A stretch of 64,000 nt of DNA from Anaerolineales bacterium (lineage in GTDB: Bacteria; Chloroflexota; Anaerolineae; Anaerolineales; UBA4823): NCBI GenBank assembly GCA_016932955.1, contig JAFGBV010000026.1:1-64000 (forward strand), read 5' to 3'. The stretch's first letter is position 1. Every line of letters starts with the position of its first letter. Below, in pieces: positions 1 to 64,000 of the stretch. A program made the position numbers and the translations under genes. The notes beneath the pieces were generated by a model. That model saw only the letters and a program-made list of their open reading frames with translations, was not told the origin of the DNA and did no database searches.

Positions 1-1205
1 ACGGCCTGAGCGCGGTCTCAGTATGGGTAGCAACCTTTGGCAAGATCGTTCCTGGCGCCGCTCAAATGACCCTGTTTGATGTAAAGGATCACCTGCTGCG
101 CCAGGTAGAGCTGGATAGCGCTGCTTTCAAAAATAATGCCTGGCAAGAATTCGTCTTCGACCCCATCCCTGGCAGCCAGGGACAGGTTTATTGCTTCCAA
201 TTCGAAACGACGGCTGACCCAGCCACGCCCCTCACGTTATTGACTAACACCGCATTAGAAGGCTATACGCAAAAAAATGCCACGCCCCTGCCGGAAACGA
301 TCTGTTTTGAGTGTCTATATGCCACGCCCGGGGGCAGCCTTTACAGCAGGGAAGCCAACTCGGCCTTCCGCCAGGCGTTGGATGAGTACATGCAATCCTT
401 TGCGGGCTCCTTTGCCTACCAGGATATCATCCTCTCGCACCTGGATGTTTCCCGCTTCTATCCCATCCTCCAGGCTGCAGGAGCCTACAAGCCGCTGCCC
501 GGGAGCATTGTGCTCAGCTCTGGCTGTGGCTCTGGCGGCGATTTATTCGTTTGCCTGGACCTGGGAGCCGAGCGGGTCTTTGGCATTGAGGTGAACGAAG
601 GCTTGCTGAAAATGGCGCGTGCCCGTTTCCAGGGCAGCGCCTGGGAAGGAAAGGCTGATCTGCAGCGTTATCATGGCCGCTCGCTGCCCTACCCAGACCA
701 GACCTTTGACTTGATCGTAAGCCTGCATGTCATCGAACACACTCAAGATAACGAATTGTACCTGCGCGAGCTGTTGCGCGTGCTCAGACCTGGTGGCGTA
801 CTCTTCTTGGATGTTCCCAATCGCTTCTACTCTCACGAACTGCACACCGGCATACCTCTGATCAACCTCCCCCCCACCTGGCTGAGGGATCGCCTGATCG
901 ACCTGCTCCTTTCCCCATTATTGAGCTGGGTATTGCGGATATCATCTTCCCCAATTGCCCATACTCGCGAGAAACTGAGCGTAATCCGCGGCTTGCAGCT
1001 TCCCAGCGCAGGTTGGCTGCTAAAGATCTTCAAGGCTTACCAGGCAGCCTACTCCCTAGAGCTGTTAGATGCTTTCTTCCATAGCTACGGGGAGCAGCGG
1101 ATCCCATACCCGTCTGATGACCGCAGTGTGCCAGTCTGCCAATATCTGGCTGCCAAACGCCGCCGCCTGTCCACCTTCCGCCTGGTGGTTGGCCGGACAT
1201 CTTAA
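1..1205 (+). CDS. Class I SAM methyltransferase, 5' truncated
   Basis: The reading frame is open from base 3, so the ATG at 66 is probably internal and the gene begins outside the window. The first ~100 visible residues resemble the beta-sandwich, sugar-binding-like regions often attached to polysaccharide enzymes, with the motif WQEFVFDPIPGS. A Rossmann methyltransferase domain follows: glycine-rich motif I (SGCGSGGD), then FDLIVSLHVIEH and LRPGGVLFLDVPNR. The C-terminal ~100 residues are helical and of unknown role. It heads a same-strand run of methyltransferases and glycosyltransferases, so methylation of a glycan or its carrier is inferred. The acceptor cannot be read from sequence. Confidence 0.8.
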   Translation, partial: GLSAVSVWVATFGKIVPGAAQMTLFDVKDHLLRQVELDSAAFKNNAWQEFVFDPIPGSQGQVYCFQFETTADPATPLTLLTNTALEGYTQKNATPLPETICFECLYATPGGSLYSREANSAFRQALDEYMQSFAGSFAYQDIILSHLDVSRFYPILQAAGAYKPLPGSIVLSSGCGSGGDLFVCLDLGAERVFGIEVNEGLLKMARARFQGSAWEGKADLQRYHGRSLPYPDQTFDLIVSLHVIEHTQDNELYLRELLRVLRPGGVLFLDVPNRFYSHELHTGIPLINLPPTWLRDRLIDLLLSPLLSWVLRISSSPIAHTREKLSVIRGLQLPSAGWLLKIFKAYQAAYSLELLDAFFHSYGEQRIPYPSDDRSVPVCQYLAAKRRRLSTFRLVVGRTS

Positions 1206-1268
1206 CTGATATGCAATAGTAGACCGTCTCCCGATGGTTGATTCATTGGAGTGAATAGGAGAGCCGTA

Positions 1269-2378
1269 ATGACCGACCTTCAACGTGTGGCAGATCGCTG
1301 GGAACAAAGTGAATGGGCAACTGGCATTCCCAAGGATTACTGGAGTCACCATCCCATTATTGACGCCTATATCAACGCCAACATCATCCCGGCTGCAACA
1401 ACACTGCCCGAATGGCTGGCGAAAAACTATTTTCCGGATAGCCCAAAAGAGCGCGCGATCAGCGTATGCTGTGGAACAGGCACATGCGACCGCCAGGCGC
1501 TGGCGGCTGGTGTTTGCCATTATCTGGAAGGGTTTGATATTTCATCAGGGTCGATTGAATTTGCTCAACGCGAGGCAGAGAAAGCAGGGCTTGGCGATCG
1601 CGTAAGATACTGGGTTGATGATGCCAACACGATTGTATTTGAGGAAAACCGTTATGACCTGGCAATGATCTTCGGTGCTTTACATCATGTCGATAATCTA
1701 GAGCATCTGTGTGGCCAGTTGCGCCGCACCCTTAAGCCAGGCAGCTATATCTTTATCAACGAATACATTGGGCCTCCCCGCTTTCAATGGGGCGCAGAAC
1801 AAGTCGCAATTATCAATCGGGTGATGTCAATCTTACCTCCCATGTGGCGGCGCGCGCCACAGGTGCTGCCGCCCAACAAAGAAGATGTGATCAGAGATGA
1901 TCCTTCTGAGGCAACCCGCTCTGACGAAATCATCTCGATTCTCTGCGATAATTTTGAGTTAGTAGATTATTGTGATTATGGAGGGGCTTTATTGATGCCT
2001 CTCTGGGCAAATGGGATCATCCCCGATGTCTTTATGCAAGATAAAGTAATCGACAAACAAGTGATCATCAAGCTTCTGGTATTGATTGACGAGCTGTTAG
2101 CAGAGCACAATATCGTTCCCAGCATCTACGCACAGCTGGTGCTGCGCAATCAACCGCCGCTCCCAGGGCAGGAAATCGTGCCCAACCGTCTTTCAGTGAA
2201 TAGCCCCGATCGAAAGCGCTGGGTTGATCAATGGCTGCCTGGCCCCGGCGTCAAGACAGCGCTTGCGCCAAAGCGGCGTTGGCCTTTTGCATCCGGGTGG
2301 CAGATTCTGCGCCAGCACGGGCCAAGGATATTTGTGCGCGAGACCATTGGCTATTTCCGTAAAAAATGGCCGAAATGA
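1269..2378 (+). CDS. Class I SAM-dependent methyltransferase
   Basis: A 369-residue protein. The ATG at 1269 is preferred over the in-frame GTG at 1251 because AGGAGA lies 6-7 nt upstream of it. Motif I reads VCCGTGTCD, motif II is YDLAMIFGALHHVDN and motif III is LKPGSYIFINEYIG, the usual order of Methyltransf_11/25-type enzymes. The C-terminal ~170 residues are an extension that may hold the acceptor site. It lies 63 nt after the first methyltransferase and 7 nt before the next one, so all three are probably co-transcribed with the glycosyltransferases. The substrate is unknown; a sugar or glycan end is inferred from context. Confidence 0.8.
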   Translation: MTDLQRVADRWEQSEWATGIPKDYWSHHPIIDAYINANIIPAATTLPEWLAKNYFPDSPKERAISVCCGTGTCDRQALAAGVCHYLEGFDISSGSIEFAQREAEKAGLGDRVRYWVDDANTIVFEENRYDLAMIFGALHHVDNLEHLCGQLRRTLKPGSYIFINEYIGPPRFQWGAEQVAIINRVMSILPPMWRRAPQVLPPNKEDVIRDDPSEATRSDEIISILCDNFELVDYCDYGGALLMPLWANGIIPDVFMQDKVIDKQVIIKLLVLIDELLAEHNIVPSIYAQLVLRNQPPLPGQEIVPNRLSVNSPDRKRWVDQWLPGPGVKTALAPKRRWPFASGWQILRQHGPRIFVRETIGYFRKKWPK

Positions 2379-2385
2379 GACAACT

Positions 2386-3258
2386 ATGGAGTCGATAAAT
2401 CCTTCCCAATTGTTCAACGCTTATTATTATGCCCATGATTGCGGCCAACCTTACCAGCGCAACGAGGCCTGGATCGCGTTATTCAATGCCATCGCCATTC
2501 GGATCGTCAGCGATATCCAGCCCAAGCGCGTGCTCGACGCTGGCTGCGCCCTGGGAATCCTGGTGGAGATGCTCCGCCAGCGCGGCGTGGAGGCCTGGGG
2601 TATCGACATCTCCCAATACGCCATCCAGAACGTCCACCCAGATTATCAGCCCTATTGCCAGGTCGGCTCCATCCTGGAGTCTTTTCCACACCCCAACTAT
2701 GATCTGATCGTATGCATTGAGGTGCTGGAGCACCTGCCACCCCAAGATGCAGAGAAAGCGATTGCTAACCTCTGCCGCCACAGCGACGATATCCTGTTCT
2801 CCTCTACTCCCTATGACTATAAAGAAGCCACGCATTTTAATGTGCAGCCTCCCGAATTTTGGGCTGAGAACTTTGCCCGCCAGGGTTTCTTCCACGATCT
2901 CGACTTTGACGCTACCTTCCTCACTCCCTGGGCAATGCGCTTCAGGCGTGTGAACACCTCCCTGGTACGCCTGGTGCACGATTATGAGCGGCGAATCATG
3001 GCGCTCGGCAAGGAAAATTCCGATCTCCGCAACCTTGCCATCCAAAATCGGAAAGAAGTGGAAAGCATTGAACAAAACCTGAACGCCCTGGAACAGAAAA
3101 TCCAGGCCTTACAGGATCAGATACAAGCCGCGGCAGAACAATCTGCCCAGCGCAATCACCAATTCGAACAGCAAGCAGCAGAGCTGGCTACTCTCCACCG
3201 CCGCCCTGAGGTGACCTGGGGGAACCGCCTGCGACGTGTATTCCGGCCTAAGCCTTGA
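2386..3258 (+). CDS. SAM methyltransferase with C-terminal coiled coil
   Basis: 290 residues from the ATG at 2386; the frame is open further upstream but that part overlaps the previous gene. Residues ~10-205 are a methyltransferase with motif I VLDAGCALG, then YDLIVCIEVLEHL. Residues ~210-275 are rich in Glu, Gln and Lys with heptad-like spacing and form a predicted coiled coil. The head is clearly paralogous to the head of the fusion at 10149: both begin with AYYxAHxCGxPYxR and share RVLDAGC/TVLDAGC, RQRG and AWGID. The family resembles methyltransferases that cap or regulate chain length of cell-surface glycans; that role is inferred. Its stop overlaps the TTG start of the next gene. Confidence 0.82.
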   Translation: MESINPSQLFNAYYYAHDCGQPYQRNEAWIALFNAIAIRIVSDIQPKRVLDAGCALGILVEMLRQRGVEAWGIDISQYAIQNVHPDYQPYCQVGSILESFPHPNYDLIVCIEVLEHLPPQDAEKAIANLCRHSDDILFSSTPYDYKEATHFNVQPPEFWAENFARQGFFHDLDFDATFLTPWAMRFRRVNTSLVRLVHDYERRIMALGKENSDLRNLAIQNRKEVESIEQNLNALEQKIQALQDQIQAAAEQSAQRNHQFEQQAAELATLHRRPEVTWGNRLRRVFRPKP

Positions 3259-5471
3259 TCCATTACTCCCACCCGCCTCAAATTCAGCTCAGCCACCTAC
3301 ACAGCCGTCCTCTCCTCTCCACCCCCCAGGGAGGGCATGTGGCATTGGATTCGACGCTGCTGGCCCTGTGGCAGTATGCTGAAGGGCGCACCCTGGTCGA
3401 GATCGCTTCCAGCTTCCAGGCACAGTACGCCACGCCGAAAACCATCAGCGCTGCCCTGGCTTGCCTTTGCGAAGCCGGCCTGTTGGCGCGCCAGGCAGAA
3501 AACCAGCCTGCAGCGCCAGTTACAGAGATCGATCAGCCAGCCGGAGATGCTCAGCCACATATTCCCGTTGCAGCAGTGATCGTCAACTACAACAGCCGCC
3601 AATGGCTCCAGGGATGCATTCCTTCCCTGCTGGCGCAAACCTACGCCCCGATCCAGATCATCGTCGTGGATAACGGCTCGCACGATGGCGCGCTGGAATG
3701 GCTAGAAGCCGAATACCCTTCCATCCTGCGCCTGCAGATCGAGCAGGCTGTATCCCTGGCGCAAGCCATCAACACCGGAGCAGCCCTGGCCACGCCAGGA
3801 TCGTACCTGCTGATCATTAACCCCGATATCACGCTGGAGTCCCAGGCAGTGACCCACATGGTATCCAAGGCGCAAAGCGACCCGCGCTGCGCTGCCGTAG
3901 CCGCCAAGCTCTACTTCTCCTGGGCACCTCCCTTCCTCAACGGGCTGGGCAACCAGGTCAACTCCTTCTCCTGGGGCACCGACCACGCCTTGGGTCACCT
4001 GGACCTCGGCCAATTTGAGACGATGGTCGAATTGCCCTCCGCCTGTTTTGCTGCCGCGTTGGTCACGCCAGCAGCCTGGTCAGCAGTCGGTGCTCTGGAC
4101 GAGGCTCTTCCCATGTACTATGAAGATTCAGAGTGGTGCTACCGGGCGCGGCTGCTGGGCTTCAAGGTGATTGCTGCGCCCCAGGCCATCATCTACCACG
4201 CCTTTGGCGGTACGGCTGGGCCTACCGGACAATCGGAAGGGCTTTCACCGCGTAAACTAACCAATGTGGTTTATGGCCGCCTGCGTTTCGCCACCAAGCT
4301 GCTCCGCAAACGCCTGCTGCGTTTCTTGCGCAACTACCTGGCCGAGGATATTCTGTCTCTCTTCCGTTATCTCGGTTCTGGCAAGTGGCCGCTGGCTCGC
4401 GCCTACCTGTCTGGTTGGAAGCTGCTGCTCCACGATCTTCCGGGGATATTGCGCCTGCGCCGCAACCTGCAAGCCCGCCGCCAGATCAAAGACAGTGAAT
4501 TATTTGCCATCCAGCGCGATTTTCCCATGCCGTTTTCATGGTGCGGCTTGCCAGAGTTGACTTGGGATCTGGTGCTCCGGCACTACGCACCCTTGATCTA
4601 TGAAAAAAGGACCCGACCGATGCCCGAATTCACCCCGTACAACCGCCGCCTCCATTTGCTCATTGCCAGCCCCTATCCATTGGATGCGAACAGCAGCGGC
4701 GCGGGGAAGTCATACCTTGCCTTAGCCCGCGCCCTCAGCAGCAACCTGGATGTGACCATCGCACTGCCGGAAGAAAGTGCGCCTCTCGCGTTGGAGCAAG
4801 CCCCAACGCTGCGCTTGGTGGCCTACTCAGAGGAACGCCCCGGCAGCCTGCAAGTTCTGGTCGAAAACAGTGATGTCGCTGTGCTTTCTTCCTACATGGT
4901 GGATAAAATCATCCCCCTGGAGTATATCCATACCCGCCTGGTCATCAGTCTCCACCAGGCCATCCTGCTCGAAGACCTGCAAACCTACAGCGCAGAGCCG
5001 CTCGATAACCAGCTTGCCCTCAGCCAGCACAGTCTGCGGGTGACCAACCGCATGCTGCAGTTGGGTGATTTCTTCATCTGCGAAGATGAGCAGCAGCGCG
5101 ATTACTGGCTGGGAGCGTTGACTGTCAACGAGCGAATCAACCCGCTCACCTTCAAGCAAGATGCCAGCCTGCGCCAGTTAATTGATGTTGTAAGGCTTGG
5201 TCTAGGCGGCGGTGCGCCTCCTGGACGCGCTTCCAGCAATCCACCAGGTACAGAGGCAGCCTGGCAGCAGGCGATCCAACCTCTGGAGCACTACTGCCTG
5301 CATGGCAGCTATGCCCCAGACCGCACGCCGCGCCCCCCTGCGCCAGAACCCCCGCCGGTGCCCCCTCCCGGCCTGCTCGCCCTTGCATTCTTCATCTGGC
5401 GCCACGAGGGCTTCAAATCCATGCTGCACCGCACGCGGCGCTTTTTGGTCAACCGCCTGTCACGCGATTAA
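3255..5471 (+). CDS. PqqD-like / GT2 / half GT-B fusion glycosyltransferase
   Basis: 738 residues from a TTG overlapping the previous stop. Residues ~8-80 look like a PqqD-type winged helix (ALDSTLLALWQYAEGRT, then CLCEAGLL). Residues ~103-315 are a GT2 domain of the rhamnosyltransferase-like type, with AVIVNYNSRQW, IIVVDNGS, NPDITLE and the EDSEWCYRA acid motif. Residues ~465-648 match the N-terminal half of the GT-B enzyme at 13525 (DFFICEDEQQRDYW versus DFFICGNARQRDFW), and residues ~673-738 match its C-terminal tail. The donor-binding half between them (~200 residues) is replaced by ~25 residues, so this part is probably not catalytic. The GT2 domain looks intact. Confidence 0.85.
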   Translation: MIHYSHPPQIQLSHLHSRPLLSTPQGGHVALDSTLLALWQYAEGRTLVEIASSFQAQYATPKTISAALACLCEAGLLARQAENQPAAPVTEIDQPAGDAQPHIPVAAVIVNYNSRQWLQGCIPSLLAQTYAPIQIIVVDNGSHDGALEWLEAEYPSILRLQIEQAVSLAQAINTGAALATPGSYLLIINPDITLESQAVTHMVSKAQSDPRCAAVAAKLYFSWAPPFLNGLGNQVNSFSWGTDHALGHLDLGQFETMVELPSACFAAALVTPAAWSAVGALDEALPMYYEDSEWCYRARLLGFKVIAAPQAIIYHAFGGTAGPTGQSEGLSPRKLTNVVYGRLRFATKLLRKRLLRFLRNYLAEDILSLFRYLGSGKWPLARAYLSGWKLLLHDLPGILRLRRNLQARRQIKDSELFAIQRDFPMPFSWCGLPELTWDLVLRHYAPLIYEKRTRPMPEFTPYNRRLHLLIASPYPLDANSSGAGKSYLALARALSSNLDVTIALPEESAPLALEQAPTLRLVAYSEERPGSLQVLVENSDVAVLSSYMVDKIIPLEYIHTRLVISLHQAILLEDLQTYSAEPLDNQLALSQHSLRVTNRMLQLGDFFICEDEQQRDYWLGALTVNERINPLTFKQDASLRQLIDVVRLGLGGGAPPGRASSNPPGTEAAWQQAIQPLEHYCLHGSYAPDRTPRPPAPEPPPVPPPGLLALAFFIWRHEGFKSMLHRTRRFLVNRLSRD

Positions 5472-5481
5472 GCCTCCCACG

Positions 5482-6723
5482 ATGAAAATTCTCCATGTTG
5501 TTCAGGGTTATACTCCTGCCATCGGCGGCACAGAGCTGCTCTTCCAACGCGTCTCCGAGGAGCTGGTCACCCAGTTCGGCGATCAGGTCACCGTGTTTAC
5601 CACCAACTGCTTCAGCGCAGAGGCATTTGCAACTCCGCGCGCCCCGCGCATGCCAACTGGCTGGGAGACGATCAACGGCGTGCGCGTGCGCCGCTTTCCG
5701 GTGCTCAGCCGCCTCAGCCAGCCCCTTGTGTTACTGGCACCTTACATGTGGCTGCCAGGCAGCCAGTACATCCGCACCCTGTTCATGGGACCGATCATTC
5801 CTGGTTTGAGCAAAGCCATCCAGGCTTGCGATTTTGATATCGCGATAGCCTCCTCCTTCCCGCTTTTGCACATGTTCACCACACTTTCCGCTGCCCACAA
5901 AAGCAAGCGCCCCTGTGTGCTGATGGGTGGGCTGCATCCCGAGGATAAATGGGGATTCGACCGCCCAATCATATACCAGGCCATTCAGAAGGCTGAGGCT
6001 TATATTTCCAATACGGATTATGAAGCCCAATATATTACTGCCCGCAGGGTCTCTCCCGAAAAAATCAACGTGGTCGGCGTCGGCGCGGACCTGAAACCCT
6101 TTGAGGGTGTGGAATACGGGCCTGCCCGCCAACGATTGGGTGTTCCAGAGGGCACCCCGCTGGTTGGCTTCATCGGGCAGGTTGCCTGGCGCAAAGGCGT
6201 CGAAACCCTGGTGCGAGCGATGACCCAGGTATGGCAGGCAATCCCCTCTGCCCAGTTGCTCATTGCTGGCGCCAAAACCCTCTACGCCGAACAGCTCAAC
6301 CAGCTCCTTGCCAAACTCCCCCCAGATCAGCGCCAGAAGATCATCTTACTGTATAACTTCCCTGAAGAAGAAAAACCCTGGTTGTTCGGTGCTATTGATG
6401 TATTCGCTTATCCCTCCGAGTTTGAGTCGTTTGGCATTTCCTACCTCGAAGCCTGGGCAGTTCAAAAGCCTGTGATCGGCTGCAGCGGGGGCGCTGTCCC
6501 CTGCGTAATCGATGCCGGGCGCGATGGCCTGCTCGTGCCATTCGACAGATCAGAACTGCTGGCTGATGCGTTGCTGATGCTGTTAAAAAATCCATCATGG
6601 GCGCGGCAACTCGGCATGCAGGGTTGCCAGAAAGTACGCACACGCTATAATTGGCCTGAGATTTCCCGTCGCTACCGCCAGGTGTACCAGCACACTATCG
6701 ATACCTATACGACAGCACGCTGA
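5482..6723 (+). CDS. Glycosyltransferase family 4
   Basis: 413 residues. The ATG at 5482 gives the canonical GT4 N-terminus MKILHVVQGYTPAIGGTE. Residues ~1-200 form the acceptor-side Rossmann domain. The donor-side domain begins near GFIGQVAWRKGVETLV and contains the E-x7-E motif in ESFGISYLE, followed by GCSGGAVPCVI. It transfers an activated sugar to a growing glycan at the cytoplasmic face; sugar identity is not readable. It starts 10 nt after the previous stop, so it is probably in the same transcript. It is one of the few simple, unfused glycosyltransferases of the array. Confidence 0.88.
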   Translation: MKILHVVQGYTPAIGGTELLFQRVSEELVTQFGDQVTVFTTNCFSAEAFATPRAPRMPTGWETINGVRVRRFPVLSRLSQPLVLLAPYMWLPGSQYIRTLFMGPIIPGLSKAIQACDFDIAIASSFPLLHMFTTLSAAHKSKRPCVLMGGLHPEDKWGFDRPIIYQAIQKAEAYISNTDYEAQYITARRVSPEKINVVGVGADLKPFEGVEYGPARQRLGVPEGTPLVGFIGQVAWRKGVETLVRAMTQVWQAIPSAQLLIAGAKTLYAEQLNQLLAKLPPDQRQKIILLYNFPEEEKPWLFGAIDVFAYPSEFESFGISYLEAWAVQKPVIGCSGGAVPCVIDAGRDGLLVPFDRSELLADALLMLLKNPSWARQLGMQGCQKVRTRYNWPEISRRYRQVYQHTIDTYTTAR

Positions 6724-6757
6724 CCCAACCAAGACATAACCCGCCAAAGGAGAATGG

Positions 6758-9109
6758 ATGCCCACCGAGCAAGAAGACCTGAAACAGGCTCATGAGCAGA
6801 TCGCCGAAAAAGATCAAATCATCGTTGACCTCCGCCGCCAGATCGGCGAAAGAGACCGCCTGATCGCGGACAAAGAGGCCATGCTTCAGGAAATCCTTCA
6901 TAGCCGTAGCTGGCGCCTCATGCAGCGCATGCAGGCGATCCGCTTGCGTCTGATTCCGCTCGGCAGCCGCCGCGAAGCGCTGATGTACTCCGCCGGACGC
7001 GGGCTGAGAGTTCTACGCCGGGATGGACTGCGCGGGTTCATCTGCCGCCTGAGCGAGATCCTCTCCCACCGCCTGCAGGTCATCTTGCTGCGCATGCGCC
7101 TGGGAGGTGCCGGCTCCCAGAAAATCTTCTCCGTCCAGCCCGTCCAGCCACGCCCGCCGCTCCAGCCTCACCAGGCTTCCGTAGATATCATTGTCTGTGT
7201 GCACAATGCCCTCGAAGATGTGCAGCGCTGCCTGGAATCGCTGATCCGCTGCACCATGCCCCCCTACAACCTCATCCTGGTGGATGACGGCAGCGAGAAA
7301 CCGACGCAGGATTACCTGGCAGATTTTTCCCTTGCCCAGGGCGCGCTCCTGCTACGCAACGAAGAAGCGCGCGGCTACACACGGGCTGCCAACCAGGGGA
7401 TGCAGGCTTCCTCCGCCGATTACCTGGTGCTGCTTAACAGCGATACCATCGTCACTGCTGGCTGGCTGGATCGCATGATCGCCTGCGCCGAGTCGGACCC
7501 CCGCATTGGGATCGTTGGCCCCCTCTCGAATACAGCCTCCTGGCAATCCATCCCCGATATCTTCAACGCCGACGGCGATTGGGCGGAGAATCCCCTGCCC
7601 CAGGGATTGAGCATCGCCGAGATGGGGCAGCGCGTGGCAAACTACTCCGGGCGCGTCTACCCCCGGCCCTCTTTTCTCAACGGCTTCTGCCTGATGATCA
7701 AGCGCGGCCTGGTAAACCAGATCGGCTACTTCGACGAAGAGAACTTCGGCGCGGGCTATGCTGAGGAGAACGATTACTGCTTGCGCACAGCCAAAGCGGG
7801 TTGGCACTTGGCAGTTGCTGATGACGCCTATATCTACCACGCCCAATCCCGTTCTTACTCCCACGAGCGCCGCAAGATTCTCGTGGAGCGCTCCGACAAG
7901 GCATTCGGCGACAAACATGGCCACCAGGTCATCAGCCAGGCGCTACAGCGAACCCAATTTAACCCTGCGCTGCTGGGCAACCGCGCACGCAGCCAGGTGA
8001 TAGCCTCCCGCCAGGATACAATCGAAATTGGCAGGCAGCGCTGGGAAGGCAAACGCATCGCCTTCTACCTGCCGATCTCAGCGATCAGCGGTGGAGGCCA
8101 CCTGATCATGCAGGAAGCCCGCGCCATGCAAAAAATGGGCGTGCACGTCGATCTCATCAACCTGCAAGGGCACCAGGCCTTCTTCCAAAGCACCTACCCC
8201 GACCTGCCTATCCCTTCGATCTACGTTCAGGATCCTACCCGCTCGTCTGCCTTGCTGCTCAAGTACGACGCCGTGGTCGCCAGCATGTATCACACCGTCT
8301 CCTGGCTACAATTGCCCGATGGCACCCCCATTCTGCCGAGGCGGGGCTACTACATCCTGGATTTTGAGCCATTCTTCTTCCAATCTGATACGCCAGAGTA
8401 TAAACAAGCCTGGGAATCCTACACCCTCTTCCCCGACCTGGTGCGCATGACCAAGACCGAGTGGAACAGGCAGATGGTCTTAAAAAACATCGGCGTTGAC
8501 TGCCAGGGGATGGTCGGTCCCAGCGTCGATATCGATCTCTTCCGTCCCCGCCCGCGCAAAGACCCCTCCTGGCCTGCGCGTCCCTTGCGCATCACCGCCA
8601 TGATCCGCCCCAGCACGCCTCGCCGCCAGGCCGCGTTGACCATGCAAGTTCTTCATGAGATTTCCCGCAAACATGGCAGCAGCGTGGAAATAATTCTCTT
8701 CGGATGCACACCGAATGACCCTGCTTTCAATCAATTGGATGTGGATTTCACCTGGCGGCATGCCGGTATTCTCACCCCACCCCAACTGGCGGCTCTCTTG
8801 AACGAGGTGGATATCTTTGCTGACTTCTCCTCCTTCCAGGCGCTGGGGCTCACTGCCATGGAGGCCATGGCCTGCGGCGTTGCCGCCATCGTCCCTCAGG
8901 AAGGCGGCGCAGTGGATTTTGCCCATCATGAGCAGAACACTCTGGTATGCGATACCGCCTCGCTAGAGGCTTGCGTAGCGTGTTTAGATCGCCTCATCCG
9001 TGACGAGCACCTGCGCATCAGCCTCCAGCAGCAAGCCATCTTTGATATCTGCCAGCATTTCCCCGAAAAGGTCGCCTATCATATCCTGGAGGCGTTGTTT
9101 CCGGCATGA
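6758..9109 (+). CDS. Coiled-coil / GT2 / GT-B fusion glycosyltransferase
   Basis: 783 residues, preceded by AAAGGAG 7 nt before the ATG. Residues 1-50 are a charged coiled coil ending in the linker HSRSWRLMQR. Residues ~140-360 are a GT2 domain with DIIVCVHNALEDV, LILVDDGSE, LLNSDT and AEENDYCLRTA. Residues ~430-783 are a GT-B domain with GKRIAFYLPIS, RPSTPRRQAALT, FADFSSFQALGLTAMEAMACG and QEGGAVDFA. Two active sites on one chain suggest two consecutive sugar additions. The GT-B half is paralogous to that of the fusion at 10149, while the N-terminal half is a GT2 instead of a methyltransferase. The stop overlaps the next start (ATGA). Confidence 0.87.
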   Translation: MPTEQEDLKQAHEQIAEKDQIIVDLRRQIGERDRLIADKEAMLQEILHSRSWRLMQRMQAIRLRLIPLGSRREALMYSAGRGLRVLRRDGLRGFICRLSEILSHRLQVILLRMRLGGAGSQKIFSVQPVQPRPPLQPHQASVDIIVCVHNALEDVQRCLESLIRCTMPPYNLILVDDGSEKPTQDYLADFSLAQGALLLRNEEARGYTRAANQGMQASSADYLVLLNSDTIVTAGWLDRMIACAESDPRIGIVGPLSNTASWQSIPDIFNADGDWAENPLPQGLSIAEMGQRVANYSGRVYPRPSFLNGFCLMIKRGLVNQIGYFDEENFGAGYAEENDYCLRTAKAGWHLAVADDAYIYHAQSRSYSHERRKILVERSDKAFGDKHGHQVISQALQRTQFNPALLGNRARSQVIASRQDTIEIGRQRWEGKRIAFYLPISAISGGGHLIMQEARAMQKMGVHVDLINLQGHQAFFQSTYPDLPIPSIYVQDPTRSSALLLKYDAVVASMYHTVSWLQLPDGTPILPRRGYYILDFEPFFFQSDTPEYKQAWESYTLFPDLVRMTKTEWNRQMVLKNIGVDCQGMVGPSVDIDLFRPRPRKDPSWPARPLRITAMIRPSTPRRQAALTMQVLHEISRKHGSSVEIILFGCTPNDPAFNQLDVDFTWRHAGILTPPQLAALLNEVDIFADFSSFQALGLTAMEAMACGVAAIVPQEGGAVDFAHHEQNTLVCDTASLEACVACLDRLIRDEHLRISLQQQAIFDICQHFPEKVAYHILEALFPA

Positions 9110-10152
9110 GCCAGTTGCACGTGCACGTGATCTATGAGCATAATGAAGATCTGAAGCCGTTTGGCGTTGCCTACATCCGTGATATTCTCCCCCTCAGCCA
9201 TCCCGTCAACGCAAGCGCCCTGCAGGTCAGCTATAGCACAGATTACGCATCCGCGGATGTGATCATCGTCGAGCGCGCCTGGAAACCCGGGCTGGATATC
9301 CGCCAGGCTGAAAGCCTGGTACGCCAGGTTCGTGCCAGCGGGGCACGCATGGTGTACACCATCGACGATAACCTGCTCGACCTGGAGAATATCCCTCTAG
9401 CGGCGCGACTGGCTGTGCGCTACTTCTGCCGCTATGCAGATGGCATCCTGGTTTCGACAGACTATCTCAAGGCGCGCCTGGAACGGCTGAACCCGCACAT
9501 CTCCGTGCTCCCCAATGCCCTGGATGAGCGCTTGTTCACTGATGACGGCCAACGGCTCTCCCCAGGCAGGAATGCCAGCCGGCGAGCAATGATCGGCTTT
9601 ATGGGCACCTTCACCCACGACATGGATTTGATGATGATTCTCCAGCCCCTGCGCGCCGTGATGCGCCGCCATCTCGACACTGTGCAGCTCCAGATCGTCG
9701 GCGGCGTGGCCAACCCTGCCGTGCTGCGCGCTTTCCAGGGGTTGCCGGTTCAGGTGCTGCGTCCTGAGGTGAACAACATCGCTTATCCCAACTTCGTCCC
9801 CTGGATGCGCCAAAATCTGCTCTGGGACATTGGCATCGCCCCCCTGGAAGATACCGCCTTCACGCGCAGCAAATCGGATATTAAATTCCTGGATTATTCT
9901 GCCCTCGCCATCCCCGGCATCTACAGTCGGGTTTCCTCCTACGAGAATACCCTCCACCATCTGGAAAACGGCTGCCTGGTGGAGAACACCCCTGCCGCCT
10001 GGGACGAGGCGCTAGAAATGCTTCTATCAGATGCTAACCTGCGCGCCAGGCTGGCGCACAGTGCACAGGAGTATACTTTCTCCCATCGAACCCTTGAGCA
10101 TTGCGCCCATCTCTGGCGGGATGCGCTCCTCTCGATTGTGGAATCCAAATGA
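9106..10152 (+). CDS. GT4-like glycosyltransferase, copy 1
   Basis: 348 residues from the ATG inside the ATGA overlap. It has a GT-B layout: HVIYEHNEDLKPFGVAYIR near the N-terminus, MVYTIDDNLLDLE, VLPNALDERLF at the domain border, IGFMGTFTHDMDLMMIL opening the donor-side half, and KSDIKFLDYSALAIPGIYS. The enzyme at 12440 is a full-length paralogue with the same landmarks (SLDDNFFDL, VVPNALDERLL, GCMGTLTHDEDLLLIL, KSDIKFLDYAAIGAAGIFS). It probably works with the fusion enzyme just upstream, because the same pairing occurs twice. Donor and acceptor are unknown. Confidence 0.82.
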   Translation: MSQLHVHVIYEHNEDLKPFGVAYIRDILPLSHPVNASALQVSYSTDYASADVIIVERAWKPGLDIRQAESLVRQVRASGARMVYTIDDNLLDLENIPLAARLAVRYFCRYADGILVSTDYLKARLERLNPHISVLPNALDERLFTDDGQRLSPGRNASRRAMIGFMGTFTHDMDLMMILQPLRAVMRRHLDTVQLQIVGGVANPAVLRAFQGLPVQVLRPEVNNIAYPNFVPWMRQNLLWDIGIAPLEDTAFTRSKSDIKFLDYSALAIPGIYSRVSSYENTLHHLENGCLVENTPAAWDEALEMLLSDANLRARLAHSAQEYTFSHRTLEHCAHLWRDALLSIVESK

Positions 10153-12443
10153 ACACTGACCCGCTTTCTCCTTCAGATACCAGCCAGCCGCGGACAAACC
10201 CCGCCGCTTACTATGCCCATGCCTGCGGCGAGCCTTACCGCCGCGAGCCGTTCTGGTTGGATAGCTTTGCCGCCGTTGCTGAGCGTATCCTGAATGACCT
10301 CCAGCCCAGCACTGTTCTCGATGCCGGTTGTGGGATTGGCCTGCTGGTCGAGGCGCTGCGCCAGAGAGGCATCTCGGCCTGGGGAATTGACCCCTCCGCA
10401 GATGCTATCGAAGACATTCCTCCTGAGATCAAGCGCTTCTGCCAGATTGGCTCCCTCGCCGACCCCTTCCCCCAGCCACATTACGATCTGGTCGTCTGCG
10501 CAGAAGCAGTGGCAGGTCTGCCTCTCCAGACAGCCGAAAGCATCATTGCCAACCTCTGCCAGCACGCAGACCAGGTGCTGTTTTCGTCGGCGTCGTTCAG
10601 CCCCAGCGAGACCGCGCCAGAAGGCGGTAAAACACCCGATCAATGGACTGCGCTATTCCTGCACCATGCTTTTGTACACGATGTTGATTTCGACGCTTCT
10701 TTCATAACGCCCTGGGCGGTGCTCTTGCGGCGCACACCCCTCCCACCTGAGCAGGCATTGCAGCAGATGGTGAACGTTTATGCCCGCAAACTCTGGCAGT
10801 TGCACCAGGAAAGCGACATCCGCCGCGAGAGGAACATCAGCCAGAAGCAAGAGCTGGTCCAGCGGGCGCTCATCCACCAGCAAGAGATGCAGGAAAAGAA
10901 CAGCCTCATCGCCGCCCGTGAGGTGGAGATCCAATACCAGAAACAAGTGGTTGAAGCGGTCAAGGCTGAGCGCGATGCCATCCTGAACAGCACCTCCTGG
11001 CGCTTCATCAGCCGCATCCAGCGCTTGCGAGAGCGGCTCATCCCCATCGGCAGCCAACGTGAGGCAGCCTTGCGCTTCATGATCCAGGCTCCACAGCGCG
11101 TGCGTAGCGAAGGCTTGCGCGCCCTGTTCCGGTTTCAACCTGCTGTGCCCCCCCCTCCCCCGCCTGTGCCGCTCCTGGAGCCGCCGCCCGGCGTGGAGAT
11201 CATCAACATTGAGCCTGTCCCTGCCCACCCTCCCGCAATAACAGAAGGCGAGGCGGATGAGCGCTTGCTGCAAGGTTGGCAGGCCAGCAAGCGTCACATG
11301 CCTCTGCGCCAGGATTGGATCCAGCGCGGGCATGAGCACTTCGCTGGGAAGCGCATCCTGTTCGTCCTGCCGATTGCTGCAGCGGGGGGTGGGGCAAACC
11401 TGATCCTGCTCGCCGCCAGGGCGATGCGCAAGATGGGCGTGGATGTCCAAATTTACAATCTCAATCCCTATCGCAGCGGATTCGAACAGGCCTACCCGAG
11501 CCTTAACATCCCCGTCATTTATGGTGAGATTGCTGAGTTGCCTGAAATTGCCATCCGCTTTGATGCAGCGGTAGCCACGTCTTACATCACCGTCTACTGG
11601 CTTGCCCCGGCCGCCTCCCGCCGGCCCGATCTGCTCATCGCCTACTATATTCAGGATTACGAGCCATATTTTGAGCTGCCCGGTTCTGAGGAATACCAGA
11701 AGGCTGCCGCGTCTTACACCCTCTTGCCTGGCCTGGTACGTTGCTGCACCACGCAGTGGATCGCTGATGAGATCCTGCGCCTACATCCTGTTGCTGAGCA
11801 AACTACTTCGCAGAAAGAGCATATCCCCGTCCTCGGCCCCAGCCTGGATTGTGACCTCTTCTTGCCTCGCCCTCGCCGCTGGCAGGCTGGAAGCCAGCCT
11901 CTGCGCATTGCCGCCATGATCCGCCCAAGCACCGCCCGGCGCAACCCGCGCCTGACGATGGAAGTGATGCAGCGCGCCAGCCAGGAGTTCGGCAACCGCG
12001 CGGAGCTCATCCTCTTCGGAGCAGATTTACCCGAGCTGGTGGAAGCTCAGTTGCCACTCACCTTCCCCTTCAAGCTTACTGGGCGCCTCAAACCCGAGCA
12101 GGTTGCCAGCCTGATGAACGAAGTGGATATCTTTGTGGATTACTCCACCTTCCAGGGTCTCGGTCTCACCGCCCTGGAAGCCATGGCTTGCGGCGTCGCA
12201 ACAGTAGTGCCGCAGCAAGGCGGCACAGCCTCCTTTGCCCAGCATGAGGAAAACTCCCTGATTGTGGATACCCGGGATGAAGAGGCCTGTTTTGCCGCCC
12301 TGCAGCGTCTGGTGAACGATGATCAACTCCGGCTCAAATTTCAAAAGAACGGCATCCTCCAGGCAGCCCATTTTTATCCCGAGCAGCCCGCCTTCCGGCT
12401 ACTGGCAGCCCTCTTCCCGGCTGACGCCCAAGGAGGCGCATGA
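10149..12443 (+). CDS. Methyltransferase / coiled-coil / GT-B fusion
   Basis: 764 residues from the ATG overlapping the previous stop. Residues ~14-205 are a SAM methyltransferase (TVLDAGCGIG, AWGIDPSADAIE) paralogous to the protein at 2386. Residues ~206-300 are a coiled coil ending in NSTSWRFISRIQ, like the stalk in the protein at 6758. A proline-rich linker follows at ~330-350. Residues ~399-764 are a GT-B domain with GKRILFVLPIAAAGGG, RPSTARRNPRLT, FVDYSTFQGLGLTALEAMACG and QQGGTASFA. One chain could both extend and methylate a glycan, which is a known way to terminate chains; that is inference here. The methyltransferase has ALPL-type changes after VVCAEAV, so its activity is less certain. 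Confidence 0.85.
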   Translation: MNTDPLSPSDTSQPRTNPAAYYAHACGEPYRREPFWLDSFAAVAERILNDLQPSTVLDAGCGIGLLVEALRQRGISAWGIDPSADAIEDIPPEIKRFCQIGSLADPFPQPHYDLVVCAEAVAGLPLQTAESIIANLCQHADQVLFSSASFSPSETAPEGGKTPDQWTALFLHHAFVHDVDFDASFITPWAVLLRRTPLPPEQALQQMVNVYARKLWQLHQESDIRRERNISQKQELVQRALIHQQEMQEKNSLIAAREVEIQYQKQVVEAVKAERDAILNSTSWRFISRIQRLRERLIPIGSQREAALRFMIQAPQRVRSEGLRALFRFQPAVPPPPPPVPLLEPPPGVEIINIEPVPAHPPAITEGEADERLLQGWQASKRHMPLRQDWIQRGHEHFAGKRILFVLPIAAAGGGANLILLAARAMRKMGVDVQIYNLNPYRSGFEQAYPSLNIPVIYGEIAELPEIAIRFDAAVATSYITVYWLAPAASRRPDLLIAYYIQDYEPYFELPGSEEYQKAAASYTLLPGLVRCCTTQWIADEILRLHPVAEQTTSQKEHIPVLGPSLDCDLFLPRPRRWQAGSQPLRIAAMIRPSTARRNPRLTMEVMQRASQEFGNRAELILFGADLPELVEAQLPLTFPFKLTGRLKPEQVASLMNEVDIFVDYSTFQGLGLTALEAMACGVATVVPQQGGTASFAQHEENSLIVDTRDEEACFAALQRLVNDDQLRLKFQKNGILQAAHFYPEQPAFRLLAALFPADAQGGA

Positions 12444-13516
12444 AACCATCCCGCCCCCGCATTCATATCGTCTATGAATACGGGATCGACTTCCGCCCCC
12501 ACAGCAGCCCTTACCTGCGCCTGATCCAGCCCTTTACCCATCCCAGGGCTGCAGTGCACCTCGACACCGTCTTCGACATGACCTATCGTAGCCAACCCGC
12601 CGATCTGGTCATCCTGGAACGGCTATGGCGTCCGGATGTCTCCTTGCCCCACGCACAACAACTGGTCGAAAACATACGCCTATCCAGCGCAAAATTCATC
12701 TACTCCCTGGATGACAACTTCTTCGACCTGGTGCTGGAAAACAAGGGCTGGCCTCCTCCAGAGTTTCTGCCCATCGTGGAATTTTGCATGCGCCAGGCAG
12801 ATGGGGTGATGGTTTCCACCCCGGCACTGCGCCAGCGCCTGCTGGAATATAATCCCCATATCGCCGTTGTGCCTAACGCTTTGGATGAGCGTCTGCTGAT
12901 CTCCCGTTGCCCTGCTCGGAACATCCACTTCTCGGATGCCAGGCGCCGTGTGGTGGTCGGCTGCATGGGCACGCTCACCCACGACGAAGACCTGCTGCTC
13001 ATCCTGCCCGCCCTGCAAGCGGTTTGCCGCCGCCACCCGGGACAGGTGGAAATCCAGCTCCTTGGCGTCACCCGAAGTCTGCATACCCGGGCTGCGTTGG
13101 ATGGCTTGCCAGCGCGCTATATCAATCTCCCCGCCGAAGAGGCAGAATATCCTCTCTTCATGCCCTGGTACACCGCCCGAATGCACTGGGATATTGCCCT
13201 CTCCCCCCTGCGTCAAACACCCTTCAACGATACCAAGTCGGACATCAAATTCCTGGACTATGCCGCCATCGGCGCGGCGGGCATCTTCAGCGATCTTCTC
13301 CCCTATCAAGACACCGTCCAACACCTGGAGAACGGTTGGCTGGCGGAGAACACCCCCGCTGCCTGGGAGGAAGCCCTGGAAACATTGATCACCAGCCCCG
13401 ACCTGCGCCAACACATCGCCACGCAAGCCTATGCTTACCTGTATCGCCAGCGCATCCTGGCGCACCGGGCAGGTGATTGGCTGAGCACCATCTACGATTT
13501 CCTCGGCGAGCAGTAA
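12440..13516 (+). CDS. GT4-like glycosyltransferase, copy 2
   Basis: 358 residues, starting in the ATGA overlap with the preceding fusion gene. A GT-B fold is indicated by IHIVYEYGIDFRPHSSPYLR, FIYSLDDNFFDL, VVPNALDERLL, VGCMGTLTHDEDLL and KSDIKFLDYAAIGAAG, then ENTPAAWEEALETL. The protein at 9106 is a paralogue along its whole length, down to the shared ENTPAAW segment. The two copies each follow a fusion protein with a related GT-B domain, so the pair arose by duplication of a two-gene unit. The sugar specificity may have diverged after duplication; nothing in the sequence settles it. Confidence 0.82.
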   Translation: MKPSRPRIHIVYEYGIDFRPHSSPYLRLIQPFTHPRAAVHLDTVFDMTYRSQPADLVILERLWRPDVSLPHAQQLVENIRLSSAKFIYSLDDNFFDLVLENKGWPPPEFLPIVEFCMRQADGVMVSTPALRQRLLEYNPHIAVVPNALDERLLISRCPARNIHFSDARRRVVVGCMGTLTHDEDLLLILPALQAVCRRHPGQVEIQLLGVTRSLHTRAALDGLPARYINLPAEEAEYPLFMPWYTARMHWDIALSPLRQTPFNDTKSDIKFLDYAAIGAAGIFSDLLPYQDTVQHLENGWLAENTPAAWEEALETLITSPDLRQHIATQAYAYLYRQRILAHRAGDWLSTIYDFLGEQ

Positions 13517-13524
13517 AGCAAAGC

Positions 13525-14898
13525 ATGGAAACAACATTCGTGGAACCCGATCCCCCCCACCCCAGGCTGCTCATCATCAGCCATGATATCGTCGATGCCC
13601 GCATGGCTGGCCCCGGCATGCGCTACCTGGAAATGGCCCGCGCCCTATCCACTGACCTGGCTGTGACCCTGGCCGTGCCTGGCGAGACCTCCCTGGAAAT
13701 CCCTGGCTTGCGTCTGCAGACTTACCGCTTTGAGCAGCCTGCCAGATTGCGCTCCCTGGTGGAAGAATCCGATGTAGTGCTCATCTCCTCTTTCATCCTG
13801 GAGAAATTTCCCTTCCTGGAAAAGGCGCAGGCGCGCCGGATCGTCGATCTCTATGATCCCCTTGTGCTGGAAAATCTGCACATCTACCAACACGAGCCAC
13901 TCGATGACCAGCAAAGCCTGAACCTGCAGGCGGTGCAGGCCATGAACCGCCTGGCGCGCCTAGGCGATTTCTTCATCTGCGGCAATGCTCGTCAGCGCGA
14001 TTTCTGGGTCGGCGTTTTGGCAGCCAACGGCCGCATCAACCCGCGCACATTTGCCAATGATCCCAGCCTCTGCTCTCTGATCGATGTTGTCGGCGTGGGC
14101 TTTCCAGACAGGCGTCCTGTTCAGCGCCCGTTCCTGCGCGGTATCCACCCGGTCATCCCGCCGGAGGCGCGCATTGTGCTGTGGGGCGGCGGCATCTGGG
14201 ATTGGCTGGACCCCCTGACCCTGGTCAAAGCCTGGCCCGCAGTGGTTGCCCGCCATCCACAGGCGCGCCTGGTCTTCCTCGGCACCCGCCACCCCAATCC
14301 CCTGGTTCCTAAGCACCAGATGGCTGAACAAACCCAGTCCCTGGCTGCCGAAGTCGGCGAGAAGGATCGCACAATCATCTTCTTCGAATGGCTTTCCTAT
14401 GATGATCGCGAAGCATTGCTCTGCGAAGCGGATGTGGGCGCGACCTTGCACCCGCTGCATGTAGAGACTCGCTACGCCATCCGCACCCGTGTTCTTGACT
14501 ACTTCTGGGCTCACATTCCAGTGCTGGTGACCGAAGGAGATATCACCAGTGAATGGGTGCAGCAGTATCGCCTGGGGCGGGTAGTTCCTCCCCAGGATGC
14601 CCAGGCCGCTGCCAGCGCCATCAATGACATGCTAGACCAACCCAAAGCCATTTGGGAGCCTGCTTTCGCTTCGTTGCAGGATGATTTCGCCTGGTCGCGC
14701 GTCGTCGAGCCATTACGCCATTACTGCCTATTGGGTCAGCCAGCACCCGACCGCTCCTTTGGTCATCCATCTCCCTTCTCGACCGGATGGAGGGCCAATT
14801 CACTCCTGGCGCGCGCCCGTTACCTATGGCGCACAGAAGGACTGCGCGCCTTCCTGCATCATTTATGGCGTTATTTGCAGTGGCGCATATCACAATAG
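13525..14898 (+). CDS. GT-B glycosyltransferase, complete form of module C
   Basis: 457 residues from the ATG at 13525; an earlier in-frame start would overlap the previous gene. Residues ~12-190 form the acceptor half (RLLIISHDIVDARMAGPGMR, SSFILEKFPFLEKAQ, DFFICGNARQRDFW). Residues ~205-390 form the donor half (IVLWGGGIWDWLDPLTLV, ARLVFLGTRHPNP, EADVGATLHPLHVETRYAIR). The tail contains VVEPLRHYC and a positively charged end (LRYLWR-type helix) that may touch the membrane. It is the intact relative of the shortened domain in the protein at 3255. It is the last gene of the dense array, and a 107-nt gap follows. Confidence 0.83.
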   Translation: METTFVEPDPPHPRLLIISHDIVDARMAGPGMRYLEMARALSTDLAVTLAVPGETSLEIPGLRLQTYRFEQPARLRSLVEESDVVLISSFILEKFPFLEKAQARRIVDLYDPLVLENLHIYQHEPLDDQQSLNLQAVQAMNRLARLGDFFICGNARQRDFWVGVLAANGRINPRTFANDPSLCSLIDVVGVGFPDRRPVQRPFLRGIHPVIPPEARIVLWGGGIWDWLDPLTLVKAWPAVVARHPQARLVFLGTRHPNPLVPKHQMAEQTQSLAAEVGEKDRTIIFFEWLSYDDREALLCEADVGATLHPLHVETRYAIRTRVLDYFWAHIPVLVTEGDITSEWVQQYRLGRVVPPQDAQAAASAINDMLDQPKAIWEPAFASLQDDFAWSRVVEPLRHYCLLGQPAPDRSFGHPSPFSTGWRANSLLARARYLWRTEGLRAFLHHLWRYLQWRISQ

Positions 14899-14979
14899 GG
14901 CAGCCAAGGAAGAATCATAACAAGAGTGTTCAGGGCAAAATAGTACAAAATTCCCCCTTTCCCTGCTCCTGTTCTCTGG

Positions 14980-14996
14980 TATGATACGAATAGGAG
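14980..14996 (+). promoter_or_regulatory. -10 box and ribosome binding site of the secreted-protein gene
   Basis: TATGAT at 14980-14985 is a good -10 hexamer. AGGAG at 14992-14996 sits 9 nt before the ATG at 15006. No convincing -35 box was seen. This site fixes 15006 rather than the upstream TTG at 14997 as the start, and suggests that the gene opens a new transcript after the glycosyltransferase array. Confidence 0.5.
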
Positions 14997-15005
14997 TTGG
15001 TAATT

Positions 15006-16862
15006 ATGAAATTGGTAAAACTATTGGCTGGTATAGAATTATTAACGTTACTGTTTCTCCTGGTGCCTGCGCTGTCATCGCCAAGTCTCGCTGCCCCAGA
15101 AAACTCACCCTCTCAAACCATTTACACCGTCGGAGAAAGTTATGAATTCTCCACACGCGTGCTGAGCGACCCCTGGGATATGTCTGAATTCTACGATATA
15201 TCGCAGTGGATCAATCACCTCAGATCAGATAAACACCTTTTGAACATTCAGGTGGCAGATGGAATCTTTTCCGCCGCTACCCAGAGCACATACAGTGAGT
15301 TTTATCCGCTCTTCCCTGGTTACCTGCCAGGCGCCCTCTCCGGCAAGATTGGGGCGTTGTATCCCATCGATTCGTCCCGCTTTTCCTGTTTCTACACAGC
15401 CATGTCCGCCACATGGAGCCTCCCCACCACCAATTACTTCATGGTAGCCTGGATCAAGGATAAAGATATCACCCAATGGAACAACCCTGATGGCCCGTGG
15501 GGTGCTGCACTTTCCGATTATATGACCTCAGGTCGCTGGGAACTGCACCGCATCGCGCTCAATGATCCAAAAGTTTTGATCAACCAACCCTGGTCCTATC
15601 TCACATCCTGGCAAGCCCTGCGCGTGACGCCAAGCATCCTGGCAGACACACAGTTTTCCGTTGACTGGATCCGCCTCACCGACTGCCAGCCTGTTTATGT
15701 TACCCTGACTAACATCCCGCAGGGAAATTTTGATCTCTGGATTGGCACCGGTACCCCCGAACGCCAGATCTTGGTGGTCGAGAATTTCAATGCCAACACC
15801 GACAGATCATACCTCTGGGATGTGCAAGGAATAGCCCCAGGCACCTACGCTTATTACATTAAGCCCACTGGGGGTTCTACAGCCATTCAACAAGGGGAGT
15901 TGGAGGTGGTTGATGCGCCCATTGTCACCTTCACCCGCCCCTCGCCAACCAGCGGCTCCGATTACGCCACCCAGGCAGGCAACACCTGGGATATGGAATC
16001 ATCTGATGTCATAAAATGGGCTTGTTCAGACTTCTCTTTTAACGATGGTGTGCTCGATATTTACACCCAACCCCCAGCGAATCTACCGGGAAATTGCGTT
16101 GGCCCCGGAGCAGGAGAAGCTGATCCACGCATCTGGATCAACACCCCTGACCATGGTGACCTCTCCAGCTTTCGCTACTTTTCCTTTTCCTCCTATACCA
16201 GCGGCCAGTGGAGTGTGCCAGAGCAAGGGATGATCGTGCGCTGGATCTGGCGCCTGGAGCGTCCCGGCGATGATTGTTACTATATCTCCCACGCCTTTGC
16301 ACTGGAAGTAGGCTGGCATACGTATTGGGTTGATCTGTACAACCCGCGCAACGGCACGCCAGAAGAATACTATCCATCGAGTTGCCCTTACATCACCTGG
16401 AAAGATCAGGCGCAGGTAGGCCCGTTGATTGAATTCCGCATGGACCCTAACGAGAATATTCTGGATGAGGTCTTACACCAGAAGTTTGATTGGCTCCGCC
16501 TGACGCAGATTGATCAGGCGCAACCAAGCCGCGCCTTCGACGTGCGCGTCTTGCTTAGCAAAGCGTATGAGGAGCTAGAGAGCCTCACCTTCTATTACAC
16601 CACCGATCCAAACCAGCCCACCCAGTACGCTGCCCAACCATACGTTCCTCCATATCTGGATGGGGAATATTTGCGCTACTTGCCGCTGACGCTCTTGGGG
16701 GCTCCGTCCGTTGAACTCCCGCCGCCAGAGGCCGACCTCATATTCAAGTGGGATACGACCAGCGCCCCAGCAGGGAATTACTATGTTTGCGCGCAGGCAG
16801 ATGATGGGTATAATGTGACTCACTATTGTAGTCAGGCACCGGTGGCGGTCAATAAACCCTGA
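15006..16862 (+). CDS. Secreted protein with two related beta-rich domains
   Basis: 618 residues. A Sec signal peptide is visible (short Lys-containing start, hydrophobic stretch LLTLLFLLVPAL, then SLAAPE as likely cleavage site). Two regions begin alike: DPWDMSEFYDISQW near residue 55 and NTWDMESSDVIKWA near residue 328. Each is followed by aromatic-rich, beta-type sequence typical of carbohydrate-binding or adhesive surface domains. No catalytic motif was found. It lies between glycosyltransferase genes, so binding of a surface or environmental glycan is a reasonable guess only. Its family was not recognised. Confidence 0.65.
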   Translation: MKLVKLLAGIELLTLLFLLVPALSSPSLAAPENSPSQTIYTVGESYEFSTRVLSDPWDMSEFYDISQWINHLRSDKHLLNIQVADGIFSAATQSTYSEFYPLFPGYLPGALSGKIGALYPIDSSRFSCFYTAMSATWSLPTTNYFMVAWIKDKDITQWNNPDGPWGAALSDYMTSGRWELHRIALNDPKVLINQPWSYLTSWQALRVTPSILADTQFSVDWIRLTDCQPVYVTLTNIPQGNFDLWIGTGTPERQILVVENFNANTDRSYLWDVQGIAPGTYAYYIKPTGGSTAIQQGELEVVDAPIVTFTRPSPTSGSDYATQAGNTWDMESSDVIKWACSDFSFNDGVLDIYTQPPANLPGNCVGPGAGEADPRIWINTPDHGDLSSFRYFSFSSYTSGQWSVPEQGMIVRWIWRLERPGDDCYYISHAFALEVGWHTYWVDLYNPRNGTPEEYYPSSCPYITWKDQAQVGPLIEFRMDPNENILDEVLHQKFDWLRLTQIDQAQPSRAFDVRVLLSKAYEELESLTFYYTTDPNQPTQYAAQPYVPPYLDGEYLRYLPLTLLGAPSVELPPPEADLIFKWDTTSAPAGNYYVCAQADDGYNVTHYCSQAPVAVNKP

Positions 16863-16899
16863 GCCGGGTTCTTACACTTTCCCTTCGAAGGCAAATCAC

Positions 16900-18057
16900 T
16901 TGCGCATTGGGATTGATACCACCCCACTTCCCCAGCGCCCTGTAGGCGCGGGAAATTACATTATCCAGCTTGTCCGCGCCTTGCTTCGCCAGCCTGGCAG
17001 CGATGAGTTTGTCATCTTTGCCCAGCGTGCCACCGCACCCCTGCTGGGTCTGGCAGAATCACCGCGCCTGCAGCTCGTCGTCCTACCCGATAAGCATCCC
17101 GCCCTCCGCCTGCTTTGGGAGCAAACGATCTTCCCGATCCTGGTGAAACGCTACCGAATTGATCTTCTGCACTCGCTGCATTACACATTCCCGCTGCTTT
17201 ATCCGGGGCGGCGCGTGGTCACGCTGCACGATATGACCTTTTTTCTCTTTCCCCATTTGCATACGCCAGATAAACGCTATATCTTTCGCTTTTTCATCCA
17301 TACCAGCGCCCGCCTTGCTGATGCTCTGGTTGCCGACTCTGAAAGCACGCGCCAGGATGCCATGCGCATTGCCCGCATCCCCGCCAAAAAGATCTTCACC
17401 GCCCAGCTCGGCGTGACGGAGGAATTCCACCCCATCCATGATCCTGCCCATCTCGCCGAGGTGCGCCAAAAATATTCCCTGCCAGGTCGCTTTGTGCTCT
17501 ACGTTGGCTTGATTGAACCGCGCAAGAACCTTCCCTCGCTGCTCAAGGCATTTTCCATGATCGCCTCTCGCATCCCCCAGCACCACCTGGTGATCACCGG
17601 GCGCATGGGCTGGATGGTGGCTGATGTCATGAAACAGGTCGAAGCGCTGGATCTTCAGCATCGGGTGCACTTTACCGGCTATGTAGAACAAGCAGATTTG
17701 CCTGTGGTTTACAATATGGCAGATCTGTCTGTTTATCCTTCCATCTATGAGGGTTTTGGATTTCCTGTTTTGGAATCAATGGCCTGCGGCACACCTGTGA
17801 TCACGACCAACGTTTCTTCGATGCCCGAAATCATCGCCGATGCCGGGATTCAGCTCTCCCCTCAGGATACTGCCGGGCTGGCCCAGGCAATCTTAGCGCT
17901 GATCGAATCGCCTGAGCAACGTCGAGTACTTGCAGAAAAAGGCCTCCAGCGTGCAGCTCAATTCACCTGGGACCGTACCGCCGCCCAAACACTGGCAGTA
18001 TATCGTTATGTTTTAGGAGAAACGCCCGGCCCCAATGGTGCATCTGATGAGCAGTGA
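16900..18057 (+). CDS. Glycosyltransferase family 4 (mannosyltransferase-like)
   Basis: 385 residues from a TTG that yields the typical N-terminus MRIGIDTTPLPQRPVGAGNY. GAAGG lies upstream as a ribosome binding site. The donor-side domain starts at FVLYVGLIEPRKNLPSLLKA and carries the E-x7-E motif in YEGFGFPVLESMACGTPV. This pattern is common in mannosyl- and rhamnosyl-transferases of O-antigen and exopolysaccharide loci. Its end overlaps the GT2 gene that follows by 23 nt (11 nt with the later start), which suggests coupled expression. Confidence 0.87.
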   Translation: MRIGIDTTPLPQRPVGAGNYIIQLVRALLRQPGSDEFVIFAQRATAPLLGLAESPRLQLVVLPDKHPALRLLWEQTIFPILVKRYRIDLLHSLHYTFPLLYPGRRVVTLHDMTFFLFPHLHTPDKRYIFRFFIHTSARLADALVADSESTRQDAMRIARIPAKKIFTAQLGVTEEFHPIHDPAHLAEVRQKYSLPGRFVLYVGLIEPRKNLPSLLKAFSMIASRIPQHHLVITGRMGWMVADVMKQVEALDLQHRVHFTGYVEQADLPVVYNMADLSVYPSIYEGFGFPVLESMACGTPVITTNVSSMPEIIADAGIQLSPQDTAGLAQAILALIESPEQRRVLAEKGLQRAAQFTWDRTAAQTLAVYRYVLGETPGPNGASDEQ

Positions 18058-18967
18058 CCCCCCGCAAATTCCTGCTATTGACCTTTCTATCTGCATCGTC
18101 ACCTTGAATGCGGCTGACTACCTGCGCGATTGCCTGCACTCAATTGCCGAGAATGTAGCCCCCCTGCAAGCCGAGATCATCGTAGTTGATAACCATTCAA
18201 CCGATGGCACGCTGGAGATGTTAGAGAATGAATTTGCCGGGGTGGCTGTTATCCGCAATAATCAAAATGACGGCTTTGCCCGCCCGATGAACCAGGCAAT
18301 GCGCCAGTCACAAGGTCGCTACCTCTTGTTACTCAACCCGGATACACTGGTGCATCCTGGCGCGCTGCAAACGCTGGCGCAGTTACTGGATGACCACCCT
18401 GAGGTGGGCATCTGCGGGCCAAAAGTGCTCAACCGGGATGGCACGCTGCAAAAACCCTGCCGGCGAGGGGTATCTCGCCCCTGGGCTACCTTCTCGTATG
18501 TTTCAGGGTTATCGTCCCTTTTCCCCAAGAGCAAGTTTTTCGGCGGCTACCTGCTCAATTACCTGGATGAGGATGCCACGCACCAGGTGGATGGGGTGGC
18601 AGGTTCTTGCATGCTGGTGCGCCGCCAGGTGGTCGACCAGGTCGGCTACTTTGACGAGCAATTCTTCGCTTACCAGGAAGATGCCGATTACTGCTTCCAG
18701 GCTCAGAAAGCAGGCTGGAAGATTTATTATGTCCCCCCCGCCCGAATCACCCATTATGGCGGGCAGGGCGGTTCACGCCACCAGCCTTATCGCTCGATCT
18801 ATGAATGGCATCGTTCTTACTACCTTTATTACCGCAAGAACCTGGCAGCAGATTACTTCTTCTTGTTCAACTGGTTCTACTATTCCCTGATGTTCGTCAA
18901 ATTACTGCTCACCCTGCTGGTGAACCTGCTTCGCAAGGATAAATTTGCCGGCCCGCGGCGTGGCTAA
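18035..18967 (+). CDS. Glycosyltransferase family 2 (rhamnosyltransferase-like)
   Basis: 310 residues from the ATG at 18035; an in-frame ATG at 18047 is equally possible. The GT2 domain shows SICIVTLNAADYL, IIVVDNHSTDGT, LLLNPDTLV and the EDADYCFQAQKAGW motif. The C-terminal ~50 residues are hydrophobic and basic (FLFNWFYYSLMFVKLLL), suggesting membrane contact. It matches the WbbL-like group that adds rhamnose or a similar sugar to lipid-linked glycan. It overlaps the GT4 gene upstream, so the two probably act one after the other. Confidence 0.87.
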   Translation: MVHLMSSDPPQIPAIDLSICIVTLNAADYLRDCLHSIAENVAPLQAEIIVVDNHSTDGTLEMLENEFAGVAVIRNNQNDGFARPMNQAMRQSQGRYLLLLNPDTLVHPGALQTLAQLLDDHPEVGICGPKVLNRDGTLQKPCRRGVSRPWATFSYVSGLSSLFPKSKFFGGYLLNYLDEDATHQVDGVAGSCMLVRRQVVDQVGYFDEQFFAYQEDADYCFQAQKAGWKIYYVPPARITHYGGQGGSRHQPYRSIYEWHRSYYLYYRKNLAADYFFLFNWFYYSLMFVKLLLTLLVNLLRKDKFAGPRRG

Positions 18968-18984
18968 GGGCTCCTCAGCCGTGA

Positions 18985-18990
18985 TACAAT
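18985..18990 (+). promoter_or_regulatory. -10 box for a leaderless transcript
   Basis: TACAAT ends 7 nt before the ATG at 18998, which would place the transcription start at the start codon itself. There is no Shine-Dalgarno sequence. This belongs to the recurring leaderless pattern of the window. Confidence 0.5.
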
Positions 18991-18997
18991 CTTACCT

Positions 18998-20275
18998 ATG
19001 AATTCTAAAAGCGGGATCATCGATCAATTACTGCTTATCGGCATCCTGGCCATTGCGTTTCTTTTTGCCGCGCTGGGGCTCTACCTGACCCAGGATCTCG
19101 CTTCCCCGCTACCCTGGGCAAAACCCAGCCTCAGCCCCACCCTCACCCGTGTTCCACCGACTGCCACCCACACCTCCACCCGCGAGCCAACCTCCACACC
19201 CACACGCCGTCCCACGTACACCCCGCGCAACACTTCCACACAGGGTTCGCCAGCCCCCGGCAGCCTCACTGCCCTGCCCTCTGGTAGCCCCCAACCTCCC
19301 GGCACTGACCAGCCACCCCCTGGCAGCCCTCAACCTCCCAGTACTGGTCAGCCGCCTCCCGGCAGTACCCAGCCTGCCACGACGAGCCAGCCAGATACCG
19401 GCAGCCCTCAACCCTCCAGTACGCTCCAACCTGGCGAGACTCCGCAGCCGACCCCCACAGGAGCGCAGTTCAGCATAACGCCATCCCCCACCTCTGGCCC
19501 TACGGAGCCTGGGACCACTGCCACTCCCACCTCCACAGATACAGAAACCCTCACTCCCGGCGAAGATACCCCTACCCCAACAGAAACATCTGAAGTCCCC
19601 ACCGAGACGCTCGAGGCAGGCACCGAAACCCCCACCCCTACGATCACCCCGACGGAGCTTCCCGGCGGATATGTTCTGATAGAAGGGCGCGTTTTGCTCA
19701 ATGGTCAACCTGCGGCTAATGTAGCCCTCGCCTTTGAGGGGAATGATACTTACGACGCCACGACTGACAGTGAAGGGAAATACGTTTTCGGCGTACCAGA
19801 AGACGAAACGGATGTATTTATCATCTTCCGCTACGAGGACAACCAGTCGCTGACCCCCACCACTGATGTCACAATCGAAGCCTGGCTGGAGGGCGAAGTT
19901 CCCGATGGCGCAACCACACTCACTTTACCCGACATGGAAATCGGCTTGCTGATCAACAGCCAGCGCTTTGAACTGACCTCGCCTGCCAATGGCGCCACCT
20001 ACCAGGGTTCCGCCATCTCCGCCTCCAACCCTGTCCCCTTTGCCTGGAATATCTATCCCGGCAGTGGAACGGTCAGCCGCTACGATGTTTTCATCACCAC
20101 CAGAGGTGATATCGACGACTCGCCAAGCTGGAGCTTTCCCACCCAGAACCTCAGCGCTTCTCTCACCTCATCCATTCCAGCAGGCCAGTATTGGGCTGCC
20201 GTACGGGTCGTTCTCGAATCAGGCGATTTTAATATTTCAATCACCTCTCGCCCGAATGACCTGAACATCAATTGA
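18998..20275 (+). CDS. Membrane-anchored Pro/Thr-rich surface protein
   Basis: 425 residues. One transmembrane helix lies at ~9-30 (LLLIGILAIAFLFAALGLYL). Residues ~45-215 are a low-complexity Pro/Thr/Ser linker with imperfect repeats of the type GSPQPPSTGQPPP. Residues ~225-310 look like a carboxypeptidase-regulatory-like beta domain (IEGRVLLNGQPAANVAL, TDSEGKYVF). Residues ~320-425 are a second beta-rich domain. The layout is that of a protein held at the outer face of the membrane by a long, probably glycosylated stalk. It sits inside a glycan cluster, so it could be a client of the glycosyltransferases; this is inference. Confidence 0.7.
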   Translation: MNSKSGIIDQLLLIGILAIAFLFAALGLYLTQDLASPLPWAKPSLSPTLTRVPPTATHTSTREPTSTPTRRPTYTPRNTSTQGSPAPGSLTALPSGSPQPPGTDQPPPGSPQPPSTGQPPPGSTQPATTSQPDTGSPQPSSTLQPGETPQPTPTGAQFSITPSPTSGPTEPGTTATPTSTDTETLTPGEDTPTPTETSEVPTETLEAGTETPTPTITPTELPGGYVLIEGRVLLNGQPAANVALAFEGNDTYDATTDSEGKYVFGVPEDETDVFIIFRYEDNQSLTPTTDVTIEAWLEGEVPDGATTLTLPDMEIGLLINSQRFELTSPANGATYQGSAISASNPVPFAWNIYPGSGTVSRYDVFITTRGDIDDSPSWSFPTQNLSASLTSSIPAGQYWAAVRVVLESGDFNISITSRPNDLNIN

Positions 20276-20303
20276 GCCCCGCTCCCGGCGAAACTCCTAC
20301 CAC

Positions 20304-21311
20304 ATGTCCTTTCTCACCTTTCGGCTCATCTTCTTTGCTGCACTCACCTCCCTGGTGTTGAGTCTTCCAGTCGAATGGCTGACGCGCCGCTTTAAGTGGA
20401 TGGATTACCCCGGCAGTGCACCGCACAAGCTGCACACCAGCCCGGTTCCGGTGGCAGGTGGTTTGGTGATCCTCATTTCCCTTTTGGTGATGTCGGCTGC
20501 CGAAGGCTTGCTCATTTCACAAACAGTGCGCGCCATCATCATCCCTGCACTGATCATTTTTCTCTTTGGCTTATGGGATGACCTTTGCAACCTGCGGGCG
20601 CGCTGGAAGTTCTTTGGGCAACTCCTGGCTACCGCGACCATGATCGGCCTGGGCTTGCAAACCCACCTGTTTGACACCATGCCCTGGATTGACCTGCTGG
20701 TCACGGGTTCGTGGATGATCGGCGTCACCAATGCGTATAACTTTGTTGACAGCATGGATGGTCTGGCCAATGGGCTGGCCAGCCTGGCAGCAGCTTTCTT
20801 CATGCTGGTCACCTTTGACTCACTGCAGAACGATCTCACCGCCTTTAGCGCCATCATGCTGGGTGTCGGCTTGGGAGTGTATTATTTTACCGCTCCGCCT
20901 GCGCGCTTCTTCTTGGGAGATTCGGGATCACAAAGCCTGGGCTTCCTGCTAGGCGCCCTGGCCATCGCCTATAACCCTTTGGGGTTCGTGCGCAGTCAAT
21001 CCTGGTTCATTCCAATCCTATTGGTGGGGGTGCCGCTTTTTGATGCCGCTCTGGTGGTCATCTCACGCCTGCGCCGCAAACGCTCGGTCTACCAATCCAG
21101 CCGCGATCATACCTATCATCGCCTGGTTGCCCTGGGCTTGCCCCCCAACCGCGCAGTTTTGACCATGCAAGTCGTCGCTGGCTTGTTGGGCTGCCTGGCG
21201 ATCATCGCCCTCACCCTCCCTCCCATCCTGGCAAATACCATCTTCATCGCCTGCGTTTTGGGTGGCTTTGTGGGCATCGCCTTTCTGGACCAACGCAAAC
21301 GCTGGCCATGA
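20304..21311 (+). CDS. MraY/WecA/TagO-family sugar-phosphate transferase
   Basis: 335 residues and about 10-11 transmembrane helices. Family motifs are present: HTSPVPVAGGLVIL near the N-terminus, FGLWDDLCNLRARWKF, and NAYNFVDSMDGLANGLA, whose Asp residues bind the metal and the nucleotide sugar. Enzymes of this family move a sugar-1-phosphate (often GlcNAc-1-P) from UDP to undecaprenyl phosphate and so start a polysaccharide on its lipid carrier. Length and motifs suit the WecA/TagO branch better than MraY. Its place next to the glycosyltransferases fits the role of initiating enzyme for the cluster's glycan. Confidence 0.88.
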   Translation: MSFLTFRLIFFAALTSLVLSLPVEWLTRRFKWMDYPGSAPHKLHTSPVPVAGGLVILISLLVMSAAEGLLISQTVRAIIIPALIIFLFGLWDDLCNLRARWKFFGQLLATATMIGLGLQTHLFDTMPWIDLLVTGSWMIGVTNAYNFVDSMDGLANGLASLAAAFFMLVTFDSLQNDLTAFSAIMLGVGLGVYYFTAPPARFFLGDSGSQSLGFLLGALAIAYNPLGFVRSQSWFIPILLVGVPLFDAALVVISRLRRKRSVYQSSRDHTYHRLVALGLPPNRAVLTMQVVAGLLGCLAIIALTLPPILANTIFIACVLGGFVGIAFLDQRKRWP

Positions 21312-21372
21312 TGTGGGGAAAGCCCAATGAGCCTGTGTTACAATTGGTGGAATTTAATAGTGGAGTGACTCA

Positions 21373-23514
21373 ATGCGAGAAGCCTTTATTGCTTTCATCA
21401 TTTTACTCATCCTTGGCTGCCTGGCTTGCCTGTGCCTGGCGGCTTTCGGCGGAGCAACCTACTTTTTCTTTGATTCAATCCCCACGGTGGGTTACACCCC
21501 CTTCTATCTTCCAGGCACCACCCCAACTCCTCTGGTGCTGCGCCCCACAGGGCAGCCGTTAGGGCAACTCCCCACGACTGCGCCAGACGTTCTCCAACCT
21601 AGAACGCCAGAGGCGATGCCCACCCAACCCGCCGAGCCCACACCATTCAAGCTGCCCACCAGTGACACCCCGCCCACCCCCACCCCCAAGCCGATCGTCT
21701 GGCCGGTTCCTGCCGATACACTACACACCCTGGAAAACGCTGAGGTTCCTTACAACGATTGGATCGAGCTGGCAGAGCGTTTGGGGGGCGCCAGCGATAT
21801 TCCGGTGACGGTGGATCCACCCCCAGCGCCCTATGTAGTGGGTGCGCAGCGCACTTTTTGGGCAAGCAACACCGACAACGATGAAAGTTTCCAGGTGGAT
21901 GCCACGCTACAATATGTGACTCCGCACGCGTATTTCTGGATCCAGGATGAGGTGCGATTCGACGAAGATGATCTGGCAGCGCTGGCGCAAAGCTTCGAGT
22001 ACGAAATCTACCCCACCAACCGCGCCTTTTTTGGCAGCGAATGGTCTCCCGGCGTTGACGGCGATCCTCATATCTACATCCTCTACGCCAGCGGGATTGG
22101 CTGGGAGGTAGCAGGGTATTACTCCTCTGCCGATGAATACCATCCTCTGGTGAACGAATATTCCAATGTGGCGGAAATGTTCTACTTCAACGCCGATAAC
22201 ACAGGCCTTGACGAGAGCTATACCTACGGCGTGCTGGCGCATGAATTCCAGCACATGATCCATTGGCATCAAGATCGCAATGAGAATTCCTGGATGGATG
22301 AAGGCTTTGCAGAATTAGCCGCCTTCTTGAATGGTTACTACGAGGGCGGTTTCGATGGCGTATTTGCCGATGATCCCGATCTGCAGCTCAACAACTGGCC
22401 CGGTGATGCTGATACGACCCCCAACTATGGGGCTAGTTTTATGTTCGTCTACTATTTCCTGGAGCGTTTCGGCGAGGATGCCACCAAAGCCCTGGTCGCT
22501 CACCCTGAAAATGGTTTGCAGGCCATCGATACCATATTAGCTGACCTGGGCGCCACAGACCAGCTCACTGGCCGCCCCATCACTGCCGACAATGTTTTCC
22601 TGGATTGGGCGATCACCAATTATGTGCAGGATAGCAGCGTGGCAGATGGGCGCTACGATTACTATAACTATACACCGGTGCCCACTTTCTACGCCACAGA
22701 TGACTTCTCCTCCCCGGTCAACATGGTCACCCGCGATGTGCACCAATACGGCACGGATTACATCCGCCTGCAAGGCAATGGGGATTACACCATCCATTTC
22801 GAGGGCTCCACACAGGTAAACGTGCTCCCCATTGACCCATATTCCGGCAACTTCTATTTCTGGTCCAATAAAGGCGACCAGTCCGATATGACACTTACGC
22901 GCAGGTTCGATTTCAGCAACCACAGCGGCTCTTTGACCCTGGAATACTGGACTTGGTATGACCTGGAAGAAGGCTGGGATTATCTTTATCTGCTGGCCTC
23001 CACCGATGGGGAGAACTGGGAGATCCTGATCACACCCTCCGGTACCGCTGAAGACCCCACCGGGAACTCCTATGGCTGGGCTTACACTGGCCTATCGGGT
23101 CAGAGATCGGACGGGGAGTGGGTACACGAATCAGTTGATCTGTCGCGCTTTGCCGGGGAGGTCGTTGATCTGCGCTTCGAATACATCACCGATGATACGG
23201 TGAACGGAGAAGGCTTTGTTCTTGATGATATCGCTATTCCAGAGATTGGCTACTTCTCTGACTTCGAGAGCGATGATGGCGGCTGGCAGGGAGAGGGCTG
23301 GGTGCGCATCGAGAACATTCTCCCGCAGATCTACCGCCTGGCGCTGATCACCATGAATGACACCACCACAGTGGAATATATCACCCTCAACGATGATATC
23401 ACCGCCGATATACCCATTTCCCTGAACCACGGCGATGAAGTCATCCTCGTCGTCACTGCTACCACGCGCTTCACCTTCGAAAAAGCCGCTTATCGTTACG
23501 AGGTTCTTCCGTAG
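21373..23514 (+). CDS. Membrane-anchored zinc metalloprotease, immune-inhibitor-A-like
   Basis: 713 residues. The N-terminal helix (FIAFIILLILGCLACLCLAA) is a signal anchor, followed by a Pro/Thr-rich stalk at ~45-115. Zinc-site residues are HEFQHMIHWH at ~290 with a downstream Glu in MDEGFAELAA, as in gluzincin-like or M6-like peptidases. The C-terminal part (~515-640) resembles the jelly-roll domain of immune inhibitor A proteases (LTLEYWTWYDLEEGWDYLYL). It is expected to work outside the cell. TACAAT at 21339-21344 and GGAG before the ATG suggest its own promoter. An intrinsic terminator follows at 23564. Confidence 0.8.
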   Translation: MREAFIAFIILLILGCLACLCLAAFGGATYFFFDSIPTVGYTPFYLPGTTPTPLVLRPTGQPLGQLPTTAPDVLQPRTPEAMPTQPAEPTPFKLPTSDTPPTPTPKPIVWPVPADTLHTLENAEVPYNDWIELAERLGGASDIPVTVDPPPAPYVVGAQRTFWASNTDNDESFQVDATLQYVTPHAYFWIQDEVRFDEDDLAALAQSFEYEIYPTNRAFFGSEWSPGVDGDPHIYILYASGIGWEVAGYYSSADEYHPLVNEYSNVAEMFYFNADNTGLDESYTYGVLAHEFQHMIHWHQDRNENSWMDEGFAELAAFLNGYYEGGFDGVFADDPDLQLNNWPGDADTTPNYGASFMFVYYFLERFGEDATKALVAHPENGLQAIDTILADLGATDQLTGRPITADNVFLDWAITNYVQDSSVADGRYDYYNYTPVPTFYATDDFSSPVNMVTRDVHQYGTDYIRLQGNGDYTIHFEGSTQVNVLPIDPYSGNFYFWSNKGDQSDMTLTRRFDFSNHSGSLTLEYWTWYDLEEGWDYLYLLASTDGENWEILITPSGTAEDPTGNSYGWAYTGLSGQRSDGEWVHESVDLSRFAGEVVDLRFEYITDDTVNGEGFVLDDIAIPEIGYFSDFESDDGGWQGEGWVRIENILPQIYRLALITMNDTTTVEYITLNDDITADIPISLNHGDEVILVVTATTRFTFEKAAYRYEVLP

Positions 23515-23563
23515 CAAATATCTATCCAGAAATCATTTCGGGTAGGTTCTCACAACACAATAA

Positions 23564-23606
23564 GTATCCGCGGGCGGCTTTAAAGACCGCCCGCGGATAT
23601 TTTTTT
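23564..23606 (+). terminator. Intrinsic terminator after the metalloprotease gene
   Basis: A perfect 12-bp GC-rich stem pairs 23566-23577 (ATCCGCGGGCGG) with 23587-23598. A U-tract follows at 23600-23606. The hairpin lies 50 nt after the stop of the protease gene and has no T-tract in the other direction, so it acts on the + strand and closes the surface-polysaccharide region. Confidence 0.92.
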
Positions 23607-23648
23607 ATCCTTGGAGCTGGAGTAGTGGTAAAGGTTGCGCCTGGAAGG

Positions 23649-23876
23649 TTATTCTGGTGTACTTTTTCGAGGAGCTTTGAGGGCTCTCAATTGCTCCTCA
23701 AGCTCAGCCCGGCGATCCGCCATCGCCTTATTCACCTCATCGCGCAGGCGCAGGCTGCGTGCTTTGATCTCATTACGCACATCTTCACCCGAAGCAGGAG
23801 CCAGCAGGATGGCAAGTGTCGCCCCAACCAGCCCCCCCATAAGCGCCCCGCTGAGAAAACTGAGAAAGCGTCGCAT
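23649..23876 (-). CDS. YtxH-domain small membrane protein
   Basis: 75 residues from the second of two adjacent ATG codons; GGAGG stands 5 nt before it. A glycine-rich transmembrane helix (GALMGGLVGATLAILLAPASG) carries the family hallmark LLAPxSG, followed by a charged amphipathic helix. YtxH-type proteins are widespread and often stress-related, but their function is not established. It is divergent from the etf operon and shares with it an AT-rich control region containing an inverted repeat. Confidence 0.8.
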   Translation of the reverse strand: MRRFLSFLSGALMGGLVGATLAILLAPASGEDVRNEIKARSLRLRDEVNKAMADRRAELEEQLRALKAPRKSTPE

Positions 23877-23907
23877 CATATCCTCCTTATCGATTGATCA
23901 TCCCGTA

Positions 23908-23940
23908 GTGCAATTATAATATATTGCGTTACAATTGCAC
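23908..23940. promoter_or_regulatory. Inverted repeat with divergent -10 boxes
   Basis: GTGCAATT at 23908-23915 and AATTGCAC at 23933-23940 form a perfect 8-bp inverted repeat with a 17-nt spacer. The spacer contains TATAAT-like hexamers on both strands, and TACAAT at 23930-23935 overlaps the right arm. The site sits between the divergent YtxH and etf genes and could be a repressor operator. No known regulator motif was matched. Confidence 0.45.
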
Positions 23941-23941
23941 T

Positions 23942-24016
23942 ATGGAAGCTGCCATGACCAAGGACAGGTTTCCCAAAATATCTGCATTATTCATTGAAGA
24001 TCAAAATCACTGGTAA
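23942..24016 (+). CDS. Possible 24-residue leader ORF before etfB
   Basis: ATG at 23942 starts 6 nt after TACAAT, so it would be at the very 5' end of the etf transcript. It encodes MEAAMTKDRFPKISALFIED plus four more residues and stops 14 nt before the TTG of etfB. The position suggests a translated leader, but composition gives no proof of coding. Confidence 0.3.
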   Translation: MEAAMTKDRFPKISALFIEDQNHW

Positions 24017-24030
24017 AAAAGGAGGCTGCT

Positions 24031-24810
24031 TTGAAAATCGTTGTTTGTGTCAAACAAGTGCCCGATTCCGCTGCCAAGATCGTGGCGGAAAATGGCAAAC
24101 CGCAATGGGGTGATGCACCGCTGGTGATCAACCCCTGGGATGAATATGCAGTTGAAGCCGCCCTGCTTCAGGCCGAGGCGCATGGAGGCGACGTGATCGC
24201 GATCAGCATCGGCGGAGAGAATGCAAAAGAAGCGCTCAAGCATGCTCTCGCGATGGGCGTAAGTGAAGCGTTCCTCATCTCCGATCCTGCGCTGGCACAG
24301 GCCGACAGCCAGGTCATCGCCCGGGTGTTGGCAGCGGCGATTCAGAAAATCGGCGCTGTCGATCTCGCTTTGCTTGGTCGCCAAGCCATCGACAGCGATA
24401 CTGGACTGACCGCTTCCCAAACTGCACGCGTGCTGGGTTGGCCTGCCCTCACCCTCGTCTCCGTCATCCAAAACGTAGACCCCGCAGCCCGCACCATCCG
24501 CGTCGAGCGCAGTATGGAAGAAGGCCGGCAAACGGTCAGTGGGAAGCTCCCCGCTATACTCAGCGTGGTCAAGGATTTTGGCGAGCCTCGCTACCCCTCT
24601 TTCATGGGCATTCGCAAGGCTGCTCGCGCCAATATCCCGCTCTGGTCCCTGGCTGACCTGGCGCTGGGCGAGATGAAATCCCTGGTCAGCTGGCCTTCTG
24701 TAGAGAATACCCCCTCCCGCGAGGTAGCAACCGAGATGGTCAGCGGTGCTAACCCGCAAGAGATCGCCGAAAAACTCACCGATTTAATCCTGGCGGAGAA
24801 AGTGCTATGA
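24031..24810 (+). CDS. etfB: Electron transfer flavoprotein beta subunit
   Basis: 259 residues from a TTG with a strong GGAGG 5 nt upstream. The N-terminus KIVVCVKQVPDSAAKIV and the segment INPWDEYAVEAAL are typical. The nucleotide-binding part reads LLGRQAIDSDTGLTASQ. EtfB forms a heterodimer with EtfA and passes electrons between acyl-CoA or similar dehydrogenases and the quinone pool, or bifurcates them. Which type applies cannot be decided by eye. Its stop overlaps the etfA start (ATGA). Confidence 0.95.
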   Translation: MKIVVCVKQVPDSAAKIVAENGKPQWGDAPLVINPWDEYAVEAALLQAEAHGGDVIAISIGGENAKEALKHALAMGVSEAFLISDPALAQADSQVIARVLAAAIQKIGAVDLALLGRQAIDSDTGLTASQTARVLGWPALTLVSVIQNVDPAARTIRVERSMEEGRQTVSGKLPAILSVVKDFGEPRYPSFMGIRKAARANIPLWSLADLALGEMKSLVSWPSVENTPSREVATEMVSGANPQEIAEKLTDLILAEKVL

Positions 24811-25838
24811 GCGAGATCTGGATTTACATTGATCAGTTCAAAGGGAAAGCGCTATCCACCTCCTGGGAAGCCTTCAGCGCGGCCCAGGCGATAGGCGCAA
24901 GCCAAATCACTGGCGTTGTCCTCGGTCACAATGTAGAGGCGATTGCCCAGGAAGCCATCCAATATGGCGCCGGTCGCGTCCTGCTGGCAGATGATCCCTC
25001 CCTGGCAGATTACCGCCCCGAGCCTTATGCTACCCTGCTGACATCCCTGGCGAAGGAAAACCTGCCCGATGCCATGCTCTTTCCTACTACCACGCGCGGC
25101 CGCGAGCTGGCTGCAATGGTCGGCATTGACCTCAACACCGGCGTATTGGCCGACGTAACTGCCCTGGAAGTCAAGGACGGCGCCATCCTGGCTACACGTC
25201 CCATTTATGGCGGCAAGCTGCTGGCAAAAGTTACCTGCAGTACCAAGCCCCCCATCATCACCCTGCGCTCACGGGCTTTCACAGCCCCCTCCTCCAGCTC
25301 CGGGCGCACGGGCAGCATCCAGCGCGTTGCTGCCGTCATGGCTGAAGCGGAGATCTTGACCAAAGTAGAGGGTTACAGCACAATTGAAGGCGGTGTCAGC
25401 CTCACCGATGCTGCAGTGATCGTCTCCGGTGGGCGCGGTGTCGCCAACCAGCCTTCGCTCACCCCGCCACCCGGCATGGACGAGAAGGAAGCCGAAATCT
25501 GGCGCGCCCAGCAGGGTTTTAAGCTGCTGGCAGAGCTGGCGCAGGTTTTAGGAGGGGCAGTGGGCGCATCCCGCGCTGCGGTCGATGCCGGCTTTATTCC
25601 TTACCTACACCAGGTCGGGCAGACCGGGAAAATCGTCGCCCCTGATCTTTACATTGCCTGCGGCATCTCCGGCGCCATCCAGCACCTGGCGGGTATTCGC
25701 GCCAGCAAGATGATCGTGGCGATCAACAAAGATGCTGAAGCGCCGATCTTCAAGTTGGCTCGCTTCGGCGTCGTCGGCGATCTCTACCAGATCGTCCCCG
25801 CGCTGGCCGAAGCCTTCCGCAAGAAACTGACTGCATAA
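24807..25838 (+). CDS. etfA: Electron transfer flavoprotein alpha subunit
   Basis: 343 residues. The C-terminal FAD domain is diagnostic: [38 protein letters not shown] and [12 protein letters not shown]. The N-terminal half forms the interface with EtfB. It carries FAD and completes the Etf dimer in the cytoplasm. No ferredoxin domain is fused to it. It is followed after 2 nt by coaBC, so CoA synthesis and CoA-ester oxidation may be linked in one transcript; a thiolase gene at 44729 would suit the same metabolism. Confidence 0.95.
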
Positions 25839-25840
25839 AA

Positions 25841-27079
25841 ATGATGATCCAACCATTGAAGAACAAACGCATCTTGTTTGGCGTGACCGGCAGCATTGCC
25901 GCCTATAAAGCCGCTGACCTGGCCAGCAAGCTCGCCCAGGCTGGCGCTCAGGTAACCACTTTGCTCACCAAAGCAGGCGAAGAGTTTGTCACCCCCCTCA
26001 CCTTCCAATCCGTCACCGGTTCACCCGCCCACACAGATGCTCTGCTTTGGGGTAGACAGGGGCATATCGTACATATCAACCTAGCGCATCAGACCGATCT
26101 TCTCCTTATTGCGCCTGCCTCTGCCAATACCTTGGCCAAGCTCGCCCGCGGCATTGCCGATAGCCTGCTCACCGTGGTCACCCTGGCTTACGGCCCGGGG
26201 AACGCCGAGCATCCTCTGGTTCTGGCCCCAGCAATGGATGGCGGGATGTTTGCCCACCCGGCTACCCAGGAAAACCTGGAGATCCTGCGCCAGCGCGGCG
26301 CAGTAATCATTGGCCCTGAGATAGGTCATCTTGCCTCCGGGCTGACCGCCCCAGGCCGGATGAGCGAGCCCCTGACAATCTTCGGCCACATACGCTATCT
26401 GCTCTCCCGCAAAGGCCCCCTGGCTGGGCGGCGCGTGATCATCACTGCGGGTGGCACACAAGAGCCAATCGACCCGGTGCGAGTGATTACCAACCGTTCC
26501 TCCGGCAAGCAAGGCACTGCCCTCGCCCAGGCAGCTTTGGACGCTGGCGCCGATGTGACCCTGATCACCACGCCCGTCAGTGTGCCCCCGCCCTATGGGG
26601 TGCGCTTGGTGGCAGTGACCACAGCCGCAGAAATGGAAAATGCTGTACTGGCTACCAGCCAGGAAGCCGACGTGCTGCTGATGGCAGCTGCGGTGGCAGA
26701 TTTCCGCCCTGCCCGTGCGCAGGAACAAAAGATCAAGAAAGGCCAGGGTGCCCTGGCCCTGAACTTAGAGCCCACCAATGACATCCTGACCTCCGTGGCT
26801 GTCCAGCGCAGCAAATCTAAGCGCCCGATCATCGTGATCGGGTTTGCTGCTGAAACCGAGGATTTGGTCGAAAATGCTCAGGCCAAGCTGCAAGCCAAGC
26901 AACTCGACCTGATCATCGCCAACAATGTCACCGCGCCCGATGCTGGCTTCAGCGTCGATACAAACCGGGTGACCCTGCTCCGGGCAGATGGCAGCCGCGA
27001 ATCGCTGCCGCTATTGACCAAAGCAGAGGTCGCTGAGCGCGTCATTGCTGAAGTGGCGAGCATCTTTTCACGAGCCTGA
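25841..27079 (+). CDS. coaBC: Bifunctional phosphopantothenoylcysteine decarboxylase / phosphopantothenate-cysteine ligase
   Basis: 412 residues. The CoaC half (~1-190) is an FMN flavoprotein with GVTGSIAAYKAADLASKL, the His-containing VHINLAHQT and PASANTLAKLARG. The CoaB half (~195-412) has VIITAGGTQEPIDPVR, NRSSGKQGTALA, AAVADFRP and NDIL. The enzyme makes 4'-phosphopantetheine for CoA. Two CoaC motifs differ from the E. coli pattern: PAMN reads APAMDGGM and the LACG segment reads LASG, so the usual active-site Cys is absent. Similar variants may be normal in this lineage. It lies 2 nt after etfA. Confidence 0.93.
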   Translation: MMIQPLKNKRILFGVTGSIAAYKAADLASKLAQAGAQVTTLLTKAGEEFVTPLTFQSVTGSPAHTDALLWGRQGHIVHINLAHQTDLLLIAPASANTLAKLARGIADSLLTVVTLAYGPGNAEHPLVLAPAMDGGMFAHPATQENLEILRQRGAVIIGPEIGHLASGLTAPGRMSEPLTIFGHIRYLLSRKGPLAGRRVIITAGGTQEPIDPVRVITNRSSGKQGTALAQAALDAGADVTLITTPVSVPPPYGVRLVAVTTAAEMENAVLATSQEADVLLMAAAVADFRPARAQEQKIKKGQGALALNLEPTNDILTSVAVQRSKSKRPIIVIGFAAETEDLVENAQAKLQAKQLDLIIANNVTAPDAGFSVDTNRVTLLRADGSRESLPLLTKAEVAERVIAEVASIFSRA

Positions 27080-27082
27080 AAC

Positions 27083-28078
27083 ATGCCGCGCACCGATACC
27101 ATTGTGGATGTTCCCGGAATCCTGGTTGGGCATGCCCAGGATGAAGATGCTCTCACTGGCTGCACCGTGATCCTGTGTAAGGATGGCGCGGTCGGCGGTG
27201 TAGATCAGCGCGGCGGCGCTCCGGGCACGCGTGAAGTCGATGCCCTTCACCCCATGCACCTGGTTCAAAAGGTGCATGGGGTTGTCCTCGCTGGCGGATC
27301 AGCCTTCGGTTTGGACACGGCAAGCGGGGTCATGCGTTACCTGGAGGAACAAGGCGCGGGTTTCGATACCCATGTTGCTCGCGTTCCAATCGTCCCCGCG
27401 GCTATTCTGTTTGACCTGGGCATCGGCCGCGCCGATGTGCGCCCAGACGCTGCAATGGGTTACCAGGCCTGCCTGAATGCTTCTAGCAGCCCTGCTCTGC
27501 AGGGCAACGTTGGCGCTGGGTGCGGCGCGACCGTCGGCAAGATCCTCGGCATGGGGCAAAGCATGAAATCCGGCATCGGTACAGCCAGCCAGGAGATCGG
27601 CGCCGGCGTCATCGTCGGTGCCATCGCCGCGGTGAATGCCTTTGGTGATGTGATCGATCCGGGCAGCGAGCAGATCATCGCCGGCGCTCGCAGCGCTGAG
27701 CTGGGACCCCTGCGTATCGGCAGCGCTGGCTATTTCGCCGACACTATGCAAGTGATGAAGAATATCGTCGGGCGCACTGCTCTCGCCTTTGGCCAGCGCG
27801 GCAATACCGTCATCGGCGTTGTTGCCACCAATGCCAAACTGGATAAGGAGCAGGCAAACAAGGTTGCCCAGATGGCGCATGACGGCTTGGCGCGGACCAT
27901 CCGCCCCGCCCACACGATGCTGGATGGTGATACCATTTTTGCCCTTGCCACCGGTCAGAAAAGCGCCGACGTGAACATTGTCGGCGCCTTTGCGGCTGAG
28001 GTTTTCGCCCAGGCGATTCTGCGTGCTGTGCGCTCAGCGCACTCTGTGGGCAGCCTGCCAGGCTTAGCAGGAGATTGA
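27083..28078 (+). CDS. P1 family peptidase (DmpA/NylC-like Ntn hydrolase)
   Basis: 331 residues, 3 nt after coaBC. The N-terminus VDVPGILVGHAQDEDALTGC and HLVQKVHGVVLAGGSAFGLD are diagnostic for the L-aminopeptidase/D-esterase family. Enzymes of this group are made as inactive precursors that cut themselves; the likely site here is Asn241-Thr242 in GQRGNTVIGVVATNA, with Thr as the new N-terminal nucleophile, as in nylon oligomer hydrolases. It would hydrolyse amide bonds of small peptides or similar compounds. The natural substrate is unknown. It ends the etf-coaBC operon. Confidence 0.88.
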   Translation: MPRTDTIVDVPGILVGHAQDEDALTGCTVILCKDGAVGGVDQRGGAPGTREVDALHPMHLVQKVHGVVLAGGSAFGLDTASGVMRYLEEQGAGFDTHVARVPIVPAAILFDLGIGRADVRPDAAMGYQACLNASSSPALQGNVGAGCGATVGKILGMGQSMKSGIGTASQEIGAGVIVGAIAAVNAFGDVIDPGSEQIIAGARSAELGPLRIGSAGYFADTMQVMKNIVGRTALAFGQRGNTVIGVVATNAKLDKEQANKVAQMAHDGLARTIRPAHTMLDGDTIFALATGQKSADVNIVGAFAAEVFAQAILRAVRSAHSVGSLPGLAGD

Positions 28079-28104
28079 TCCGCCTGGGATGAGTTTAATG
28101 CTGC

Positions 28105-29751
28105 TTACTTCCCCTTAAATCTCTGCAAAACCGCCATTCCTTTTAAAAGCCTCGACTTAGCCCATTTCGCGAGCTTGGTCGAGGTTTTTTCATCTTCTGG
28201 CGCATAGAGCGGATCGCCCAGGATCGTATACAGCGCCTTCTCTACACCATGGGGAATGATATCTCCCGCCATGCCATAACCAATACAGTCGTAACCCACA
28301 AGGTACAGATGATCCAGAGGCGAGATCGGGTCCAGGCGCTGTACCCCACTCTGCCCCAGGCGGTGTGCCATCTCTGCCGTCCAGCCTCCCTGGAAGAACA
28401 TCGGCACCTGCAGTTCAACCGCCTCGTCAAACCCTGGGAACACCTGGCGCAGTTGCCCCAACACGAGGTCCAATTCCTGGCGCAAGTTGTAGGGCGGCTG
28501 CATCGCCCAGAACACATCCAGCGCATGCTTTCCCTTGGGTGCAAGCCCCGGATCGAAAAAGGTTGGCGCATAGCAGTTCAGCGTCCGTTCCCAGCCCATC
28601 GTGTGCAGCAAGGAGTGCTCCGTTCCCAGCAGCGCTTCCTTTGTCCCCAGGATCAATGCCGCGACAACCGCTGGAACCGCGGAACGCAAACGCTGTAGAT
28701 AATCGGCTGGGATGTTTTCTTCCCCCACCAATCCAACCAGCCTGCTCAAACCAGCATTATGCACGACAATGTCTGCAGAGATTTCGCGTCCATCCTCCAG
28801 CACAACCCCGGTCACCTTTGGCCTGGCGCCCTCACCCTTTGCCTGCTCGACCTGGAATCGCTTTACCCGCGTGCGCGTCGCAATCTCACCGCCGTGCTGG
28901 CGCAGAACCTTTTCCAATCCCGCCACGATCGCCGCTGTTCCCCCCGTGGCTGTACCCCATACCGCCATCTGCTCCAGCGCGTCCACGATGGCGCGCTTGG
29001 TCTCCATCGCCGAGAAGTGATCCACCGTTTGCGAGGCAAAACAATAGGTAATGATCGTCTCGACATACTTAATATAGGCCTCGTTACCAGGGAAATACTT
29101 CTCAATATACTCCCTGGCAGTCATATCATCCGGATAATGGACAGAGGGATCATACATCTCCCCCATCCATTGGTACACCTTTGCCATGCCGCGCGCACCG
29201 CCCACTAGGTCGAGTTGCGCTGCATCAGTAGAAGGGTACCGTTTCCCATCCCTGGTCAGTACCCAATGATCGCCGCGGGCTTTGGTATCGTGGATCGTCA
29301 CCCATTCGATCGGGGCGCCCAGCTTGGTGCACAGCCTGCCAATCCGGCTCTTCGGACCCGGGCAAGTCCAGGCAGCCGTGCTGATGGCATAATCTTTATA
29401 GGTCAGATGGGTGTACTTACCGCCCAAAAACAAGAGCTGCTCCAACACCAGCACTTTCTTGCCTGCCCGCGCCAGCCCTGCTGCCGTCATCAACCCGCCA
29501 ATCCCTGCGCCAACCACGATGGCATCGTAACGGTGCAAAAGTGCTACGGGCGGCGCCTCCAGCGCAGGTGCAGAAAAAACGTTATTGGGGCACAGGTAAA
29601 TACAATCTCCGCATTCGATACACGCCTGCGGATCGATGGAGGGCCAGACAGTTTCCTGGATTTCCAAATGGATCGCTTCTGCCGGGCAACCCACCACACA
29701 ATAACTGCATCCCGTACATTTCTGCTTTGCAACTTCGATCGTCGTCGCCAT
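28105..29751 (-). CDS. Ferredoxin-fused CrtI-like FAD oxidoreductase
   Basis: 548 residues; GGAGGAG precedes the ATG. Residues ~10-60 hold two 4Fe-4S motifs, CTGCSYCVVGCP and CIECGDCIYLCP. Residues from ~72 form a phytoene-desaturase-type flavoprotein with AIVVGAGIGGLMTAAGLA and a GGK segment, and end with YLVGYDCIGYGMAGD. The family desaturates, isomerises or saturates isoprenoid chains. The fused ferredoxin implies electron supply or withdrawal by iron-sulfur clusters rather than O2, fitting anaerobic life. It is last in a minus-strand operon with CruF-like and geranylgeranyl-reductase-like genes. Confidence 0.85.
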   Translation of the reverse strand: MATTIEVAKQKCTGCSYCVVGCPAEAIHLEIQETVWPSIDPQACIECGDCIYLCPNNVFSAPALEAPPVALLHRYDAIVVGAGIGGLMTAAGLARAGKKVLVLEQLLFLGGKYTHLTYKDYAISTAAWTCPGPKSRIGRLCTKLGAPIEWVTIHDTKARGDHWVLTRDGKRYPSTDAAQLDLVGGARGMAKVYQWMGEMYDPSVHYPDDMTAREYIEKYFPGNEAYIKYVETIITYCFASQTVDHFSAMETKRAIVDALEQMAVWGTATGGTAAIVAGLEKVLRQHGGEIATRTRVKRFQVEQAKGEGARPKVTGVVLEDGREISADIVVHNAGLSRLVGLVGEENIPADYLQRLRSAVPAVVAALILGTKEALLGTEHSLLHTMGWERTLNCYAPTFFDPGLAPKGKHALDVFWAMQPPYNLRQELDLVLGQLRQVFPGFDEAVELQVPMFFQGGWTAEMAHRLGQSGVQRLDPISPLDHLYLVGYDCIGYGMAGDIIPHGVEKALYTILGDPLYAPEDEKTSTKLAKWAKSRLLKGMAVLQRFKGK

Positions 29752-29801
29752 CTTCTCCTCCGTCTAGCGGTAAAGCATTGATCAATGATGCGGGGAAATC
29801 C

Positions 29802-30665
29802 CTAATCTCCGGGAGCCCAGGCCTTCTCCTTCAGGATATCCACGCCCACATTTGCCAGGCCAATCACCACAAAAGGCCCCATCGCCAGCACGCCGATCAG
29901 CGCCACCTCTGGTCGATCCAGGATGGTGATCGATACGCCAAACGAGGTCAGGAAGAGCGAGATGTACAAGGTCAGCGGCCCATAAAGCGTCAGGCTGGGC
30001 GTGCGCCGCGGCTGGGGGTTACGGTCCGCGATCCAGCGGTAAAGCAGGTTGATCACAAATGCCACCCCCAGCCAGCCGAGGAAGTTCTGGATCGGAACAC
30101 CATTCGCCACATATGGAACGTATGGACCGCCTTCTTCCCAAACCCACCACCCCTGGCTGACCGCAATCGGGTCGATCATCATATCCCATGCTGTGGTTGC
30201 CAGCGCGCCGGCAGCCGCCAGCCAGATCATGGATGATCTCACCCGGGCAATCTTTGGCAGGCCCGCCACCAACGGTGAGAGGATATCTGTCATGCAGAAC
30301 GCGGCGTAGACGATCGGCTCCCAGGCCAGCGCAGCCAGCAACGGCACACCAAACAACTGCACCCCCAGCAACGGCGTATAATGGTAATTTCCAAATACCA
30401 AACCGAAATTCACTCCCAGCGCTTCCGCGGTGAAAGCAATCACGAAAGATAGGCTCAGCATCAGCAGGCTGCGCCGCCAGCCCTTGGTCAGCCAGGCATG
30501 CCAGACGACAAATACCAGCAACGCACCCACATATCCGATCAGGAAACTCACCGTGAAGGGAATCCGCATATCCAGTAGCACATTGAGCACGATTAGAATG
30601 ACTGAAATTACCGTGATAATCAGCAAATAGTAAAACGGGGCGTTTCCATCACGTTCTTTCAACAT
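29802..30665 (-). CDS. CruF-like carotenoid biosynthesis membrane protein
   Basis: 287 residues from the ATG at 30665, which has GGAGG 5 nt upstream; an ATG at 30677 would lie before that site. About seven transmembrane helices are seen. The family signature of the CruF/DUF422 group is visible: AEALGVNFGLVFGNYHYTPLLG, a segment shared with carotenoid 1',2'-hydratases and C50 cyclase-like proteins, plus WEPIVYAAF and AWDMMIDP (Asp-rich site). It probably modifies the end of a carotenoid or a related isoprenoid. The neighbours on both sides are isoprenoid-type flavoproteins. Confidence 0.75.
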   Translation of the reverse strand: MLKERDGNAPFYYLLIITVISVILIVLNVLLDMRIPFTVSFLIGYVGALLVFVVWHAWLTKGWRRSLLMLSLSFVIAFTAEALGVNFGLVFGNYHYTPLLGVQLFGVPLLAALAWEPIVYAAFCMTDILSPLVAGLPKIARVRSSMIWLAAAGALATTAWDMMIDPIAVSQGWWVWEEGGPYVPYVANGVPIQNFLGWLGVAFVINLLYRWIADRNPQPRRTPSLTLYGPLTLYISLFLTSFGVSITILDRPEVALIGVLAMGPFVVIGLANVGVDILKEKAWAPGD

Positions 30666-30713
30666 CTTCTCCTCCATCCAATACTTTATCTCATCCTTAC
30701 CAATCTTGTGATC

Positions 30714-31877
30714 TTATCCAGGCCTCGTCAGCAGCGCCTCCGCCAGAATTAGCGGAGACCCGACCAATAATTGGGTTGTCATCTGCGCCAGCGTCAGGTT
30801 GCCGCGCAGCGCCGAGAAAACCGCCCCCTGCATCGAGCGGCTGCGACTGATCAGCCACGAGCAAACACCTGGCAAGAGATATACCAATTCCGAGAAAATA
30901 TCTGCATAAACCAATTGGGTTGTGATCGCCTGATGCACCAAGCGGGTGTAATTGCCTAATTCGAAGCAGCCCTTTTGCAACGCCGTAAACATCACCTCGG
31001 CTGCCAGGCGCGCGCTAACCAGCGCGTAGTAAATCCCTTCTCCTAACCAGGGGTCTGCCAGGTTCGCCGCATCGCCCACCAGCAGGCTGCGCCCTTTATG
31101 CAGCGTCTCGCGCGTGCTCCCCAGCGGGATATGGTGCCCCTGCAAATGCAGCACGCGGTGTTGCCGCAAGGTCGGCTGGCTGGCGATGAAGCGCTCTAGT
31201 TGCTGGCGCAAGCCAGGAGACTTTCTTGGCCAGGATTGAAATACCCCTGCTGAAAGATGGTCCCGCTTGGGGAAAATCCAGCCATAACCATGGGATAGCG
31301 CGCCGAAGTCAAATGTGGCGTATGCACCTTGCTTTTCCATGCCAGAAGGCGGAATCTCCAACTCAGCCTCAATAGCAACCCCCACGGGTCGTTTCGTCAG
31401 CAGGCCCAGGCAACGGGCAACAATGCTGTTCACCCCATCGGCACCCGCCAGCATTCGCGCCGCATATTCCTTGTCCGCTACCTGTACCAGTACACGGCCT
31501 TCTTCTTGCCGTACACCGGTCACTATCTCTCCCTCCAGCAGCTTGGCGCCTGCCTGTACTGCCTGCTGCACCAGGAAATGATCAAAACGGTCGCGCATCA
31601 CCAGCCAGGCAATCGGCCAGCCGGTTTCAACCCGCATCCACTCCTCGCCGCGGTAGGTCAAGATGCCCCCCACCGCACAGTTTTCAATCACCGGGCTGGC
31701 ATCAAATGGCAGATTTTGCAATGCTTTTAAGGTCACCCCTCCACCGCAGGTCTTATAGCGAGGCAGCCTTTCCTTTTCCAGGATCAGCACTTGCAAGCCG
31801 CGCCTTGCCAGCAGGTAAGCCAATACAGCTCCTGCTGGTCCTGCGCCAACCACGATCACATCATAGATGCCGCTCAA
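30714..31877 (-). CDS. Geranylgeranyl reductase family FAD protein
   Basis: 387 residues from a TTG with GAGGTGG upstream. The FAD-binding motif YDVIVVGAGPAGAVLAYLLA and the family mark LPRYKTCGGG are clear, followed by the second motif LLVGDAANLADPWLGEGIYYA. Family members saturate the prenyl chains of archaeal-type lipids, chlorophyll or menaquinone. With CrtI-like and CruF-like partners, it may reduce a carotenoid or quinone side chain here; that is inference. The start overlaps the stop of the S9 peptidase gene by 17 nt, so the two are translated from one mRNA. Confidence 0.85.
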   Translation of the reverse strand: MSGIYDVIVVGAGPAGAVLAYLLARRGLQVLILEKERLPRYKTCGGGVTLKALQNLPFDASPVIENCAVGGILTYRGEEWMRVETGWPIAWLVMRDRFDHFLVQQAVQAGAKLLEGEIVTGVRQEEGRVLVQVADKEYAARMLAGADGVNSIVARCLGLLTKRPVGVAIEAELEIPPSGMEKQGAYATFDFGALSHGYGWIFPKRDHLSAGVFQSWPRKSPGLRQQLERFIASQPTLRQHRVLHLQGHHIPLGSTRETLHKGRSLLVGDAANLADPWLGEGIYYALVSARLAAEVMFTALQKGCFELGNYTRLVHQAITTQLVYADIFSELVYLLPGVCSWLISRSRSMQGAVFSALRGNLTLAQMTTQLLVGSPLILAEALLTRPG

Positions 31878-33867
31878 ACCACCTCAATATATGATTCAAC
31901 CTCGCAATACGGCGGTCGGTGCGCCCGATGCGCGATAAGCCGTGCGGCTCATCTGGGAAGCGCACCATCTCCGATTCGACGCCCAGGCTCTTCAGCGCCA
32001 CAAAGACCTGCTCGCCCTGCTCGATCGGGCAGCGCAAGTCAAACTCATTGTGGATCACCAGCGTGGGTGTTTTGGCATTCCCAATGTATTTGATCGGGGA
32101 ATGATCCCAAGATTTTTGAAAATCCTCGTAAGGCGGCTTGTTGTTCAAAGTCTGCTGGAAGACCCAGTTCATGTCACTGGAACCCCACATGCTGATGAAA
32201 TTGCTTACACAGCGCTGTGTCACTGCCGCCTTGAAGCGCTGGGTATGCCCGATGATCCACACCGTCATATAACCGCCATAACTGCCGCCGGTCACCCCCA
32301 TCCGCCTCGGGTCGATATAGGGCTGCTTTTCCATCCAATCCGCCCAGGCCATCAAGTCCCAGTAGTCCGCATCGCCCCAACCGCCCCAGATCGCCCCGGC
32401 ATGCTCCTCGCCATAGCCCCTGCCCCCGCGCGGGTTGCAGAAATAGACCACGAAGCCATGCGCTGCCAGGTAGTAAAACTCGTGCATGAAGAACTCCCCG
32501 TACTGCGTCCAAGGGCCGCCGTGGATTTCCATGATCGAAGGGTACTTCTTCGCCGGGTCAAAGTCCGGCGGCTTGACGATCCACCCTTGCAGATCGTTGC
32601 CATCCGGCCCCTTGAACCACACTTCTTCCACCTGCCCCAGGTCGATCTTCTGCAGCAGGCCCTGGTTCAGGCGCGTGAGCTGGTGCGCATTCTTTCCCGC
32701 CAGGTCGCGTACGAAAACCTGCGCCGGATCATCCATCCTGCCATAGAAATATCCCAGGCGAGTCTGCGCCCGGTCAAAACTATACGATCCAACCACCCCG
32801 CCTTCGCCGACCACAGTTTGCAGATCATTCCCGCTCACATCGACACTCATCAGGGTTGAACTGCCATGCACCATCACTGGGAAATAGATCCGCTGCCCAT
32901 CCAGCGACCATATTGGCGGCAAGAGCTCCGCCGTACCCATATCGTTGATCACCCCGGCATGCACCTCAAAATCATACTTGCCGGTCAGGTTGCGAGCTGG
33001 CTGAGAGCCATCCACTGCAGCAATCCATAGGTTGGTGTTGCGATACCACTCTCCCTCGCCTTCCTGGGCATAATAGGCGATCCATTTGCCGTCTGGTGAG
33101 AAAGCCGGGTGATGCTTGCCGCCCACCGGCGTGGGAACTTTAGAGAAAACCTCGCCGCCGGCTGGCATTATATAAAGATCCACCAGATCTGGGTGAAAAT
33201 CTGGGTCTGCGCTGCGGTTCGAGATGAAAGCGATCCATTTTCCATCTACAGACCAGCATGGATTCTCCTCATCATAAACGGCGTGATCCGTGAGCTGCAT
33301 GCCTTTCCCTGTGTGCGCATCCACCACCCAGATATGTGCGCGCTCGTGCGGCAGGTAGCCATAGCCATCCAGCTTATAAAAAACCCGGCTGATGTGGCGC
33401 GACACAACGCCTAACTTCTTCTTCTCATCATCCTTCTGCCGCTCGATCTGTTCCGCGTCCAGCTTGCGCACTGTGCACAGCAACCGTTTGCCATCCGGTG
33501 ACCAAGAAAGGTCACTGATTTCCCCATCGATCCCTGTCAGGCAGTGCGCCTCGCCCCCGTGGAAGGGGATGAGGTAGACTTGCGGCGGCTTCTCCGCGTT
33601 GCCCCGGTTGGATAAAAACGCGATCTGGCTGCCATCTGGCGACCAGCACGGTGATCTATCGCTCTGCTTTCCCACGGTGAACTGTCGCGCCTCCCCGCCC
33701 TCCGTCGGCGCCACCCATAGATTAATATATTTCTTCTCCGTTTTACGCTCAACGCGCTGGACGGGGTAAACAATGTGCTTCCCATCTGGCGAAATACGCA
33801 CGCCGGAGATCAGGTTGAACTGATAGAGATCTTCGGCGGTGAGCTTTCGTTTCGTCTTTGCAGGCAT
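31861..33867 (-). CDS. S9 family (prolyl oligopeptidase-like) serine peptidase
   Basis: 668 residues from the ATG at 33867, chosen because GGAGGAG precedes it. The N-terminal ~390 residues are a beta-propeller with repeated SPDG/WSPDG motifs (ISPDGKHIV, WSPDGSQIAFLSN, FSPDGKWIAYYA). The C-terminal domain is an alpha/beta hydrolase with nucleophile motif GGSYGG, Asp in HNEFDLRCP and His in DEPHGLS. It cleaves short peptides or acylated residues in the cytoplasm (acylaminoacyl-peptidase group). No signal peptide. It is the first gene of the isoprenoid-type operon, perhaps by chance. Confidence 0.93.
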   Translation of the reverse strand: MPAKTKRKLTAEDLYQFNLISGVRISPDGKHIVYPVQRVERKTEKKYINLWVAPTEGGEARQFTVGKQSDRSPCWSPDGSQIAFLSNRGNAEKPPQVYLIPFHGGEAHCLTGIDGEISDLSWSPDGKRLLCTVRKLDAEQIERQKDDEKKKLGVVSRHISRVFYKLDGYGYLPHERAHIWVVDAHTGKGMQLTDHAVYDEENPCWSVDGKWIAFISNRSADPDFHPDLVDLYIMPAGGEVFSKVPTPVGGKHHPAFSPDGKWIAYYAQEGEGEWYRNTNLWIAAVDGSQPARNLTGKYDFEVHAGVINDMGTAELLPPIWSLDGQRIYFPVMVHGSSTLMSVDVSGNDLQTVVGEGGVVGSYSFDRAQTRLGYFYGRMDDPAQVFVRDLAGKNAHQLTRLNQGLLQKIDLGQVEEVWFKGPDGNDLQGWIVKPPDFDPAKKYPSIMEIHGGPWTQYGEFFMHEFYYLAAHGFVVYFCNPRGGRGYGEEHAGAIWGGWGDADYWDLMAWADWMEKQPYIDPRRMGVTGGSYGGYMTVWIIGHTQRFKAAVTQRCVSNFISMWGSSDMNWVFQQTLNNKPPYEDFQKSWDHSPIKYIGNAKTPTLVIHNEFDLRCPIEQGEQVFVALKSLGVESEMVRFPDEPHGLSRIGRTDRRIARLNHILRWFERHL

Positions 33868-34013
33868 GAAACTCCTCCCGTTTTCGGTTTTGTGTGATCC
33901 CCATAATTTTAGCACCTCTCAGAGCGCTGTACATCCTTTTCGCAAGGCTTTCTTTCACGAAGTGCAACTCTTCTTCCGCGACTGCGTATATAAAAGTGAC
34001 TCAGTAACAAAAC

Positions 34014-34047
34014 CACCCATCCGGGTGGATAGAGATTAGATTGGAGG
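34014..34047 (+). promoter_or_regulatory. 5' hairpin and ribosome binding site of the small hydrophobic gene
   Basis: CCACCC (34014-34019) and GGGTGG (34024-34029) form a perfect 6-bp stem with a 4-nt loop. GGAGG at 34043-34047 is 5 nt before the ATG at 34053. A TATAAA-type -10 lies near 33990. The hairpin could stabilise the mRNA or modulate translation of the gene. Confidence 0.4.
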
Positions 34048-34052
34048 AAGTC

Positions 34053-34253
34053 ATGGGTATCCTGGAAACAATTTTAGGCATCATTGGTGGCATTATTGGG
34101 TTGATATTCGGTGTCATTGGCGGCATCATCGGCCTGGTGGTAGGCATCCTGGGCGCCATTTTTGGCATCGTTGTGGCTATCCTGGCTATCATTGGCGTCG
34201 TCGCGTTGTTGGTGATTGCCCCCATCGCCATCATCCTGGCAATCATCTTCTAG
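34053..34253 (+). CDS. Small hydrophobic glycine-zipper protein
   Basis: 66 residues, almost entirely Ile, Leu, Val, Gly and Ala, with a strong ribosome binding site. A repeated unit such as GIIGGIIGL and GVIGGIIGL recurs about every 11 residues, and only one acidic residue lies near the start. It should form one or two membrane helices packed through glycine faces. Possible roles include an oligomeric membrane plug, a toxin-like peptide or a membrane-stress protein; none is supported directly. It has its own promoter region and a terminator right after it, which argues for a real, free-standing gene. Confidence 0.65.
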   Translation: MGILETILGIIGGIIGLIFGVIGGIIGLVVGILGAIFGIVVAILAIIGVVALLVIAPIAIILAIIF

Positions 34254-34263
34254 CAAGTTCCGA

Positions 34264-34307
34264 AAACGAATGTGATGCGGTGCCCAAGTGCCGCATCATA
34301 TTCGTTT
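34264..34307. terminator. Terminator hairpin between convergent genes
   Basis: A 17-bp stem with one G-U type mismatch pairs 34264-34280 with 34291-34307 around a 10-nt loop. It lies between two convergent stops. On the minus strand the arm is followed by the short T-tract TTTTCGG, so it best terminates the amylase gene; for the + strand it acts as a hairpin with a weak TTTAAT tail. Confidence 0.75.
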
Positions 34308-34339
34308 AATCCCTCGCAGATCATTTTTGCTGATGGATG

Positions 34340-35662
34340 CTAATCCAGAATTGCGCTTTGATATGGCTTATATTTCAGGTCTCTGCCCAGACGCAGGATC
34401 AGCGCACTTTCCGGTAAATCAATTTTCCCATCCTTTACATGAATAACGGAGCCGGATATAAAATCGGCATAGTCACCGTCGGGTATTTTCACAGCGACCT
34501 TTTTCTTGATTCCGTTCACATTAAAGATCCCCAGCAAGTTAGAGCCTGGGTATAACCAGGCAGCCTGGATCGCCGAACTGCCTTCTAGCAATGCGAACTT
34601 TCCCCCCACGACCGCCGGGTCTTTCTTCAGCCGCGCCAGACGGGTGAGGTATGGCTGAAGCGAATAATCTGCCCAGGAGATCTTATCAATATCGAATAGA
34701 GAGGGGGTATGATCGGCTTCGGACTCCTGCCCGCCATAAATCAGGAAGGGTCCCTTGTTGAACGCTGCAAAAGCCGTCCATGCCAGTGCTTGCGCCCGGC
34801 TGGGCGCCAGGTGCATGATGCGCTGCTGATCGTGATTCTCCACACAGCGCATCTTGAGATAATTTTCCGGATAGATGCAATCCTGAAACGAGAGCATGTC
34901 CAGGTAGCGCGTTAGCGGAAATCTGCCCTGCACTGCTTTGATAAAAACAGGCCAGATATCGTAATCATAGGTCCAATCGAAAGCAGCATAAACTTCACTA
35001 TCCGATAAGGTGGGCAGCCCCTTGAAACGGCGCTCCGAGATAAAAGAGCCATGCACCGATTCAGCCAGCCAGATCACCCCCGGCTTCACCGCTGCTACCG
35101 CTGCGCGTGCCTGCAGCCAGAATTCCTGCGGCAGCAGCGAGGCAACATCGCAACGAAAGCCATCCACACCGAATTCTGCCCAACCCTTTAGTGTCTCAAT
35201 CAGGTAGGCGGTCAGTTCGGGGTGAGGATGCTTTAGGTCAATCACATCTGACCAATCGGGGACGGTTGTGACTGGACGGCCTTGTGCATCCTGGTGGAAA
35301 TACTCGGGGTGCTCCGCCACCAGCACAGAGTCGTGTGCGGTGTGATTGTAGACCACATCGATCATCACCTTCATGCCCAAGGCATGCGCCTTCTGGATCA
35401 GGTGCGCAAAATCCTGGCGCGTGCCATATTCCGGATTGACCTCGCGATAGTCTCGGATTGAATACGGGCATCCCAGGCTACCTTTCTTGTTCTTCACCCC
35501 GATTGGATGGATGGGCATGAACCAGACCACATCCACCCCTATCGAGGCAATGCGGGGCAGGTCTGCTTCAACATCGGTAAATGTGCCATTTGGGCCGTGG
35601 TTGCGCACATAGATCTCATAGACCACCATGTTGCCCAGGCTTTTCGGTGTGTCGTGTGCCAT
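34340..35662 (-). CDS. GH13 alpha-amylase family protein
   Basis: 440 residues, no signal peptide, so cytoplasmic. The four GH13 regions are present: DVVYNHTA (I), GFRCDVASL with the Asp nucleophile (II), WLAES with the acid/base Glu (III) and VENHDQQR (IV). The N-terminus goes straight into the barrel (VVYEIYVRNHGPNGTFTDV). The C-terminal ~80 residues form the beta domain. It should cleave or transfer alpha-glucans or maltooligosaccharides from storage or uptake. The precise specificity cannot be deduced. It is a single-gene unit with its own terminator. Confidence 0.93.
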   Translation of the reverse strand: MAHDTPKSLGNMVVYEIYVRNHGPNGTFTDVEADLPRIASIGVDVVWFMPIHPIGVKNKKGSLGCPYSIRDYREVNPEYGTRQDFAHLIQKAHALGMKVMIDVVYNHTAHDSVLVAEHPEYFHQDAQGRPVTTVPDWSDVIDLKHPHPELTAYLIETLKGWAEFGVDGFRCDVASLLPQEFWLQARAAVAAVKPGVIWLAESVHGSFISERRFKGLPTLSDSEVYAAFDWTYDYDIWPVFIKAVQGRFPLTRYLDMLSFQDCIYPENYLKMRCVENHDQQRIMHLAPSRAQALAWTAFAAFNKGPFLIYGGQESEADHTPSLFDIDKISWADYSLQPYLTRLARLKKDPAVVGGKFALLEGSSAIQAAWLYPGSNLLGIFNVNGIKKKVAVKIPDGDYADFISGSVIHVKDGKIDLPESALILRLGRDLKYKPYQSAILD

Positions 35663-35873
35663 TCTAAATCCCTTCCCTTCTACTGTAAGATGTCCCTAGA
35701 AGCATATTACCCGTCAGTTTGGGATAAGTAGGACTGGCAATAATGCCCACTTTTCCACCATCCCGACCCCCCGTTATTGTACCATTCCCGTGACACTCAT
35801 TCTCATCGGTTCCATAAGAAGGGTGCACGAAAAGGTGGTTCGTGTGGGCAGATCTATGAACCTCATTTTTTCC

Positions 35874-35902
35874 TTGCATTAGAACATATGTTCGGGTATA
35901 AT
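35874..35902 (+). promoter_or_regulatory. Promoter with LexA/DinR-type box
   Basis: TTGCAT (35874-35879) and TATAAT (35897-35902) are 17 bp apart. The spacer contains the perfect 12-bp palindrome GAACATATGTTC (35882-35893), which matches the GAAC-N4-GTTC core of the Gram-positive-type LexA box. A bound repressor would block RNA polymerase. The transcript covers a VOC protein gene and tag, a DNA repair gene. The -35 is weak. An 8-base core is expected about once by chance in 64 kb, so location is the main argument. Confidence 0.7.
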
Positions 35903-35921
35903 AGAATCAGTGAGGTGAACG

Positions 35922-36863
35922 ATGGCTATCAACTATCCTGCCAATTCTCGTATCCGTGCCTATGGCAGAGCACGGATCGAAATCGCTCAAAAAGCAAAAA
36001 CAAACCAGGATTGGGCGCAACTTTGGAAACCACCAGCCCATCCCTTCCCTTTTATCTGGGGCGAGCGCTGGAAACAATCGCTGGAATACAAAGTGGACGA
36101 TTTCCCCGCTGAAATCGGCTTCTATATCGATATTTTAGGACTGCCGGTGAACGCATTTGACCCCGATTATGCTATGTTCACCAGTCCGCGCGGTGATTTC
36201 TACATCACCGTTGTTCCCGCTACCGAAGATAACGAAAGCACGCCTCCCGATTCCTTCCGCATCCAGTTCATGATCGAGGATATCCTCGAGACGACGACAG
36301 AGCTGGAACAGCGCGGAATCACCTTCGAGCAGTCTCCTCAGCCTTGCCAACCTGGCTCTTCTTTATACATCGGCTATTTCCGCACTCCGCATGGCATTTG
36401 CATTGATCTTTGGGGAGTTGTGACCGAGAACGCAGAGTCGTCTGACGGTATGGACGAGTCCTTGGAGGATGAAGAGTTTGAAGAAGAGGACAACCTTCAT
36501 TACGACACTCCCATAAAACTTCCCTCAGCGCAAGAAGAAGATACAGACGATTGGGATGATGATGAAGACGAGGAGGATGAATGGGAAGGTGATGAAGAAG
36601 AAAAAGGGAAAGAATATATTCCAACCCGTGTCCTAGCCGCAAAGCCACCCGAACAACAGCCTTACATCCCCTCGCTTGCACAACGGCGCGTTGCACCCTC
36701 GGCGCCCACAACGCAGCCGCCCACAAACTGGCCCATCGCCCACCAGACACCCCTTGCCCGGGCAAAACCTGCTATACCGGGCAACAATGGTGGCAGCCAG
36801 CAACCAGCACCGCCAAAGCCTCATGATAAACCCCCAGAACCAGAATATGTTGATGACGAATAA
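35922..36863 (+). CDS. VOC (glyoxalase-fold) protein with acidic tail
   Basis: 313 residues; GAGGTGAAC precedes the ATG. Residues ~65-165 form a VOC domain (EIGFYIDILGLPVNAFD, FTSPRGDFYITVV, YFRTPHGICIDLWG). Residues ~175-230 are extremely rich in Asp and Glu (for example DDWDDDEDEEDEWEGDEEE), and the rest is Pro/Gln-rich and disordered. VOC proteins include glyoxalases, dioxygenases and resistance proteins; metal ligands here were not assigned. The tail could mimic nucleic acid or bind a basic partner. The gene overlaps tag and lies behind a LexA-type box, which hints at a damage-related role. Confidence 0.75.
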   Translation: MAINYPANSRIRAYGRARIEIAQKAKTNQDWAQLWKPPAHPFPFIWGERWKQSLEYKVDDFPAEIGFYIDILGLPVNAFDPDYAMFTSPRGDFYITVVPATEDNESTPPDSFRIQFMIEDILETTTELEQRGITFEQSPQPCQPGSSLYIGYFRTPHGICIDLWGVVTENAESSDGMDESLEDEEFEEEDNLHYDTPIKLPSAQEEDTDDWDDDEDEEDEWEGDEEEKGKEYIPTRVLAAKPPEQQPYIPSLAQRRVAPSAPTTQPPTNWPIAHQTPLARAKPAIPGNNGGSQQPAPPKPHDKPPEPEYVDDE

Positions 36864-37425
36864 AACCCGCTGCGCTTGGGCTGGCAGTGACTCGCTCTAC
36901 GTAGCATACCATGATGAGGAATGGGGCACGCCGGTGCATGATGAGCATTGCTTGTTCGAATTCCTGATCCTCGAAGGGGCGCAAGCCGGCCTGAGTTGGT
37001 CAACAATCCTCAAAAAGCGAGAGAACTACCGCTCCGCTTTCGATCATTTTAATCCGCGGCTTGTCGCCTCCTATGGTGACGAGGAGATCGCTTCATTGCT
37101 CACCAACCCCGGCATTGTTCGCAACCGGCTCAAGATCCACGCTGCGGTACAAAATGCCGCCGCCTTCTTGCGCATACAGCAGGAATTCGGCTCATTCGAT
37201 GCCTATGTCTGGCAGTTCGTAGGCGGTAAGCCAAAAATCAATGCCTGGAAAACGATGTCTGAGATTCCCGCCGAGACAGATGAATCGCATCAAATGAGCA
37301 AAGATCTTATCCGGCGCGGCTTTCGCTTCGTTGGACCGACGATCTGCTACGCCTTTATGCAGGCGGTGGGCATGGTCAACGACCACACGGTCGATTGCTT
37401 CCGTTACAGGGAACTTGGCGGATAA
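36853..37425 (+). CDS. tag: DNA-3-methyladenine glycosylase I
   Basis: 190 residues from the ATG at 36853 (an ATG at 36847 is also possible); both overlap the VOC gene, implying translational coupling. The zinc-binding set is intact: Cys in TRCAW, His in AYHDEEWG, and the closing His and Cys in NDHTVDCFR. The active-site segment LEGAQAGLSWSTILKKREN carries the conserved Glu and Trp. The enzyme removes 3-methyladenine from alkylated DNA and starts base excision repair. The upstream LexA-type box suggests damage induction. Confidence 0.95.
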   Translation: MTNKTRCAWAGSDSLYVAYHDEEWGTPVHDEHCLFEFLILEGAQAGLSWSTILKKRENYRSAFDHFNPRLVASYGDEEIASLLTNPGIVRNRLKIHAAVQNAAAFLRIQQEFGSFDAYVWQFVGGKPKINAWKTMSEIPAETDESHQMSKDLIRRGFRFVGPTICYAFMQAVGMVNDHTVDCFRYRELGG

Positions 37426-37460
37426 GACCTGCTTGAAAACAACTTCTGCCCGCTCTGTCG

Positions 37461-37466
37461 TATAAT
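37461..37466 (+). promoter_or_regulatory. -10 box for a leaderless transcript
   Basis: TATAAT is 7 nt before the ATG at 37474 and no Shine-Dalgarno sequence is present. The mRNA would begin at, or next to, the start codon. Confidence 0.6.
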
Positions 37467-37473
37467 TCTACCC

Positions 37474-38289
37474 ATGGAATTCTTGCAGCGCTGGCGGGGT
37501 ACTTTTCTTAGCCTTTTTTTTATCGGGTATTTAATCTTTATCCAGCCTGGGGTTTTATCGCGCCTGCAGGCAATCAGCGACATGGCAATTGGCGATCCGC
37601 TGTTAGGCGGAATATTGATTGCTCTGCCAATCGTAGAACTCGCAGGCTTCTACCTCAAGTTGCCAGCATATCAATACTATCGAAAACATTACCCAGCAAA
37701 ATCAGGCACTTTACTCCTGCTCCTCTTCATCTTCCTGCCCCTCCTGCACATGGGCATGGCAGCGATGCTTTGCATTGCCGCCTTCCAGGTAGCAGGTATG
37801 CGTCCAGGCGAAGCGTGGTTTTCCTTTTTGGTTGTTTTCTTCCTGGTCATCTTCAAAGAAGCCTTTTTGGTCGTCCTCATGCTTTATCCAGGTGTAAACG
37901 CCCCCAATGCAGAGACTTTCCTCCAACCAGGCAAGGACCCTCTGCTTAAGCGACTTCTGCCTGGTGTAATCCCATCTGAGATAACCCTCCCGTTGGTGCT
38001 GCGGGATATTGCCGGCGACCTCCTGCTTCTGATTTTTTCCGCGCTGGTGTACAGCACCTTGTGGGATTTCATTTTGATGCGCTCACCAATAGAAAGTGGA
38101 AACCTGGACTTTACACTCGCCCAATATTTGGGTGTTGTCTTCTACTTCATCCTCGTCTATCCAACCGCGCGCAGCTTTTACTACCTACAAGTAGCCTTTA
38201 TTCAACACAATCGTTTATCCAAAGTGCTGCTGGTATTGGATCTGCTGGCGACATTAACTGTTGCCCTGCTCACCATCCCAAAACAGTAA
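37474..38289 (+). CDS. Integral membrane protein of unknown function
   Basis: 271 residues with about six to seven transmembrane helices (for example FLSLFFIGYLIFIQPGV, LLLLLFIFLPLLHMGMAAML, FSFLVVFFLVIFKEAFLVVL). No transport or enzymatic signature was recognised. The short polar loops and the Lys/Arg pattern do not point to a family. It has its own leaderless-type promoter after tag and is followed by a short gap before a GNAT gene. Confidence 0.7.
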   Translation: MEFLQRWRGTFLSLFFIGYLIFIQPGVLSRLQAISDMAIGDPLLGGILIALPIVELAGFYLKLPAYQYYRKHYPAKSGTLLLLLFIFLPLLHMGMAAMLCIAAFQVAGMRPGEAWFSFLVVFFLVIFKEAFLVVLMLYPGVNAPNAETFLQPGKDPLLKRLLPGVIPSEITLPLVLRDIAGDLLLLIFSALVYSTLWDFILMRSPIESGNLDFTLAQYLGVVFYFILVYPTARSFYYLQVAFIQHNRLSKVLLVLDLLATLTVALLTIPKQ

Positions 38290-38350
38290 AATGGTACAAT
38301 GGATAGTATCATCTCAACAAAACACCCCACACCCCAAGTTATTGAGAAGT

Positions 38351-38356
38351 TACAAT
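38351..38356 (+). promoter_or_regulatory. -10 box before the GNAT leader ORF
   Basis: TACAAT ends 8 nt before the ATG at 38365, the start of a short ORF, and 40 nt before the GNAT gene. Another TACAAT lies at 38295-38300. Confidence 0.45.
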
Positions 38357-38364
38357 GGATATTC

Positions 38365-38400
38365 ATGCTGAAAGACATTCACATTAAGGAATCTTTATGA
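38365..38400 (+). CDS. Possible 11-residue leader peptide coupled to the GNAT gene
   Basis: The ORF encodes MLKDIHIKESL and its TGA overlaps the next ATG in an ATGA. Its ATG is 8 nt after a -10 box, so ribosomes could load on a leaderless mRNA, read this peptide and restart at the GNAT gene, which has only AAGGA well upstream. The ORF is short and could be chance. Confidence 0.35.
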   Translation: MLKDIHIKESL

Positions 38401-39350
38401 CCGCTCAGGTGCATCACTTGACAATCCGTTCATTTAACCTCGAACATGATTTGGCCGCGCTAATCAACCTGCGCCAGGTTTGCGAAGACGCTGACCAGAC
38501 CGGTTTCGCTCCTAGCGAAGAACAGTCGCGTGCACAGTTAACCCTCCCTGGGCACGACCCCACCCGCGACCGCTGGGTAGCAGATATCCCAGGCAATCCA
38601 GGGCAATTGGCCGGCTACGCGGTGAGCTGGCTACCGCCCGAATCCGATACCTGCCAGGTCAATGTGCTCATTCACCCCGAATGGCGCGGGCAGGGATTAG
38701 GCAAAGCTTTGCTCGCTCGTGCGCTGGAACGCGCCCTAGAGCTGGGCGCCGCGACAGCTCATTTCTATGCCAGCCACCGACCTGCCACGCTGGGTGAATT
38801 CCTACGCCAGCAAGGCTTCACACCCCAAGGCGCATACACCGAGATGCGCGCCCCCGCTGATCTGCGCCTGCCTTCTCCTGCCTGGCCTTACGGCTATACC
38901 CTGCGCACCTATGCAGAGTTGCAAGATCTTGCCCTGCTCACCCAGGCGATGAACCAATGCTACCAGGGGTTGTGGGGGCACAACGAGGCAAGCCAGGAGG
39001 AAATGGAAGAGTGGTTAGCCGATTGGGACCCCGCAGGCCTGTTGCTGGTCTTTTCCCCTAGCGGCAAACTGGCTGGCATCAGCCGCGTCGAGCAAAGCGC
39101 GGAACGCAGTGAATTCAATGACGCGCCTACCGGCTACATCGACGCCCCGGGTCTCACCCCTCACCACCGCCGCATCGACCTCTACCGTGCCCTGCTGGTC
39201 ACCGGTATGCGCTGGCTGCAAGGCAAAGGAGTCGAAGTGATTGAAATGGAATCATGGGGAGACAAAGCCGAGATCATCCAGATGTACCGCGAGATCGGTT
39301 TTGAGATCGTACGCCAGTATACTGAGCACCAGCGGATGCTGGAAAAATGA
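38397..39350 (+). CDS. Two-domain GNAT acetyltransferase
   Basis: 317 residues. The N-terminal GNAT domain (~8-150) has the acetyl-CoA loop in LIHPEWRGQGLGKALLARAL. The C-terminal domain (~160-317) has a weaker version (TPHHRRIDLYRALLVTGMRWL) and ends GDKAEIIQMYREIGFE. The double layout recalls mycothiol synthase-like proteins, but the substrate is unknown. It may acetylate an amine on a small molecule or a protein. Its start overlaps a possible leader peptide. Confidence 0.85.
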   Translation: MTAQVHHLTIRSFNLEHDLAALINLRQVCEDADQTGFAPSEEQSRAQLTLPGHDPTRDRWVADIPGNPGQLAGYAVSWLPPESDTCQVNVLIHPEWRGQGLGKALLARALERALELGAATAHFYASHRPATLGEFLRQQGFTPQGAYTEMRAPADLRLPSPAWPYGYTLRTYAELQDLALLTQAMNQCYQGLWGHNEASQEEMEEWLADWDPAGLLLVFSPSGKLAGISRVEQSAERSEFNDAPTGYIDAPGLTPHHRRIDLYRALLVTGMRWLQGKGVEVIEMESWGDKAEIIQMYREIGFEIVRQYTEHQRMLEK

Positions 39351-39388
39351 TCCCTTGAGCAGATACCGACTCTTCCCCTAGAATCGTG

Positions 39389-39417
39389 GAGAGCCGGGTA
39401 CGCCACGCCCGGCTCTC
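39389..39417. terminator. Strong hairpin without clear U-tract
   Basis: GAGAGCCGGG (39389-39398) pairs perfectly with CCCGGCTCTC (39408-39417) around a 9-nt loop, 38 nt after the GNAT stop. The tail GCTAAAAGG is not U-rich, so it is either an atypical terminator or an mRNA-stabilising structure between the GNAT and ABC genes. Confidence 0.5.
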
Positions 39418-39550
39418 GCTAAAAGGAGGAGAAGAAGAGAAATCGCCCTTCGATTCTCATAATACCAGAATTACCTCCGGTCTGCTTGACGACTACCCTA
39501 CGTTTACCCTACGATTGCCCAACAATATTGAAAGTTTTGATAGGTTAACT

Positions 39551-40570
39551 ATGAATCTTGCAATTCAAACCGAAAAACTGGGCCGCATTTATAAGATCCG
39601 CGGCGGCAAAAAAAGCGAACCCCGTCAGTTGGTCGCCCTGGATGATATCAATCTGGAGGTGCAGCGCGGGGAGCTATTTGGCCTGCTGGGTCCCAATGGT
39701 GCCGGGAAAACTACCCTGATCAAAGTCCTCACTACCCTCCTGGCGCCCAGCAGCGGCTATGCCAGGGTTGCCGGGCATGATGTGGCTAAGGATCCTGAAA
39801 AGGTTCGCCAGCGGATCAATATGGTTTCCGGAGGAGAATCCTCCGGTTATGGTCTGCTCACTGTGCGCGAGAACCTGTGGATGTTTTCCCAGTTCTACGG
39901 TATTCCCTCAGTCGAAGCCAACCGGCGCATCAAATCACTCTTAGAGGTGGTGGGATTGGGTGACCGGATCAACACCAAATCATCTGATCTTTCCACAGGT
40001 CTGCGCCAGAAGATGAATATCGTGCGCGGCTTCATGACGGATCCAGATGTACTTTTCCTGGATGAGCCAACCCTCGGTCTGGATGTGGGCGCATCACGCG
40101 AAGTGCGCAAGTTCATCCGCCAATGGGTCGATGCCGATGCCCAGCGCACGCTCCTGCTCACCACCCATTACATGGTTGAAGCCGATGAGTTATGCGACCG
40201 GGTCGCTATCATCAACCATGGTCGTGTGCTCGCCTGTGATACGCCTACCAAGCTCAAGCATCACCTTCAGAGTGAATCGATCTTTCGCCTGGAGGTTAGC
40301 CCGCTCAACGGCACCCGGGTCGAAACATTCCAGAATCTGCCTGGCGTGTGCAATGTCAACCATAGCCCGCAGGATGGATATGCCGTTTTGCAATTCATCC
40401 TCGAAGCAGAGCAGGTGCTGGCAGATGTGGTGAACACGCTGACCACCAACCAGATCCGCATCCTGAACCTGCAGAAATGCGAGCCAACCCTGGAAGATGT
40501 CTTCGTTTACCTGGTTGGGCACAGCATGGAGGAGGCGGAACGGATGGAAGAAGGGTCAGAAGAGCCATGA
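39551..40570 (+). CDS. ABC exporter ATP-binding subunit
   Basis: 339 residues from the ATG at 39551; upstream in-frame sequence crosses a hairpin and is not protein-like. Walker A is GPNGAGKTT, the signature reads DLSTGLRQKMNI, Walker B is DVLFLDEPTLGLD and the H-loop is LLTTHYM. The C-terminal ~90 residues form the DrrA-like extension. It energises export by the two ABC-2 permeases that follow; drug, antibiotic or lipid export is typical of the family. Its stop overlaps the next start (ATGA). Confidence 0.93.
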   Translation: MNLAIQTEKLGRIYKIRGGKKSEPRQLVALDDINLEVQRGELFGLLGPNGAGKTTLIKVLTTLLAPSSGYARVAGHDVAKDPEKVRQRINMVSGGESSGYGLLTVRENLWMFSQFYGIPSVEANRRIKSLLEVVGLGDRINTKSSDLSTGLRQKMNIVRGFMTDPDVLFLDEPTLGLDVGASREVRKFIRQWVDADAQRTLLLTTHYMVEADELCDRVAIINHGRVLACDTPTKLKHHLQSESIFRLEVSPLNGTRVETFQNLPGVCNVNHSPQDGYAVLQFILEAEQVLADVVNTLTTNQIRILNLQKCEPTLEDVFVYLVGHSMEEAERMEEGSEEP

Positions 40571-41433
40571 GCACCGATACTGGGAAAACCCTGCTTATTG
40601 ATCGCAAGATCAAGAATAACACCGGCTGGCGCCTCTTCATCCAAACAGTCTTTGCCCGCGCTTATCCACGCATAATCGGTCAGCAGCGCGAGAAATCCTG
40701 GATGTTCTTCGATATCTTCCTGCCTATGCTGGGGGTTGCCGCGTATGTCTTTGTTTATCGAGCTATTGGTGCGCCAGAGGATTATGTAGGCTTTGTCATC
40801 GTCGGCGGGGCAATGACTGCGTTCTGGATGAATGTGCTTTGGAGCATGTCCAGCCAGTTGTATTGGGAGAAAGAACAGGGCAACCTGGCGTTATACATCA
40901 TGGCGCCCAATTCGATGATGGCTATCCTGCTTGGCATGGCGCTCGGCGGGATCGTAGCCACCACGCTGCGCGCCCTGGTGATCATGCTGCTGGGCAGCCT
41001 CATTTTCAACGTGCAATACGTCGTCACCAGTTTTTCTCAGCTTTTCGCCGTCTTCATGCTTGCATTGGTAGCACTGTATGGCATGGGAATGATGTTCGCC
41101 TCCCTCTACCTGCTCCTCTCGCGTGAAGCATGGCATATCTCGAACCTGATGACCGAACCCGTCTTCCTGGCTTCGGGCTTTTACTTCCCGATCAAATCCT
41201 TCAATTTCTGGATCGCCGCCGCTGCCTCCATCATTCCACTCACCCTCGGCCTGGATGCCATGCGCCAGCTTGTCTTTGCCTCTGGCGCAAGCCTGGGCTT
41301 CCTCTCCGTTCAGATTGAAATTGCTATACTGGTGGTACTGTGCGTGATCTTTCTTACCGCGGCGCGATACCTTCTCGCCTATATGGAAAAGCTGGCCATC
41401 CGAGAAGGCCGCCTGACGGAAAACCGCCGCTGA
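40567..41433 (+). CDS. ABC-2 type exporter permease 1
   Basis: 288 residues with about six transmembrane helices (for example FDIFLPMLGVAAYVFVY, LGGIVATTLRALVIMLLGSLIF, FAVFMLALVALYGMGMMFASL). The EPVFLASGFYFPI segment is the usual ABC-2 motif before the last helices. It forms the membrane channel of the exporter together with the next gene product. Both permeases and the ATPase are in one operon with overlapping or close starts. Cargo unknown. Confidence 0.88.
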   Translation: MSTDTGKTLLIDRKIKNNTGWRLFIQTVFARAYPRIIGQQREKSWMFFDIFLPMLGVAAYVFVYRAIGAPEDYVGFVIVGGAMTAFWMNVLWSMSSQLYWEKEQGNLALYIMAPNSMMAILLGMALGGIVATTLRALVIMLLGSLIFNVQYVVTSFSQLFAVFMLALVALYGMGMMFASLYLLLSREAWHISNLMTEPVFLASGFYFPIKSFNFWIAAAASIIPLTLGLDAMRQLVFASGASLGFLSVQIEIAILVVLCVIFLTAARYLLAYMEKLAIREGRLTENRR

Positions 41434-41452
41434 TGGCGATGGAAAAAATTAG

Positions 41453-42343
41453 ATGATCCATAACACTACTGAACTCCATTCCACCCCGGCTACACTCTCC
41501 TCCTTATGGCGCTCCTTCCGCATGGCTGCCTGGCTGGGCTGGCAGATCGAATCCAACTGGACAGATCCCTTCCTGTTTGCCATTTACTCTATCGTCAAAC
41601 CCCTCTCTAGCGCAGCTATCCTCGTCGTCATGTACAGCATCATCACTCGCGGCGACTTCGAAAGCCTCGTGTTTCCATATATCTACCTGGGCAATGCTTT
41701 CTATATGTATGTTGGGGCTGTGATGACGGGCATGTCTTGGACGATTATCGACGATCGCGAACATTACAAGACGCTAAAGTATATGTACATTGCGCCCATT
41801 AATATCCCAGTGTACCTCGCAGGGCGCGGGGTAGCCAAGTTCCTGGTTGCAACCATTTCCGTGGTGGTTACAATTGCATTTGGGATTGCCTTCTTGCACA
41901 TTCGCATCGACCCACTGGCTGTAAACTGGGGCCTCTTCCTGCTTGCTCTGCTCATTGGGGTGCTGATGCTGGCTGCAATGGGGCTTTTATTGGCTGGGAT
42001 CAATTTGCTGGTGGCCCACCATTATGGCGCCTACGGTGAAGCAGTTGCCGGGGCTTTATATCTCTTCAGCGGAGCGATCTTCCCCCTGGAAGTGTTGCCG
42101 GCATGGCTCCGCCCGGTTGGTTTCCTGATGCCCATCACCTACTGGCTGGAGCTCTTGCGTCGATCCCTCATCGGCTCTGTCGCCCAGGCCTTCCCCACCC
42201 TTGCAGAATTCAGCAACCTGGAGCTGCTGGGGATCCTGGTTGGCTTGACCATCTTCTTCAGCACCGCATCCATCATCGCCTTCCGCGCCTGCGAGCGCCG
42301 CGCCCGCGAGCGGGGGATGATCGACATGGTGTCCAATTACTGA
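41453..42343 (+). CDS. ABC-2 type exporter permease 2
   Basis: 296 residues with six predicted transmembrane helices. The late segment LFSGAIFPLEVLPAWLRPVG is the ABC-2 signature, and the N-terminal region WRSFRMAAWLGWQIE is a typical amphipathic lead. It pairs with the permease at 40567, so the exporter is probably a heterodimer of membrane subunits with an ATPase dimer. It starts 19 nt after the first permease gene and ends 5 nt before a convergent gene. Confidence 0.87.
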   Translation: MIHNTTELHSTPATLSSLWRSFRMAAWLGWQIESNWTDPFLFAIYSIVKPLSSAAILVVMYSIITRGDFESLVFPYIYLGNAFYMYVGAVMTGMSWTIIDDREHYKTLKYMYIAPINIPVYLAGRGVAKFLVATISVVVTIAFGIAFLHIRIDPLAVNWGLFLLALLIGVLMLAAMGLLLAGINLLVAHHYGAYGEAVAGALYLFSGAIFPLEVLPAWLRPVGFLMPITYWLELLRRSLIGSVAQAFPTLAEFSNLELLGILVGLTIFFSTASIIAFRACERRARERGMIDMVSNY

Positions 42344-42348
42344 TCCGC

Positions 42349-44223
42349 TCAGCGCACCTGCTGCCGTATGATGTGTACCACTGCTGCATCGGCGGTCAAT
42401 TCGTCCACCACTACCCGGATCACGATCGGCGCACCCGTATCCGCATAAAGCGTGCGAAAATCGATGTCCATGCTTTCCCCTGCCCCCAGGGCTGCCTGCG
42501 TCAGGTTGGCGCGGTTGGCATTTCCCGCGGGGTTGAGCAGCACCACAACAAAACGATACCACTCCTGTGGATCATAGGGCAGGACGGGCAGTGATGACAT
42601 CTTCTCATTGACCAGGTATACCAGCACCCCTTCATCTGAGACAAATTGGGTGGGGGGGTTTACAAGATGGCTTTGTTCTGGATTGGCCGCGTTGTAACCG
42701 GGGTCCCACATCACATCCCCAAACACAAAATCAGGCGCGATCGAAAAGTTATCCGGATGCTCGCCCAACTCACCCACCCTGCGCCGGTACTCCATCAGCA
42801 GATAGACATGCGCCAGATCCGGGTTGTCCGGCATCAGCGGGACTTTTACAACCAGCGCTTCGGCAGCGGCTCCCAGCGCGGGCAGTGTGGGATTGCTGAG
42901 AGGAGCCAGTTGGATCATCTGTTCATCCGAGTTGGCAACCGCAATGCAGCGTGGTGGAATCATGCCCATCCCCAGCCGGGTGAAGGCAGAAAAGCCATGT
43001 GGCATGCTGGAAAAAAATTCGCGGTTCTGTGCCGGGTGCAAATGATCCCCCATTGGATCCCACCAGCCAATATACGGCGAGGCATTCACACTGCGGTCAA
43101 AGCGTCCGTGCTCATCATTTCCCACCAGCCATTGGCTCTGCAAAGGCAAATTATACAGGCAATTAACCGCCCGCGAGCGTCCCTCTGGCGGATCTGCATA
43201 TGCGGATTTGCGCCGCAGCCCATGCAGGATATCGTGCACCGCACAGCTTAATGGAGCATCGCGCCCAAACAGACCTATCCCCAGCAAAAATTGATCCTGA
43301 TCCACCTCGCTGCTGCGATCTCGAAAATAATCCGCATAAGTGTACCCACTGTGGCGGATGACGCCCACCAGCCGATCCTCACCCACCAGGCGGAAATATG
43401 GAGAGCCTGTGTATCGCACCCGATCTTCTGCCGATGCCTTACCGACAAAGAGATCGTACACCGGGTCCACTCCTCCGGTTGGCAGCACACCTGCAGCGCC
43501 GCGCCCATATTCCGCACCCAGTGCATTCAGCACGATAATCACAAAGGTATCCTGGTAGTCCAGGGCAGGCTGCTGCTCGACCACCAGGGCCATAATATCC
43601 AGAACCAATCTTTCTCCTGCTTCAGGGTCCACCGATGCAATCTCATCCGACTCATATCCTACCAGCCAGCCAAAGGTATAATCTCCTGGCAATCCAGGTA
43701 GCTCAACTTCCACATAACCTTGCGGGTAAACCCATAACGGGTGTAACTGAAGTTGCCCATAGAACACTTCCTGATAGTAAGCATTCACTTGCCTGATGGG
43801 GTCTTCCAGGCCAAAGATGCGCTCCCAGTACTGGCTCAGGTCAAAGGTCTGCTCTGGTCTGCCGCTAAAATTCACCAGCACTACCAGCGTGTCAACAAGG
43901 TTGGTTTGCTCGGGGATATAATCATTGGCGGTGATCACTCGCTGGGGCACCGCTGTTACAGTAGGGGCTGGTAAATCCTCCACTCCCGGCGTCGTATCGG
44001 CTTCACCAGCTATTACATGAGTGGGAGGAGGCACCACGGTTGGTGCAAAGCGAGAATCGGGCGCGTCGGGCGTGCTTCCCTGGCTTGAGCGACAAGCCAG
44101 TGCCAGAAAAAAGATCAGCGCGAGCAGGAAAAAGCGCTTTTGCTTTCGATGTACAGTGGATGGATCAGTCGCGAAAGCCGTATTCGTCCACCAGTCGCGA
44201 TATGATCGGCAAATCTTGCTCAT
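42349..44223 (-). CDS. Lipoprotein, M6-peptidase-like with altered zinc motif
   Basis: About 624 residues from the ATG at 44223; the start is uncertain because the gene overlaps the PilZ gene and the lipoprotein signal (KRFFLLALIFFLALAC) begins only ~31 residues in. The lipobox LALAC predicts a lipid-anchored protein, followed by a Pro/Thr-rich linker. The body resembles M6/immune-inhibitor-A peptidases: VNAYYQEVFYGQLQLHP, a following LDYQDTFVIIVLNALG, and a late WWDPMGDHLHP. The expected HExxH reads HDILH, with Asp for Glu, so proteolytic activity is doubtful. It may be a binding or degenerate surface protein. Confidence 0.7.
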   Translation of the reverse strand: MSKICRSYRDWWTNTAFATDPSTVHRKQKRFFLLALIFFLALACRSSQGSTPDAPDSRFAPTVVPPPTHVIAGEADTTPGVEDLPAPTVTAVPQRVITANDYIPEQTNLVDTLVVLVNFSGRPEQTFDLSQYWERIFGLEDPIRQVNAYYQEVFYGQLQLHPLWVYPQGYVEVELPGLPGDYTFGWLVGYESDEIASVDPEAGERLVLDIMALVVEQQPALDYQDTFVIIVLNALGAEYGRGAAGVLPTGGVDPVYDLFVGKASAEDRVRYTGSPYFRLVGEDRLVGVIRHSGYTYADYFRDRSSEVDQDQFLLGIGLFGRDAPLSCAVHDILHGLRRKSAYADPPEGRSRAVNCLYNLPLQSQWLVGNDEHGRFDRSVNASPYIGWWDPMGDHLHPAQNREFFSSMPHGFSAFTRLGMGMIPPRCIAVANSDEQMIQLAPLSNPTLPALGAAAEALVVKVPLMPDNPDLAHVYLLMEYRRRVGELGEHPDNFSIAPDFVFGDVMWDPGYNAANPEQSHLVNPPTQFVSDEGVLVYLVNEKMSSLPVLPYDPQEWYRFVVVLLNPAGNANRANLTQAALGAGESMDIDFRTLYADTGAPIVIRVVVDELTADAAVVHIIRQQVR

Positions 44224-44509
44224 CGATCCTGGTAAACTCAAAACCGATATCGATAAATTCGGGATTGATATCCGGTTGGTGCCACAGGCTCCTGGCATCG
44301 ACATCAATGAATGTTTTATCGGAGATTCCCTCAGGGAGCTCAATATGCAAGTTAAACTCTATTCCCGGCTCGATCGGTTTATCTGCCAGCACCATTGCAC
44401 CCTGTGGAGTGATATTGAGCAGATTCCCGATCATGGTCCCCCCGCGAGCATCGTAAACGCGTGAATAAAATAAGAGATCCTTGCGCTTATGCTTTCTGCG
44501 TTCTTCCAT
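44165..44509 (-). CDS. PilZ domain protein (c-di-GMP receptor)
   Basis: 114 residues from the ATG at 44509, preceded by AAGGAG at 7 nt. The c-di-GMP-binding residues are present: an Arg-rich N-terminal motif RRKHKRKD (RxxxR) and NITPQG (the N/DxSxxG motif). A protein made only of PilZ probably acts as a small adaptor. It overlaps the following lipoprotein gene by ~59 nt. A diguanylate cyclase is encoded at 56575, so the cell makes the ligand. The target is unknown. Confidence 0.85.
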   Translation of the reverse strand: MEERRKHKRKDLLFYSRVYDARGGTMIGNLLNITPQGAMVLADKPIEPGIEFNLHIELPEGISDKTFIDVDARSLWHQPDINPEFIDIGFEFTRIDEQDLPIISRLVDEYGFRD

Positions 44510-44728
44510 CGGCGTTCTCCTTGGTGTATACACAATAATAACACAAGTTGCCTCACCAGAATAAAAACTGGGGGGCAAATTCACGCGCAGTACTCATAGC
44601 ATACAAGAAAAACTTCCCCCTTTCAAGTACTAAATGTCATCTTTTGGACCACAGGCGACAGGCTCTCCGCTGGAGATGGTAGAATCGGGCTTGCCCGTCC
44701 GCTGATCTGCTCACCCTGGAGGAAAGCT

Positions 44729-45949
44729 ATGCTTGAACCTGTCATCATTGACGCGATTCGCACCCCGATTGGCGCGCTGGGAGGGGTATTGGCGCAAGTG
44801 CGACCAGATGATCTGGCTGCCCATGTGCTCAAAGCGATTATCGAGCGCACCCACCTGGATGCGAGACTGGTCGAGGAAGTGTACCTCGGCTGCGCCAACC
44901 AGGCCGGCGAAGATAACCGCAATGTAGCCCGCATGGCAGCGCTGCTAGCAGATTATCCGGTTGAGGTTGCCGCAGTCACCTTTAACCGCCTGTGTGCTTC
45001 TGGGCTCACTGCCGTCAACCACGCCGCCCGCGCCATCCGCGCGGCAGAGGGAGATGTGTACATTGCTGGTGGCGTAGAAAGCATGTCGCGCGCGCCCTAT
45101 TCTCTGCCCAAAATCGAGCGTCCCTTCGCCTTCGGCAACCTGACTGCCTGGGATACAGCTCTTGGCTGGCGCTATCCCCACCCTAAGATGCAACAAACCC
45201 ATGGCACAGAAGCAATGGGCGAAACCGCCGAAAACATCGCCGAAATGAAGCCGCACCTCACCCGCGAAAAACAGGATGCATATGCCCTGGAAAGCCACCG
45301 CCGGGCTATCGCGGCAATCGATTCGGGCAAATTCGCCGAAGAGATTACACCAGTGACCATTCCCCAACACAAATTAGACGCACTCCTGGTCACCACCGAT
45401 GAGCGCCCGCGCCGCGATACCACGCCCGAGTCCCTCGCCCGCCTGCGCCCGGCATTCCGCAAGGATGGCACAGTCACTGCTGGAAACTCCTCCGGTTTGA
45501 ATGATGGCGCAGCCGCCTTGCTGCTGATGAGTGAGGAGAAAGCCCATGCGCTGGGCTATAAACCCATGGCGCGCATTGTCGCATCTGCTGCAGCCGGTGT
45601 GCCCCCGCGTATCATGGGCCTGGGACCGGTCAGCCCCACGCGTAAAGCCCTGGCTCGTGCAGGCCTGGCGATCGAAGATATTCGCCTGGTGGAGCTAAAC
45701 GAAGCATTTGCTGTGCAGGCCTTGGCTGTGATGGAGGAATTGGGTTTGCGCCACGAGATCACCAACGTCAACGGCGGGGCGATTGCCCTGGGGCATCCCC
45801 TTGGCTGTTCGGGAGCACGCATTCTCACCACCCTACTGCATGAGATGCGCCGCCGCGCCCCACACGAAAAACGTCCCTATTATGGCCTGGCAACCCTGTG
45901 CGTCGGCGTGGGACAAGGCGAAGCAACGATCATTGAATGGATGGATTGA
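44729..45949 (+). CDS. Thiolase (acetyl-CoA C-acyltransferase)
   Basis: 406 residues; GGAGG precedes the ATG and TAGAAT at 44680 is a possible -10. The acylated Cys lies in [15 protein letters not shown], the catalytic His in [17 protein letters not shown] and the second Cys in [13 protein letters not shown]. All active-site residues of the thiolase family are therefore present. It joins or cleaves acyl-CoA and acetyl-CoA in fatty acid oxidation, butyrate-type or polyhydroxyalkanoate routes. Etf at 24031 could serve the same acyl-CoA metabolism. Direct abutment (TGAATG) with the next gene suggests co-expression. Confidence 0.94.
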
Positions 45950-46345
45950 ATGTCTCACACTACGAAACAGGCTCTTGATTTCTTCAACCAGGGATACTCC
46001 TGCTCACAGTCAGTTCTGGCGACTTTTGCGCCCGGATTAGGTCTGCCCATCGAAACGGCATTCAAGATTGCTGCCCCTTTTGGCGGCGGAATTGCCCGCA
46101 CCGGCGATCTGTGCGGTGCAGTCACGGGGGCAATCATGGTGCTTGGCCTTAAATACGGGCATACCACACCAACTGAGCCCAACAGCAAAGAGCTAACTTA
46201 CCAGATCGTACAGGAATTCCTGAAGCAATTTAAGGCGCGCCATGATACCTTGCTCTGCAGTGAGCTGAAAAACGCTAATAATTGCTCCAAACTGGTTGAA
46301 GATGCGGCTGATATCTTAACCCACTGTTTGTATCGTGCAAAATAA
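45950..46345 (+). CDS. C_GCAxxG_C_C family redox protein
   Basis: 131 residues, starting right at the thiolase stop. The family's Cys spacing is visible: SCSQSVLATF, then GDLCGAVTGAIMVLGL, then LLCSEL and NNCSKLV near the C-terminus. These small proteins are thought to take part in redox or metal chemistry, often in anaerobes, but their biochemistry is little known. A link to the neighbouring thiolase is only positional. Confidence 0.82.
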   Translation: MSHTTKQALDFFNQGYSCSQSVLATFAPGLGLPIETAFKIAAPFGGGIARTGDLCGAVTGAIMVLGLKYGHTTPTEPNSKELTYQIVQEFLKQFKARHDTLLCSELKNANNCSKLVEDAADILTHCLYRAK

Positions 46346-46358
46346 AAACATTGGGGCC

Positions 46359-47474
46359 TCAGGCAACCGGCACAGCCTTCTTGGGTCTTTGTAATAACCT
46401 CATCAGTGCAGGAAAGAACACCAGCCCCAGCCACAACAACACCCATCCGCTCATCATCAGGATGTATAAAAATCGCGCATCTGGAGCAATATCGGAAAAT
46501 CTAGCGTACCGGTTCACTTCTGGATAGAATATCCTCCCCAGCAAGATCGGCACCACCACCCCTAGCAGCAAACCAATATCCAGGCCCAGGGCGCGTTTCC
46601 AGGGTTGACTAGCGCGCATATACAGGAATACTCCGCCCAGAAAAGCCAGCACCATCACCACCGGCTGCAAGAATTCATGAGGCAGCTCAATACTATCCAG
46701 ATTAAGGCCGAGAAAAAGCGATGCTAACCAGCCATACAGCACCAGGGATAGCAAAGACCAATCTTTCCACATGGCAACGAAGAACTCCCGTAATGGGCGC
46801 AGCGAGCGGGTAAGCAAGAGCATAACCAGCGCCAGGACAAGCAGGGGAATCCAGGCACGCCAGCCCCATCTGGTGTTGTCTTCGTAGAAATAAACTCCCA
46901 AAATGCGCCACCCATTCATCGCCAGGCCTGCCCAGTATGCCGAGAAGGTTAGCGCCATTCCTGCGTACAGGTAGGACCAGCGAGGGAACCTCATCCACCA
47001 CCCCACCCCCAGCCCCACCAGCACAACCGCATGTGCTGCCAAGGACCACTGCACAACTTGCCCGGGACCCTGATTGTTATAGAAGATATCGCGCGCCGCA
47101 TTGTACAGCGAGCTCCCCCCCACCACCAGCAATGGTACCAGCGCCGCCAGAATCTCCAATGCAGTTGCCTTTCGAGGCGGGAGAGATGCATCGGATGGAA
47201 TCTCAGAAACAATATATGAATTGCCAGGATTTTGTTCCATTTTCATCTCCTCTGCTTGCCAGGCAGATCGATGCTGGCGTAGCGCTGCCAGCGGCAGATC
47301 ATGGATTTCTCGCCAGAGAATTAGCCAGACCGCCCATCCTCCCTTGGGGGCAGCCTCGCGCAGCGCATCCGTGAATACAGTCTGCATCTCCATACCAAAT
47401 TGTTTCCGAAAGCGCGCTGGATAACATAAGAGCAATGACCGGTAGCACCTCTGTAAGCCCGCTTGCGTGATCAT
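46359..47474 (-). CDS. Multi-pass membrane protein under PadR control
   Basis: 371 residues. The N-terminal ~75 residues form a soluble head (RCYRSLLLCYPARFRKQFGMEM, a pattern often placed in front of MacB-like permeases), and ~8 transmembrane helices follow (for example VVVPILLGRIFYPEV, ILMMSGWVLLWLGLVFF). No ATPase or FtsX core is present, so it is only the prefix plus a membrane domain of unknown role. Its ATG overlaps the PadR stop (ATGA), showing that it is the regulated partner of that repressor. Confidence 0.75.
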   Translation of the reverse strand: MITQAGLQRCYRSLLLCYPARFRKQFGMEMQTVFTDALREAAPKGGWAVWLILWREIHDLPLAALRQHRSAWQAEEMKMEQNPGNSYIVSEIPSDASLPPRKATALEILAALVPLLVVGGSSLYNAARDIFYNNQGPGQVVQWSLAAHAVVLVGLGVGWWMRFPRWSYLYAGMALTFSAYWAGLAMNGWRILGVYFYEDNTRWGWRAWIPLLVLALVMLLLTRSLRPLREFFVAMWKDWSLLSLVLYGWLASLFLGLNLDSIELPHEFLQPVVMVLAFLGGVFLYMRASQPWKRALGLDIGLLLGVVVPILLGRIFYPEVNRYARFSDIAPDARFLYILMMSGWVLLWLGLVFFPALMRLLQRPKKAVPVA

Positions 47475-47812
47475 GCCTGCTCCTCAGTCAACCTCAAGCG
47501 CGCAAGGCTCACCAGATTCCCCAATCGATCGGCCTCTGCCTCCAGCATCCGCCTGCCCTGGCGTGTGAGCTGATACGCTTTGCGGTCTCTTTGGTCCTGC
47601 GGTGGAACGATTTCATCCGTCCGCATAATCCATCCCTGATCCAGCAGGCGCTTCAGCGCGCCATATAAGGTGCCTGTGCTCAAGATCACCCGCCCCTGGC
47701 TGAGGGCGCTTACTTCTTTCATGATCGCATACCCATGCATCGGAGAAGTGGACAGACTCAGGAGGATGAAGAAAGTTGTTTCTGAAATTGGTAGTCGTAC
47801 ATCAGTTTCCAA
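47471..47812 (-). CDS. PadR family transcriptional regulator
   Basis: 113 residues from a TTG at 47812. An ATG at 47860 extends the frame, but it would lie in the operator and just upstream of the predicted transcription start, so it is disfavoured. The winged helix starts at LPISETTFFILLSL and shows TSPMHGYAIM, the recognition region STGTLYGALKRLLDQGWI and the wing YQLTRQGRRML. PadR proteins are repressors that bind ATGT-type inverted repeats and respond to small molecules. It probably represses itself and the membrane protein that follows. Confidence 0.88.
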   Translation of the reverse strand: METDVRLPISETTFFILLSLSTSPMHGYAIMKEVSALSQGRVILSTGTLYGALKRLLDQGWIMRTDEIVPPQDQRDRKAYQLTRQGRRMLEAEADRLGNLVSLARLRLTEEQA

Positions 47813-47830
47813 GGAAATCGCTCCGCAACC

Positions 47831-47892
47831 AATATGTAGCTCAACGACATATCGTACCACTACATATTAGCATAATGGGAAAATCCTGTCAA
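47831..47892 (-). promoter_or_regulatory. PadR promoter with inverted-repeat operator
   Basis: Read on the minus strand: TTGACA (47892-47887), 17 bp, then TAATAT (47869-47864). A perfect 9-bp inverted repeat, AATATGTAG (47831-47839) and CTACATATT (47860-47868), overlaps the -10 box and the start point. The ATGT/ACAT arms fit PadR-type operators, so binding would shut off the gene's own promoter. Confidence 0.7.
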
Positions 47893-47965
47893 GGGGAATG
47901 TTCATCAGGATGATATTCTCCCCCTCCCAACAGCCAGTTTGTACAACAAAAACATGGGGGTGTCC

Positions 47966-48008
47966 AAAAAAAATGAACCAAAAGAAGAATATTTCCTTCC
48001 TTTGGTTC
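47966..48008 (-). terminator. Intrinsic terminator after the LysM gene
   Basis: On the minus strand, a 13-bp imperfect stem (47975-47987 with 47996-48008, GAACCAAAGGAAG and its partner) is followed by an eight-base T-tract (plus-strand A-run 47966-47973). It lies 50 nt after the LysM stop. Outer arms GTCC/GGAC extend the repeat to 47962-48017. Confidence 0.85.
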
Positions 48009-48057
48009 TTTTTGGACAGCCTAGGGAAATTATTGCGCAATGACTCCAGGCTGAGGT

Positions 48058-48825
48058 CTAAGGTGTAGCTGAAGGCGCAGGGGTCTCGCTCGCAACAGGG
48101 TAAGTGGGGTAGACCGTCCCCTGCGTGGCTGTGGGGATTGGAGTGACCAGATTTACTGGGACTTTCAATACCCAGCCGACATACAGTGGATCATTGGCTG
48201 ATGTCAGCTTATCGGGGTTCTTCTTGATTATCTCATCTACGGTGCTGTTGAATTTCACTGCAATGCCGTAAAGGGTATCACCAGAGACCACGGTGTATTC
48301 TACAATCGTCCCGTAAGCAAGCCCGGTGGGCAGGGGGGTGATGGTTGGCAGTTCAGTGTTCGGTGCGGGGATGAGTATCTGGGTTCCGATAAAAATGATC
48401 TGCGTGGTTGGGTCAATGGAGGGATTTAAAGCCAGTATCGCCTGCCACTCAACATCAAATTGGTCTGCGATTGTGAGAAGCGTATCGCCCTCCTGAACCG
48501 TATACAGGAAAGGCCCGGTCGGGGTAGGCGTCTCGCTGGGAGGCGGGGTGTCGGTGGGAAGAGGTGTTTCTGTCAGCGTGGGGGTATGGGTAGGAGCAGG
48601 AGTATTGGTTGCTGTAAAGGTAAGGGTAGGAGTGGGTGTCTCGGTTGTTTTTGGTGGAAAGAGCGGTTGATCCCCAGGTCTCAGTAGCCAGAATATCACC
48701 ACTGCTGCGCCTACCACCAGCAACACAGCTGCGATTCCCATGACGATCATGGGCACCTTTTGGCCGACTTGCTGTCGCTTACGGTGGGCTTCGATCACGC
48801 TTTTAGCAGATTCTTTATCGCTCAT
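48058..48825 (-). CDS. Membrane-anchored protein with two LysM domains
   Basis: 255 residues. A transmembrane helix lies at ~25-48 (VPMIVMGIAAVLLVVGAAVVIF), followed by a Pro/Thr linker at ~55-105. The first LysM is YTVQEGDTLLTIADQF with NPSIDP, and the second is YTVVSGDTLYGIAVKF with NPDKL. LysM modules bind peptidoglycan or chitin-like GlcNAc chains. It therefore ties the membrane to the cell wall, which implies that this organism has some peptidoglycan or related polymer. It carries no enzymatic domain. Confidence 0.88.
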   Translation of the reverse strand: MSDKESAKSVIEAHRKRQQVGQKVPMIVMGIAAVLLVVGAAVVIFWLLRPGDQPLFPPKTTETPTPTLTFTATNTPAPTHTPTLTETPLPTDTPPPSETPTPTGPFLYTVQEGDTLLTIADQFDVEWQAILALNPSIDPTTQIIFIGTQILIPAPNTELPTITPLPTGLAYGTIVEYTVVSGDTLYGIAVKFNSTVDEIIKKNPDKLTSANDPLYVGWVLKVPVNLVTPIPTATQGTVYPTYPVASETPAPSATP

Positions 48826-48954
48826 AGCATTATCCTCAAATTAAGTAGACGCCAGGCAGGTATCCTTTGTTCCCGCTTTCACGGACACGGAAAGGGTTTG
48901 CTAATTCTACTCGATTTTAAGCCCGTTTTCGAAATCAAATTACCCGCCCCTCCC

Positions 48955-50052
48955 CTAAGGCAGCCACTGTGGCGCGTACCCTCCGATAACCAACTGAACT
49001 GCTTCTCCCTTGACCTCCTCTACCATCCATAGCTCGGGTGGTTCATTCCATTCCACCTGGTTAAAGCGCATATAGGCCAAATACCTGCCATCGGCACTCC
49101 AGGTAAAATCATAATGCTGGTATACAGCATCATCGGTGATCTGGCGCGGCTGGTTGCCATCTGCCCCCATCAGCCACAACTGCCTGCCTTGCGTCCACAG
49201 TGCCGGATCCAGACTCTTACGTCCAAATGCGATCCATTGACCATCAGGCGAATATACTGGGGTAGCATCCTCCACATCATACAACTTGCTCAGATCGATA
49301 CTGGCTCCATTGCTGATCGTATATCGAAGCAAATGACTTGCTCCTACATCCTGGCTTTCTCCCACAGACACAAAGGAAATCTCCGATGCCAGGTAGAATC
49401 TCCCATCCGGAGACCAGCTTCCTGCCTCGCCTGTCTGATTGGGCAGGCGCACCACTTCCTTGGTTTGGGGATCGTAGATTAAGAATGCCTGCCCATCACG
49501 ATCGTAGTATGCCAGTAATCCACTGCTCGACCACGAAGGCAGCAGAGTTTCGTGCTGCGGGTTACCCATGAGCGTTGCCATTCCTCCGCCCAGAGGGGCC
49601 AATAACACATGCACCGGTTCCAAGGCGCCATCCGAGGTTTCCTCAAGATATTCATAAGCCAGCCAAAGCCCATCCGCCGATACCTGAGGGTCTCGACAGG
49701 CAGCCCGAAAACAAGCCAAAATCCGCTCTACTTGTGCATTCGCAGATACATTTTGGCGGAACAAATCGCTGCCGCCTTCTGCATTGCCAGCGCTGAAATA
49801 GATTGCCTGCCCGTCCGCCACAATGCTGAACTCAAATACATTCATCCCTTCCGTCAGGCGTTGCACATCGCCCGAGAATGGATCCAGCAGGTACAGATCT
49901 GCCGCTCCGTTAGCTGGCCAAAGGTAGACGAGGCGCGGCCCTTGCGTAAGGGGGGCCTGGCTGGGCTGTGCGGTAGGGCTGGGCTCACCACGGCAAGCCG
50001 CCAAAAGGCACATCATCGAGAACAGGGCTACTGTCAGGCGCGGCGTATGCAT
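48955..50052 (-). CDS. TolB-like beta-propeller lipoprotein
   Basis: 365 residues. The N-terminus LTVALFSMMCLLAACRGE has a lipobox (LAAC), so it is exported and lipid-anchored. Repeated PD40/TolB blades are visible (LWPANGAADLYLLDPFSGD, WSPDGRFYLASE, YSPDGQWIAFGRK, WSADGRYLAYMRF). Such propellers bind other proteins or ligands; no catalytic domain is attached. It is preceded by a -10 box only 6 nt from the ATG. It is divergent from the flippase-like operon. Confidence 0.85.
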   Translation of the reverse strand: MHTPRLTVALFSMMCLLAACRGEPSPTAQPSQAPLTQGPRLVYLWPANGAADLYLLDPFSGDVQRLTEGMNVFEFSIVADGQAIYFSAGNAEGGSDLFRQNVSANAQVERILACFRAACRDPQVSADGLWLAYEYLEETSDGALEPVHVLLAPLGGGMATLMGNPQHETLLPSWSSSGLLAYYDRDGQAFLIYDPQTKEVVRLPNQTGEAGSWSPDGRFYLASEISFVSVGESQDVGASHLLRYTISNGASIDLSKLYDVEDATPVYSPDGQWIAFGRKSLDPALWTQGRQLWLMGADGNQPRQITDDAVYQHYDFTWSADGRYLAYMRFNQVEWNEPPELWMVEEVKGEAVQLVIGGYAPQWLP

Positions 50053-50058
50053 ACGTTT

Positions 50059-50064
50059 ATTATA
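50059..50064 (-). promoter_or_regulatory. -10 box for a leaderless transcript (TolB-like gene)
   Basis: TATAAT on the minus strand, 6 nt before the ATG at 50052; a second, overlapping TATAAT lies at 50064-50069. There is no Shine-Dalgarno sequence. Confidence 0.6.
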
Positions 50065-50105
50065 TTATACTGAATTCTTTCAATACACATAGCCTGGAGG
50101 CATGG

Positions 50106-50111
50106 TAGAAT
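50106..50111 (+). promoter_or_regulatory. -10 box for a leaderless transcript (flippase-like gene)
   Basis: TAGAAT is 7 nt before the ATG at 50119 and overlaps the upstream ATG at 50110. If it is the real promoter, the 50110 codon would not be transcribed and 50119 is the start. Confidence 0.55.
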
Positions 50112-50118
50112 GGAAAAG

Positions 50119-51177
50119 ATGAAACGCTGGCAATTCTGGTTGGGGCTGGTGATCAGCGCCATATTTCTCTATATTGCCCTGCGCGGCTTGGGCATCGATG
50201 AATTAGGCATAGCGCTGCAAGGTGCTAATTACTGGTGGCTCATTCCGGGCATAGCGATCTACTTCCTGGGCGTATGGGCACGTGCCTGGCGCTGGCATTA
50301 CTTGCTCAGGCCAATCAAAGCCATTCCCACCCGGACGATGTTCCCCATCGTGGCGATTGGATACATGGGCAATAATATCTATCCCGCCCGGGCAGGAGAA
50401 GTGTTGCGTGCCGTGGTACTCAAGCGCCGAGAAGGTGTTCCCGTCTCAGCATCCCTGGCGACTATCATCGTTGAGCGTGTCTTCGATGGTGTGGTGATGC
50501 TGGCTTTCATCTTCGTCAACTTGCCCGAGCTGGCGCGCCTCACGGCAGATTCCGGCTTCGTCGGTGATATCCGCTCATTGGCTTTGCTTGGCACGCTGGC
50601 ATTCCTCGGTGTGCTGGTGATTTTTCTGCTCGCCGCCATGTTCCCGGAACGCGCCGAACGGATCATCACTGCCCTGGCAAACCGTCTCCTTCCCGAAACA
50701 CTCCGCCTGCCCAGAAAGCCCCTGCCCATCCCCCTGCGCAGCCGGGGGATCGAGCTCAGCCAGCGCTTCCTGGGTGGGCTCGAATCGCTTCGTTCACCCC
50801 AAGAAGCCCTGATGGTATTCATCACTTCAGTTGTTATCTGGCTCCTGGAAACGGGTAAATACTGGTTCGTCATGCATGCGTTTCCTTTCCAGGTTACCTT
50901 CTTCGCCTTGATGCTGATGAACGGCATCGTCAACCTGGCAACCACTATCCCCTCCGCCCCGGGCTATGTTGGCACCTTCGACGCCCCCGGCATTGCCGTC
51001 CTGGGTGCGTATGGTGTGCAGAAAGCCGTCGCCGCGGGCTATACCCTGGTATTGCACGCCGCACTCTGGTTCCCCATCACCATCCTTGGCGCTTATTACC
51101 TGGCTCGTGAAGGCATTCGCTGGGGAGAAGATGTGCAGAAGCTCCAGAATGAGTTCAATATCACGGAGAGCGGATGA
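50119..51177 (+). CDS. Flippase-like (LPG synthase TM domain) membrane protein
   Basis: 352 residues from the ATG at 50119 (three more if 50110 is used). About eight transmembrane helices and family landmarks are present: WRWHYLLRPI, GYMGNNIYPARAGEVLRAVV and IIVERVFDGVVMLAF, then NLATTIPSAPGYVGTFDA. The family contains lysylphosphatidylglycerol synthase membrane domains and putative lipid flippases (UPF0104). No soluble synthase domain is attached, so transport or scrambling of a lipid-linked substrate is inferred. It is the first gene of a three-gene operon, coupled by ATGA to a phosphatase gene. Confidence 0.87.
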   Translation: MKRWQFWLGLVISAIFLYIALRGLGIDELGIALQGANYWWLIPGIAIYFLGVWARAWRWHYLLRPIKAIPTRTMFPIVAIGYMGNNIYPARAGEVLRAVVLKRREGVPVSASLATIIVERVFDGVVMLAFIFVNLPELARLTADSGFVGDIRSLALLGTLAFLGVLVIFLLAAMFPERAERIITALANRLLPETLRLPRKPLPIPLRSRGIELSQRFLGGLESLRSPQEALMVFITSVVIWLLETGKYWFVMHAFPFQVTFFALMLMNGIVNLATTIPSAPGYVGTFDAPGIAVLGAYGVQKAVAAGYTLVLHAALWFPITILGAYYLAREGIRWGEDVQKLQNEFNITESG

Positions 51178-52418
51178 CTGACCGAGTTGCCCTTTCCAAG
51201 TTGCCCTTATTCGCCTCCTTTCAGACTGCCGAGCTGGATGCGCTGGCAACCTGTATGCGCCCTGTCGTTCTACCAGAGGGAGATGATTTGTTTTCCGAGG
51301 GCGACCCCGGCGACTGTTTCTATGTGATCCTGGATGGCAGCCTGGATATCATCAAAGCGATTGGAACCAGCGAAGAGCGCATCCTGCATACACGCCGCGC
51401 GGGTGATTTTTTAGGCGAAATGAGCATGTTCAACCCCGATGGGCTGCGCACCGCCTCAGCACGTGCCAGGTCGCTAGCCAGGCTATTGCAATTAAGCCAT
51501 GCCGAGTTTCAGAATCTACTCCAGCGCCACCCAGCCCTGGCCTATCAGGTCATTCGCGACCTCAGCCTGCGCATGCACCAGTCTGATAATGCGACGATCG
51601 AAGAGTTGCGTCACAAGAACCAGCAACTGACCCAGGCTTACGATGAATTGAAAGCTGCCCAGGCGCAGATCATCGAAAAAGAGAAACTGGAACGCGAGCT
51701 GCAGGTAGCGCGCAACATCCAGCTCAGCATGCTCCCGGCAGAGTTGCCCGTGCTGCAGGGGTACCAGTTCGGCGCCTACATACTCCCCGCCCGCGCCGTG
51801 GGAGGCGATCTGTACGACTTTATCCCCCTCAACGAGGAGCAGGTCGGCGTGGTAATCGGCGATGTCTCCGATAAGGGTGTTCCTGCGGCATTGTTTATGG
51901 CTCTTTCCCGCGCTGTGATTCGCTCTGAGGCATCCAGTGCAGCCACGCCCGCACAGGTATTGCAGCGCGTCAATCAGCGCCTGGTAGAGATGAACCGCAT
52001 CGGCCAGTTCATTACCCTCATCTATGGGATATTGGATTGCGCTCAGGGCGCCTTCTCCTACGCCCGCGCAGGCCATGAGATTCCCCTTCACTATGATGCA
52101 CAGGGTGAAAAGTTGCCTGTTCATGTAGATGAAGGCATGCTGCTAGGTGTATTTGATCCAATCAAACTGGATACCCAGACCATCTGCATGCCACCAGGCA
52201 GCACGCTCTTCCTGTTTACTGATGGAGCTATCGACGCAATCAACGCCGATAGCGAGCGTTTTGGCTATGACAAGTTGCAAAGTACCCTACAGTACAGCCT
52301 GAGCCAATCACCTCAAGGGATATGTGATAGTATATCCCATGCGATCCAGGCCTATCACGGGGACACACCACAAGCCGATGATATTACCCTCGTAGCAATC
52401 CAGAGAAAAGACCGATGA
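51174..52418 (+). CDS. cNMP-binding SpoIIE-type protein phosphatase
   Basis: 414 residues. Residues ~8-125 are a cyclic-nucleotide-binding domain with GDFLGEMSMF and the phosphate-cassette-like RTASARARS. Residues ~138-180 form a coiled coil. Residues ~185-414 are a PP2C/SpoIIE domain with the metal-binding motifs GGDLYDF, GDVSDKG, FTDGAIDA and ADDITLVAI. RsbU-type enzymes remove phosphate from anti-sigma antagonists. A cyclic nucleotide or other effector would tune it. Overlaps on both sides (ATGA) tie it to the flippase-like protein and the response regulator. Confidence 0.92.
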   Translation: MTDRVALSKLPLFASFQTAELDALATCMRPVVLPEGDDLFSEGDPGDCFYVILDGSLDIIKAIGTSEERILHTRRAGDFLGEMSMFNPDGLRTASARARSLARLLQLSHAEFQNLLQRHPALAYQVIRDLSLRMHQSDNATIEELRHKNQQLTQAYDELKAAQAQIIEKEKLERELQVARNIQLSMLPAELPVLQGYQFGAYILPARAVGGDLYDFIPLNEEQVGVVIGDVSDKGVPAALFMALSRAVIRSEASSAATPAQVLQRVNQRLVEMNRIGQFITLIYGILDCAQGAFSYARAGHEIPLHYDAQGEKLPVHVDEGMLLGVFDPIKLDTQTICMPPGSTLFLFTDGAIDAINADSERFGYDKLQSTLQYSLSQSPQGICDSISHAIQAYHGDTPQADDITLVAIQRKDR

Positions 52419-53089
52419 GCAGCTATCCGAAAGCCACCCTGCCCAAGAACTACCGACTGCGCACTTTGATTGCTGATGATGATATGGAGGCTCGCCGCAG
52501 CACTCGCTTAATGCTCTCATTGTATTCTGAACTGGAAGTGGTAGCTCTGGCGCAGAACGGTCTCCAGGCGGTGGAGCTGGCTGATGAATACCAGCCAGAC
52601 CTGGCTTTTATGGATGTGAACATGCCTGAAATGGACGGGCTGACTGCCGTGCGCAAGATAAAGGAAACGCACCCCGACATGGTATTCATCATGATCTCTG
52701 CTGAAAGAGACAGCAAAATCCTAAAAGAAGCCATCACCGGCGGGGCAATTGATTATCTGGTCAAGCCCTTTACAGATGAGGACCTCGATAAGGCTATCCA
52801 GCGCGCCATCGTGGTCTGGAAAGCAAACCGCCAGCGCCTCAGACAGGGTGAGCCAATAGCGGAAGACCAGCATGTGACCCTGGAGCGCCTGGCCCATGTC
52901 TATGCCCAGGCTAAGCGCACAGATAACCAGGCTGTAGCGGTTTTCGAGCGCCTTGCCGCAGACCCCAATTGCGAGCTACGCTGGCTCTTGAACCTGGGCA
53001 TGCTTTATGTGATCCGTCAGGAATGGACCAAGTTGAAAGGGCTGGCGGCCTATATGGAACGCCAGGCAGGGGATAAAAAATCTCTCTAG
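52415..53089 (+). CDS. Response regulator with helical output region
   Basis: 224 residues. The receiver domain (~12-132) has DDDMEA for metal binding, the phospho-acceptor Asp in FMDVNMPEMDG, the Ser in ISAE and the Lys in YLVKPF. The C-terminal ~90 residues have no DNA-binding motif and resemble a TPR-like helical bundle (LAHVYAQAKRTDNQAVAVF). It may therefore bind a protein. No histidine kinase is encoded nearby. The gene overlaps the SpoIIE phosphatase gene by 4 nt, so partner-switching control of that enzyme is plausible. Confidence 0.9.
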   Translation: MSSYPKATLPKNYRLRTLIADDDMEARRSTRLMLSLYSELEVVALAQNGLQAVELADEYQPDLAFMDVNMPEMDGLTAVRKIKETHPDMVFIMISAERDSKILKEAITGGAIDYLVKPFTDEDLDKAIQRAIVVWKANRQRLRQGEPIAEDQHVTLERLAHVYAQAKRTDNQAVAVFERLAADPNCELRWLLNLGMLYVIRQEWTKLKGLAAYMERQAGDKKSL

Positions 53090-53103
53090 ACAAGGAACCA
53101 GCC

Positions 53104-54408
53104 ATGCGCAAAGTTGCCATCCTCGGCGCAGGTTTTGGCGGCATGTCCGCCGCGTATGATCTGCTCCGCGCCGGTCACCAGGTGACCATCTACGATGCCG
53201 CCGATTATGTAGGTGGATTGGCTGCCGGTTTTAAAGAGCCACACTGGGATTGGTCGGTGGAAAAGTTCTACCATCACTGGTTTGCTTCAGACCAGCACAT
53301 GCTTGGCTTGATCGATGAGCTGGGCTGGCGTGATCGCGTGCTGTTTCCCAGGCCCTTTACCGTGATGTATCACCGCGGTAAATTCTATCCATTTGATTCT
53401 ATCCTCAAGGCAATCTTATTTCCCGGATTGGGCTGGGGACTCAACAAAGCCCGTTTTGGGCTGGTGGGCCTGTACCTGCGCCTGACCAATAACTGGCAAA
53501 CTCTTGAAAAGCACACCGTTGACCAATGGCTGCGCGAATGGGCTGGCGACGCCGTCTATGAGATGATGTGGGAGCCGCTGATGATCGGAAAGTTCGGCGA
53601 GCGCTATGCCAGGCAGGTGAACATGGCCTGGATGTGGGCGCGCCTCAAAGCACGCACCACCCGCCTGGGCACCTACCGCGGCGGGTTCCAGGCCTTTGCC
53701 GATGACTTTGCCGCTCACCTGCGCAGTTTGGGAGTGCAATTTCTCTTATCCACTCCAATCGAGCGCATTGAAACCCTCCCGCCACAAGGTATCTCGCTAT
53801 ACTCACAAGGGGGGGCGGCGCAGTTTGACCAATGCCTGGTAACCACCTCCCCGGCTCAGTTTGCCAGCTTAGCCCCAGCCCTACCACCAGAATACCTGAG
53901 AGGCTTGCTGGAGCTGAAAAGCATGGGCGCGGTGGTGATGGTGCTGGCGCTCAAACACCGCCTGTCAAGCCAGGGCTATTACTGGTATAACATCCCCAAG
54001 TCTGCTGGCTTCCCCTTCCTCGCCCTGGTGGAGCATACCAATTTCCTCTCCCCCGCATACTTCGGCGGCGACCATATCGTATACTGCGGTGATTACCTGG
54101 ATACAGATCACGAATACTTCCACCTCACCCAAGAAGAGCTCCTGCAGCGCTTCCTGCCCAGCCTGCCCCACTTCAACCCGAACTTCTCACCAGATTGGGT
54201 GCGCAAAACCTGGCTCTTCCGCACAGCCTACGCCCAGCCTGTCCCGCTTGTGAACCACTCTCGCAACATCCCTGCCATCCAAACCCCGCTACCAGGGCTG
54301 TATTTTGCCAGTATGAGCCAGGTATATCCGTGGGACCGCGGCACAAACTATGCTGTTGAGATCGGCCGCCGTGCTGCCAGGATCATGTTGGAAGAGAAAT
54401 CCCCGTAA
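53104..54408 (+). CDS. NAD(P)/FAD-dependent oxidoreductase (amine-oxidase fold)
   Basis: 434 residues. The Rossmann motif KVAILGAGFGGMSAAYDLL and the second dinucleotide motif GGLAAGF are at the N-terminus; YPWDRGTNYAVEIGRRAA closes the FAD site at the C-terminus. The family includes protoporphyrinogen oxidase, carotenoid desaturases and UDP-galactopyranose mutase-like enzymes. The segment VEKFYHHWFASD matches none well enough to name a reaction. It follows the response regulator gene after 14 nt with GGAAC-type spacing, so it may be in the same transcript. Confidence 0.87.
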   Translation: MRKVAILGAGFGGMSAAYDLLRAGHQVTIYDAADYVGGLAAGFKEPHWDWSVEKFYHHWFASDQHMLGLIDELGWRDRVLFPRPFTVMYHRGKFYPFDSILKAILFPGLGWGLNKARFGLVGLYLRLTNNWQTLEKHTVDQWLREWAGDAVYEMMWEPLMIGKFGERYARQVNMAWMWARLKARTTRLGTYRGGFQAFADDFAAHLRSLGVQFLLSTPIERIETLPPQGISLYSQGGAAQFDQCLVTTSPAQFASLAPALPPEYLRGLLELKSMGAVVMVLALKHRLSSQGYYWYNIPKSAGFPFLALVEHTNFLSPAYFGGDHIVYCGDYLDTDHEYFHLTQEELLQRFLPSLPHFNPNFSPDWVRKTWLFRTAYAQPVPLVNHSRNIPAIQTPLPGLYFASMSQVYPWDRGTNYAVEIGRRAARIMLEEKSP

Positions 54409-54423
54409 AGGATTAGCACCGTT

Positions 54424-54831
54424 TTACGGCTGAAATGCCCCGCAACCATAGAGCTGAGGAGTAGCCTCACTGCAATCCGCCACAATCGTCCGAAAACCCA
54501 ATTCCAGCATGCGACTTACATCGCCATCATCCACCTGAACGTAGAGCGTATACCCTGCCGGGCAAGCGCACCCTTCGCAGATCGCAATCGCCTGACCAAA
54601 CTTGTCCTCGAAATCGACTCGCCGTGTCTCATAGACCTCTACCCCCTCCAAAGCATAAAAGCCCCGAACCAGGACATCTTCTGCACAGGTTGCCCATTGC
54701 AGTCCATCCATACCGCTGCACTCCGAATAAGCCTGGCAGCGCTCTTCGACATTCAGGCCCACCCATTCCTGCTCCCAGGGATTCGAGGCGCACTGCTGGG
54801 GATCGGTCTCCAGCCAGGCAATCTTGCGCAT
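54424..54831 (-). CDS. Cys-rich protein of unknown function
   Basis: 135 residues from the ATG at 54831; longer starts would run into the divergent gene at 54875. Nine cysteines are visible (for example AICEGCACPAGY with Cys at x2-x1 spacing), and the segment CPAGYTLYVQVDDGDVSRML is notable. TATTAT at 54838-54843 stands 6 nt before the ATG, which supports this start as leaderless. A metal- or disulfide-stabilised fold is likely. The family was not recognised. Confidence 0.6.
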   Translation of the reverse strand: MRKIAWLETDPQQCASNPWEQEWVGLNVEERCQAYSECSGMDGLQWATCAEDVLVRGFYALEGVEVYETRRVDFEDKFGQAIAICEGCACPAGYTLYVQVDDGDVSRMLELGFRTIVADCSEATPQLYGCGAFQP

Positions 54832-54874
54832 ATTTCCATAATATCCTTTCCATCCCAACAAGGAGAAAACGTTC

Positions 54875-55309
54875 ATGAAACAATACCTGCCCCAAATTTT
54901 CGCCCTGCTCACGGCTATGGCCTGGGGTATCGGCGGCTACTTTGAGAAAAAAGGTCTCCACCTGGGCAACCTTTCTCCTCAAATGGGGGTCACTATCCGC
55001 ACTTTCATCGCTCTGCTCATCCTCGGCGCGGTGTCATTCCCCCACTGGAAAACCCTGCCCCAGGCTGGCACGAAGGCGCTGGTTTTGATGGTACTCGGCG
55101 GCGGGGTGGTGGCTGGCGCCATTGGCATGCTCTGCTTTTATGCAGCCATCAAAGGCGCCCCCCTCGGCAGCGTGATGCCGATCGCTTTCACCTCCCCCCT
55201 CTTCGGCGCACTGATGGGCGTGATCCTTGGCGGAGAAGCCCTCACCCCCAAAACCATCCTTGGAACCCTGCTCACCATTGCGGGGATCATTGTGCTGACC
55301 ATCGGATAG
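54875..55309 (+). CDS. Single-domain EamA/DMT-type transporter
   Basis: 144 residues with five transmembrane helices and one EamA repeat (LLTAMAWGIGGYFEKKGL at the start, MPIAFTSPLFGALMGVI and LGTLLTIAGIIVLTIG at the end). Typical family members have two repeats (~290 residues), so this one probably works as a dimer. AAGGAG precedes the ATG. Metabolite export or import is the family function. The substrate is unknown. Confidence 0.83.
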   Translation: MKQYLPQIFALLTAMAWGIGGYFEKKGLHLGNLSPQMGVTIRTFIALLILGAVSFPHWKTLPQAGTKALVLMVLGGGVVAGAIGMLCFYAAIKGAPLGSVMPIAFTSPLFGALMGVILGGEALTPKTILGTLLTIAGIIVLTIG

Positions 55310-55350
55310 AGGCCTGGTCTGCCCAACCCTCGCCAGGGGGTAAACCCTCT

Positions 55351-56544
55351 GTGGATATCGATTCATTTCGCGCATTGTTCAATCCCTTAGGCCAGCAGGC
55401 CCTGCTCGAGGCCGCCGCCCTAACCCCGCGCGAGGTAGATTTCTTAGCCCACTTCCAGACCCTCTCCCGCCGCTTTCCACCCGAACTGGCTCGCACCGCC
55501 CTTGAGATCGCCATCCTGCGGGCAGAGGCGGCACGGAAATTCCCTTTTGCAGAGAAGCTGTACTTCACGCGACCTGCGCTGGAACAGGCCTCCTCCTACG
55601 AGGTTGCCACATACCGGGCACAGCGTTATTCCCATTTTGAGGCCCTTGCAGATCTGGGCTGTTCAGTCGGTTGCGATTCTTTTGCCCTGGCTCCCCTCGC
55701 GCCCACGCTGGCAGTGGATCTGGACTCCCTGCGCATGCAAATGGCTCAGGCTAACCTGGGCGCCCTGGGATTGGAGAAGCGCGTGCAATTGATCAGCGCA
55801 GATCTCACCTCCGATTTACCCATCCAACCGCCACACACCCCATCTGCCATTGGGCTCTTCTTCGATCCTGCCCGCCGCGTGAGATACAAGCGCGTCATGA
55901 GCGTGCGCCAATATCTGCCTCCTCTGGACACCATTCAGGGGTGGTTGCCAAGCTTCCCAGCCCTGGGCGTAAAGCTCTCGCCTGGTGTGAACCTGGATGA
56001 GCTGGCCCCCTACCCGGCAGAGGTTGAATTCATCTCCCTGCGCGGCGAACTCAAAGAAGCCGTGCTCTGGTTTGGCCCCTTGCGCAGCGCCTCTCGCCGC
56101 GCCACCTTGCTCCCTGGTCTTCACACCCTCACAGCCTCTGGCACAAACCCTCCTTCCGCGCCAATCAGGGCTCCGCAGGCATTTCTGTACGAGCCTGACC
56201 CTGCAATCCTGCGCGCAGGATTGGTGACAACACTGGCTGAACAACTTGGCGCCGCCCAGCTCGATCCTGATATAGCCTATCTCACCAGCCAGCAGTTTAC
56301 TGCAACGCCTTTCGCCCGTGCATGGGCCATCGAAGATTGGCTGCCCTTCCATCTCAAGCGCTTGCGCGCCTACCTGCGCCAGCGCGATGTGGGCCGGGTT
56401 ACCGTGAAAAAACGCGGCTCCCCGCTTGAGCCGCGAACCCTCATCCACAACCTGAGATTATCCGGCGCAGCAGAGCGCATCCTCGTCCTCACCCACTGGA
56501 ACGGTGCGCCGATCGTACTGGTTTGCCTCCCGCCAGTAACATAA
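55351..56544 (+). CDS. Class I SAM methyltransferase, THUMP-like
   Basis: 397 residues from a GTG. The N-terminal ~90 residues are helical (ALTPREVDFLAHFQTLSRRF). The methyltransferase motif is EALADLGCSVGCDSFALA near residue 103, followed by AVDLDSLRMQMAQAN. A diagnostic FFDPARRV segment precedes the THUMP-like C-terminus. This family (often annotated as THUMP_like) is suspected to modify RNA. No catalytic proof is visible. It lies 41 nt after the EamA gene. Confidence 0.8.
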   Translation: MDIDSFRALFNPLGQQALLEAAALTPREVDFLAHFQTLSRRFPPELARTALEIAILRAEAARKFPFAEKLYFTRPALEQASSYEVATYRAQRYSHFEALADLGCSVGCDSFALAPLAPTLAVDLDSLRMQMAQANLGALGLEKRVQLISADLTSDLPIQPPHTPSAIGLFFDPARRVRYKRVMSVRQYLPPLDTIQGWLPSFPALGVKLSPGVNLDELAPYPAEVEFISLRGELKEAVLWFGPLRSASRRATLLPGLHTLTASGTNPPSAPIRAPQAFLYEPDPAILRAGLVTTLAEQLGAAQLDPDIAYLTSQQFTATPFARAWAIEDWLPFHLKRLRAYLRQRDVGRVTVKKRGSPLEPRTLIHNLRLSGAAERILVLTHWNGAPIVLVCLPPVT

Positions 56545-56574
56545 CTTCTTTCCAAGCATTTCTTTTGATTTATT

Positions 56575-58095
56575 TTATAGAGGGGCGCTATTCGCCTGGG
56601 TACGGGCTTTCTGATGAGCTACTTTCTCTCGATACAGATTCCGATCAGCCATTTCAATCAACTGCTCTGGCGTTTGCCCTGCCTGGAATATCCCCACCCC
56701 AATGCTGATCCCCAGCGGCTGCCCCACATACGAGCGCCTAGCAACTGCTGCACAGATTTTCTCCGCCACGGCGTGCGCTCCTTCAATATCCGTCTCAGGC
56801 AAGATCACCACAAATTCATCTCCCCCAAAGCGCGCCAGCACATCACTTTGCCGCAAGTTCTCAGAAAGCGCTTCCGCCACCATTTTTAACACCACATCAC
56901 CCTGTAAATGGCCATAGGTGTCATTGACCGCCTTGAAATCATCCACATCCATGAGCAATAGAGATAAAGGGCGCTGGTAGCGCTCAGAATGCCCAACCTC
57001 ACGATCTAGCACTTCGTTAAAGAAGTGCCGGTTATACAGGCCAGTCAGACTATCCGTGAGCGCCAGGTGTTCCATCCGAGTATACAGGCGCATATTTTCT
57101 CGCAAAACGGTATATTGGCGCAGAAGCACTAGAATCGCCAGGATCAATGCCCCAAATAAAACGCCCTGTAATCTTAGTTCCATGGCTGCAATGTTGAAGG
57201 TCAAGATAATCAGAATCAGCCACCCCAGCCCCACTGCAAAGTAAGGTAAAACCAGGCGCAGGATGGGCAAAAACGTTTTCAACTCGCCGCCATCCTTTGC
57301 TGCAGCACGATCAATGCTTTGCAAGCCTGCTGCCCCGGCAATACACAGCGCCCCCATCAGCCACAATACATACAGGTATGGCAACGCCCAATCCAGCAAG
57401 TTCAATCGGCAGTAAACAAACAACCCATCTGCGCTCGCGATCAATCCCAAACCAGTCGTCAGGAACATCAGCACTCTGCGCGGCACCTGCTCCACATCGC
57501 GTTGAATCAGCGCAGCAACCCCCGCGAAGAGCAACACATCCATCAGCGGGTAAATCACAATCAGGATCGCCGATCGATCCTGGGAAACCAGCGCAACTAA
57601 ATGGTTTAGCGTGGCCACCCAAAACAACATAACACTCGATATCGTCACAATCCAGATATCCAACCAAAATAGCGTTCCCTGGTACCGCTCCATGGAGGCA
57701 TAGGGCAGGCGCAGCAAACCCGCTAACACGAGGGGATAATACAACAAGAACAAAATATCTGTCAAAAAAGGTAATGGCTGTAGATGGAAAGAAGCGTAAA
57801 TCACCCAGATCAACTCTGAGATTGCCATGCTCCCCACCCCCAGCCCAATCAGTAGCCAGAAACTGCGGATACGCTTTCCCAGCCTTTTGTTACGCGAATT
57901 TCTCAGGCTATAGGTGCTTGCCAGGCCATATAACAGTGCCAGACCCAGGCTGGAAATTGCCCCCACTGACCAGCTTATACGGACACCGATGACAACCCAG
58001 GCAGAATAAGCCAGAGTTGCAGTTGCTCCTGCCGCCAGGCTGATTTTTATCCACCAAGGAGGATGGTCGCGCTCCTGGTACCGCCCTGTTGCCAC
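56575..58095 (-). CDS. Membrane diguanylate cyclase
   Basis: 506 residues from a GTG. Residues ~20-315 hold about nine transmembrane helices, probably a sensory membrane domain. The GGDEF domain (~345-500) has the active motif RFGGDEFVVILPETD and an RQSD I-site five residues earlier, so product inhibition is expected. It converts two GTP into c-di-GMP. No EAL domain is attached. The PilZ protein at 44165 is a possible receptor. The linker resembles a short coiled coil (RMEHLALTDSLTGLYNR). Confidence 0.93.
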   Translation of the reverse strand: MATGRYQERDHPPWWIKISLAAGATATLAYSAWVVIGVRISWSVGAISSLGLALLYGLASTYSLRNSRNKRLGKRIRSFWLLIGLGVGSMAISELIWVIYASFHLQPLPFLTDILFLLYYPLVLAGLLRLPYASMERYQGTLFWLDIWIVTISSVMLFWVATLNHLVALVSQDRSAILIVIYPLMDVLLFAGVAALIQRDVEQVPRRVLMFLTTGLGLIASADGLFVYCRLNLLDWALPYLYVLWLMGALCIAGAAGLQSIDRAAAKDGGELKTFLPILRLVLPYFAVGLGWLILIILTFNIAAMELRLQGVLFGALILAILVLLRQYTVLRENMRLYTRMEHLALTDSLTGLYNRHFFNEVLDREVGHSERYQRPLSLLLMDVDDFKAVNDTYGHLQGDVVLKMVAEALSENLRQSDVLARFGGDEFVVILPETDIEGAHAVAEKICAAVARRSYVGQPLGISIGVGIFQAGQTPEQLIEMADRNLYREKVAHQKARTQANSAPL

Positions 58096-58241
58096 TTTTA
58101 TAGTCTACCATAACAGTAAATTGGGATTCCTAACAAAAATGTTAAGTACCGATGCCTCGAAACACACAATTTTGAGGGATGCCGCCTGCCTGCAGGGCAA
58201 ATATCATTTTCCCGACCCCAATCATTCCTGCCACGGCGCGG

Positions 58242-58264
58242 TATAATCAGCCAGGAAATGGAGG
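58242..58264 (+). promoter_or_regulatory. Promoter -10 and ribosome binding site of the DUF6391-like gene
   Basis: TATAAT at 58242-58247 and GGAGG at 58260-58264. The GGAGG sits 5 nt before the ATG at 58270, which is chosen over the in-frame ATG at 58258. Confidence 0.6.
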
Positions 58265-58269
58265 CAAAT

Positions 58270-58806
58270 ATGGCGAACCAACCCCAGCCTGCAACCAGTT
58301 CGATACTCGATACAACTCCCATTCTTTCCCGCCTTCGGCGCAACCATGGTCTCGAGCACGCCACATTACACATGCTCGGGAAAAAATATCCCCACCAACC
58401 GCTGGGTGGATATTCAACCCCTGGCGGGTTCTGGATTGTGGGAGATATCCCCACAACTGCAGTGCAAGAAGCCGCTGCCGAAGCATTGGAGCGGATGAAA
58501 GCCGGTGAGCACAACCTGGCCGTCCATCCTTTTTGTGGCACAAACTTCGCCACTGCTGGTGCTATGGCTGGGCTGGCGGGCGCTTTTGCCATGTTTGGGG
58601 CAGGCAAACGGTTACGGGATAAGTTGGAACGCATTCCGTTTGCCATCGTCCTCGCCACGCTGGCCTTGATCATCGCCCAGCCCCTCGCCTTGACCATCCA
58701 GTCGCGCATCACCACCAGCGGCCAGCCGGGTGACCTGCAGATTGTCCAGGTTACCCGCATGCAGCAAGGCAGCCTGATCATCCATCGCATCCAGACCAGG
58801 GGCTGA
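58270..58806 (+). CDS. DUF6391-like membrane-associated protein
   Basis: 178 residues from the ATG at 58270. The conserved core is NHGLEHATLHMLGKKYPH, with closely spaced His and Glu residues that could bind metal, and NLAVHPFCGTNFATAGAMAG. One or two hydrophobic helices follow (LIIAQPLALTIQ). The function of the family is not known. It is followed after 2 nt by holA, so it may have been co-opted into a replication transcript. Confidence 0.72.
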   Translation: MANQPQPATSSILDTTPILSRLRRNHGLEHATLHMLGKKYPHQPLGGYSTPGGFWIVGDIPTTAVQEAAAEALERMKAGEHNLAVHPFCGTNFATAGAMAGLAGAFAMFGAGKRLRDKLERIPFAIVLATLALIIAQPLALTIQSRITTSGQPGDLQIVQVTRMQQGSLIIHRIQTRG

Positions 58807-58808
58807 AA

Positions 58809-59822
58809 TTGAGCGAAATCACACCCGTCATTTACCTGCTAGATGGTGAAGACGAGTTCGGCATCGCCGAGTTCCTGACTGCCATGCAAGCCAGGCTAGG
58901 CGATGCCGCCACTGCTGAAATGAACACTACCCGCCTGGATGGGCGTAGCGCTTCGCTGGAAGACCTGGATGGCGCATTGCGCGCCATGCCCTTCCTGGCA
59001 CCGCGCCGTCTGGTGATTTTCACCAATCCCCTGGCGCGCCTGAATACCCCAACCCTGCGCGATAAACTCAAAAAGATCCTGGAGAAGGCGCCGCCCTCTG
59101 CAGCAGTGGTGCTGGTTGAAGACCACCTGTTGACCGAAGAGAAGGAGCGTAAAAAGAATAAAACCCACTGGCTGGAAAAATGGGCATCTGATGCCGGTGA
59201 GCGTGTATATGTGCGCCATTTCTCGCTCCCCGTTGGCGAAGCCATGGCGCGCTGGATCATGGAACGTGCCAGGAGCGCCGGAGGTCAATTCACCTATCCT
59301 GCTGCAGCTGCCCTGGCAAACCTCGTGGGCGACCAGCCCCGCCAGGCAGTTCAGGAAATTGATAAGCTGCTCGCTTATGTGAATTACTCCCGACCGGTTG
59401 AAGTAGACGACGTAGAAAGCATGACCCCCCTCACAGCACCGGTGCGCGACTTTGCACTCGTCAATGCTTTGCGCGCCCGGAATGCCCGCCTGGCGCAAGA
59501 AATCCTGCACCGCATGCTCGCCGAGCAGGACTCCATTCCCCTCTTCCACTCAATTGTTTATCAGTTTCGCCAGCTTTTGCTGGCGCGGGAGATTCTGGAG
59601 GCGCACGGCAATGCAGAGGAGGTCGCCCGCCAATTGAAGATCCACCCCTTCGCTGCCAAACTGGCCCTCGAACAAGCCCACCGCTTTATTATGCCTGATC
59701 TAGAAGCCATCTACCACCACCTCCTGAAATTGGATGAGGCAATCAAGACCAGCCAGATGAGCGGAGAATTGGCGCTGGATCTGCTCATTATACAGTTAAC
59801 AACCCAGTCTGCGCACTATTGA
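58809..59822 (+). CDS. holA: DNA polymerase III delta subunit
   Basis: 337 residues from a TTG. The architecture fits HolA: an N-terminal domain (ITPVIYLLDGEDEFGIAEFL, APRRLVIFTNP), a central AAA+-like part (YPAAAALANLVGDQPRQAVQE) and a C-terminal helical collar (LALEQAHRFIMPDLEAIYH). It opens the sliding clamp during loading. The 3' end overlaps the convergent gene at 59788 by 35 nt. Confidence 0.88.
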   Translation: MSEITPVIYLLDGEDEFGIAEFLTAMQARLGDAATAEMNTTRLDGRSASLEDLDGALRAMPFLAPRRLVIFTNPLARLNTPTLRDKLKKILEKAPPSAAVVLVEDHLLTEEKERKKNKTHWLEKWASDAGERVYVRHFSLPVGEAMARWIMERARSAGGQFTYPAAAALANLVGDQPRQAVQEIDKLLAYVNYSRPVEVDDVESMTPLTAPVRDFALVNALRARNARLAQEILHRMLAEQDSIPLFHSIVYQFRQLLLAREILEAHGNAEEVARQLKIHPFAAKLALEQAHRFIMPDLEAIYHHLLKLDEAIKTSQMSGELALDLLIIQLTTQSAHY

Positions 59823-60036
59823 TCCCAAGCCAGAAATGGTTGGGCAGTACAGAACGCGTGGTGCGCACCTCGATCCCGGCAGCCTCCGGGCTTGCATTTC
59901 CAAGCGTCTTTGGGTGAACAAAGCACAGGTTAGGCATCGTGCCATATTTGCTGCGGTAGTAGTTCGCTGCCCGTGTGATCTTGGCAGAAACATCCGTTTT
60001 GGTGTCATTATCGAACCACAGCATCCCAATATTCAT
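59788..60036 (-). CDS. Small unknown protein, candidate SOS gene
   Basis: 82 residues; AGGAGGTG precedes the ATG. It begins MNIGMLWFDNDTKTDV and contains ANYYRSKYGTMPNLCFVHP, then VLPNHFWLGINS near the end. It has no signal peptide or membrane helix and looks like a compact soluble protein. I did not recognise a function. It is preceded by a near-consensus promoter with a LexA-type box, which suggests a role in damage response. Confidence 0.72.
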   Translation of the reverse strand: MNIGMLWFDNDTKTDVSAKITRAANYYRSKYGTMPNLCFVHPKTLGNASPEAAGIEVRTTRSVLPNHFWLGINSAQTGLLTV

Positions 60037-60091
60037 TTTGACACCTCCTCATCATCATTATCATTGGCGCATCATCGTCGCCTTAAACACA

Positions 60092-60120
60092 ATGATAACA
60101 GAACATTTGTTCTATGTCAA
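60092..60120 (-). promoter_or_regulatory. Near-consensus promoter with LexA/DinR-type box
   Basis: On the minus strand: TTGACA (60120-60115), 17 bp, TATCAT (60097-60092). The spacer contains the perfect palindrome-core GAACAAATGTTC (60112-60101), again GAAC-N4-GTTC. The layout copies that at 35874-35902. Repressor binding would cover the spacer and stop transcription of the gene at 60036. Confidence 0.75.
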
Positions 60121-60216
60121 GGAAATTTTTCCCCAACAGGGTGCATGCCGAATTGACCCCCAATTTTAAATGCACCCGAGATAGATTGGCTCGCCAGAGA
60201 GACAGGCGCTACGCGG

Positions 60217-60222
60217 TATAAT
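60217..60222 (+). promoter_or_regulatory. -10 box for a leaderless transcript (sulfatase gene)
   Basis: TATAAT is 8 nt before the ATG at 60231, preceded by GG. There is no Shine-Dalgarno sequence in the gap. Confidence 0.6.
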
Positions 60223-60230
60223 AACCCGTG

Positions 60231-62723
60231 ATGAAAAACCTTCCTCGCCTGGTCTTTGTGTTCCTTTACCTTACCGCCTTCATCCTCAGCTTGTTTATCC
60301 TGGTGAAACCAGGAGCTAATCTTTTTCATTACGCGCCAACCCTCAACCTAAATCTCTGCACGCCGGATGTCGGCTTTGCTTATCGCTGTCCGGTCAATTT
60401 ACCTCCCTCGATCTTTCCTCCAGATAGGGTGCTGCTTTATGAAGATGGGCAACCCCTCGCCCACGCCAGCAGCAGCCAGGTTGCAAGAGTGGGCAATGGC
60501 TCTTTCACCACGGAGGTAACCGCTGAAGGGCAGTATTTCATTTACCTTGCCCCTTACGAAAATAGCGATCCGTTGAACAATGGAAAATCCTATCAGGCTG
60601 ATTTTGCCCTTGCTTTCCTTCCAGAGAAAGAATATGTTCTCCTCTCACGCACCCTGGGCATCCTCTATTTTGGCCTGTTGCTCTCTGGCTTCGTGCACTT
60701 TTCCCGCTTTGTGCTAAAACAGCAAAGAATACCAGGTCCCCTTCAGTCCCTCCCTGCGCGGCTGCTGATGCTGGATGACTACCTTGCCCATGTGAAAGCA
60801 GTGATCGCTGGGATTGGCTCAGCTTTAAGTTCCGGATGGCATCCTTTCTTCCGCATCTGGGGAAAATTGTTCGTCACGACCGGCATCATCGCATATTGGC
60901 TGGTTTTCATGGAATGGCTCTTCCTGATTACCGGTGCTTCCTTCATGGAGCGCATGAGCCTGGGTGAGAAGCTTGGAATATTCCTCCTTTCTTCCCTGTT
61001 GCTCGCTCTGGTTGGCCTAGGCCTGCTCCTGATCTTTTGGGCCTTAGCCCTTGCCCTGCGCCTATCCCGCCTTTCTTGGCTGGCTTTGTTGATCGCTGAA
61101 TGGGTGCCAACTGTGTTGCTGACCACATTGATCGCATTATTGATCGACAATTTCACGTATGTGATCTTCCATTTCGGCATCCTCACCTCATCAGGCATCC
61201 TGCGTACGGCTTACGGCGTCTCGATCGTGCTGATCCTGTGCGCCGTTTACTGGCTCAGGCTGCAAGCATGGAGCAAAGAAAGCAGCACAGAAAGCGCGCC
61301 GGGAAATTTCCGCTGGCTGGCTGTCGTTACCAGCGGACTGGTTGCAATCTCGTTGCTCATAGCCGCCCTGCGCTACGATCCCAGACTTCCCACCGCTGAT
61401 TTTCCAGACCAGTCCGAGGCAGCCGCACTCGACCGTCCCAACATCATCCTCCTCGGCAGCGATGGGGTAACCGCCAAAAACATGTCCATTTACGGGTACG
61501 AACGGGATACTACCCCCAACCTTAGCCTGTTAGGCCGCACATCCCTGGTGGCAGAAAATGCATTTTCCAATTCAGGCAATACGCTCGGTTCAATCGCCTC
61601 GATCTTTACCAGCAAACTGCCAACCCAAACGAACGTGATGTACCCGCCCAACATCCTCCAGGGTCCAGACGCTTTTGAGCACCTGCCTGGTATCTTGTCC
61701 AGAGCAGGATACCAGACCATACAAATCGGTGTGCCGCACTATGTAGATGCTTACACCTTGAACATCCAGGATGGCTTTGACATTGTGAACCAGCGTTCGG
61801 TTCGCAAAGACCCTTTGGTCAGCGCCTGGCGCAATGCCGGATTCGACTTATCTGCATATTTCATCTACAAGCTGGAAGAAAAGATCACCAATCGCTTTCT
61901 GCATGCTTTTCATCTGGATACAATTGACAACCCATTCAGTGTTGTCACCCAGCCCACCTCCTGGTTGGATGATCGCCAAAAGGTGGATGAATTATTCAGC
62001 CTTCTGGATCAAAACGACGCCCCCCTCTTCATCCATGTGCATCTGATGGGAACCCACGGGCCCAAATTCACCTTCGATGAGGCGAAGTTTTCCCTAGGGC
62101 AGGAACAAAGCGAAGAATGGATGGTCGATTTTTATGATGACTCCATCCTTTCTTTTGACCAATATGTGGGCGAGATCGTTGAATACTTGAAAGCCAGCAG
62201 GCAGTATGATGACACGATCCTGATCATATACTCAGACCATGCGATGAAATTTGTAGTCAATCATCGCATCCCTATGATCCTGCACTTCCCCCAAGATCAA
62301 TATGCTGGGGCTATCTCCTACAACACCCAGAACATCGACCTGGCGCCAACGATCCTCGATTACCTGGAGTTACCTATCCCGGATTGGATGAATGGAAGCT
62401 CGCTCCTCTCCGTAAATCCGCTTCCTGACCGCTGGATTTATTCTGCTGGCCCAATCAACAGCAAAGCAATTCGAAGCGAGCAAGGCTGGACCCTGGATCT
62501 CAGCCAGATCGCCCCCCCGTTTTATCAGTTCCAATCCATCCAGGTGGTCGCCTGCGATCACTGGTATTCGCTTGATTTATGGACACAGTCATGGGATTCG
62601 GCGAGAGTCACCGGGCACACTGCCACCTGTTCCGAGAGCGACCTCCCTGCCAAAGATGAGATCGTGCAAAGCATTATCGATCTCCTATCAAGCCATGGTT
62701 TCGACACCTCCTCGCTGCGCTGA
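60231..62723 (+). CDS. Membrane-bound sulfatase / phosphotransferase (LtaS-like)
   Basis: 830 residues from the ATG at 60231 (GTG at 60228 is also possible). An N-terminal hydrophobic segment, then six or so membrane helices between ~140 and ~385, precede an alkaline-phosphatase-fold domain: RPNIILLGSDGV for metal binding, YGYERDTTPNL, FSNSGNTLGSIAS around the nucleophile and IYSDHAMKF for the second metal. The domain probably faces outside. It may add or remove sulfate or a phosphoalcohol on a surface glycan or polymer. Nucleophile identity (Ser or Thr) is not certain. Confidence 0.82.
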   Translation: MKNLPRLVFVFLYLTAFILSLFILVKPGANLFHYAPTLNLNLCTPDVGFAYRCPVNLPPSIFPPDRVLLYEDGQPLAHASSSQVARVGNGSFTTEVTAEGQYFIYLAPYENSDPLNNGKSYQADFALAFLPEKEYVLLSRTLGILYFGLLLSGFVHFSRFVLKQQRIPGPLQSLPARLLMLDDYLAHVKAVIAGIGSALSSGWHPFFRIWGKLFVTTGIIAYWLVFMEWLFLITGASFMERMSLGEKLGIFLLSSLLLALVGLGLLLIFWALALALRLSRLSWLALLIAEWVPTVLLTTLIALLIDNFTYVIFHFGILTSSGILRTAYGVSIVLILCAVYWLRLQAWSKESSTESAPGNFRWLAVVTSGLVAISLLIAALRYDPRLPTADFPDQSEAAALDRPNIILLGSDGVTAKNMSIYGYERDTTPNLSLLGRTSLVAENAFSNSGNTLGSIASIFTSKLPTQTNVMYPPNILQGPDAFEHLPGILSRAGYQTIQIGVPHYVDAYTLNIQDGFDIVNQRSVRKDPLVSAWRNAGFDLSAYFIYKLEEKITNRFLHAFHLDTIDNPFSVVTQPTSWLDDRQKVDELFSLLDQNDAPLFIHVHLMGTHGPKFTFDEAKFSLGQEQSEEWMVDFYDDSILSFDQYVGEIVEYLKASRQYDDTILIIYSDHAMKFVVNHRIPMILHFPQDQYAGAISYNTQNIDLAPTILDYLELPIPDWMNGSSLLSVNPLPDRWIYSAGPINSKAIRSEQGWTLDLSQIAPPFYQFQSIQVVACDHWYSLDLWTQSWDSARVTGHTATCSESDLPAKDEIVQSIIDLLSSHGFDTSSLR

Positions 62724-62753
62724 AACCTAAGGGGGAGGCACCAGATAATCCAT

Positions 62754-63617
62754 TCAGTCGAATCGATAGCGAACAGTATACTGGAGATCTGTAAATAATT
62801 TCACGCGGCGGAAAATGCGTAACCACCCCATCTTGGGGTGATTTGAGTCAAAGTATGACCAACGATCAATGAAATGGATGCCCTTACTCCAGGCTTCCAT
62901 TTCATCTGGGGAGGCAATGCCAAAGCAATACTCTGTCCCTTTACCTAATTTAAGGCGGCTTTGCATCTTCCCAGCAGCAATTTTGCCCAAAACCCCTCTA
63001 ATCCAGCGCTGATTGACCACTTCACAGACCATTTCCGAGCCAGGAAAGAAGGTTTGCATCGTCACCACTAGTTGCCTCACCTGGTCTGGCTTAAGATACA
63101 TGAAGAGTCCCTCAGCGATGAAGAGCACCGGGCTGCCCTTGCGCGCTGCTGCAACCTGGTCCATCCAACCAGTCTCCAGCACAGATGCAGCGATCATCTG
63201 GTATCGATCCGTCTCTTGCAGAAAGCCACGCTTAAAGCGAATCATCGCCGGCAGATCCAGATCAAAGAAGTGCATCCGCCCATCGTCAATGCGCTGGAAG
63301 CGGGTATCCATGCCACAACCCAGGCTGACAATCACACCATCGGGATAACGGGAAAGAAAATTCCTTGCATATTGATCGTACTTCTGGGCTCGCAGCGCAA
63401 TGTGTACGATCAACCGCGGGTCGATCTTCCGGTTATAGAGCATGCGCAGCAGGTGATCCTGTGTGCCTGCGATCTGATCATCAATTTGGCGCACAATACG
63501 TTCAGCCTGCTCATCAACCAGGATCGGGTCCTGAGAACTGCTTTCCAGCGCGCGCCCATATAGCGTAAGCAACGCAGTCGCTTCAACATCAGAGAAATCA
63601 ACAGGCAATGCACTCAC
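62754..63617 (-). CDS. LCM-family (leucine carboxyl methyltransferase-like) O-methyltransferase
   Basis: 287 residues from a GTG with GGGAGG upstream. The motif VSLGCGMDTRFQRID with FDLDLPAMIRFKR and the GLFMYLKPDQV segment are characteristic of the PPM1/LCM group, which in bacteria often methylates polyketide-type or small acids. The substrate is unknown. TATAAT on the minus strand (63673-63668) is a likely -10 box. It converges with the sulfatase gene. Confidence 0.85.
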   Translation of the reverse strand: MSALPVDFSDVEATALLTLYGRALESSSQDPILVDEQAERIVRQIDDQIAGTQDHLLRMLYNRKIDPRLIVHIALRAQKYDQYARNFLSRYPDGVIVSLGCGMDTRFQRIDDGRMHFFDLDLPAMIRFKRGFLQETDRYQMIAASVLETGWMDQVAAARKGSPVLFIAEGLFMYLKPDQVRQLVVTMQTFFPGSEMVCEVVNQRWIRGVLGKIAAGKMQSRLKLGKGTEYCFGIASPDEMEAWSKGIHFIDRWSYFDSNHPKMGWLRIFRRVKLFTDLQYTVRYRFD

Positions 63618-63675
63618 AAGTCACCTCCCGTTGCTGTCAGTAAGGCTTCAGGCGCAGATTCTTTCCCATTATATC

Positions 63676-63704
63676 AAAAGAAGAACCCTTACCTGAGGGG
63701 TTCT
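63676..63704 (-). terminator. Terminator after the right-edge membrane protein gene
   Basis: On the minus strand AGAACCC (63704-63698) pairs with GGGTTCT (63688-63682), followed by TCTTTTG. It lies 46 nt after the stop of the gene at the window edge and just before the -10 box of the next gene. Confidence 0.65.
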
Positions 63705-63749
63705 CTGGGAATTGCCAGGGTGAGGTGGATCTATGGGGGGAATGTGTAC

Positions 63750-64000
63750 TTATTGTTCCGACAGACACTTTGATAAAGAGATACGTCGGGGAGATGCGCG
63801 ATGATGCAGCGCGACGACTAAGCCAACGAAAATTAGCATTCCTCCGATGAAAGTCAGTGTGGCATGCCAGACATCGGCGTAGTTGATCCCCCCGATCGTA
63901 TGGGTTGGGGCCATCAGGAATTGGATCGTGAGTGTGAGCAGCCCCACTGCGCCCAGGGCAATGGCTGCCGCCTGATTGCCAATCTTCGGCTCTGCGGTGG
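63750..64000 (-). CDS. Membrane protein, 5' truncated by window edge
   Basis: The frame is open to base 64000, so the GTG at 63947 is unlikely to be the start. At least 82 residues are visible. Two hydrophobic stretches are seen: IALGAVGLLTLTIQFLM and LTFIGGMLIFVGLVVALHH, separated by HTIGGINYADVWHA. The end is basic. It is the C-terminal part of a multi-pass membrane protein whose family cannot be named from this fragment. Confidence 0.6.
   Translation of the reverse strand, partial: TAEPKIGNQAAAIALGAVGLLTLTIQFLMAPTHTIGGINYADVWHATLTFIGGMLIFVGLVVALHHRASPRRISLSKCLSEQ

What the first reader, a model, noticed from the sequence alone, without database searches (positions are those of the whole stretch)
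59788..60120. Second LexA-type promoter drives an unknown 82-residue protein
TTGACA, 17 bp containing GAACAAATGTTC, then TATCAT: the same arrangement as at 35874. One GAAC-N4-GTTC core is expected by chance in 64 kb, but two centred in promoter spacers are not. The protein (starting MNIGMLWFDND) has no recognised domain, so it may be an undescribed SOS gene.
Basis: partly seen in the sequence, partly recalled or inferred. Interest (0 to 1): 0.8.

Follow-up and report, generated by a model that had tools for sequence, protein, structure and literature searches.

The report
Unstudied SOS gene of Chloroflexota bacteria
A small protein of unknown function in a Chloroflexota bacterium sits behind a DNA-damage (LexA) switch, and its relatives often carry the same switch, so it is probably an undescribed part of the bacterial SOS response.

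Summary
In detail: on the minus strand TTGACA-17 bp-TATCAT (60120-60092) encloses GAACAAATGTTC and precedes an 82-aa ORF (60036-59788) with a ribosome-binding site and no Pfam, NCBIfam or PHROG family. In the 80 closest genomic relatives (of 222 found, Chloroflexota by title) an exact GAAC-N4-GTTC stands before the gene, or before its two-gene operon, in 55 of 80; 0 of 383 leaders of other conserved genes in the same loci have it. The same box precedes lexA (exact in 11 of 12 readable). In more distant relatives the gene often ends a longer unit, with lexA upstream in 23 of 40 loci, though in 0 of the 80 close ones. Partners vary: a small FtsK-type ATPase (40 of 80; 28 of 40) or a DUF6504-like protein (11 of 40; 8 of 20). 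Viral contigs carry the protein without the box. It is most likely a LexA-repressed SOS gene of a new family. Its role is inferred only: an accessory of DNA handling after damage, perhaps with an FtsK-type motor. Induction was not tested; the window's own genome was not available.

The parts
59788..60036 (-). 82-aa protein (c0), small alpha/beta protein of a new family
   Evidence: ORF; 813 homologues; no Pfam, NCBIfam or PHROG family; AlphaFold2 mean pLDDT 85.5, strands 5-8, 37-40, 55-59, 67-71 and a long helix 16-31
60115..60120 (-). -35 hexamer TTGACA
60101..60112 (-). LexA-type operator GAACAAATGTTC inside the promoter spacer
   Evidence: exact in the leader of relatives in 55 of 80 loci
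60092..60097 (-). -10 hexamer TATCAT, 17 nt from the -35
60042..60049 (-). Shine-Dalgarno-like AGGAGGTG, 5 nt before ATG
   Evidence: read
58809..59822 (+). holA (DNA polymerase III delta), convergent, overlapping the 3' end of the 82-aa gene by 35 nt; the same convergent neighbour occurs in 29 of 80 relatives
   Evidence: NCBIfam holA equivalog 6.7e-59; Pfam, also for the relative L024; cluster 4
35874..35902 (+). second LexA-type promoter, TTGCAT-17-TATAAT with GAACATATGTTC at 35882-35893
35922..36863 (+). 313-aa protein with a glyoxalase/VOC-type domain behind the second box; exact box also upstream of relatives in L277 (about 400 nt before the open frame) and L278, one mismatch in L276

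Best explanation
The gene is a LexA-repressed SOS gene. LexA binds GAAC-N4-GTTC in the spacer of a sigma-70-type promoter and blocks it; after DNA damage, RecA-stimulated self-cleavage of LexA (established for SOS, not shown here) frees the promoter and the small cytosolic alpha/beta protein is made. Regulation: well supported by conservation (about 0.93). Role (inferred, about 0.35): the protein is an accessory of DNA handling after damage, most likely a partner or regulator of an FtsK-type DNA translocase; in this window and in half of its close relatives the dedicated small FtsK-type gene is not next to it, so there it would act on the general FtsK or on another partner.
For: Box in the promoter spacer. 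Exact box in 55 of 80 leaders, at most 1 mismatch in 73 of 80, against 0 of 383 other gene leaders; 69 exact cores in 599,589 bp of these loci against 4 and 8 for two control patterns. lexA leaders exact in 11 of 12 readable; recA leaders one-mismatch sites in 11 of 12, two mismatches in 1, none exact. In 40 loci of a broader class sample, 81 exact boxes in 266,734 bp against 1 and 2 for the control patterns, 42 of them in a TTGACA/TATAAT-like context; lexA upstream on the same strand in 23 of 40, FtsK-like gene in 28 of 40. In 20 still more distant loci of the phylum an exact box lies within 900 nt upstream in 12. FtsK-type ATPase gene directly upstream in 40 of 80 loci, with the box in front of it exact in 27 and with one mismatch in 13 of 40. 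That ATPase: Pfam FtsK_SpoIIIE 7.7e-11, best structural match the FtsK motor, E 1.1e-12; a form from the class sample also has FtsK_alpha.
Against: No expression or binding data. 7 of 80 close relatives have at least 2 mismatches. lexA is within the fetched flanks in 0 of 80 close relatives. In the broad class sample only 16 of 60 have an exact box immediately before the gene or a close c1; of 33 re-read loci without an immediate exact box 30 have one within about 4.5 kb, in several only in front of lexA itself, and co-transcription is not shown. 3 of 40 extended loci have none within 4.5 kb, and 8 of 20 distant loci have none upstream in the stretch read. For the FtsK role: in 35 of the 40 close relatives without an adjacent c1 a clear c1 was found elsewhere in 1, weak hits in 26 and none in 8, so c0 persists without it; c1 is near c0 in only 1 of 20 distant loci, where DUF6504 is a commoner neighbour. 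The Walker A motif of c1 looks lost in some members (read). Viral copies have no box (0 of 35).
Confidence: 0.7

Rival explanations
1. SOS checkpoint protein: c0 is a small inhibitor of cell division that works like SulA, YneA or SidA, made only while DNA is damaged; the FtsK-type partner would link it to the division site.
For: LexA-type control, small size, FtsK-like neighbour in 40 of 80 loci. That small division inhibitors are common SOS products is recalled, not looked up.
Against: No Pfam family at E up to 1, so none of its curated models fits; viral contigs carry it without the box, which fits a division inhibitor only if the phage benefits.
Confidence: 0.2
2. Replisome or translesion-synthesis accessory: c0 acts at stalled forks together with a DUF6504-type protein.
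For: A DUF6504-like gene upstream on the same strand in 11 of 40 class loci and 8 of 20 phylum loci, mostly adjacent or overlapping (Pfam DUF6504 4e-6 for one); convergent holA neighbour in 29 of 80 and in the window. That DUF6504 is met with Y-family polymerases is recalled, not tested.
Against: DUF6504-like neighbour in 0 of 80 close relatives and in 0 of 35 viral loci; where Pfam DUF6504 was sought in 30 genomes, 17 had a match and the frames were small in nearly all; a convergent neighbour need not be functionally linked.
Confidence: 0.2
3. A phage protein domesticated by the host (or the reverse): a small phage factor put under LexA control so that host and prophage respond to damage together.
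For: 35 viral contigs encode it; 4 of 14 such records checked carry an HK97-type capsid gene over the cut-off; viral copies are scattered in the tree (15 label changes, at least 4 forced by well-supported branches).
Against: The tree has few columns and is poorly resolved; chromosomal copies share neighbours such as holA, and lexA in the class sample; no box in front of viral copies (0 of 35).
Confidence: 0.15
4. The box is bound by another regulator, or is a chance match.
For: GAAC-N4-GTTC occurs 25-69 times per genome in 12 relatives.
Against: Conservation in 55 of 80 leaders against 0 of 383 controls; the same layout before lexA and linkage to lexA in 23 of 40 loci.
Confidence: 0.04

Closest known systems
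LexA (DinR)-type SOS regulon with GAAC-N4-GTTC operators (Bacillus subtilis and other Gram-positive bacteria; PMC3323433, two passages seen, one on this motif)
   Same: same operator core, within sigma-70-type promoters; lexA itself carries it in the relatives
   Different: the regulated protein has no counterpart in the family libraries searched
RegPrecise 3.0 curated regulons, which include a Chloroflexi collection (5 genomes, 30 transcription-factor regulogs) and LexA in more than 25 groups (PMC3840689, six passages seen)
   Same: a LexA regulon of some Chloroflexi may be listed there
   Different: the passages do not name the regulated genes and the database itself could not be opened, so whether an orthologue is already listed as a predicted member is not known
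ftsK of Escherichia coli under the SOS promoter dinH (PMC4080785, start of abstract and passages seen)
   Same: an FtsK-type DNA translocase under LexA control, as c1 would be in relatives of the window gene
   Different: c1 is about 280-380 aa in the examples read, with no membrane domain named by Pfam, and is encoded with c0; E. coli FtsK is a 147-kDa protein with membrane-spanning regions; the window itself has no c1
EccC/EssC ATPases of type VII secretion
   Same: c1 matches them in sequence (4nh0, 2.4e-13) and fold
   Different: bit score far below the NCBIfam cut-off for EccC (32.8 against 346.55)
SulA / YneA / SidA SOS division inhibitors (recalled)
   Same: small SOS-controlled proteins
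   Different: no sequence relation found

Membership tests
LexA/SOS regulon (GAAC-N4-GTTC type) | exact operator overlapping the promoter | tested here: met
LexA/SOS regulon (GAAC-N4-GTTC type) | operator conserved before orthologues above background | tested here: met
   55 of 80 exact; 0 of 383 controls; broad class sample 16 of 60 immediate, 37 of 40 extended loci within about 4.5 kb; 12 of 20 distant loci
LexA/SOS regulon (GAAC-N4-GTTC type) | LexA present in the genome, and its own gene carries the same operator | tested here: met
   lexA-type match in 12 of 12 relatives' genomes; 11 of 12 readable lexA leaders exact, 1 with one mismatch, L126 not read. Not testable in the window's own genome
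LexA/SOS regulon (GAAC-N4-GTTC type) | LexA binding in vitro; induction by DNA damage that needs RecA and cleavable LexA | not testable with these tools
   needs an experiment
FtsK/SpoIIIE/HerA ATPases (partner gene c1, not the window gene) | FtsK_SpoIIIE domain and FtsK motor fold | tested here: met
   (over the Pfam cut-off for L049; the other example L065 gave only sub-cut-off AAA_16/NACHT hits); no c1 in the window
SulA/YneA-type division inhibitors | SulA or LysM-type domain | tested here: not met
   no Pfam family at E up to 1
HK97-type capsid A domain | fold and sequence profile match | tested here: inconclusive
AroH-type chorismate mutase / RidA-like fold | fold match | tested here: inconclusive

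The most novel reading that the evidence does not exclude
c0 is the constant effector of a Chloroflexota-specific SOS module (lexA, a small FtsK-type translocase, a DUF6504-like or a small membrane protein, and c0) that moves or clears chromosomal DNA at division during damage, and phages have taken up c0 to use or block that machinery.
Probability: 0.2. Interest if true: 0.8.

Novelty: new variant of a known kind. Interest (0 to 1): 0.6.

Why it matters
SOS regulons are best known from a few well-studied groups (recalled); I found no description of one in Anaerolineae in the listings searched (open-licence PMC papers only), although RegPrecise may hold a predicted LexA regulon for some Chloroflexi. 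A small protein without a known domain that is found in 76 of 199 sampled genomes of its class and 65 of 301 of its phylum, often under a LexA-type box and in part of the class beside lexA and an FtsK-type motor, is a concrete candidate for an unknown step of the damage response. Named strains that carry it (Bellilinea caldifistulae GOMI-1, L014; Anaerolinea thermolimosa IMO-1, L019) make the prediction directly testable.

Tried and rejected
Chance origin of the box: rejected by conservation and by controls. The one-mismatch count in the window is at chance, so I did not build on one-mismatch sites alone; about one leader of 270 bp in ten would hold a one-mismatch site by chance (my arithmetic).

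Capsid-derived protein: suggested by a weak PHROG hit and by HK97 A-domain rows in the fold searches; not supported by profile comparison (hhalign probability 0.2%, only six template proteins). A chorismate mutase-like fold is equally weak. The viral-structure library gave no match below E 0.001. Sequence search of the PDB with two alignments gave no row below E 0.06.

A partition function suggested by ParA/ParB neighbours in viral contigs: ParB_N in 11 of 35 and ParA-type AAA_31 in 6 of 35 records, directly beside c0 in 5 of 35 by my clusters (L083, L084, L103, L105, L106); phages often carry such genes (recalled), no control was made, so not used as evidence. A known defence system: c0 has no PADLOC hit; c1 matches SspH and mad8, which I take to be shared ATPase homology.

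A first parse of the lexA loci failed for most of them and was repaired; L126 stayed unread. In one search the immediate-leader test looked negative for many distant homologues; longer stretches showed longer units headed by boxes and often by lexA.

The 60 loci come from 59 of the 76 genomes with a match (G021 gave two; the others were not fetched). The 20 loci are 20 of the weaker matches. Of 222 confirmed genome loci only the best 80 were kept by the tool. Distances and gene calls in fetched loci come from simple ORF scans, so start sites are approximate.

Full report
THE OBSERVATION. The minus strand reads TTGACA-TA-GAACAAATGTTC-TGT-TATCAT from 60120 to 60092, followed by AGGAGGTG and an ATG at 60036 that opens an 82-aa ORF ending at 59788. 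The window holds three exact GAAC-N4-GTTC cores against 0.58 expected from shuffles, none of 100 shuffles reaching three. One is this site, one is the sister site at 35882, and the third (61787) lies inside a sulfatase-type ORF. At one mismatch the window is at chance level. The sister promoter is TTGCAT-17-TATAAT, weaker in its -35 box than the finding implied.

WHERE IT OCCURS. The genome scan confirmed 222 loci and kept the best 80, whose titles are Chloroflexota/Anaerolineae-type records. 35 viral contigs also encode it. By profile it is in 76 of 199 sampled genomes of the class and 65 of 301 of the phylum. The window's protein pairs with L001, an Anaerolineales genome, in a tree with few columns, without strong support.

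IS THE BOX CONSERVED? For each of the 80 loci the leader (200 nt before to 70 nt after the start) of the gene, or of the ATPase gene c1 directly upstream if there is one, was scanned. Exact boxes: 28 of 40 without c1 and 27 of 40 with c1, together 55 of 80; at most one mismatch in 73 of 80; the seven others are L004, L009, L036, L062, L071, L073 and L080. L073 has only 135 nt upstream. Controls: 4 exact cores in 570,252 bp outside those leaders; 0 of 383 leaders of other conserved genes in the same loci; 69 exact cores in all 599,589 bp against 4 and 8 for two control patterns. Around exact boxes the flanks read TA-GAAC-AWAW-GTTC-TA, A/T-rich. None of 35 viral copies has an exact box in its leader, and the two exact cores in 316,476 bp of viral loci lie more than 1 kb from c0.

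IS IT A LexA BOX? In 12 genomes that carry the gene every one has a lexA-type and a recA match. Of 13 strong lexA matches 12 leaders could be read: exact box in 11, one mismatch in 1, each right behind a TTGACA-like hexamer. Of 12 full-length recA genes 11 have a one-mismatch site and 1 a two-mismatch site; 9 end in GTGC or GTAC with one mismatch only, and 11 of 12 sit right behind TTGAC. GAAC-N4-GTTC is the known LexA motif of Bacillus (PMC3323433, passage). A paper showing it for the chloroflexote Dehalococcoides is recalled by me and was not found in the library.

NEIGHBOURS. In 40 of 80 loci a ~283-aa gene (c1) lies upstream on the same strand, within 60 nt in 37 of 40. c1 is an FtsK/EccC-type ATPase: Pfam FtsK_SpoIIIE 7.7e-11 for L049 (a second example, L065, gave only sub-cut-off AAA hits), EccC 4nh0 2.4e-13, model pLDDT 86.7 whose best match is the FtsK motor (E 1.1e-12). 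Some members seem to lack Walker A (read). I searched 35 of the 40 genomes whose c0 has no adjacent c1: a clear c1 elsewhere in one (E 6.9e-27), weak hits (E 7.7e-9 or worse) in 26, none in 8. The window contains neither c1 nor lexA. lexA was not found in the fetched flanks of any of the 80 close relatives (0 of 80). holA is the convergent neighbour in 29 of 80 loci and in the window, where the two genes overlap by 35 nt.

BROADER SAMPLE. From the class search I fetched 60 loci of 59 genomes. Only 16 of 60 have an exact box immediately before the gene or a close c1. Longer stretches were then read for 40 loci: 33 that lacked an immediate exact box, 5 that had one, and 2 new ones. 37 of 40 have an exact box within about 4.5 kb upstream; L225, L236 and L246 do not. 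lexA lies upstream on the same strand in 23 of 40 and an FtsK-like c1 in 28 of 40. In several loci there is a box before lexA and another between lexA and the next gene; in others only the one before lexA, so that c0 would be in a lexA-headed unit; co-transcription is inferred. One class form of c1 examined also has an FtsK_alpha domain (L240). These 40 loci hold 81 exact boxes in 266,734 bp against 1 and 2 for the control patterns. In 20 distant loci of the phylum 12 have an exact box within 900 nt upstream and 8 do not. A DUF6504-like gene lies upstream of c0 in 8 of these 20 and in 11 of the 40 class loci, but in 0 of 80 close relatives and 0 of 35 viral loci.

HOW IT LIKELY WORKS. Shown by comparison: a conserved LexA-type operator in the promoter of c0 or at the head of its unit. 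Established for SOS in general: LexA repression relieved by RecA-stimulated cleavage (PMC4080785, passages). Inferred: c0 is made after DNA damage. Inferred with low confidence: it assists an FtsK-type DNA translocase or another DNA-handling machine. c0 is the constant element (the loci were chosen by it), its partners vary, so c0 should have a function that does not need c1. E. coli offers a parallel for a LexA-controlled FtsK (same paper).

NOVELTY. The operator and the SOS logic are known. The regulated protein family and the lexA / small FtsK / c0 arrangement were not found described in eight literature searches of an open-licence library, of which I saw listings and a few passages. RegPrecise 3.0 has a Chloroflexi collection and many LexA regulons (passages); I could not see whether it lists an orthologue of this gene, which would make the regulation, though not the function, a known prediction.

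Noticed in passing
window 35874-36863: The sister LexA-type promoter drives a 313-aa protein with a glyoxalase/VOC-type domain and an acidic stretch; of 24 genomes searched 4 have a match, and the three strong ones (L276-L278) have a site upstream (exact in L277 and L278, one mismatch in L276; in L276 and L277 400-500 nt before the open frame), so this may be a second SOS gene.
   Followed up: partly
window 61787-61798: Third exact GAAC-N4-GTTC core, inside a sulfatase-type ORF; probably chance.
   Followed up: partly
window 59788-59822: The 3' ends of the SOS gene and holA overlap tail to tail by 35 nt, and the convergent order is kept in 29 of 80 relatives.
   Followed up: partly
L225-L264: lexA upstream of c0 in 23 of 40 loci of the class sample, mostly with an FtsK-type gene between; a DUF6504-like protein upstream of c0 in 11 of 40.
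   Followed up: partly
genome of L019 (G006, contig C4): c1 occurs twice with identical scores in opposite orientation (10699-11418 + and 40197-40916 -), and boxes lie at mirrored places (10568 and 41036, 19518 and 32086) about the middle of a 51,614-bp contig: the contig looks like its own inverted duplicate, perhaps an assembly artefact.
   Followed up: no
L147, L148 (genomes of L058 and L049): Second, shorter recA-like match (E 7.8e-59 and 1.4e-50); the one in L148 has an exact box about 205 nt upstream.
   Followed up: no
L135-L146: recA sites are regularly one base off (mostly GTGC or GTAC instead of GTTC), unlike the lexA boxes, which could mean weaker LexA binding at recA.
   Followed up: no
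L081-L115: Viral contigs carry c0 without a LexA box, a few beside ParA- or ParB-type genes; 4 of 14 records checked have an HK97-type capsid gene over the cut-off.
   Followed up: partly
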